Below, piece by piece: positions 1 to 22,678 of a stretch of 22,678 nucleotides of DNA. A program made the position numbers and the translations under genes. Numbering within the stretch: the stretch's first letter is position 1; the number at the start of each line of letters is the position of its first letter. The notes under the pieces are model-generated. The model had not been told where the DNA came from. It searched no databases and was given only the letters and a program-made list of their open reading frames with translations. This DNA is from a virus: IMG/VR virus record IMGVR_UViG_3300008624_000071, positions 1 to 22,678 of that record; one strand, 5' to 3'.

Positions 1-12
1 AACCGAGAACAC

Positions 13-35
13 AAAAAGCCGCCCCGAAGGGCGGC
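13..35 (-). terminator. Intrinsic terminator after the capsid gene
   Basis: A perfect 7-bp GCCGCCC/GGGCGGC stem (18-24 with 29-35) has a TTCG tetraloop on the minus strand and is followed by TTTTTGTGTTC. This is a canonical Rho-independent terminator for minus-strand transcription. It lies 28 bp beyond the stop of the major capsid gene and closes the virion block. Confidence 0.9.
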
Positions 36-63
36 TTCTTGAAAACTAACGTTTGATCTGATT

Positions 64-1158
64 TTAGACCTCTACGCCGAAGATAGCCCTCTTATCGAGA
101 ACCATTCTTCCTTCTTCTACGGAACCGTAGTAGCCAATCTTTTGCTGGCGCACGCTATACTGATCGTCTGCAGCGAGAGTAAACTCTGCACCGCTTTCAG
201 AATCAAGTACAACCGCTCTAAAGAGCGAGTCACGACTCAGATCCAGACCTAATACGAGGTCCGAACGAGTCATGGCGCTAAGGCCATTAAAGATCTTAGT
301 GAACTGATTGCCATCAGCTAAGGGGCCTAACTGATAGATTTCCATCAGGTTAACTCCAAAGAATGATGCCATTTCACCAGAATCATTGAAGAGTCCGCGG
401 CGAATGTCGTCGGGAGCAGCGATACCAACCGCAGCTTGCCCAGCAGTACTAGTAATAGACTCTACCCCGATTTTGGTATTAATTGGGTTATAAGCCATCC
501 CACGAATATCTTCGATAATCTCAGGGCTCACCAACAAGTCGGTAACTCCACTACGTTTGTTAACAGGGGTGCCTCCAGACCAGGACTCATTAACGCGCTT
601 AGATTTAGTAATCAAGGAGTTAAGGTCAGCGAGTAGGAAACGGCCTGCAAACTCAGACGTCAATAGATGAGTGGGACTATCAGCCAAGGTTCCAAGAACC
701 AAGTTGGCGGAAGTCCGCTCTTGCTTTAAGAGAATTTCTTGGGCTACGCGAGTAAAAGTTTTACCCACGACATCCAATCTGCTCTTAGAAGCATATCTTT
801 TGTCGAAGCTAACAGCGCTATCAAGATTATAAGTGGTAAACTTAAGCTCACTAGCGGTGGGAGCAACATGGTTGGTCGGAAGACCTCCAGGCATGGATTG
901 AGAATAAACCGTAATATAGTCCTCAGCAGTGATATCATAATAGAGATCTAGAGGAATACTTGGGTTGTCGTCTGGATTAAAGCTCAGCGTAGTAAACAGG
1001 TTACTAAGGGCTGGAGCATTATTAATAACTTCTGCAAGGATAGGTCCCATGAAGGAACCAAGCGCGGCTTGGGCTTCATAAGCTACGTCGCGATTGCGAG
1101 AAGCCATGGCCTTGAGGAGTTCGAGTTGTTCTTCTGTTCTTTTTAATGTAATTGTCAT
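64..1158 (-). CDS. Major capsid protein (HK97-fold type)
   Basis: 364 aa. It probably forms the capsid shell. The call rests on position (last of portal, protease-scaffold, structural protein, capsid), on size, and on sequence style: an N-terminal helical segment, then a region around 125-155 (DVVGKTFTRVAQEILLKQ) like the spine/E-loop part of HK97-fold capsid proteins, and a DLLVSPEIIEDI stretch near 210 as in many major capsid proteins. The start is supported by the clearest Shine-Dalgarno in the window (AGAAGGAG, 8 nt before ATG), fitting a highly expressed gene. It is followed by a strong terminator. I did not recognise the exact family, and a T4 gp23-like or lambda gp5-like assignment would need a structure comparison. 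Confidence 0.8.
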   Translation of the reverse strand: MTITLKRTEEQLELLKAMASRNRDVAYEAQAALGSFMGPILAEVINNAPALSNLFTTLSFNPDDNPSIPLDLYYDITAEDYITVYSQSMPGGLPTNHVAPTASELKFTTYNLDSAVSFDKRYASKSRLDVVGKTFTRVAQEILLKQERTSANLVLGTLADSPTHLLTSEFAGRFLLADLNSLITKSKRVNESWSGGTPVNKRSGVTDLLVSPEIIEDIRGMAYNPINTKIGVESITSTAGQAAVGIAAPDDIRRGLFNDSGEMASFFGVNLMEIYQLGPLADGNQFTKIFNGLSAMTRSDLVLGLDLSRDSLFRAVVLDSESGAEFTLAADDQYSVRQQKIGYYGSVEEGRMVLDKRAIFGVEV

Positions 1159-1175
1159 TTTATAAACTCCTTCTA

Positions 1176-1871
1176 TTAGTTGCAGTCAATTTTGACGATT
1201 GAGTAAGCGCCAGTAGTCCCTGCAGAACCAGCGAACTGATCTGCGGTAGCTCCAGCGACCCGTGACCCCGTTGCCAGGATAACGCCTAGGGCATCACTTT
1301 CACCAGGACCATTGGAGCGGATGAGAGATGACGTAGGAGCGACTCCAGAGAGGCGCCCATCTTCATTAACCGAGAGAATAGTTACATTGCCGATCGCCCA
1401 ATTGGCATCGTCTACATAAGCATTATTCCCGAAGTCTCCGCCTGCCGAACCGTTAAGCGTAACAACGCCTCTGGTTAAAACAGGAACTGCTTGGCCCGAC
1501 AGAACCGCTTGGTTCTCTAAAGCTTTTTGAGGGTAGTAAAGAAGCTTCTCCTCGTTTTCGTCTTTAAGGGCAGTTTGGTTAAGAGTCATTCCCAAAACCT
1601 TGTCGCCTGTCGCGGCAACACCTGCACGAAGTTGTACAGAAGGGTATTGATCTCTACCAACGTAAGGGTAGTCTGTCTTGCCGAGGTAAGTACTAGATGC
1701 GTACGTAATTGGACCGTCGTCAAGCTTTCCGTTAGAAACCGAAACAAAAACGCCCGCATCTCCATTACCCTTAGTATCTAGCTGACTATTTACGTCAGTG
1801 CCTTTAAGGGCATAAAGATTAATAACGTCTTGTTCGGCGTATTGTCTGAATGGTAATATTCTGAGTGCCAT
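1176..1871 (-). CDS. Probable virion structural / head decoration protein
   Basis: 231 aa. It is Gly-, Ala- and Thr-rich with beta-strand-like patterning throughout and no signal peptide, membrane segment or catalytic motif. It lies between the protease-scaffold gene (6 bp upstream) and the capsid gene (17 bp downstream), where many tailed phages encode a head decoration or stabilising protein. The C-terminal part (around 190-225, DALGVILATGSRVAGATADQ) resembles the repetitive beta style of decoration proteins. That role is inferred from position and composition; no named family was recognised. There is no Shine-Dalgarno before the ATG. Confidence 0.5.
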   Translation of the reverse strand: MALRILPFRQYAEQDVINLYALKGTDVNSQLDTKGNGDAGVFVSVSNGKLDDGPITYASSTYLGKTDYPYVGRDQYPSVQLRAGVAATGDKVLGMTLNQTALKDENEEKLLYYPQKALENQAVLSGQAVPVLTRGVVTLNGSAGGDFGNNAYVDDANWAIGNVTILSVNEDGRLSGVAPTSSLIRSNGPGESDALGVILATGSRVAGATADQFAGSAGTTGAYSIVKIDCN

Positions 1872-1877
1872 AACTAA

Positions 1878-2588
1878 TTAATATTTAATGTTAACATTGT
1901 CTCGGTTAAAAACCGATTTAAATTGATCGGACAGCGTCTCTTCTTGCTTGGATAATTCCGCGCTATTATTAGGCACTGTTTCTTCCTCTACTTCGGCATG
2001 ATCTAAGATCTCCTCAGTAGATTCACTTTTGAGCGTCGGAACGTCAGCTTCGGCCTTTGAGGCGTCAAGAGCTTTGGCCACTTCGTCAGAAATACGTTTC
2101 TGAATCAGGGCTTGCTGCTCTTCCTTAAAGACTTTAGTTTTTACATTCCACATAGCTTCTAGCTTTGTCTTGAAGTCATCGTAACCAGTTTCAGCCTGAT
2201 CAAGGGAGACGAGCTCTGAGGCGATGATTTTACGGTCGGAGTCATCCATGTCGTAAATTTCATCGAGTTCAGTCATTCTAGAATTAAAAAGAGCCTTAGC
2301 TTCTCTCTCTTGCTTTTCAGCTTCGAGGACCTCTAATTGCTTTTCAGTAGAGGCTAGCTTTTCTTCCATTTCTTTAACGGAAGTCTTAAACTGCTCCTCA
2401 GCCTGGGCTACGCGCTCCTTCTCTTCTTCGAGAGACTGTTTTTCCTCGACATAATTGTCGCTCTTTTCCTTGATGGCATCAGAAATAACCTGTGCAAGAC
2501 TTGCTACAGTTTCCTGGGCGTATTCCTTCTTGGAAAGCTTATTGTCTAGAATTTCTTCTAGCTGTTGAATAAGTTCTTTATTTTCCAT
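1878..2588 (-). CDS. Possible internally initiated scaffold protein
   Basis: In-frame nested product of 236 aa starting MENKELIQQLEEIL, the C-terminal coiled-coil part of the protease-scaffold gene. The ATG follows GAGAAAATTAACT, with at most a weak ribosome-binding site. A nested scaffold start is known from lambda Nu3 and similar phages. Here the evidence is only the position of the Met exactly at the domain border after a low-complexity linker. Confidence 0.4.
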   Translation of the reverse strand: MENKELIQQLEEILDNKLSKKEYAQETVASLAQVISDAIKEKSDNYVEEKQSLEEEKERVAQAEEQFKTSVKEMEEKLASTEKQLEVLEAEKQEREAKALFNSRMTELDEIYDMDDSDRKIIASELVSLDQAETGYDDFKTKLEAMWNVKTKVFKEEQQALIQKRISDEVAKALDASKAEADVPTLKSESTEEILDHAEVEEETVPNNSAELSKQEETLSDQFKSVFNRDNVNIKY

Positions 2589-3431
2589 AGTTAATTTTCT
2601 CGGTTGAGTGTTTTGTGTGTTTACAGTTGAATCATTTAAATGTGAAACTTTTTCCTGTGATTTTTTAGAAAGATTTTTCTGAATATCGTCTTCTTTAACG
2701 ATCGCTACTCCGTTGACGTCTGCGGCAGGATTGGTAGTGAACCCAATGCCTAAAGGATACACGTCGCCAACCACCAAACGATAGACCTTTTCTCCATCGT
2801 CTGTTTCTCCGCTCCCTCCACTTGATAATAGATAGGGTTCGAATTCCTCCATTTGCTTTTTGTCGCTGATGATTTTAGATTCCCCAAGGTTCTGACCTCC
2901 CAAGGCAATCACGTATTCATTAAAGCCAATCTCCCAACTCGCGGAGATTGTCTCCTCGAACGCCTCGGACTGAGAGGCCTCAAGTAGCGTGGCAAATGCA
3001 GGATTGACTGTTTTATATACTACTGCAGCCAATGCGATATTAAAAGGCTCTTTTTGCAAAGTCGCATCTTCATCGCTCAATAATACATTCGTTCCAAATT
3101 CGCTAAAAGAGCTGCCGACGATATGCCCAACGACTTTTTGCCTGTTGTGCTCCATATTTGTAGGCTTATTTATAAAGTAGTCTTTTATAGCTAAAGCAGT
3201 TTTGGTATCAATACCGTCTCCATTGCGGTTAAATCTATTAACCACTGCGCCATTAAAGGCTACGCCCAATAAATCTATATTTTTATCTAAATCAATAGAC
3301 CCTGGCATTAAGGATTTTAAAGAGCTTAAAGATGCCTTTGTAACATTCCATGAGTCCCACTCATTTGACTCGAGAACCGAGCAGCTCAGTATTTCGCTAG
3401 AAAAGCTAGTCTTGTATTTAAAATCCTTCAT
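1878..3431 (-). CDS. Prohead protease fused to scaffold protein
   Basis: 517 aa from ATG 3431; a longer reading from a TTG at 3449 is less likely. The N-terminal half resembles phage prohead maturation serine proteases: NMEHNRQKVVGHIVGS near 92-107 holds the probable catalytic His95, and TISASWEIGFNEY near 161-173 holds the probable catalytic Ser (163 or 165). After a Thr/Asn-rich linker (265-281), residues 282-517 are highly charged and predicted coiled coil, as in scaffolds that are digested during head maturation. An internal ATG at 2588 (Met282) begins exactly at this segment, so a separate 236-aa scaffold may be made in frame, as with lambda C/Nu3. Position between portal and capsid genes supports the call. 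Confidence 0.85.
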   Translation of the reverse strand: MKDFKYKTSFSSEILSCSVLESNEWDSWNVTKASLSSLKSLMPGSIDLDKNIDLLGVAFNGAVVNRFNRNGDGIDTKTALAIKDYFINKPTNMEHNRQKVVGHIVGSSFSEFGTNVLLSDEDATLQKEPFNIALAAVVYKTVNPAFATLLEASQSEAFEETISASWEIGFNEYVIALGGQNLGESKIISDKKQMEEFEPYLLSSGGSGETDDGEKVYRLVVGDVYPLGIGFTTNPAADVNGVAIVKEDDIQKNLSKKSQEKVSHLNDSTVNTQNTQPRKLTMENKELIQQLEEILDNKLSKKEYAQETVASLAQVISDAIKEKSDNYVEEKQSLEEEKERVAQAEEQFKTSVKEMEEKLASTEKQLEVLEAEKQEREAKALFNSRMTELDEIYDMDDSDRKIIASELVSLDQAETGYDDFKTKLEAMWNVKTKVFKEEQQALIQKRISDEVAKALDASKAEADVPTLKSESTEEILDHAEVEEETVPNNSAELSKQEETLSDQFKSVFNRDNVNIKY

Positions 3432-3464
3432 AGAGGCTTTTACACACAAAAAAATAAAATTGAC

Positions 3465-5477
3465 CTATTTATTACTGTGGTACAACAGCGAAGCCTCGTA
3501 GAGCTTAATCTGATGCTCTGCGGCTATTTGATTGATTTCAGAGAGAACTGAGAGCTTCTCTATTTTGTTAAAATCATTAATACACTCCTTGGCCTGATTT
3601 TCCCAATCTTTTTTTTCGGCAGCAATTACAACATTCTCACACAAAGAATCTACTAGCTCCTTCTTTTGTTTGCTGATTCTTTTGATCTTAAATTTATTTT
3701 TTACCTCTGCAGTTACAAATTTCCTAAACTCCTCGATGCCATATACTGTATCTTGAACGTTCTTTCGATTGTATTTTTCTGCCGCGACCTGTTGTTTTAT
3801 TTCTTTAGTACCTAAGGGCCGACCAGGAGAAAGCGGTGTTTGATTAACGTCAGAAGGAGCACCATCTTCTGCCTCATCTAGAGCAGGAGCAATCATCGGG
3901 ACCCCGCCAACCAAAGGATTATAAAAACCTTTTTCTCGCTCGTCTCTATAAGTCTCTTGCCCCTCGGACATGTCGTCCTTATGTGGGAAGACTCCTGTCT
4001 CAATAGCTCGGATGCCTTGGTCTGGAGTAAGAATCCCAAGCTCCATCAATCTAGTAGTAACTCTTTGGAATTGCGCCTCATCCTTTAAGTCTATATCCTC
4101 AAAAGAAGCAAGAGGATAATCCCTAAAGCCTAATGCTTGGCAGACTAATTTTATTTGGGGCTGAAGAAAATCATTAAGGAATGCCTCTCTAGACTCCTTT
4201 AGTCTTTCTAAAAATATTCGAGCCTTAACTTCTGTATTATTGTATCTTTCGTGTCCGACAATAACATTTTGGAGAGCCTCCTTGATATCCTCATTGACTA
4301 CTTTATATTTTTCAGAGCCTAAAACTTTATTCAGGTCAGGCATCACAAAGTCTGCTTTAGTTGTGTAGTCCGAAACTAATACTCGGCCCACACTTTCATT
4401 TTGAAATAGATTTTGCATGGCCGATAGGTTATGAGGATTAATCCCTCCCTTATCTGGCTCAGCGCCCATAGTAATTAATAAAATAACATTTTCGACAGTC
4501 TTAACAATGGCTTGGTCGATTTTCTTTAATTCGATCTTCCAGTTTAAATCATCAAGTATAGGAAAACCAAAAGGCATAGCAAATGGCTCATAATCCTGCT
4601 TTTTATAAAAAGAATAAATTAAGCGCTTAGCGTCAAGCAGTATAGTTACCCCATCCTGAGTCCAGGCACCCTTTTTAATTTTCTTTTTGACTTTCGGATC
4701 TAATGCCTCTAACACTTCTTTATCATAATCAGTCTTGGGGTCCCGTAAGGATTCAAGCTCATATTCAGATAATATTTTTGCGTAATTACCATACTGACCG
4801 CCAGACTTACTAAATGTTAGAGCTCGTTTCGCAACTATATCATAAGGATTAAGAAATGTATACATAATAGGAATCTTACCGTCTTCCACATATTGGCCGC
4901 TCCCTCCATATACAGTTTGCATTTTTCTAATATCATCCTCAGAATATTTACCATCAATGCGATAGACAAAGACATTTCCGCTTCTATAAAATTCCCTAAA
5001 GTACTGATCTTTTACTTGCCAAATTTTAATTTTCTCCAACCACTTGTAGATAAATTTTCGAACCTTCTCGTTTCCTCCCTCAAGGTATATATTGGAGTTA
5101 GAAAACTCAGACATTACATCAATTGTGTTTCTAAAAATTGCTACATTTGCATAGGCTTTTTGGCATAACTGTATGGCATCTTGAATGTCTACGTATCCTT
5201 GGTCTCTATAATTGTAAGGCAATGAGCCCTCTGATATATTAATATATCTATCCAGGATTCGCTTCCCCGCAGCAGCGTTTTGCCTATAGCCCGTAGAACT
5301 GCCCCCGCTTGAGGTCCTGCTATACTTCGCGGCTTTCGAAATATAATATGGCTCCCCTTGGAAAGTTGGGCTCCACTCTTCCCCCATTTTATATAAGTCC
5401 TCAAGGGGCTGCCTATTATCGCTAGCTTTACTAAACTGATTCCAGTACTGGGATTTTTTTGTATATTTTCTTGCCAT
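3465..5477 (-). CDS. Portal protein
   Basis: 670 aa. It would form the dodecameric ring at the capsid vertex through which DNA is packaged and to which the tail joins. The N-terminal ~60 residues are basic and polar. Then comes the usual portal body: VDIQDAIQLCQKAYANVAI, the KIWQVKDQYFREFYRSGNVFVYR stretch, a beta-rich wing, and the long helical crown (VIVGHERYNNTEVKARIF, LKESREAFLNDF). The C-terminal ~80 residues are Lys/Glu-rich. It lies between the terminase and protease-scaffold genes in the standard order. No Shine-Dalgarno is present: the ATG lies 5 nt after a TATAAT box. It is longer than most portals (about 450-550 aa), mostly through the C-terminal extension. Confidence 0.92.
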   Translation of the reverse strand: MARKYTKKSQYWNQFSKASDNRQPLEDLYKMGEEWSPTFQGEPYYISKAAKYSRTSSGGSSTGYRQNAAAGKRILDRYINISEGSLPYNYRDQGYVDIQDAIQLCQKAYANVAIFRNTIDVMSEFSNSNIYLEGGNEKVRKFIYKWLEKIKIWQVKDQYFREFYRSGNVFVYRIDGKYSEDDIRKMQTVYGGSGQYVEDGKIPIMYTFLNPYDIVAKRALTFSKSGGQYGNYAKILSEYELESLRDPKTDYDKEVLEALDPKVKKKIKKGAWTQDGVTILLDAKRLIYSFYKKQDYEPFAMPFGFPILDDLNWKIELKKIDQAIVKTVENVILLITMGAEPDKGGINPHNLSAMQNLFQNESVGRVLVSDYTTKADFVMPDLNKVLGSEKYKVVNEDIKEALQNVIVGHERYNNTEVKARIFLERLKESREAFLNDFLQPQIKLVCQALGFRDYPLASFEDIDLKDEAQFQRVTTRLMELGILTPDQGIRAIETGVFPHKDDMSEGQETYRDEREKGFYNPLVGGVPMIAPALDEAEDGAPSDVNQTPLSPGRPLGTKEIKQQVAAEKYNRKNVQDTVYGIEEFRKFVTAEVKNKFKIKRISKQKKELVDSLCENVVIAAEKKDWENQAKECINDFNKIEKLSVLSEINQIAAEHQIKLYEASLLYHSNK

Positions 5478-5482
5478 GTACT

Positions 5483-5488
5483 ATTATA
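5483..5488 (-). promoter_or_regulatory. Candidate late promoter (-10 only) before portal
   Basis: A consensus TATAAT, preceded by GTG, ends 5 nt before the portal ATG with no good -35 box and no Shine-Dalgarno. Transcription would begin at or next to the A of the start codon. The same arrangement recurs at several other genes in the window. Confidence 0.5.
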
Positions 5489-5530
5489 CACAAAGTCTAG
5501 CAAAGTTAAAAGTTAACTTTAGAACTTTTA

Positions 5531-5683
5531 TCAACTTTTTTTATTTAAGCATTTGTCTAGCCGAAGGCTAGCTTCATTCAACTGACGAGCCAATTCTTTA
5601 TTTTGTTTCTCTAAACTTCTAATAAGAAGGCTTTTCTGCTCGACTTCCCTACGCAATTGATATATAACTTCGTGTGCTGACAT
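5531..5683 (-). CDS. Small coiled-coil protein, unknown function
   Basis: 50 aa. Heptad-like leucines and alternating charges (YQLRREVEQKSLLIRSLEKQ, then NKELARQLNEASLRLDKCL) predict one continuous amphipathic coiled coil. It lies between terminase and portal genes, close to the portal. It could be a small structural or chaperone protein or a head-tail accessory protein; nothing in the sequence decides. A promoter-like TTGTAA-16-TATGAT ends 5 nt before its ATG and no Shine-Dalgarno is seen. Codon structure, coding direction and the matching promoter position support a real gene. Confidence 0.65.
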   Translation of the reverse strand: MSAHEVIYQLRREVEQKSLLIRSLEKQNKELARQLNEASLRLDKCLNKKS

Positions 5684-5688
5684 TATAT

Positions 5689-5716
5689 ATCATAAGGAGA
5701 CAAAGCATTTTTACAA
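5689..5716 (-). promoter_or_regulatory. Promoter before the 50-aa coiled-coil gene
   Basis: TTGTAA (5711-5716) and TATGAT (5689-5694) are separated by 16 bp on the minus strand. The -10 box ends 5 nt before the ATG at 5683, so the transcript would be leaderless. Confidence 0.5.
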
Positions 5717-5718
5717 CT

Positions 5719-5892
5719 TTATCCGCTCGGGGGACTGCTTTTAGTATCTGTTTTAACTAAAAAGACTACCTCCCGTGATCCACCCGCACCACCAAGATTA
5801 ACTTTTGCATCGAACCAATGCGAGCCGATAGGAGCCGATGAAGATTCATAGACTTTCTGGATTCTTAGTGACCAATCTCGCTCTTTTTTCAT
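5719..5892 (-). CDS. Small hypothetical protein after terminase
   Basis: 57 aa, beginning MKKERDWSLRIQKVYESS, with a Gly-rich centre (NLGGAGGSREVVFLV). No family was recognised. It fills the gap between terminase (35 bp upstream) and the coiled-coil gene (36 bp downstream) on the same strand. The beta-like ends and Gly-rich middle could suit a small structural protein, but this is speculation. No Shine-Dalgarno is visible before the ATG. Confidence 0.6.
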   Translation of the reverse strand: MKKERDWSLRIQKVYESSSAPIGSHWFDAKVNLGGAGGSREVVFLVKTDTKSSPPSG

Positions 5893-5926
5893 GTTGCAGT
5901 TACATTAACTTACACTTTTAACTGAG

Positions 5927-7810
5927 CTATTTTATAAACATGGGAGTGAAGCCTCCATATGGAGGTTTTTTGACCTCGGCGGACATCATATCATAATATA
6001 TTTGAACCATCCAGTTTCCGAGAACTAAAGCCGAATACGAGTCCTTTCTTGGTTTGTTTGGGCCATTTTGCCTCTTGAGGTTATCTGGCAAGTCAAAAGT
6101 TTGAGTCCCTTGAGGGGAAGTTTTGATTTGAATCAGGGCGCACTCTGCTTTTGTTAGGTTGATCATGTCGTGCTGATGCTCAAGGAAATCTATCATTTTT
6201 CCGTCTCGGTTTAAGATAACAGAATCCGAATTAGCTTTTTCACTCAAGTACTTTATATCATTAATAGGTATTCTTTTTTTTCTTTGTAAATGATATTCAT
6301 CATTAATTGCCCTAGAGGCGAACCAGAACTTTTTGTGATCAAAGTTTTTTTGCAACATTTCATTTGCCTGCCTAATCCAGCTAGACGTAGGAGTTCGGAG
6401 ATAACAAATCTTACCTTGTTGATACTGCTGCTTCGCGTCAATTAATGATTCATTGTATTTAGTCATATCATCAAATTTAGCGCTAATAGTCTCAATCTTT
6501 ATCTTGCTATCCTTAAAGAGCTTGCTCTCATTAACAGAGTTGATAAATTGCACTCCTCCATTATAGTCCCCAACAATAGCTACAATATTAAAATTATTCA
6601 AAATAAAGTGAAAATAATTAATATGATCCTTAAGCTTTGATCCCGCCAGAGCATAACTATGAACTAAAATTGAAGCTTTATTATCGGGGCTTAATTTTAA
6701 TACCTGCATCGCGAAATCATCACTACTTTCTGTTTCCGCCCAGCTTGGGTCAAAGGCAAGAATATATTTCGAAGCAGGGTCTCCCGCTATCTCTATTGAT
6801 GGGGTATCTCCGTCAGGCACAGTACATTTCATCATCGTTGATGTCTTAAAGTAGCCTGAGCTATCATCAGTAAAGACCGCTCCGAATTCCCGATCAAACT
6901 GAGACAGGCTCATAGAAGACCTGGCTTGGTTGATCAGGTTTTGATCATAAAGAGCCTTAGGAGCAGAATCATAAGAAAAGTGCATAATTACTCGTCGAGC
7001 ATTTTCACCATAAGGATTTTCGGGCTCTTTAATATGCCCATGAATAAGATTCTCAAATTCTTGATAAAGCTTATACATATATTCAAATTTATATGAAGCG
7101 GAAGATAAAGCGATCAATTTATTATTTGGCCATTTATACCTATCTTCTTTAGACATTTTGCCTTGATCAATGAGGGTAGACTCAAGCTTGTAAAGGTCTT
7201 CTCTTTGAGTGGGGTTCTGTACCACAGAAAGGAAAGGGACGATAACTTCGTTATAAACCCTCTCTGGCATAAGCAAAAACTCATCAATGATAATTCTGTG
7301 AAACCTAAAACCCCGAAGCTTTTCTCCGTCGCCAAGCGGCAGCGCATGGATTTTGCTATCCCCAAACTCTAATGTCCATTGATCATTCTGTTTCGATTTT
7401 CGAGTGATGCATTGAGCAAGGTACTTTGCTTCGGGCTTGGCCGCAATATCTTCAATTTTTCGAAAGATCATTTTGGCCTGTCTGAATGACTTCGACAGGA
7501 TTCCGATTTCTACTCCTTGGTTTAATATCGCATCTAAATAAGCAAAAATAGCAGTAGTAAAGGATTTGGACATCCCTCGGGACCAGACCCCTAGAAAATA
7601 GTCAGTCTCCATCATAGCCTTAATGGCCATGTGTTGAAAAGGAAAAAGTTTAACTCCGCTCACCAAGTCCACGGCGAAGGTAGTATTTTCCCTTAAAAAT
7701 TCATAGAGCAGCAGCTTTGCTTCTTTTTCTTCAAGAAAGCCTTTTTTAGCAGCGATACGTTCGTTAGCATCCCCGCTTTTGTACTTTTGTTTTCCTATCT
7801 CCCAGCTCAT
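5927..7810 (-). CDS. terL: Terminase large subunit (ATPase-nuclease)
   Basis: 627 aa from ATG 7810, which overlaps the upstream stop as ATGA; a TTG two codons earlier is less likely. It is the DNA-packaging motor. The N-terminal ATPase has a Walker A variant WSRGMSKS (about 76-83) after the aromatic FPFQHMAIKAM motif, and Walker B IIIDEF (about 173-178). Coupling motif ALSSAS lies near 240. The C-terminal RNase H-like nuclease begins with ILAFDPSWAETESSDDFA (first acidic residue in FDP) and continues to VAIVGDYNGG. Cutting of concatemers and translocation into the prohead follow from the family. It lies upstream of the portal gene, as usual. The Walker A lacks the textbook GK(S/T) but this variation is common in terminases. 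Confidence 0.95.
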   Translation of the reverse strand: MSWEIGKQKYKSGDANERIAAKKGFLEEKEAKLLLYEFLRENTTFAVDLVSGVKLFPFQHMAIKAMMETDYFLGVWSRGMSKSFTTAIFAYLDAILNQGVEIGILSKSFRQAKMIFRKIEDIAAKPEAKYLAQCITRKSKQNDQWTLEFGDSKIHALPLGDGEKLRGFRFHRIIIDEFLLMPERVYNEVIVPFLSVVQNPTQREDLYKLESTLIDQGKMSKEDRYKWPNNKLIALSSASYKFEYMYKLYQEFENLIHGHIKEPENPYGENARRVIMHFSYDSAPKALYDQNLINQARSSMSLSQFDREFGAVFTDDSSGYFKTSTMMKCTVPDGDTPSIEIAGDPASKYILAFDPSWAETESSDDFAMQVLKLSPDNKASILVHSYALAGSKLKDHINYFHFILNNFNIVAIVGDYNGGVQFINSVNESKLFKDSKIKIETISAKFDDMTKYNESLIDAKQQYQQGKICYLRTPTSSWIRQANEMLQKNFDHKKFWFASRAINDEYHLQRKKRIPINDIKYLSEKANSDSVILNRDGKMIDFLEHQHDMINLTKAECALIQIKTSPQGTQTFDLPDNLKRQNGPNKPRKDSYSALVLGNWMVQIYYDMMSAEVKKPPYGGFTPMFIK

Positions 7811-8037
7811 GGCCAATTCCTTAATTCTGAAGGCTCAAGAAAGCCTTCGTTATGCGCGTACATTAAATCTAACCAAACATCATGTGGTTTAATATAAATA
7901 TCATAATACTCCATTTCTCTATAGACTTCAAACATTCCCTCCCTGACGATAAACCTCCTATCTTTAAAAAGATTTATAAATCCAGGCAGACACTTAAAGT
8001 GCGCACCTCCATACTTAGTCCTGACTATCAATTCCAT
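7807..8037 (-). CDS. Small hypothetical protein upstream of terminase
   Basis: 76 aa from ATG 8037, which overlaps the end of the nuclease gene; an earlier TTG at 8046 is possible. It is rich in aromatic and charged residues (EVYREMEYYDIYIKPHDVW), with no membrane segment and no motif recognised. Its stop overlaps the terminase start as ATGA, so the two are probably translated together. A terminase-accessory role is possible from position only. Confidence 0.7.
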   Translation of the reverse strand: MELIVRTKYGGAHFKCLPGFINLFKDRRFIVREGMFEVYREMEYYDIYIKPHDVWLDLMYAHNEGFLEPSELRNWP

Positions 8038-8974
8038 ATTTGTCAATAAAATATTGAAAATCTATGTTCCATAAACTCTTTCCTCCAAGAAGTAGTTTAG
8101 GTATTAACGTTTCAGAGTTTTGCCTGTTGCCTGTGAATATAAACTGACACACGTCATGGTATTCGTGAGTGAGCGCCCTTAAATTATGAAAGATATATTC
8201 TAGGTTTGACCTGTGTGCCCCAAAAATATTATTTTTTTGAATCTTCCTGATATCGCTTTCTACAACAATATATAAAAAGCTTTTGAACTCCCGAGCCCTA
8301 TCGAGTTCTTTTTTGAACCGTTCTAACCCTTGGCTTAGCGTTCCCTTGAAGTCTGACTCGCTCTTGCGGTCAACGTAAGTATATGTATAATTTTTACCTC
8401 CTGTAGTATAATCCCCGAAGTCCAGCTTCATGGGCTGGGCATTTTTGAATTCAAGAGGCTTCTGCTCTCGAGTATCTACAAATATAGGAATGTCTTCAAA
8501 TTTTTTGTTCCTCTCAAAAAATTGCTCAGGAGACTTAAGCCCTCGTTTAAATAATGGCTCTATATCAAGTTCATTGCAAACAGTAGAGTAAGTATTAAAA
8601 TATTCGATAAATATGTCAATCGAAGGTAATTTTAACATTTCTAATTCAAGGTGAAACGGAGCATATCTCAATTTTTTATTTTGAATACGAAAACTTAACT
8701 GATTAACAATGTAGTCCTTGACTTCGTCTTCGGGGGATTTGCTAATCCATTTAATCATTTGCTCCCGTGTAGTAAAATCCTTCGTAAAGTAATCAAACTT
8801 ATTCTTAAAAGGAAGGGGGTCGCCTGTTAATTTGTTAATTCGCGGGTACTCTTGACAATAGTATTCTGCTACAATAAGCTTATGTTTTTTGAAGTGTGAA
8901 TGTAATGACCTTTCTGATTTGAATTTTTCACTACAAATCTTACAGTAAAGGTTATCCTTCAAAGGGTCGATCAT
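8015..8974 (-). CDS. C2H2 zinc finger-ERCC4-type nuclease
   Basis: 319 aa. The N-terminus carries a classical C2H2 finger: Cys11, Cys14, His27, His31. Residues 165-290 match the ERCC4/XPF nuclease core: FVDTREQKPLEF (166-177), DFGDYT (185-190) and VDRKSESDF (201-209), which corresponds to the (E/D)RKxxxD metal-binding signature, here with Asp in the first place. A middle helical segment joins them. Such nucleases cut branched or flapped DNA; in a phage the role could be recombination, repair or trimming of packaging substrates. It lies directly upstream of the terminase group. The start overlaps the previous stop as ATGA. The finger may give DNA specificity. Confidence 0.85.
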   Translation of the reverse strand: MIDPLKDNLYCKICSEKFKSERSLHSHFKKHKLIVAEYYCQEYPRINKLTGDPLPFKNKFDYFTKDFTTREQMIKWISKSPEDEVKDYIVNQLSFRIQNKKLRYAPFHLELEMLKLPSIDIFIEYFNTYSTVCNELDIEPLFKRGLKSPEQFFERNKKFEDIPIFVDTREQKPLEFKNAQPMKLDFGDYTTGGKNYTYTYVDRKSESDFKGTLSQGLERFKKELDRAREFKSFLYIVVESDIRKIQKNNIFGAHRSNLEYIFHNLRALTHEYHDVCQFIFTGNRQNSETLIPKLLLGGKSLWNIDFQYFIDKYGIDSQD

Positions 8975-10026
8975 GTTACATCGCCCTTACTAATCCCAAG
9001 AACACGAGCTTTCCAGCCTGGCATGGATTCAATATTTAAAGCCTCTGCTGCTACTACTTCTTTTTGCATTTCTGCCATTCTTAACATAATTTGACGCTCA
9101 TTTTCATCCTGGAATAATTGTACTAAAGATAAGATAGATGCATTCTCTTCTTGTCTGCCTTGTATCCTTCGCGCTCTGTCACCGTTTAAACGGTTGATGA
9201 GCGACTCCATTCTCTTTTCACATTGATTGTATTCGTCGCTTTTAGTTTTTAATAACTCAGCAAGTCTTACTGTCATATCTCTCTGATCCTCTGCTTCATG
9301 GAACATTCTATTTAGTTTTTCCATTGCTTTGGTTATATTCTTTAGATTAACATAGTCTATGCATACATTGATATATAGATTTATTTCATCTGCTGTTAGA
9401 TCTGGTTTGTCCCAAGTCGTGCGAATAAACTCTGCCTCAAATAGCTCCCTGTCTGTAATGTCCGTATAATTATTGATGACCTGCAATAGTCGAGGAGAAG
9501 ATAAAAACTGCAAAACTGATTCCACGCACTTTCTTTCTCTCAATGCTAGCTTATCAGGCTTTAATTTACTGTGAGTATATTCATTAACTAGCTTTACTGC
9601 TGCCAATTGAGTCTGCGGGGGTTGATACTTCTTCCCCAAAGCAGAGTCTTCCATTTGAAGTAGGTTTGGTCGTTGCTGCTTAATATGCTCTCCAACTACC
9701 AAGGTTTCTTTGCTGAGGGGAGTAATGTGGCTCTCGGGCCATAAAATACATGCGATTTGATAGGCGTTCATGCCATCTTGTGCAGAACGCTCAATAAACT
9801 CTTTCTCGTCATCATCCAATAAGATTCTTTTTGCTTTTTTCTTTTTTGTGGTATTGTATTTAAACCCACACTCTACCAAATATTCTCGAACAAGCTTACC
9901 CTCTTTAGTCCTCCCATCTAAAGAATCGTCATTGAAAACTTTTCGAGTTAATTCAATTAAGTCCGAAATGGTCTTGTGATTGGAATCTATATACGCCTTC
10001 TGTTGCTCAGTAAGTTCTTTTTCCAT
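8971..10026 (-). CDS. Helical protein, possible terminase small subunit
   Basis: 351 aa, mostly helical. Residues 65-110 are basic then HTH-like (KKAKRILLDDDEKEFIERSA, NAYQIACILWP). The centre has FIRTTWDKPDLTADEINLYI, and the C-terminal third is a long coiled coil with Lys/Arg/Glu (MEKLNRMFHEAEDQ). DNA binding through the N-terminal part followed by an oligomerising helical region is the general plan of terminase small subunits, and the gene lies three upstream of the large subunit. I found no diagnostic motif, so an alternative is a DNA-binding regulator. The start overlaps the sigma-like gene by 20 bp; the stop overlaps the nuclease start. Confidence 0.55.
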   Translation of the reverse strand: MEKELTEQQKAYIDSNHKTISDLIELTRKVFNDDSLDGRTKEGKLVREYLVECGFKYNTTKKKKAKRILLDDDEKEFIERSAQDGMNAYQIACILWPESHITPLSKETLVVGEHIKQQRPNLLQMEDSALGKKYQPPQTQLAAVKLVNEYTHSKLKPDKLALRERKCVESVLQFLSSPRLLQVINNYTDITDRELFEAEFIRTTWDKPDLTADEINLYINVCIDYVNLKNITKAMEKLNRMFHEAEDQRDMTVRLAELLKTKSDEYNQCEKRMESLINRLNGDRARRIQGRQEENASILSLVQLFQDENERQIMLRMAEMQKEVVAAEALNIESMPGWKARVLGISKGDVT

Positions 10027-10753
10027 TTGATGAAATAATTATATCTTCTTTTTGAAGAAGTTCTTCTACGGTTGTTTTAAAAAACTTTTTAAGATTGCGG
10101 ATTTGTTTATATCCTGCCGTTCTGCCTGTTTCTGATGTTTTATACCCCATGGCCTCAGCAACTTCTCTGTCTGATAGATTATCTATATATAACATTTTAT
10201 AGGCTTTATACTTTTTCTCGTTCAACATGTCCTTCATCCGACCATGCACTCTACCAATTGCATCCTCAAGGCACGGATAAGAGGTTTCTGGTAGCGAGAA
10301 AGCCTCTTGCGAATGATGTTCTATGGTCACGGCCATCTTAGTCATGTATGCTGATTTTTTTGTAACCTCCCATTTTGCATAAAGCGGACATTCATTGCAT
10401 TGGAGACCGCTAGCAGTAAAGCCGCAAAGACCGTCCTTGTCTTCTGTCGGTGGCCCACTTTGATTAAAGGGACAATTTAAACACGGGCGAACATAGTTCC
10501 CGTAGTTATTCCTTAAAATGTTTTTTAATTGATTAGAGATAATTTTATTTAACCAGGGCTCTAATGCCCTGGATTGATCCCATTGATCCCATTTTTTGTG
10601 GATATGGGCGCGAATGATTTGCTTGACATCGTCATAGTCCATCCACGCAACAGAGTTGAGAAACCATTTATGGCTTCGTTTGGCTAACTCCGCGTCTATT
10701 ACCTCCGCTTTATCTGCGTAGGTTAGTTTCGGTTCTTTTTTCTTTTTACTCAA
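10007..10753 (-). CDS. Sigma-factor-like protein with a Cys cluster
   Basis: 248 aa. Residues 33-85 resemble sigma region 2 (WMDYDDVKQIIRAHIHKKW, LEPWLNKIISNQLKNILRNN). Residues 192-226 look like a region 4 helix-turn-helix (NLSDREVAEAMGYKTSETGR, then YKQIRNLKKFF). Between them lies a Cys-rich insertion with CLNCP (91-95), Cys110, and CNECP (119-123), probably a metal site. It would direct RNA polymerase to phage late promoters, as T4 gp55 does; this is inferred from architecture and from its place at the head of the virion block. The -10-only boxes before several late genes would be its natural targets. The start overlaps the preceding gene by 8 bp. Confidence 0.7.
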   Translation of the reverse strand: MSKKKKEPKLTYADKAEVIDAELAKRSHKWFLNSVAWMDYDDVKQIIRAHIHKKWDQWDQSRALEPWLNKIISNQLKNILRNNYGNYVRPCLNCPFNQSGPPTEDKDGLCGFTASGLQCNECPLYAKWEVTKKSAYMTKMAVTIEHHSQEAFSLPETSYPCLEDAIGRVHGRMKDMLNEKKYKAYKMLYIDNLSDREVAEAMGYKTSETGRTAGYKQIRNLKKFFKTTVEELLQKEDIIISSNGKRTY

Positions 10754-11141
10754 CGTCTTCAGGAGGTTTGGTTCTAGCGCTTTTGCAGATATCCATACTC
10801 TCCATCAATACGTCTTTAGGCCCTGCTATCGGCCGATCAGGGCTTTGATTAGATCTTTTGACTTTATTTTCAGAAGGCTGCTCCAACATGACATCTCTTA
10901 ATTTCATTTTTTGAGCTCCTACTCCTTCTATTTCATATTCTAACTTATTTATCAAAGGTACTCTATCTATTTCACGATCAGCATCGGCCTCTACATTTTG
11001 CGCGGATTGGCGAGGTCGACGAATTGTAGGACCACTAGCAACTGAACCGTTCAAAGACTGGCCGCAGCTCCCACAGAAATTCGGAACCATACCCGCGTAC
11101 ACATTTTTGTACCCACAGTGCTGACAATATTCTACATTCAT
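10746..11141 (-). CDS. Zinc-ribbon protein, unknown function
   Basis: 131 aa. An N-terminal zinc ribbon (Cys6, Cys9, Cys23, Cys26) is followed by a polar, probably disordered region with many Arg, Glu, Ser and Pro. It overlaps the sigma-like gene by 8 bp, so the two are probably translated together. Given that neighbour it could be a transcription co-factor or anti-/co-sigma protein. No family was recognised. The ATG lies 6 nt after a TATAAT and lacks a Shine-Dalgarno. Confidence 0.7.
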   Translation of the reverse strand: MNVEYCQHCGYKNVYAGMVPNFCGSCGQSLNGSVASGPTIRRPRQSAQNVEADADREIDRVPLINKLEYEIEGVGAQKMKLRDVMLEQPSENKVKRSNQSPDRPIAGPKDVLMESMDICKSARTKPPEDVE

Positions 11142-11147
11142 ACCAAT

Positions 11148-11153
11148 ATTATA
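11148..11153 (-). promoter_or_regulatory. Candidate late promoter (-10 only) before zinc-ribbon gene
   Basis: A perfect TATAAT lies 6 nt before the ATG at 11141. No -35 box or Shine-Dalgarno is evident. Same design as before the portal gene. Confidence 0.5.
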
Positions 11154-11162
11154 AGTTTTTTT

Positions 11163-11738
11163 TTAAGCTTTTAAATAGCCTGCGATAATACAGGACTGAT
11201 TTTTAATAAAATTCTTTTGTTGGGCATTTAGCTTTTTCCCTCCCTTAACGTAGTCTATACCTAGTATCCCAATAATTTTACCAGTTAACAACTGGATTGG
11301 TACACAATATGTACTTTTTGTGCCCTGATCTTCAAAAAAAGTTTTTGTTACGATGTCTTCTACTTGATCTATATCCCAAAAACCATATTCGTCTTCATCC
11401 ACTAAAGGCTTAATAAATCTATTAAAAGAAGAAACCCTTAAGTTTTGTTGGTTTTTGAGTTCAGAACTTACTCCCTCAGACAAGACTTCGTAAGTATTGC
11501 TAAATTTTTGCTGAGAACTTCCTGAATAATAAACATCTCCATTATGAAATTCATAAACCACCACCCTATCGCATTCTATTTCCGTGCGCGAATACTCAAG
11601 CGCCCGATAAACGTCTTCATTTTGAACGGTATGCTTTTGAAGCTTACCTTTTTCCAAAAAAGCCTGCAGGTACGTCTTGAGAATAACCGCCCCAATTGTG
11701 GCAACGGCTCCTATTGAGGCAGCAATAATAATGTCCAT
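11163..11738 (-). CDS. Membrane-anchored GAF-domain protein
   Basis: 191 aa from ATG 11738; a longer frame up to 11786 would run back into the PhoH gene. An N-terminal membrane helix (IIIAASIGAVATIGAVIL) is followed by a GAF-like domain. The stretch CDRVVVYEFHNGDVYYSG (about 58-75), then KFSNTYEVLSEGVSSE and the C-terminal GKIIGILGIDYV resemble a GAF-type fold found in several phage and bacterial proteins beginning with one membrane segment. The ligand and function are unknown; membrane-linked sensing, or a role in lysis timing or superinfection, are possibilities only. A GTGTATTAA box lies just upstream (8 nt gap). Confidence 0.75.
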   Translation of the reverse strand: MDIIIAASIGAVATIGAVILKTYLQAFLEKGKLQKHTVQNEDVYRALEYSRTEIECDRVVVYEFHNGDVYYSGSSQQKFSNTYEVLSEGVSSELKNQQNLRVSSFNRFIKPLVDEDEYGFWDIDQVEDIVTKTFFEDQGTKSTYCVPIQLLTGKIIGILGIDYVKGGKKLNAQQKNFIKNQSCIIAGYLKA

Positions 11739-11754
11739 GTTGTATCTTAATACA

Positions 11755-12486
11755 CTAACTACGCTCCACACTTTCAAGTTTACCAATAATAAAACTTAAA
11801 ATTTTATTTCGCTTTATATCTTTTCTTGTAAACCCAAAAGTATGTATCCCCTTCTTTTTGCTCTCTTCATCATTAAACAGATTAAACATGGTCTTAAACC
11901 CTGTCTTTCCATTAATATCTGATTGAAGGAAGTCCCCGCAAATGATAAGCTTGCTACTCTCTCCCAGTCTCGTGACTAAAGTAGTTAATTCTTTAAAAGT
12001 AAAATTTTGTGCTTCATCTGCCACAACAATCTTATTATTCCAACTTGCTCCTCTTAAATAGTTAATAGGCATTGCTTGGATCCTTGATTTAGATATTAGC
12101 TCTGGAATAATTGACGGCTTAATCATTTCTCGCAGTTTATCATCTAGTGGAGCCATGTATGGATTAAATTTTTCATCTATGTCACCAGGAAGAGAGCCAA
12201 GGTTTCTTTCTCCGCTTTCCACCACTGTTCGAACGTAGAGCAAGTCGAGGTCTACATTTGAACTTAAATATCGTAGGGCTGAATAGACTGCAACGTAGGT
12301 TTTAGTCGTGCCAGCGGGTCCAGCACAAAAAATAATATTTGTTGCGGGGTCTAGCGCTATTTCCAGAAATTGCCTCTGCTTTTCTGTTAGCCTTTTGGAC
12401 TGAACATGAAAATGAGACATAAGACCATTAAAGTCTTGTGCTTTCAAATTTTCTTCCTGTAAATGAGAAGCCTTTTTTCTTGCCAT
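11755..12486 (-). CDS. phoH: PhoH-like ATPase
   Basis: 243 aa from ATG 12486 (MARKKASH), chosen because a -10 box lies 6 nt before it. Walker A GPAGTTKT (56-63), Walker B VVADEAQN (154-161) and TRLGESSKLIICGDFLQSD (172-190) place it in the PhoH family of P-loop RNA-helicase-like ATPases. PhoH-like genes are common in marine phages; the cellular relatives are induced under phosphate stress, and the phage role is not settled. It is the first gene of the minus-strand late block, divergent from the plus-strand island. Confidence 0.92.
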   Translation of the reverse strand: MARKKASHLQEENLKAQDFNGLMSHFHVQSKRLTEKQRQFLEIALDPATNIIFCAGPAGTTKTYVAVYSALRYLSSNVDLDLLYVRTVVESGERNLGSLPGDIDEKFNPYMAPLDDKLREMIKPSIIPELISKSRIQAMPINYLRGASWNNKIVVADEAQNFTFKELTTLVTRLGESSKLIICGDFLQSDINGKTGFKTMFNLFNDEESKKKGIHTFGFTRKDIKRNKILSFIIGKLESVERS

Positions 12487-12492
12487 CGCTAT

Positions 12493-12498
12493 ATAATA
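12493..12498 (-). promoter_or_regulatory. Candidate late promoter before phoH
   Basis: TATTAT, preceded by GTG, lies 6 nt before the phoH ATG. A similar GTGTATATT on the opposite strand lies 14 bp away, so the 36-bp gap carries back-to-back promoters. Confidence 0.5.
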
Positions 12499-12511
12499 CA
12501 CTCTTCCTGTG

Positions 12512-12517
12512 TATATT
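12512..12517 (+). promoter_or_regulatory. Candidate late promoter of the plus-strand island
   Basis: TATATT preceded by GTG lies 5 nt before the GTG start at 12523. It is the divergent partner of the phoH promoter and uses the same spacing. Confidence 0.45.
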
Positions 12518-12522
12518 TAAAT

Positions 12523-12789
12523 GTGAGGTCTATATTTTTTATACTTTTCTTAAGTTATACCGTTGGACAACACTATTTATATAAGTACTATATCCAAGAG
12601 AACTATAAATCCTACCAAGAAGAACTGCAAAAACATAATAAACTCTTACTCGAGGCAGACCTTGCAATCTATGATCTCATTAAAATAAGCAGGGGACAAG
12701 AGAAAATTATTCAACAACAGCAAATATTAATAAAAAAATACCAAAAAGATTTGTATTATAATCAAAGAGCATTTTATGAACAAAATTGA
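12523..12789 (+). CDS. Membrane-anchored coiled-coil protein (i-spanin-like)
   Basis: 88 aa from GTG 12523; an upstream ATG at 12463 lies inside the phoH coding sequence. One N-terminal membrane helix (IFFILFLSYTVGQHYLY) is followed by a charged, Gln/Lys/Glu-rich coiled coil (about 27-78). This is the architecture of Rz-type inner-membrane spanins, which fuse inner and outer membranes in the last step of lysis of Gram-negative hosts. No endolysin or o-spanin partner was found next to it, so the role is inferred from architecture only. A small structural protein with a membrane anchor is an alternative. It overlaps the next gene by 14 bp. Confidence 0.6.
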   Translation: MRSIFFILFLSYTVGQHYLYKYYIQENYKSYQEELQKHNKLLLEADLAIYDLIKISRGQEKIIQQQQILIKKYQKDLYYNQRAFYEQN

Positions 12790-12964
12790 GCTTATGAAAA
12801 AGATCACGTCCAGCTTCTCTTTATACGGCGCAGCAAAATGGCTGAGCAAAAACCGCTCAGAACTAAACAATAAGACTCCCGCAGAATATATTAAAGAAGG
12901 GAAAATAAACGAAGTGGCCTTGTTACTGGAACAGGATAACAACAAAAAGAATGGAAGCGGTTGA
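12776..12964 (+). CDS. Small MbcA/ParS-antitoxin-like (DUF2384-like) protein
   Basis: 62 aa. The stretch AAKWLSKNRSEL, then NKTPAEYIKEGKINEVALLL (about 19-51) follows the toxin-binding domain of MbcA/ParS/Xre antitoxins, whose pattern is A..WL...n..L.g.tP.e.l..G....v...L. The helix-turn-helix that normally precedes this domain is missing, so the gene encodes only the C-terminal half. No RES-type toxin lies beside it. It might neutralise a host toxin of this class; this is inference. It overlaps both neighbours by 14 bp. Confidence 0.6.
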   Translation: MNKIELMKKITSSFSLYGAAKWLSKNRSELNNKTPAEYIKEGKINEVALLLEQDNNKKNGSG

Positions 12965-13169
12965 CATTTGTGAGAGATATTCCGAGGAGACGTTTTCTAA
13001 TAAAGATGCCTCTAATATTGTAGTTCGTATTAAGAAAGTTTATGTTGATGACTTAACAATCCTGTTAAGAGACATTAATTATCGACCGAAAACAACTGTC
13101 CGAGAATCTAAGATTTATTATATTATCAATTTCGAAAAAACTTATCCTTTTGACTGGATTTCTAATTAG
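12951..13169 (+). CDS. Small hypothetical protein of the plus-strand island
   Basis: 72 aa, mixed alpha/beta, starting MEAVDICERYSEETF and ending FEKTYPFDWISN. No family was recognised. The start lies inside the end of the preceding gene (14-bp overlap), which suggests co-translation. It is far too short to be a RES toxin and lacks its conserved Arg/Glu/Ser arrangement, so it is probably not the toxin partner of its neighbour. Confidence 0.6.
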   Translation: MEAVDICERYSEETFSNKDASNIVVRIKKVYVDDLTILLRDINYRPKTTVRESKIYYIINFEKTYPFDWISN

Positions 13170-13179
13170 TTTCTTTTAA

Positions 13180-13185
13180 TATTAC
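13180..13185 (+). promoter_or_regulatory. Candidate promoter before the 98-aa gene
   Basis: TATTAC lies 5 nt before the ATG at 13191, with TTTCTTTTAA upstream and no Shine-Dalgarno. The spacing matches the leaderless pattern of the other late genes. Confidence 0.35.
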
Positions 13186-13190
13186 ATATT

Positions 13191-13487
13191 ATGGAAGAAA
13201 CACAAAACACTCCCGCAGTGCTGTCCGAAGAAGAACGGACAGAGCTTACCGAATTTGTTGCAACTAAAATGTTTTCAAATTTGCAATTTAATCAAGTTTT
13301 GCTTACAATCGAGAATCAATGCCGCGCGCAAGCCGCTCAAGTCGTTAGTACTGCTGACGAAGAGACGGTTAATAAGATCCGCAGTGATCTTGCTCAAGTC
13401 CGTGCAGAAAGTCAGATTTTGGGCGGGGCTAACGTTCAAGAAGGAGCCCCACAGGTTCCTGATTTCGCGAACGTGCCTACTCCTTAA
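13191..13487 (+). CDS. Small acidic helical protein, unknown
   Basis: 98 aa, rich in Glu and Gln. It is helical over residues 10-75 (SEEERTELTEFVATKMF, VNKIRSDLAQVRAES) with a flexible Pro/Gly tail (EGAPQVPDFANVP). It is the last gene of the plus-strand island, before a terminator. Composition would fit a small virion or scaffold-like protein, but no family was recognised. Confidence 0.65.
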   Translation: MEETQNTPAVLSEEERTELTEFVATKMFSNLQFNQVLLTIENQCRAQAAQVVSTADEETVNKIRSDLAQVRAESQILGGANVQEGAPQVPDFANVPTP

Positions 13488-13576
13488 GGCTTACGTCTTC
13501 CCTCTGTATCTCGTCCACTATACGTTATGCTATAGTTCCTATTTTTTCTTATAGGGTTTGATTATGAAAATAACCA

Positions 13577-13617
13577 CCCCCCCCTCAAGATTTTTTTTTG
13601 CGGGGGGGCTTTTTTTT
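13577..13617 (+). terminator. Terminator with C8/G7 stem
   Basis: Eight C (13577-13584) face seven G (13602-13608) across a T-rich loop and are followed by a C and eight T. This makes an intrinsic terminator for the plus-strand island. A second run of eight G at 13625-13632 could compete for the same C tract. Homopolymers of this length invite replication slippage and sequencing error. Confidence 0.75.
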
Positions 13618-13646
13618 GATTAATGGGGGGGGAGTGCTTGAACTGC

Positions 13647-13736
13647 TCAATCCTTTGAGATGTGGGAGCAAGCGACTTGCAAGCCCCACACAAACCAAAT
13701 AAGACCGACTGCGAGAAATAAAAATAAATCAATCAT
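13647..13736 (-). CDS. 29-aa single-pass membrane peptide
   Basis: 29 aa: a short N-terminus (MID), a hydrophobic helix (LFLFLAVGLIWFVWGLQVA) and a polar tail (CSHISKD). It lies 21 bp after the stop of the 78-aa acidic protein, on the same strand. The same pairing of acidic gene and tiny membrane peptide recurs at 20175-20503, which supports coding. The function is unknown; small phage membrane peptides include holin-like, exclusion and antiholin proteins. Confidence 0.55.
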   Translation of the reverse strand: MIDLFLFLAVGLIWFVWGLQVACSHISKD

Positions 13737-13757
13737 TTTTAATATAAGTTAATAGGT

Positions 13758-13994
13758 TTAGCTGAACATGGCGAGCATGGCAGGACTGACTGCGGTCATG
13801 TCAATCTGCTCTTCGTCGTCTTCGTCGATAGGGTCAACGTCAACGTCGGTCTTGAGCAAAACGACTTCGTCAAGAATGTCCTCCTTCGAGGCTTTTGTTT
13901 GTGTGCCGTCAATGGCTTCGTGAATGTCTTGCTCGGCTTTAAGCTCGGCAAAGAGGTTCTGGAATTCTTGCGGAAGGTCAGCGATGTTTTTCAT
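13758..13994 (-). CDS. Acidic protein, paralogue of 20255-20503
   Basis: 78 aa and strongly acidic. The C-terminal half has KEDILDEVVLLKTDVDVDP and then IDEDDEEQIDM before AVSPAM. It aligns without gaps with the C-terminal half of the protein at 20255-20503, while the N-terminal halves differ. The clustered acidic motif could mimic nucleic acid or bind metal or a basic partner; this is inference. It is followed by a membrane peptide gene, as is its paralogue. The leader is long (about 55 nt), A-rich and lacks a Shine-Dalgarno. Confidence 0.8.
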   Translation of the reverse strand: MKNIADLPQEFQNLFAELKAEQDIHEAIDGTQTKASKEDILDEVVLLKTDVDVDPIDEDDEEQIDMTAVSPAMLAMFS

Positions 13995-14052
13995 AATGGT
14001 TTTTTTTGGTTTGTGGTTCTTAAAAGGTCTTTCTCAATTTTCTATGTAATAC

Positions 14053-14081
14053 ATTATAAAGCATTTTTGGAAAAATACGAG
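14053..14081 (-). promoter_or_regulatory. Promoter of the 78-aa acidic gene
   Basis: A perfect -10 TATAAT (14053-14058) follows TTTTTCCAAAAATGCTT. The -35 region (CTCGTA) is weak. The spacer resembles the one at 18042-18069, which shares TTTTCCAAAAA. Confidence 0.55.
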
Positions 14082-14287
14082 AACAAAATCGAGCCACGAG
14101 CCCAGTAATAGAGCCAAACAGCAAAATAATTTCAAAAAAAATCGTTTAAAGCTCTTTAAATTGTCAAAAATTCGGGGAGAAATCATTTAATCCATTTAAT
14201 TCGAATTTAATTCGGAATAAATACTACTTTTAATATAAGTTAATACTTACCTAAGTATCGGCCGCCAGCCCAGTGATAGAGCCATTT

Positions 14288-14316
14288 GGCACGGGGCGGC
14301 CTGCACGTTCCGTGCC
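14288..14316 (+). repeat. 29-bp palindrome, copy 1 of 9
   Basis: GGCACGG at one end and CCGTGCC at the other, with an inner GCGGCCTGCACGT. It lies at a cassette border. Confidence 0.85.
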
Positions 14317-14368
14317 AAAAACCTATCGGCTGTCAGCCCAGTCATAGAGCGGGCTAGCGGTCGATAAG
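14317..14368 (-). terminator. Terminator of the 70-aa gene
   Basis: An imperfect long stem (14323-14339 with 14351-14368) is followed on the minus strand by TTTTT. It lies 16 bp after the stop of the 70-aa gene. Confidence 0.65.
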
Positions 14369-14371
14369 TTT

Positions 14372-14389
14372 AGTAAGTAAAAACTTACT
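14372..14389. repeat. Inverted repeat over a stop codon
   Basis: AGTAAGT and ACTTACT flank AAAA, a perfect 7-bp stem spanning the stop of the 70-aa gene. Similar TAAGT..ACTTA arrangements occur near 14240 and 18100. Confidence 0.5.
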
Positions 14390-14597
14390 CGTCGTGTAAC
14401 ACCCAAACACAATCCGATTCGGGCAGCCCCAGTTGGTCGGTTACTTCTTCCAGCCTGTCTTTGTTCGACAGAACGCAGTCAATGCTCATTGGCATGTCTC
14501 GACCAGTCGGTTCATAAAACGGATTGTCCTTGCGTAAAATAATGTTGTGCTGATTCAAGGAGGTCAGGACAAAAGGTGATTCAATTTGATTTTCCAT
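14385..14597 (-). CDS. Small hypothetical protein
   Basis: 70 aa, beginning MENQIESPFVLTSLNQHNII and rich in Asp/Glu towards the end (DRLEEVTDQLGLPESD). No motif was recognised. It is a single-gene cassette with its own promoter 5 nt before the ATG and its own terminator. The absence of any leader indicates translation of a leaderless message. Confidence 0.7.
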   Translation of the reverse strand: MENQIESPFVLTSLNQHNIILRKDNPFYEPTGRDMPMSIDCVLSNKDRLEEVTDQLGLPESDCVWVLHDE

Positions 14598-14602
14598 GTC
14601 TT

Positions 14603-14632
14603 TAAGTATGGCAGGAAATTAAAAAATGTCAA
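14603..14632 (-). promoter_or_regulatory. Promoter of the 70-aa gene (dyad class)
   Basis: TTGACA (14627-14632), an 18-bp spacer ending TGCCA and TACTTA (14603-14608). Only 5 nt separate the -10 box from the ATG. The dyad arm is imperfect (TGCCA instead of TGTCA). Confidence 0.75.
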
Positions 14633-14637
14633 GGGAA

Positions 14638-14928
14638 TTACTCAATCCCCATCCGATGGTGACGAGAAATTTCCTGATACATATGCTCCTGCATCAGCGA
14701 ATAATCTGCATATTCCTGTTCGGTCTTTTCCTCGACCTTTACAATCTTGTAGGCTTCTCGACCATCACGAGAGCAAGAAGTGATATGCTTCCAGGCTTGT
14801 TCCATGTCCTTTGCCCAGGTAGTGCGGATGTCTGGATCTCCACCCTTCAGGGTGCGGATGTGAGAAACAAACTTGTCGCCAGTTTCCCTGTACTTGTAAA
14901 GATTTTCGTATGTAACTTTGACTGCCAT
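14638..14928 (-). CDS. Small hypothetical protein
   Basis: 96 aa, charged, with Lys/Glu/Tyr and two helical stretches (KDMEQAWKHITSC, QEYADYSLMQEHMYQEISRH). The start follows the stop of the 57-aa gene by 3 nt, so translation is probably coupled. It appears to be the last gene of an operon starting at 15385. No family was recognised. Confidence 0.7.
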   Translation of the reverse strand: MAVKVTYENLYKYRETGDKFVSHIRTLKGGDPDIRTTWAKDMEQAWKHITSCSRDGREAYKIVKVEEKTEQEYADYSLMQEHMYQEISRHHRMGIE

Positions 14929-14931
14929 GTC

Positions 14932-15105
14932 TTAAATAATGGTTGTGATTCCGTGGAAGGGCTTGAGGGTGCGGAGATCCTTTACGCAAGCAATTAGCTT
15001 TTTGTCGGAGCCAACGCCCTTGAGCAAAGCAATTTTACTGCGAATGGCTTGCACTTTGCAAAGATTGTTTTGTGCGGTGAGAACGATATCGTTAATTTTA
15101 ATCAT
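14932..15105 (-). CDS. Small SH3-like protein
   Basis: 57 aa. The N-terminal MIKINDIVLTAQNNLCKVQA has the spacing of short SH3/KOW-like barrels (..DIV.....G..Y.V..I) and resembles the 62-aa protein at 15983-16171. The rest is basic. Function unknown. It lies 19 bp after the previous gene and just before the 96-aa gene, so it belongs to the same operon. It is supported by clean codon structure and coupling at both ends. Confidence 0.65.
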   Translation of the reverse strand: MIKINDIVLTAQNNLCKVQAIRSKIALLKGVGSDKKLIACVKDLRTLKPFHGITTII

Positions 15106-15124
15106 TTTTAATACAAGTTAGGGT

Positions 15125-15319
15125 TTAGTTCCAGATGACGTGAACAGGCTTGCCATGTCCAGCATGGGATGGGCTTGCCATCCTGTCGGTATACTTGCGA
15201 ATCACTCGCTTGATATACTTGCGACTCTGGGAGTTGTGGATTGCGATGCGATAACCGCAGTTAAAAACAGTCAGGCAGTAGTTGCCGTGATCGGTGAGTG
15301 GTTGGATGATGAATTGCAT
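15125..15319 (-). CDS. Small basic hypothetical protein
   Basis: 64 aa with a basic, His-rich C-terminal part (QSRKYIKRVIRKYTDRMA). No family was recognised; the charge would fit binding to nucleic acid. It is the first gene of a three-gene operon, with a promoter about 40 bp upstream and the leader AGAAAGTAAAAACCACAT. Confidence 0.65.
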   Translation of the reverse strand: MQFIIQPLTDHGNYCLTVFNCGYRIAIHNSQSRKYIKRVIRKYTDRMASPSHAGHGKPVHVIWN

Positions 15320-15355
15320 ATGTGGTTTTTACTTTCTTTTTTGATTGTTATAATA

Positions 15356-15385
15356 ATAGTATGACAGAATTTTTTGCAAAGTCAA
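15356..15385 (-). promoter_or_regulatory. Promoter of the 64-aa operon (dyad class)
   Basis: TTGACT (15380-15385), an 18-bp spacer ending TTCTGTCA and TACTAT (15356-15361). TTGAC and GTCA form an inverted repeat. Confidence 0.85.
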
Positions 15386-15458
15386 GGGTTAATTTCACTT
15401 TTTTTCACTTTTTTTTATCTTTTGTCCATCGCCCGCCAGCCCAGTGATAGAGCCAATT

Positions 15459-15487
15459 GGCACGGCGCGTGCTGCACGTCCCGTGCC
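15459..15487 (+). repeat. 29-bp palindrome, copy 2 of 9
   Basis: This variant can also form two adjacent 5-bp hairpins, GCACG-GCG-CGTGC and GCACG-TCC-CGTGC. Confidence 0.85.
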
Positions 15488-15530
15488 AAAAAGAAATGCC
15501 CGCCGAGGAGAACCACCAACCTCGACGGGC
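15488..15530 (-). terminator. Terminator of the 62-aa gene at 15540
   Basis: The stem GCCCGCCGAGG/CCTCGACGGGC (one mismatch) with an 11-nt loop is followed on the minus strand by ATTTCTTTTT. It lies 10 bp after the stop. Confidence 0.85.
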
Positions 15531-15539
15531 GAACCCATA

Positions 15540-15728
15540 TCACGAAACTAAAGGCTGATGCTGTTTGGTAACAGCTTCGACAAATCGGGTTTGGTCAAAG
15601 TTTGGGTTGAGATCCTGAAATTTTACTGACAGGTCAAAGGCGATTGCCTCGACCACGTTCTTGTTGTGGTCGTGCTGGTGAGCCTTGTTGAGTGTTTGGG
15701 CGATAAGTTCAAAATGTTTCTTGGTCAT
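15540..15728 (-). CDS. Small conserved-looking phage protein
   Basis: 62 aa: MTKKHFELIAQTLNKAHQHD, then helical, ending NFDQTRFVEAVTK. This pattern (MTxKHFxxIAxxL... followed by NPxFDxxRFxxA) is familiar from small phage proteins of unknown function. It is downstream of the 52-aa gene in the same transcript and is followed by a strong terminator. Confidence 0.75.
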   Translation of the reverse strand: MTKKHFELIAQTLNKAHQHDHNKNVVEAIAFDLSVKFQDLNPNFDQTRFVEAVTKQHQPLVS

Positions 15729-15752
15729 AGGTTTTACTTTCTGTTTTGTGGT

Positions 15753-15911
15753 TTAAACAAATTTTCGTTTGGTGGCAATCTTCGCCAGAAAATCCACCTT
15801 AATGGCTTGCGGAACGTCCGACCATTGAACCATTGTGCGGGCAATAGTCAAGTCGGTTCCGCATTTGGCGGTACGGATTAGGTTGTTTAATTGGGTGATT
15901 GTTTTTTGCAT
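15753..15911 (-). CDS. Small helical protein
   Basis: 52 aa: MQKTITQLNNLIRTAKCGTD, then LTIARTMVQWSDVPQAIKVD. It is compact, helical and basic at the end. It is the first gene of a two-gene cassette, with the promoter about 35 bp upstream and an A-rich leader (ACCACAAACCAAAAAACC). No family was recognised. Confidence 0.65.
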   Translation of the reverse strand: MQKTITQLNNLIRTAKCGTDLTIARTMVQWSDVPQAIKVDFLAKIATKRKFV

Positions 15912-15947
15912 GGTTTTTTGGTTTGTGGTTTTAATCTTAATCTTTTA

Positions 15948-15977
15948 ATAGTTTGACAGAATTTCCTGCAATGTCAA
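15948..15977 (-). promoter_or_regulatory. Promoter of the 52-aa/62-aa cassette (perfect dyad)
   Basis: TTGACA (15972-15977), an 18-bp spacer and AACTAT (15948-15953). TTGACA and TGTCAA, 13 bp apart, make a perfect inverted repeat whose second arm runs into the -10 box. Confidence 0.85.
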
Positions 15978-15982
15978 GGCTT

Positions 15983-16171
15983 TTAGGAAAAAAATGGATG
16001 TTTTTTTAATCCTTTGCAACGGATGCCATGCCTGACTTGTGAGCGATACAAACGGCAGTTGGCAACTTCGCCCCAAGTTGGGTGAATGACAATCTCCTCG
16101 ATTTCGTAAATTTCTCCTGTGCTGGCGGTAACAATGTCGCCCTTTTTTAATGTGGTTTCTAATTTAATCAT
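15983..16171 (-). CDS. Small SH3-like protein
   Basis: 62 aa. LKKGDIVTASTGEIYEIEEI (8-27) has the shape of a short SH3/KOW-like barrel; the C-terminal part is basic (RSQVRHGIRCKGLKKH). It resembles the N-terminal part of the 57-aa protein at 14932-15105. It is a single-gene cassette whose ATG lies 4 nt after the -10 box, so the message is probably leaderless. Function unknown. Confidence 0.7.
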   Translation of the reverse strand: MIKLETTLKKGDIVTASTGEIYEIEEIVIHPTWGEVANCRLYRSQVRHGIRCKGLKKHPFFS

Positions 16172-16175
16172 GACT

Positions 16176-16205
16176 ATAGTATGACAGAAAATTTCATAAA
16201 GTCAA
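16176..16205 (-). promoter_or_regulatory. Promoter of the 62-aa SH3-like gene (dyad class)
   Basis: TTGACT (16200-16205), an 18-bp spacer ending TCTGTCA and TACTAT (16176-16181). The ATG follows after AGTC. Confidence 0.85.
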
Positions 16206-16237
16206 CCCCTAAATGCAAAAAAAATAAAGTTTTTTTT

Positions 16238-16266
16238 GGCACGGGGCGGGCTGCACGTCCCGTGCC
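16238..16266 (+). repeat. 29-bp palindrome, copy 3 of 9
   Basis: 8-bp outer stem. It lies 4 bp past the stop of the 78-aa gene and is separated from the next promoter by an A8/T8 block (AAAAAAAATAAAGTTTTTTTT on plus). Confidence 0.85.
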
Positions 16267-16270
16267 AATC

Positions 16271-16507
16271 CTAGAGGTCTAGGTCTTGGTGCAGGACTCG
16301 CTCATTGCGAGCATCCAGCAAGTGGGTGACTTCCCCACCGATGGACGAGCAATGACCATGCTCGTTATCCCAGCGAGCAAGGCCGTCCCAAGCCGAAAGC
16401 TTGGCCGCCTTGATGGCCTTCTGCGGGGACTTGGAAAATCCAAACCCGCAAGCAGAATTGCCAGCGTGGGGGGTAATGATGAAGTGAGTGGCTTTGAACA
16501 TTTGCAT
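16271..16507 (-). CDS. Small hypothetical protein
   Basis: 78 aa. HFIITPHAGNSACGFGFSKS is followed by an alpha-helical PQKAIKAAKLSAWDGLARWD. No family was recognised. It lies 5 bp after the 64-aa gene and shares its transcript. The stop is almost directly followed by palindrome copy 3. Confidence 0.7.
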   Translation of the reverse strand: MQMFKATHFIITPHAGNSACGFGFSKSPQKAIKAAKLSAWDGLARWDNEHGHCSSIGGEVTHLLDARNERVLHQDLDL

Positions 16508-16512
16508 AATAA

Positions 16513-16707
16513 TTAATGTGCGAGTTGCTGGGTGAGTGAAGAGAAAGGGCGCTCGGCCTGACGGGCCAAATCTTCCTCGTGCATGTGGTTAAGAATTTCC
16601 TCCTGTTCGGCAGGCGTGGGTTGCTGGGCATCGAGCCAAGCGTTAAATCCGTGCAGGGCGGTGGCACGTTCGGTCGAATCTTGATGGGCGAGGTCTTGGA
16701 TTGTCAT
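16513..16707 (-). CDS. Small hypothetical protein
   Basis: 64 aa, helical and rich in Glu, Gln and His (HQDSTERATALHGFNAWLDA, EEILNHMHEEDLARQ). It is the first gene of a two-gene cassette. The leader is A-rich and includes TTAAGATTAACCGCAC, a leader motif seen at other cassettes. No family was recognised. Confidence 0.7.
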   Translation of the reverse strand: MTIQDLAHQDSTERATALHGFNAWLDAQQPTPAEQEEILNHMHEEDLARQAERPFSSLTQQLAH

Positions 16708-16745
16708 GATGATTTTTTTTGTGCGGTTAATCTTAATTTAAAAGA

Positions 16746-16774
16746 ATTATCTCAGAAATAAGGCAAATTGTCAA
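16746..16774 (-). promoter_or_regulatory. Promoter of the 64-aa/78-aa cassette
   Basis: TTGACA (16769-16774), a 17-bp spacer and GATAAT (16746-16751). The TGTCA arm is absent, so this belongs to the non-dyad class. Confidence 0.85.
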
Positions 16775-16782
16775 GGGTTTTT

Positions 16783-16974
16783 TTAAAAAAGATTCCAAGG
16801 CAGCACTGGGTCTTGCTTGATAACTTCGACAACCCGAAACACGTTGCCACCCTGAGCAAAGAGAATGTCGTTCATCTCCGAGACGGAGAGCTTGCCATCT
16901 GTTTCCATTGTGACGCCAGACTTGACTACGGAATTGTCTTCTGGATTGATTATATCGATTTTTAATTGGTGCAT
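16783..16974 (-). CDS. Small hypothetical protein
   Basis: 63 aa from ATG 16974; the open frame continues upstream to 17034 but runs into the promoter. Beta-strand-like N-terminus (HQLKIDIINPEDNSVVKSGV), then KLSVSEMNDILFAQGGNVFR and VVEVIKQDP. No family was recognised. Its end lies about 10 bp from the next promoter. Confidence 0.7.
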   Translation of the reverse strand: MHQLKIDIINPEDNSVVKSGVTMETDGKLSVSEMNDILFAQGGNVFRVVEVIKQDPVLPWNLF

Positions 16975-17006
16975 AATTTTTGTGGTTTTAATTTTAACTA
17001 TACTAC

Positions 17007-17034
17007 AGTCTACCACATTTTCCGCATTTGTCAA
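17007..17034 (-). promoter_or_regulatory. Promoter of the 63-aa gene
   Basis: TTGACA (17029-17034), a 16-bp spacer and TAGACT (17007-17012) with an extended TGG. Non-dyad class. The ATG is about 32 bp downstream, after an A-rich leader (AAAACCACAAAAATT). Confidence 0.65.
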
Positions 17035-17065
17035 GGGCTAATTGCAAAAAAAATAAAGTTTTTTT

Positions 17066-17094
17066 GGCACGGGGCGGGCTGCACGTTCCGTGCC
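17066..17094 (+). repeat. 29-bp palindrome, copy 4 of 9
   Basis: 7-bp outer stem, with the A/T block between it and the promoter at 17007. Confidence 0.85.
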
Positions 17095-17104
17095 AATTCC
17101 TAAA

Positions 17105-17124
17105 GCAGAGGGCAAGCCCTCTGC
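17105..17124 (-). terminator. Perfect hairpin, probable terminator
   Basis: GCAGAGGGC and GCCCTCTGC flank AA, a perfect 9-bp stem. On the minus strand it is followed by TTTAGGAATT, a weak T tract. It lies between the 21-aa gene and palindrome copy 4. Confidence 0.5.
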
Positions 17125-17168
17125 GCTCCCCTATGGGGCTATTTGGGTGGCTCCTGTTTCGCTCTTCC

Positions 17169-17234
17169 CTAGCGGGTAATATAAGCGTAAACAATAGTCG
17201 CCATAATTATGACTAGCACAATCTCAACTATCAT
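17169..17234 (-). CDS. 21-aa membrane peptide
   Basis: 21 aa, beginning MIVEIVLVIIMATIVYAY: one hydrophobic helix with a single Glu and a C-terminal Arg. The ATG overlaps the last codons of the 64-aa gene in another frame, which suggests translational coupling. It is the end gene of an operon that starts at the 17646 promoter. The very small size leaves real doubt; two other tiny membrane peptides in the window make it more plausible. Confidence 0.4.
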   Translation of the reverse strand: MIVEIVLVIIMATIVYAYITR

Positions 17235-17418
17235 TTAAAAGTTCCTTGTGGGTCTTTTCCTTGTTGTCCAAGTCTAATACTTGCATCCTTCGTTCTTGTG
17301 CAAGTTTTTTAGCGTAGCGAACAGCATGGATGCGAGAAGAAAACTGGTCAACGAGCTTGTTGTAAATGCTGACATTTATCCAGTTGTCAAGGTTTGCGTG
17401 TCTTTGGATTTTAATCAT
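17224..17418 (-). CDS. Small basic hypothetical protein
   Basis: 64 aa: MIKIQRHANLDNWINVSIYN, a helical Arg/Lys-rich centre (RIHAVRYAKKLAQERR), then LDLDNKEKTHKELL. No family was recognised. The start overlaps the upstream stop by 1 bp (TAATG). Confidence 0.65.
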   Translation of the reverse strand: MIKIQRHANLDNWINVSIYNKLVDQFSSRIHAVRYAKKLAQERRMQVLDLDNKEKTHKELLNDS

Positions 17419-17612
17419 TATGCTATAACTTTAAATGTTTTGTTGGTGAATAGCCAGAAAGTGCCTTTGGGCATTCCTGCGACATTCGAGGGTCGGAAGA
17501 AAGTTGCCTTGGTCGAGGCATCCTCCTTGACTTCGGCAACATCAAAGACATCGCCCACTTCAAGGAGATGCTCATTTATGCGGAGTGGTTTTATAACTTT
17601 TAATCTTTTCAT
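17418..17612 (-). CDS. Small beta-rich protein
   Basis: 64 aa: RINEHLLEVGDVFDVAEVKE (11-30) has the pattern of a short SH3-like or beta-barrel protein. It is the first gene of a three-gene cassette. The promoter -10 box ends 4 nt before the ATG and overlaps the stop of the gene upstream. No known function. Confidence 0.65.
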   Translation of the reverse strand: MKRLKVIKPLRINEHLLEVGDVFDVAEVKEDASTKATFFRPSNVAGMPKGTFWLFTNKTFKVIA

Positions 17613-17616
17613 AGTT

Positions 17617-17646
17617 CTATTCTGACAGGTTTTGCTTCTTTGTCAA
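17617..17646 (-). promoter_or_regulatory. Promoter inside the end of the 66-aa gene (dyad class)
   Basis: TTGACA (17641-17646), an 18-bp spacer ending CCTGTCA and GAATAG (17617-17622). The -10 box contains the stop codon of the upstream gene. Confidence 0.75.
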
Positions 17647-17817
17647 CACTTTTCTTTTGAAGATAGCATAATATCCATCTCCCCCGAATTCGTTCCAAGT
17701 GCATTGCTGTTTTGCCTTTAAGGCTTTAGCTTGCTTTTTGGACTTGAACACGCCCAGGATGTCTGATGGGACACCGCACTCGATGCACCCGATTCTAGCT
17801 AATACGTAAACTTTCAT
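17617..17817 (-). CDS. Small alpha/beta protein
   Basis: 66 aa: MKVYVLARIGCIECGVPSDI, then LGVFKSKKQAKALKAKQQ and a YYAIFKRKVL strand. This layout (a strand, a variable loop, I.GVF.S...A......, then YAIF) is familiar from small phage and bacterial proteins of unknown function. Its ATG directly follows the stop of the 62-aa gene. Confidence 0.7.
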   Translation of the reverse strand: MKVYVLARIGCIECGVPSDILGVFKSKKQAKALKAKQQCTWNEFGGDGYYAIFKRKVLTKKQNLSE

Positions 17818-18006
17818 TTATGCAATCCCCTTTTCCCAATTTACTTCGTTGCTGATGATCTTGCCGAAAGCCATGTCAGCTTCCAGCTTGGCAATCTTTT
17901 TCAATTCGTCTTGCGCTCCGATAATTGCGGAAATTGCAAAGGCGTCTCCACGCTTGGCAGATTCCCAATGGTCGGATACGATTTGATTAAGTGTTTCTTT
18001 TGTCAT
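17818..18006 (-). CDS. Small helical protein
   Basis: 62 aa from ATG 18006; an upstream extension to 18096 passes through the promoter and is rejected. It is helical: LNQIVSDHWESAKRGDAFAI, QDELKKIAKLEADMAF. It is the first gene of the cassette with the 66-aa protein, possibly continuing to 17169. Leader ACTAGAAAGTAAAAAAACC. No family was recognised. Confidence 0.7.
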   Translation of the reverse strand: MTKETLNQIVSDHWESAKRGDAFAISAIIGAQDELKKIAKLEADMAFGKIISNEVNWEKGIA

Positions 18007-18041
18007 GGTTTTTTTACTTTCTAGTTTGATTTTATACCTTA

Positions 18042-18069
18042 AGAATATAGAGTTTTTGGAAAATCGCAA
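18042..18069 (-). promoter_or_regulatory. Promoter of the 62-aa/66-aa cassette
   Basis: TTGCGA (18064-18069), a 16-bp spacer containing TTTTCCAAAAA and TATTCT (18042-18047). It resembles the promoter at 14053-14081. Confidence 0.6.
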
Positions 18070-18162
18070 GAAAAAAATCATTAAATTCTTTCGCATAAGT
18101 AAAACTTACGTAGGCATGAAAATAGCTAATGACCGCCCGCCAGCCCAGTCATAGAGCCAATT

Positions 18163-18191
18163 GGCACGGGGCGGGCTGCACGTTCCGTGCC
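18163..18191 (+). repeat. 29-bp palindrome, copy 5 of 9
   Basis: Identical over all 29 bp to copy 4. Embedded in composite repeat C. Confidence 0.85.
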
Positions 18192-18232
18192 AAAAAAGCC
18201 CTGCCGAGGAGAACCACCAACCTCGACAGGGC
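18192..18232 (-). terminator. Terminator of the 104-aa gene
   Basis: Stem 18198-18209 with 18221-18232, followed on the minus strand by TTTTTT. It lies 24 bp after the stop. Confidence 0.9.
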
Positions 18233-18256
18233 GCACCATGCATATACAAACAAATT

Positions 18257-18571
18257 TTAAATAACTGCCTTATCTTTGTTGAGGCTTGCACCATTACCCT
18301 CTTGGATTGTTGCCATCATGGCTGTAATCTGTTCGGGTGTCTGCCAGCCAAGAACATCGTCCCATTCTGACAGGGCAATCATTCCCTCCTTGCCGAAAAC
18401 GGCAACTTCATAAGTCCCTGCGAGTTGCGAGCCATAGAGTCCACCATACTGGGGCTTGTCACCCTTCATGGTCACGACAGAAACTTGATAATCACCCAAG
18501 TTAAGGCGAGCCATTAGTCCGCCAGCGGTGTTTGGGTGGTCTTTGAATACTAGGTTATCGAATGTTTTCAT
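18257..18571 (-). CDS. Conserved-looking small phage protein
   Basis: 104 aa. FDNLVFKDHPN, then LNLGDYQVSVVTMKG, YGGLYGSQLAGTYEVAVFG and WDDVLGWQTPEQITAMM. The order (F..L.F..HP, an aromatic beta hairpin, YEVAV, a DDVLG..T..Q(I/V) helix) is that of small proteins common in phage genomes, of unknown function. It is a single-gene cassette with its own promoter (7 nt before the ATG) and terminator. Confidence 0.8.
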   Translation of the reverse strand: MKTFDNLVFKDHPNTAGGLMARLNLGDYQVSVVTMKGDKPQYGGLYGSQLAGTYEVAVFGKEGMIALSEWDDVLGWQTPEQITAMMATIQEGNGASLNKDKAVI

Positions 18572-18578
18572 GGTAATA

Positions 18579-18607
18579 ATAATGTACTAATTTTAGGTTT
18601 TTGTCAA
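18579..18607 (-). promoter_or_regulatory. Promoter of the 104-aa gene
   Basis: TTGACA (18602-18607), a 17-bp spacer and CATTAT (18579-18584). Non-dyad class. The -10 box ends 7 nt before the ATG. Confidence 0.8.
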
Positions 18608-18655
18608 GTAGAATTTTACGTTTTCTGAATATGGTTTCCAAGTTTGTTCTTTCAT
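18593..18655 (-). CDS. Possible 20-aa peptide
   Basis: Starts MKEQTWKPYSENVKFYLTK, 4 nt after the stop of the 82-aa gene, and ends inside the promoter of the 104-aa gene. It is short enough to be chance; included because of the tight coupling to the upstream gene. Confidence 0.25.
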   Translation of the reverse strand: MKEQTWKPYSENVKFYLTKT

Positions 18656-18659
18656 GGCT

Positions 18660-18908
18660 TTAAACAATTTCTGCGATTAATTCGTCCAGCCTTTCGATGT
18701 CCAAAGCGGAATCGTTAAGGGCAACCCTGTCAGGGGTTTCGATAAAGTCAACATCTCTCAAGGTTTGTTGAAATTCTCCGTAAGAGTCAAAGTCCTTTGC
18801 AAAATTGTAAAGTCCTTCGTCGTTTGAAATCCACAATGCGACATTCCATGTCGCATGGTTCTTCCAGCCGTTGTAGGTGGTGTCTTCGGGTTGGTCGTGT
18901 TTACTCAT
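18660..18908 (-). CDS. YNGWxNxxTWNVALW-family protein
   Basis: 82 aa. YNGWKNHATWNVALWISNDE (12-31) followed by GLYNFA is a strong signature of a family of small proteins found in phages and bacteria (I recall it as DUF7249, not verified). The C-terminal half is acidic and helical (LNDSALDIERLDELIAEI). Function unknown. The start overlaps the upstream 51-aa gene as ATGA. Confidence 0.85.
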   Translation of the reverse strand: MSKHDQPEDTTYNGWKNHATWNVALWISNDEGLYNFAKDFDSYGEFQQTLRDVDFIETPDRVALNDSALDIERLDELIAEIV

Positions 18909-19060
18909 GATTTTTTCTTTTGTATTCTTTCCATTACTATAATCGCTCGTTCCCTTGCGTCTTCAACGCTCAAGTGACTGCAAACTCTTTTGAAGGTTTC
19001 CCAGTCCAAGCGAGGCTCAGGCAAGGACATCCAAACTACTTTTCTTTTCCAACTTTTCAT
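18905..19060 (-). CDS. Small basic protein coupled to the YNGW gene
   Basis: 51 aa: MKSWKRKVVWMSLPEPRLDW, then ETFKRVCSHLSVEDARERAI and a Lys-rich end. No family was recognised. Its stop overlaps the next ATG (ATGA). The promoter lies 4 nt before the ATG, so the message is probably leaderless. Confidence 0.7.
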   Translation of the reverse strand: MKSWKRKVVWMSLPEPRLDWETFKRVCSHLSVEDARERAIIVMERIQKKKS

Positions 19061-19064
19061 GATC

Positions 19065-19094
19065 TTAGTCTGACAGATTTTTTGATAAAGTCAA
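19065..19094 (-). promoter_or_regulatory. Promoter of the 51-aa/82-aa cassette (dyad class)
   Basis: TTGACT (19089-19094), an 18-bp spacer ending TCTGTCA and GACTAA (19065-19070). Confidence 0.8.
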
Positions 19095-19165
19095 CCCCTA
19101 AATGAAAAAAGATGAAGTTTTTTTGCCTGCCTTAAGATATATGCAAAATGCATACAAATGCAATT

Positions 19166-19194
19166 GGCACGCGGCGGGCTGCACGCCCCGTGCC
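19166..19194 (+). repeat. 29-bp palindrome, copy 6 of 9
   Basis: 6-bp perfect outer stem (GGCACG/CGTGCC). It lies 4 bp past the stop of the 92-aa gene; a separate ATGCAAAATGCAT palindrome sits 16 bp away, at 19141-19153. Confidence 0.8.
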
Positions 19195-19198
19195 AATC

Positions 19199-19477
19199 TC
19201 ACATATCGTGAAAGGCGTGGTAACCATAGTCGAGATCCACGGCTTCGTCCTGCCTCCACTGGTTCTGGCCAGTAGCATCAGGGGACTGGGCGTCCGCCAG
19301 AAACTCCTGAGCATCTTGGCGTGCGTCACGCTCGCCTGACTGATACTCATCAGCCCAGACCCTCCAGTTGTCGCCCTCATCCGCATAGCGGGCAGGCATA
19401 GAAGCGGACTCGCGACCTTCCCATCCTGCGTCGAATGCGTCTTTGGCGATTTGGTTGGTGTCGGTAATTTTTTCCAT
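19199..19477 (-). CDS. Small acidic protein, possibly RMF/CrpP-like
   Basis: 92 aa. IAKDAFDAGWEGRESASMPA, then RYADEGDNWRVWADEYQSGE and RDARQDA. The arrangement A..AG..GR...S..P...........W...Y..G..DA recalls small ribosome-modulation-factor or CrpP-like proteins, but the match is loose and the protein is more acidic and longer. The C-terminal part is Asp/Gln-rich. It is a single-gene cassette with a dyad promoter. Confidence 0.65.
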   Translation of the reverse strand: MEKITDTNQIAKDAFDAGWEGRESASMPARYADEGDNWRVWADEYQSGERDARQDAQEFLADAQSPDATGQNQWRQDEAVDLDYGYHAFHDM

Positions 19478-19512
19478 GGTTTTTATAATATGAGGTTAAT
19501 CTTAAGTTTCCC

Positions 19513-19542
19513 CTAGTTTGACAGAAAATTAAATAAAGTCAA
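19513..19542 (-). promoter_or_regulatory. Promoter of the 92-aa gene (dyad class)
   Basis: TTGACT (19537-19542), an 18-bp spacer ending TTCTGTCA and AACTAG (19513-19518). TTGAC and GTCAA form a 5-bp dyad. The leader holds TTAAGATTAAC. Confidence 0.8.
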
Positions 19543-19574
19543 CCCTTTTCTGCAAAAAAGATAAAGTTTTTTTT

Positions 19575-19603
19575 GGCACGCGGCGGGCTGCAAATCCCGT
19601 GCC
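19575..19603 (+). repeat. 29-bp palindrome, copy 7 of 9
   Basis: The most diverged copy: inner GCAAAT instead of GCACGT. The outer GGCACG/CGTGCC is kept. Confidence 0.8.
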
Positions 19604-19609
19604 AATCCT

Positions 19610-19625
19610 GGGATTGCTAAATCCC
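19610..19625. repeat. Short hairpin next to palindrome copy 7
   Basis: GGGATT and AATCCC flank GCTA. A second small hairpin, CCCC-TTA-GGGG, follows at 19636-19646. Neither has a T tract on the minus strand. Confidence 0.4.
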
Positions 19626-19714
19626 CCGCAGGTTGCCCCTTAGGGGTAATATTTGGAGCTTACCTATTTAGCCTATTTGCAGAAAATGGGCAAAACGGGC
19701 CACTTGACTTATAC

Positions 19715-19756
19715 AAAAAGAACCCCTGCCGAGGGCATCGACTACCTCGACAGGGG
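19715..19756 (-). terminator. Terminator of the 54-aa gene
   Basis: CCCCTGCCGAGG/CCTCGACAGGGG (19723-19734 with 19745-19756), followed on the minus strand by TTCTTTTT. The stem is nearly the same as those of composite repeats B and C, but the loop differs and the palindrome is 110 bp away. Confidence 0.9.
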
Positions 19757-19808
19757 CCAGTTATAACAAGAGGCAAACAACCCTCAATGCATATGTTTAT
19801 ACAAAATT

Positions 19809-19973
19809 CTAATCCCTCTTTGGGCAAAGCACACGAAGCTTTTCTTCAGCTTCTTTTTTCTCCTCTTCATCCCCATGATACATCATATCAAGACAATAAT
19901 CAATCAATTGCGCCCTTGTTAGGTTTAACTCTTTAATGGCGGGATCTGTTTCTATTGTGTCTATTGTATGCAT
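19809..19973 (-). CDS. Small acidic helical protein
   Basis: 54 aa from ATG 19973, 2 bp after the upstream stop; an earlier start at 19994 is less likely. MHTIDTIETDPAIKELNLTR, then QLIDYCLDMMYHGDEEEKKE. No family was recognised. It is the last gene of the four-gene operon that starts with the acidic protein at 20503. Confidence 0.65.
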   Translation of the reverse strand: MHTIDTIETDPAIKELNLTRAQLIDYCLDMMYHGDEEEKKEAEEKLRVLCPKRD

Positions 19974-19975
19974 AA

Positions 19976-20188
19976 TTATTCTGCCCTGTCCCAATATTCT
20001 CTCACGCTATAAAATATATCGTCTTCAAAACAATAATAGTCGTGAATCTCTTTGATTGTGTTCCATACCATCAGATATGTCTTGCTGTCCCTGCCAATGG
20101 TGGGAGTTTCTTTTTCATCACATGCAACCTTATAGTCAGGATGTGCAAATGATAGTTCTCGTGGATATGTAAATTTAACGGCTTTCAT
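19976..20188 (-). CDS. Small hypothetical protein
   Basis: 70 aa: MKAVKFTYPRELSFAHPDYK, then KTYLMVWNTIKEIHDYYCFE and an acidic end. No family was recognised. Its start lies inside the end of the 26-aa membrane peptide gene, so translation is probably coupled. Confidence 0.65.
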   Translation of the reverse strand: MKAVKFTYPRELSFAHPDYKVACDEKETPTIGRDSKTYLMVWNTIKEIHDYYCFEDDIFYSVREYWDRAE

Positions 20189-20255
20189 TTACTTCAATAA
20201 CTTTTATCATTAAATAAGCAAAGACAACGAGTCCAATGAATGGCACAATCCACAT
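20175..20255 (-). CDS. 26-aa single-pass membrane peptide
   Basis: 26 aa: MWIVPFIGLVVFAYLMIK then VIEVNESR, one membrane helix and a charged tail. The ATG overlaps the stop of the acidic gene (TAATG), a strong sign of coupling, and its end overlaps the next gene. With 13647-13736 it forms a second acidic protein-membrane peptide pair. Confidence 0.6.
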   Translation of the reverse strand: MWIVPFIGLVVFAYLMIKVIEVNESR

Positions 20256-20503
20256 TACTCGTACAGCTTTCTCATGTGGGGTGAAATTGCGTCCATGTCG
20301 ATTTGACTCTCGTCATCTTCATCAATGGGGTCAGTATCCACTTTGGTATCCAACTGCTCAAGTTCATCTTGAACATCTTCTTTGGTTGTGGGCAGTAAGC
20401 CATTTTCAGTAACAATCTTCTCAGCTTCAATATCTGCCTTGAGTTCATCAAAGAAGGAGCGGTCGAGTCCGAGTTCTGCGAGTGCTTTTTCTAATTTAAT
20501 CAT
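20255..20503 (-). CDS. Acidic protein, paralogue of 13758-13994
   Basis: 82 aa: MIKLEKALAELGLDRSFFDE, then KEDVQDELEQLDTKVDTDPI and DEDDESQIDMDAISPHM. The last ~45 residues match the 78-aa paralogue position by position; the N-terminal helix is different. The acidic motif D(V/T)DPIDEDDE(E/S)QIDM is the conserved centre. It heads a four-gene operon. Function unknown; DNA mimicry or a metal-binding role would fit the charge. Confidence 0.8.
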   Translation of the reverse strand: MIKLEKALAELGLDRSFFDELKADIEAEKIVTENGLLPTTKEDVQDELEQLDTKVDTDPIDEDDESQIDMDAISPHMRKLYE

Positions 20504-20510
20504 GGTTTTA

Positions 20511-20538
20511 ATTATGTGGATTTATGCCTCGGTGTCAA
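20511..20538 (-). promoter_or_regulatory. Promoter of the acidic-protein operon
   Basis: TTGACA (20533-20538), a 16-bp spacer and CATAAT (20511-20516). It overlaps the end of the 89-aa gene (stop at 20522). Non-dyad class. Confidence 0.8.
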
Positions 20539-20791
20539 GGTCTTTATGCGTAATTGTTACTTTTTTTCGGCCTTTCCAATCATAGGTCGCCTCACGAAAA
20601 TCAGGATCTTCTTTGAATGCCCTATATATCTGTTGCGTCTCTGTTTGATGTCGCATTATCTTTGCATAAGCTTGTTCATCAGAAAAACCAAGCTTTTTAA
20701 GTCCCTGCACTAATGCCTCACGGGCACGGGTAAAATCATCCAATAAGTCAAGGATGTCTTGCGGTGGTAATTCGAAGCTTTCGTTTCTCAT
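20522..20791 (-). CDS. Small helical protein
   Basis: 89 aa from ATG 20791, which overlaps the upstream stop as ATGA. FELPPQDILDLLDDFTRARE, then ALVQGLKKLGFSDEQAYAKI and a basic C-terminal part (YDWKGRKKVTITHKDL). No family was recognised. It is the last gene of a three-gene cassette starting at 21146. Confidence 0.7.
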   Translation of the reverse strand: MRNESFELPPQDILDLLDDFTRAREALVQGLKKLGFSDEQAYAKIMRHQTETQQIYRAFKEDPDFREATYDWKGRKKVTITHKDLDTEA

Positions 20792-20940
20792 GAGTTTTGG
20801 CTGTCTACAATTTTGGCAAGGCGAGTAAGTTCCTCCGTGATGCCACGGACGGACTCGGAAGAGGCCTTGGGGTTTCGGAGGACTGCAACCATGGCTGGCA
20901 TAAGAGCCTCCCATGTTGGTGTTACGTCTATGGTTTCCAT
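20788..20940 (-). CDS. Small helical protein
   Basis: 50 aa from ATG 20940, one base after the upstream stop: METIDVTPTWEALMPAMVAV, LRNPKASSESVRGITEELTR, LAKIVDSQNS. The helical pattern TPTWEALMP...VLRN......V..EL.R.A...D is seen in small phage proteins of unknown function. Coupled on both sides. Confidence 0.7.
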   Translation of the reverse strand: METIDVTPTWEALMPAMVAVLRNPKASSESVRGITEELTRLAKIVDSQNS

Positions 20941-20941
20941 G

Positions 20942-21097
20942 TTACTTTTTTGCATTACGTTCTTGTGCTTCACGAACCTTTGGGCGAACCATGACGTTCG
21001 GGTGAGTTAATGATTCCACCAATGGCAGGTCGCCTGTATGAGAAGCCTTCTTGCCATACTTGGAGGATTGACGGGTTTTCATAATTTTCTTGCTCAT
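20942..21097 (-). CDS. Small basic protein
   Basis: 51 aa, very basic: MSKKIMKTRQSSKYGKKASH, TGDLPLVESLTHPNVMVRPK, VREAQERNAKK. No family was recognised; nucleic-acid or ribosome binding would suit the charge. It is the first gene of the three-gene cassette. Confidence 0.65.
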   Translation of the reverse strand: MSKKIMKTRQSSKYGKKASHTGDLPLVESLTHPNVMVRPKVREAQERNAKK

Positions 21098-21116
21098 TTT
21101 TTAACTTTCTATGCAT

Positions 21117-21146
21117 CTAGTATGACGGAAAAATAAATAAAGTCAA
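21117..21146 (-). promoter_or_regulatory. Promoter of the 51/50/89-aa cassette (dyad class)
   Basis: TTGACT (21141-21146), an 18-bp spacer ending CCGTCA and TACTAG (21117-21122). Confidence 0.8.
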
Positions 21147-21188
21147 GGCTAATCGCAAAAAAGATGAAAAAAGTTTTGAGGCTAGGTT

Positions 21189-21217
21189 GGCACGGCGCGT
21201 GCTGCACGTCCCGTGCC
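21189..21217 (+). repeat. 29-bp palindrome, copy 8 of 9
   Basis: Identical over all 29 bp to copy 2. It lies 5 bp past the stop of the secreted 114-aa gene. Confidence 0.85.
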
Positions 21218-21222
21218 CAAAT

Positions 21223-21567
21223 CTAGAGCGTACAGAAATTAAACCATTGTTGGGTTTGTGGGTTCCATGCTTGAGGATACACGTCGCCATGCGTCCACAC
21301 CCAACTCTGTTCATTTTCCCAGAAAAGCCAAACACCACAATTCTCATCGCCTTCGGGATAGAGCCAACCTTTGTCGCAATGATAAATCCACCAATCCTCT
21401 GTTTGGAAGTATGCCCCGAACCACTCAAGGTAATGCCACGCATTACCCGATAGAAAGCTGTCGGAAAGGTTAATCGCCGTGGTGTTCCATTCCTCGACTA
21501 CGTGGCGATTGCGTTGCCCACTAAGGGGAGTGGCAATCAATAAGGCTAATAATATAAACTTTTTCAT
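21223..21567 (-). CDS. Secreted protein with a Verrucomicrobia-type WFG/GWLW domain
   Basis: 114 aa. MKKFILLALLIATPLSGQ is a typical signal peptide (cleavage probably near 18). The mature part has WHYLEWFGAYFQTEDWWIYH, CDKGWLYPEG, VWLFWENEQSWVWTHGDVYP and a final WFNF. I associate this order of tryptophan motifs (WFG.Y...WIYH..GWLY....WL......W.WT....YP....) with a domain abundant in secreted proteins of marine Verrucomicrobia (Opitutae). It is probably host-derived and exported after infection, perhaps altering the envelope. It ends an operon with the WYL-like gene (4-bp ATGA overlap). Confidence 0.75.
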   Translation of the reverse strand: MKKFILLALLIATPLSGQRNRHVVEEWNTTAINLSDSFLSGNAWHYLEWFGAYFQTEDWWIYHCDKGWLYPEGDENCGVWLFWENEQSWVWTHGDVYPQAWNPQTQQWFNFCTL

Positions 21568-21815
21568 TTGTTTGTAATAGAGATGATGCCTTCATAACGG
21601 AATGAGCGAATGCCCTCACGTTCGTAGCAATATGCACGGATACCTACGTTTTCCCAGTTCTCTCGTTGGTTACCGAAGTAATTCCAATAGTTCAGGTTGC
21701 GTAGCTTATAGGTTTCAAGTTCTCCGTTAATCTTCCGATAGGTAAGCGTGAATGGTTCGCTTGGCTGTTGTGGTTTACGGAAGAAGTTGATGATTCTTTT
21801 TATAATTTTTTTCAT
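21564..21815 (-). CDS. Small WYL-like protein
   Basis: 83 aa. A basic N-terminus (KKIIKRIINFFRKPQQP) precedes a beta-rich part: FTLTYRKINGELETYKL, then GIRAYCYEREGIRSFRYEGI. The pattern G.(R)AYC..R.GIR.FR...I..I is that of WYL-like domains, which bind nucleic acid or nucleotide ligands in regulators. The helix-turn-helix of full-length WYL regulators is missing. It is the first gene of a two-gene cassette and overlaps the secreted-protein gene as ATGA. Confidence 0.65.
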   Translation of the reverse strand: MKKIIKRIINFFRKPQQPSEPFTLTYRKINGELETYKLRNLNYWNYFGNQRENWENVGIRAYCYEREGIRSFRYEGIISITNK

Positions 21816-21822
21816 AACTTTA

Positions 21823-21850
21823 ATTATGCAGTTTTTTGTGTTTGTGTCAA
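21823..21850 (-). promoter_or_regulatory. Promoter of the WYL-like/secreted cassette
   Basis: TTGACA (21845-21850), a 16-bp spacer and CATAAT (21823-21828); the ATG follows after 7 nt. Non-dyad class. Confidence 0.8.
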
Positions 21851-21946
21851 TGCTAAATTGTGTGTTGTACCTTTTTCTCTCTCCCCTTCGGGTTGTAGGC
21901 GTGTGCTGACGCCTCGTTGTTCAATCTTTCGATCTACAGAAAAAGC

Positions 21947-22070
21947 AGTCCACGGAGGGATTCGAACCCTCGTCTTCGCCTATCCCACAACTGATCAGGT
22001 TGCTCCACCATTATCTAGAATAGATGAAGTAAAGGAGGCGCTGTTCTAGACCTGACTAAACTACGCGGAC
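21947..22070 (-). tRNA. tRNA-like gene with an expanded anticodon region
   Basis: The ends are clear: acceptor GTCCGCG/CGTGGAC (7 pairs, one G-U), D stem GTTT/GAAC with loop AGTCAGGTCTA, T arm GAGGG-TTCGAAT-CCCTC and a 5-nt variable loop (AAGAC). A possible anticodon stem CGCCT/AGGCG sits at nearly the right distance, but it encloses 54 nt instead of 7. Inside are hairpins ATCTA-TTC-TAGAT and GCAAC-CTGATCA-GTTGT; the latter alone looks like an anticodon arm reading GAU. No 3' CCA is encoded. It could be a tRNA with a ~47-nt insertion or intron, or a recombined, inactive tRNA. Amino acid not assigned. It has its own promoter. Confidence 0.55.
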
Positions 22071-22101
22071 ACAATAAAAGTCTTTCAATTAACTATCTCC
22101 A

Positions 22102-22129
22102 ATAATAGACTATAGGGGTTTAAAGTCAA
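22102..22129 (-). promoter_or_regulatory. Promoter of the tRNA-like gene
   Basis: TTGACT (22124-22129), a 16-bp spacer and TATTAT (22102-22107), about 31 bp before the tRNA 5' end. Confidence 0.75.
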
Positions 22130-22171
22130 GGCTTTTCTTGAGAAAAATAATCTTTTTTCGGCTTGACTTTT

Positions 22172-22200
22172 GGCACGGCGCGGGCAGCACGTCCCGTGCC
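22172..22200 (+). repeat. 29-bp palindrome, copy 9 of 9
   Basis: Inner GCGGGCAGCACGT. It lies between a terminator and the tRNA promoter, as in the other cassettes. Confidence 0.8.
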
Positions 22201-22241
22201 AAATCCCATCCACGCCATACCTTTCGTGGGGCGTGGGGGAT
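22201..22241 (-). terminator. Terminator of the 53-aa gene
   Basis: ATCCCATCCACGCC and GGGGCGTGGGGGAT pair with small irregularities around an 11-nt loop; on the minus strand the stem is followed by a short TTT. It lies 32 bp after the stop. Confidence 0.6.
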
Positions 22242-22273
22242 CTGGCCCGAAGCGCTATATTTACCGTATTTGC

Positions 22274-22435
22274 TTAGTTATTAAGAACCTGAAAATACCC
22301 CTGTTTTATAAGCAGGGCCGTTTCCGCGGGCAAGACGGTTCCCAGGAGATAGGCCGCCTGAAACTCACTGTAGCCTGCATCTAGGAGTTCTTCGTAGTTC
22401 CTGATAACTTCCACATAGTATTTATAGTTAATCAT
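22274..22435 (-). CDS. Small hypothetical protein
   Basis: 53 aa: MINYKYYVEVIRNYEELLDA, GYSEFQAAYLLGTVLPAETA, then LLIKQGYFQVLNN. Helical, no family recognised. The ATG lies 5 nt after a TATTAT box (leaderless design) and a terminator follows. GC content is higher in the middle than in its neighbours. Confidence 0.65.
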   Translation of the reverse strand: MINYKYYVEVIRNYEELLDAGYSEFQAAYLLGTVLPAETALLIKQGYFQVLNN

Positions 22436-22440
22436 TTATA

Positions 22441-22446
22441 ATAATA
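22441..22446 (-). promoter_or_regulatory. Candidate -10 box before the 53-aa gene
   Basis: TATTAT in the context GTATATTAT, 5 nt before the ATG; no clear -35 box. Confidence 0.4.
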
Positions 22447-22525
22447 TACATTACAATTATACTCATAATAATAACTAGGCCCATTCATTTTTTCTATGTT
22501 TTGAGGTTAACGTTAAATAATAGCA

Positions 22526-22678
22526 TTAATGAGCCATATATGCAATACCTTTTTTACATCCTTTAATAAAGCACAGCTTGCAACCATTGCCAGCACAGGA
22601 TGAGAGGGTCGCTCTTTCTTTCTTGTCAACCTTTCTCCATTCTTTTTTGCCCATTCTGTGGGCATGGATTGTTGCAGG
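22526..22678 (-). CDS. Cys-rich small protein, partial at window edge
   Basis: At least 50 codons open to the edge; an ATG at 22654 would give a 42-aa product. It is basic with a Cys group near the end (SSCAGNGCKLCFIKGCKKG), which could hold a metal. Whether the gene starts at 22654 or beyond the window cannot be seen. It stops about 90 bp before the start of the 53-aa gene. Confidence 0.5.
   Translation of the reverse strand, partial: PATIHAHRMGKKEWRKVDKKERATLSSCAGNGCKLCFIKGCKKGIAYMAH

Follow-up and report, generated by a model that had tools for sequence, protein, structure and literature searches.

A phage tRNA-like RNA with two palindromic loops in place of the anticodon arm, a candidate for self-association

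The locus and its tRNA-like domain

The window (the whole 22,678-base stretch analysed here, a virus record) carries terminase, PhoH-like and ERCC4-type nuclease genes and, on the minus strand, an RNA gene whose features are collected in Table 1. The Rfam tRNA model (RF00005) matches nt 22070-21947 (-) end to end with 44 bits, against a cut-off of 29 bits (E 1.5e-6), and leaves about 55 nt of the anticodon arm unmodelled. An earlier note on this DNA had described a tRNA-like gene with extra nucleotides in the anticodon arm and an otherwise canonical body, and the covariance model confirms both points: nothing in the 7-bp acceptor, the D arm, the T arm or the short variable loop departs from the canonical form. 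Where a functional tRNA has a 7-nt anticodon loop on a 5-bp stem, about 54 nt lie inside the stem. ARAGORN did not call a tRNA at nt 22070-21947 (-), and a faster own-genome search gave no entry above the cut-off for the window. When the RNA was searched against Rfam 15, the generic tRNA was the sole matching family; the covariance models of GOLLD, ROOL and OLE did not match the RNA, and tmRNA (RF00023) had no match in the window, either at the gathering threshold or at E up to 5. Permissive Rfam thresholds, applied to the locus and a relative, added only chance-level matches to that of tRNA, and a Y-RNA-like match (15 bits) was dismissed.

Table 1. Features of the RNA gene in the window
Feature	Sequence	Position	Strand	Evidence
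Promoter-like site	TTGACT-16-TATTAT	22102-22129	(-)	consensus scan 10/12; conserved in relatives
Leader	ends TTAATTGAAAGACTTTTATTGTG	22071-22101	(-)	nearly invariant in window, L004 and L005
tRNA-like domain (124 nt, CCA not encoded)		21947-22070	(-)	RF00005, 44 bits; model R1, 97 bits
Acceptor stem, 7 bp	GTCCGCG/CGTGGAC	22064-22070/21954-21948	(-)	6/7 pairs changed on both sides among relatives
D arm	GTTT/GAAC	22043-22061	(-)	covariation
Stem P, at the anticodon position	CGCCT/AGGCG	22036-22040/21981-21977	(-)	5/5 pairs changed on both sides
Insert hairpin A	CTTCATC-TATTCTAGATAAT-GGTGGAG	22003-22029	(-)	RNAalifold on unforced alignment; covariation
Palindrome in loop A, proposed kissing site 1	UCUAGA	22014-22019	(-)	9 distinct loops, all palindromic, 0/500 shuffles
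Insert hairpin B	CAAC-CTGATCA-GTTG	21988-22002	(-)	covariation
Palindrome in loop B, proposed kissing site 2	UGAUCA	21992-21997	(-)	95% paired over 7 distinct loops
T arm	GAGGG-TTCGAAT-CCCTC	21955-21971	(-)	RF00005 match
Discriminator base	U73	21947	(-)	
3' domain, four-way junction	closed by CTTTTTC/GAAAAAG	21870-21946	(-)	in >20 relatives
Three hairpins of the 3' domain	GATC-GAAA-GATT, AGGCGT-CAGCAC-ACGCCT, CCC-GAAG-GGG		(-)	

The dedicated promoter suggested by the earlier note is likely; the promoter-like site, sigma-70-like and conserved in relatives, lies 31 nt upstream of the tRNA-like gene; sites of this quality number 2 in the region, against 0.6 expected. A weak match to sigma-70 region 2, below the Pfam cut-off, is present elsewhere in the window (nt 10007-10753 (-)), and the phage may encode a sigma factor. 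The trailer of the tRNA-like gene is also conserved in relatives. The 3' domain begins after the discriminator base, and its closing stem and first hairpin vary while pairing is kept, the former being CUUUUUC/GAAAAAG here and CUCUUUC/GAAAGAG in other members, the latter measuring 12 nt at its shortest and over 50 nt at its longest. Variation is slight in the linkers GAACAACGA, UACAACC and GAGAG.

Relatives in other phages and the structure of the insert

The RNA is present in three sister phages, as one identical copy, one 124-nt variant and, in L004/L067, a 112-nt version; both flanks are almost invariant. In L004 the acceptor stem is GGCCCTG/CAGGGCC, relative to GTCCGCG/CGTGGAC in the window, and stem P reads CTCTC/GAGAG, relative to CGCCT/AGGCG. 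Because both stems differ by compensatory changes, the gene is under selection as an RNA.

Further relatives were gathered with the conserved 3' flank as bait, a procedure blind to the tRNA-like part and its loops, which gave more than 20 distinct phage loci, with 23 tRNA-like units extracted in front of the flank. In a skeleton alignment of 20 of these RNAs, 98.8% of the cells are paired and 211 double-sided changes are seen (62 in shuffles), and the pairing signal collapses when the partners are slid. RNAalifold, run on an unforced MAFFT alignment of 11 members, recovered the acceptor stem, the D and T arms, stem P and the two insert hairpins, with double-sided changes in 26 of the 31 pairs. 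Some alignment segments and loops were picked by hand, while the RNAalifold run and the palindrome count over 14 clusters (below) were automatic. A covariance model built on the 11-member alignment, R1, scores the window at 97 bits and usually finds one strong copy in each phage record, contigs as long as 100-180 kb included. Two members, L085 and L119, have a different, non-palindromic second hairpin. Beyond these phages, blast of the RNA and its 3' domain against annotated phages found no full-length relative, and pattern searches of 84,980 species genomes gave no match, the bacterial genomes of the set included. A two-loop pattern used without a tRNA check returned several false positives in coding sequence (L089-L098), which were discarded.

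The possible anticodon stem pointed out in the earlier note (stem P) is real, with compensatory changes in other relatives besides L004. So are the two hairpins it placed in the insert, of which the second does resemble an anticodon arm, while the first had to be redrawn (Table 1). For the window RNA alone, the free minimum-energy fold (-37.3) is not the proposed one (-35.5). The position of the insert in an otherwise canonical body would fit a functional tRNA with a short intron of unknown type, as the earlier note had proposed, but if the insert is taken out, the relatives do not share a 5-bp stem capped by a 7-nt anticodon loop. In them stem P has between 5 and 8 bp, its tip lacks a common anticodon loop, conserved elements sit within the insert, which is also too short for a group I intron, and CCA is not encoded, unlike in the tRNA-Leu and tRNA-Cys of sister phage L003. 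An intron is very unlikely, and a recombination of two tRNAs, likewise proposed, is not needed as an explanation.

Several other elements were observed in the window and in other phages. An inverted repeat, TTGGCACGG..CCGTGCCAA, occurs at 9 places between nt 14286 and 22202 of the window (18 half-site matches, 0.2 expected); it comes after tRNA genes in sister phages and is perhaps a terminator family. Additional structured RNAs, with long closing stems (e.g. GCTAGGTCAG..CTGACCTAG), adjoin the tRNA-like gene in L004 (~4810-4920, a stretch absent from the window), L106, L107, L071 and L103. At L116:5513-5843 (-) two unlike tRNA-like units stand one behind the other, and the 3' domain, or its beginning, comes after each. 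Full-length Rfam tmRNA matches at L116:5423-5486 (-) and L037:1748-1828 (-), of 64 and 81 nt and 59 and 57 bits, are mini-tmRNAs, in which the tRNA-like ends of tmRNA are kept and the message part is missing, and adjoin palindromic-loop tRNA-like RNAs; in L024 and L083 a similar GGAAGGTTTCG start comes after the tRNA-like RNA. The manA RNA (RF01745) is found at L071:8411-8620 (+) and L109:464-673 (+). Long tRNA-like genes of 102-155 nt occur in phage tRNA arrays (L012:12205-12306, L012:12458-12573, L064:1335-1467 and L037:11876-12030, all (-)) and have anticodon-arm inserts, mostly without palindromic loops. Since these are not all palindromic-looped, not every long tRNA-like gene belongs to the family.

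The palindromic loops and their possible partners

Loop A of the window reads AU-UCUAGA-UAA, and its core in relatives is CCUAGG, ACUAGU, ACAUGU, GUUAAC or GGUACC. Every aligned loop A carries a 6-nt palindrome: scored as pairs in trans, 9 of 9 distinct loops are fully palindromic, with 9 double-changed cells (0/500 shuffles), and the signal is lost once the partner is shifted. Loop B, C-UGAUCA in the window, is U-UGAUCA, C-UAGCUA or U-UAGCUA in relatives, or UAAUUA in 9-nt loops, and is 95% paired in trans over 7 distinct loops (5 double changes); two lineages have a non-palindromic loop B, CGAUCA (L107/L109) and UCGCU (L116 unit a). The automatic count over 14 cluster representatives placed 20 palindromes in hairpin loops, where dinucleotide shuffles give 4.0 +/- 1.9 (0/500). 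Most B loops have 7 nt (1+6+0), and some have 9 nt in the layout 2+6+1 (L104, L106, L124), which is that of the HIV-1 DIS loop. None of the four explanations in the earlier note predicted palindromic loops.

The family combines palindromic loops with palindrome-preserving covariation. Since adjacent loop bases have no way of pairing inside a single molecule, such covariation is a sign of base pairing between molecules; in OLE and GOLLD, intermolecular kissing was inferred in the same manner, from covariation at adjacent loop nucleotides (PMC12286853). In the proposed picture, a dedicated promoter drives a non-coding phage RNA of ~200 nt, whose 5' part is a tRNA body made up of the acceptor and the D and T arms, with a conserved four-way-junction domain on its 3' side. 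A three-way junction in place of the anticodon arm presents the two loops with their 6-nt palindromes. Two copies would pair through the same loop (homotypic kissing, in a layout like that of HIV-1 DIS), and two different self-pairing loops on one branched body could give dimers, chains or closed rings, while the tRNA body would probably be a stable scaffold open to processing by RNase P. We consider this reading, self-association of a tRNA scaffold through two homotypic kissing loops, to be moderately probable on the comparative sequence data. Copies of the RNA probably stick to one another, and any specific role for their assembly is put forward with much less confidence. Counting against this reading, the UAAUUA duplex by itself is weak (-0.4 kcal/mol), some B loops and the second hairpins of L085 and L119 are non-palindromic, and the window RNA alone has a different free minimum-energy fold.

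The UGAUCA loop is also found outside the family. A pattern of CTGATCA plus a T arm occurs at 55 distinct viral places, with at least 4 flanking pairs in 18 of them (chance ~2%), and 14 of these 18 also have an acceptor and D arm. With CTAGCTA, another palindromic heptamer, as control, such hairpins were seen in 1 of 40, and confidence in the kissing reading was lowered because this control did not show the same enrichment. That UGAUCA itself is favoured outside the window's family, which a pure any-palindrome rule does not explain, is the main weakness of the proposal. The CTAGCTA pattern also uncovered a separate tRNA-like family in large phage contigs (L132, L148, L157, L160, L174, L182), in which GGTTGACCAC precedes a long palindrome, CTAGCTAG or GCTAGCTAGC; the palindrome was in part selected by the way the family was found.

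The preference for UGAUCA would also suit a monomeric RNA with loops that serve as binding sites for a symmetric (dimeric) protein or for a second RNA with a palindromic site of its own, the symmetry alone being silent on the pairing partner. It is hard to see, however, how one protein or target could serve six loop A and three loop B palindromes without a common sequence, and this alternative seems unlikely.

Another reading takes loop B as an imitation of the tRNA-Ile(GAU) anticodon arm, CUGAUCA being one base off the usual CUGAUAA, with the RNA soaking up an anticodon nuclease or another tRNA-binding defence factor. Such a decoy would agree with most members having a 7-nt loop whose position 33 is U, with the tRNA-Ile(gat) that ARAGORN calls in CBA120 and HK639, and with CTGATCA being commoner than CTAGCTA among the hairpin loops of tRNA-like RNAs in viruses. 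However, the same loop is UAGCUA, UAAUUA or CGAUCA in relatives, position 37 in loop B is C whereas Ile tRNAs have A there, the arm is too long for a tRNA frame, the equally conserved loop A is left unexplained, and a true tRNA-Ile(gat) is also encoded in L024, L037 and L021. The decoy and intron readings, considered first, were lowered when the blindly collected relatives showed changing loops, and a fixed-anticodon decoy, of the kind the earlier note had raised, is now improbable.

Among cultured phages, Escherichia phage HK639 carries an unannotated UGAUCA-loop tRNA-like RNA in its early leftward operon, and 74 Ackermannviridae records, CBA120 and Maynard leading, carry an RNA of this type that is annotated as tRNA-Ile or tRNA-OTHER in some and has no annotation in others. 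The match is limited to the first 37 nt in about 27 of these records, and in the four read directly (Det7, SFP10, FEC14 and SilasIsHot) the RNA has been shortened by deletion. While this shortening of a homologous RNA is what a decayed tRNA would display, decay, which the earlier note had also raised, or chance is contradicted for the window's family by compensatory changes in all stems and by the conserved promoter region and flanks, and can be given almost no weight.

Comparison with known RNAs and implications

The HK639 RNA and those called 'tRNA-Ile(gat)' or 'tRNA-OTHER' in Kuttervirus and Agtrevirus (CBA120, AG3) share with the present RNA the tRNA-like body and the CUGAUCA anticodon-arm hairpin, but have neither loop A nor the 3' domain, their D arm is reduced and CCA is encoded. 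The tRNA-like domain of tmRNA is likewise a tRNA body with the anticodon arm swapped for another structure; unlike tmRNA, the present RNA has a canonical D arm and no tag reading frame. GOLLD and ROOL are RNA nanocages of phages and prophages, GOLLD members often exceeding 800 nt (PMC12286853). They too are phage-encoded, structured and non-coding, tied to tRNA regions, and have palindromic symmetric kissing loops (here proposed) with palindrome-preserving covariation (PMC12286853), while the RNA described here is ~200 nt long, based on a tRNA fold and without an Rfam match to them. The HIV-1 DIS (PMC4066764) has a similar 6-nt self-complementary loop core (some loops here have 9 nt), but it is one loop on a viral genome, whereas the small tRNA-like RNA described here carries two that differ from each other. 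Designed RNA nanostars, synthetic four-armed molecules with palindromic kissing loops, form condensates (PMC11567899); they are also branched RNAs with self-complementary loops, and GGUACC is found both in one design and in L085, whereas the present RNA is natural and has two such loops instead of four arms.

No description of the tRNA-like RNA was found in the open-access papers searched, and within the scope of these comparisons the architecture, a tRNA body with two palindromic loops, is new. If the mechanism is right, it has precedents in the kissing-loop homo-oligomers GOLLD, ROOL, OLE and HIV DIS. A broader and distinctly tentative proposal is that phages belonging to several unrelated groups encode small tRNA mimics, each of which uses two orthogonal palindromic loops to build defined homo-oligomers such as rings or cages. 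These would resemble GOLLD and ROOL cages on a smaller, tRNA-based scale, and during infection they could sequester or keep busy factors of tRNA handling or translation.

Some phage genes annotated as tRNA-Ile or tRNA-OTHER are probably not tRNAs. RNA homo-oligomers are seldom met in nature, and those known from phages, GOLLD and ROOL, are large; if the proposal is true, a two-loop RNA of ~200 nt would make the role of phage RNA assemblies testable by plaque assay, and the simpler UGAUCA forms in the cultured phages HK639 and CBA120 would bring that question within its reach.
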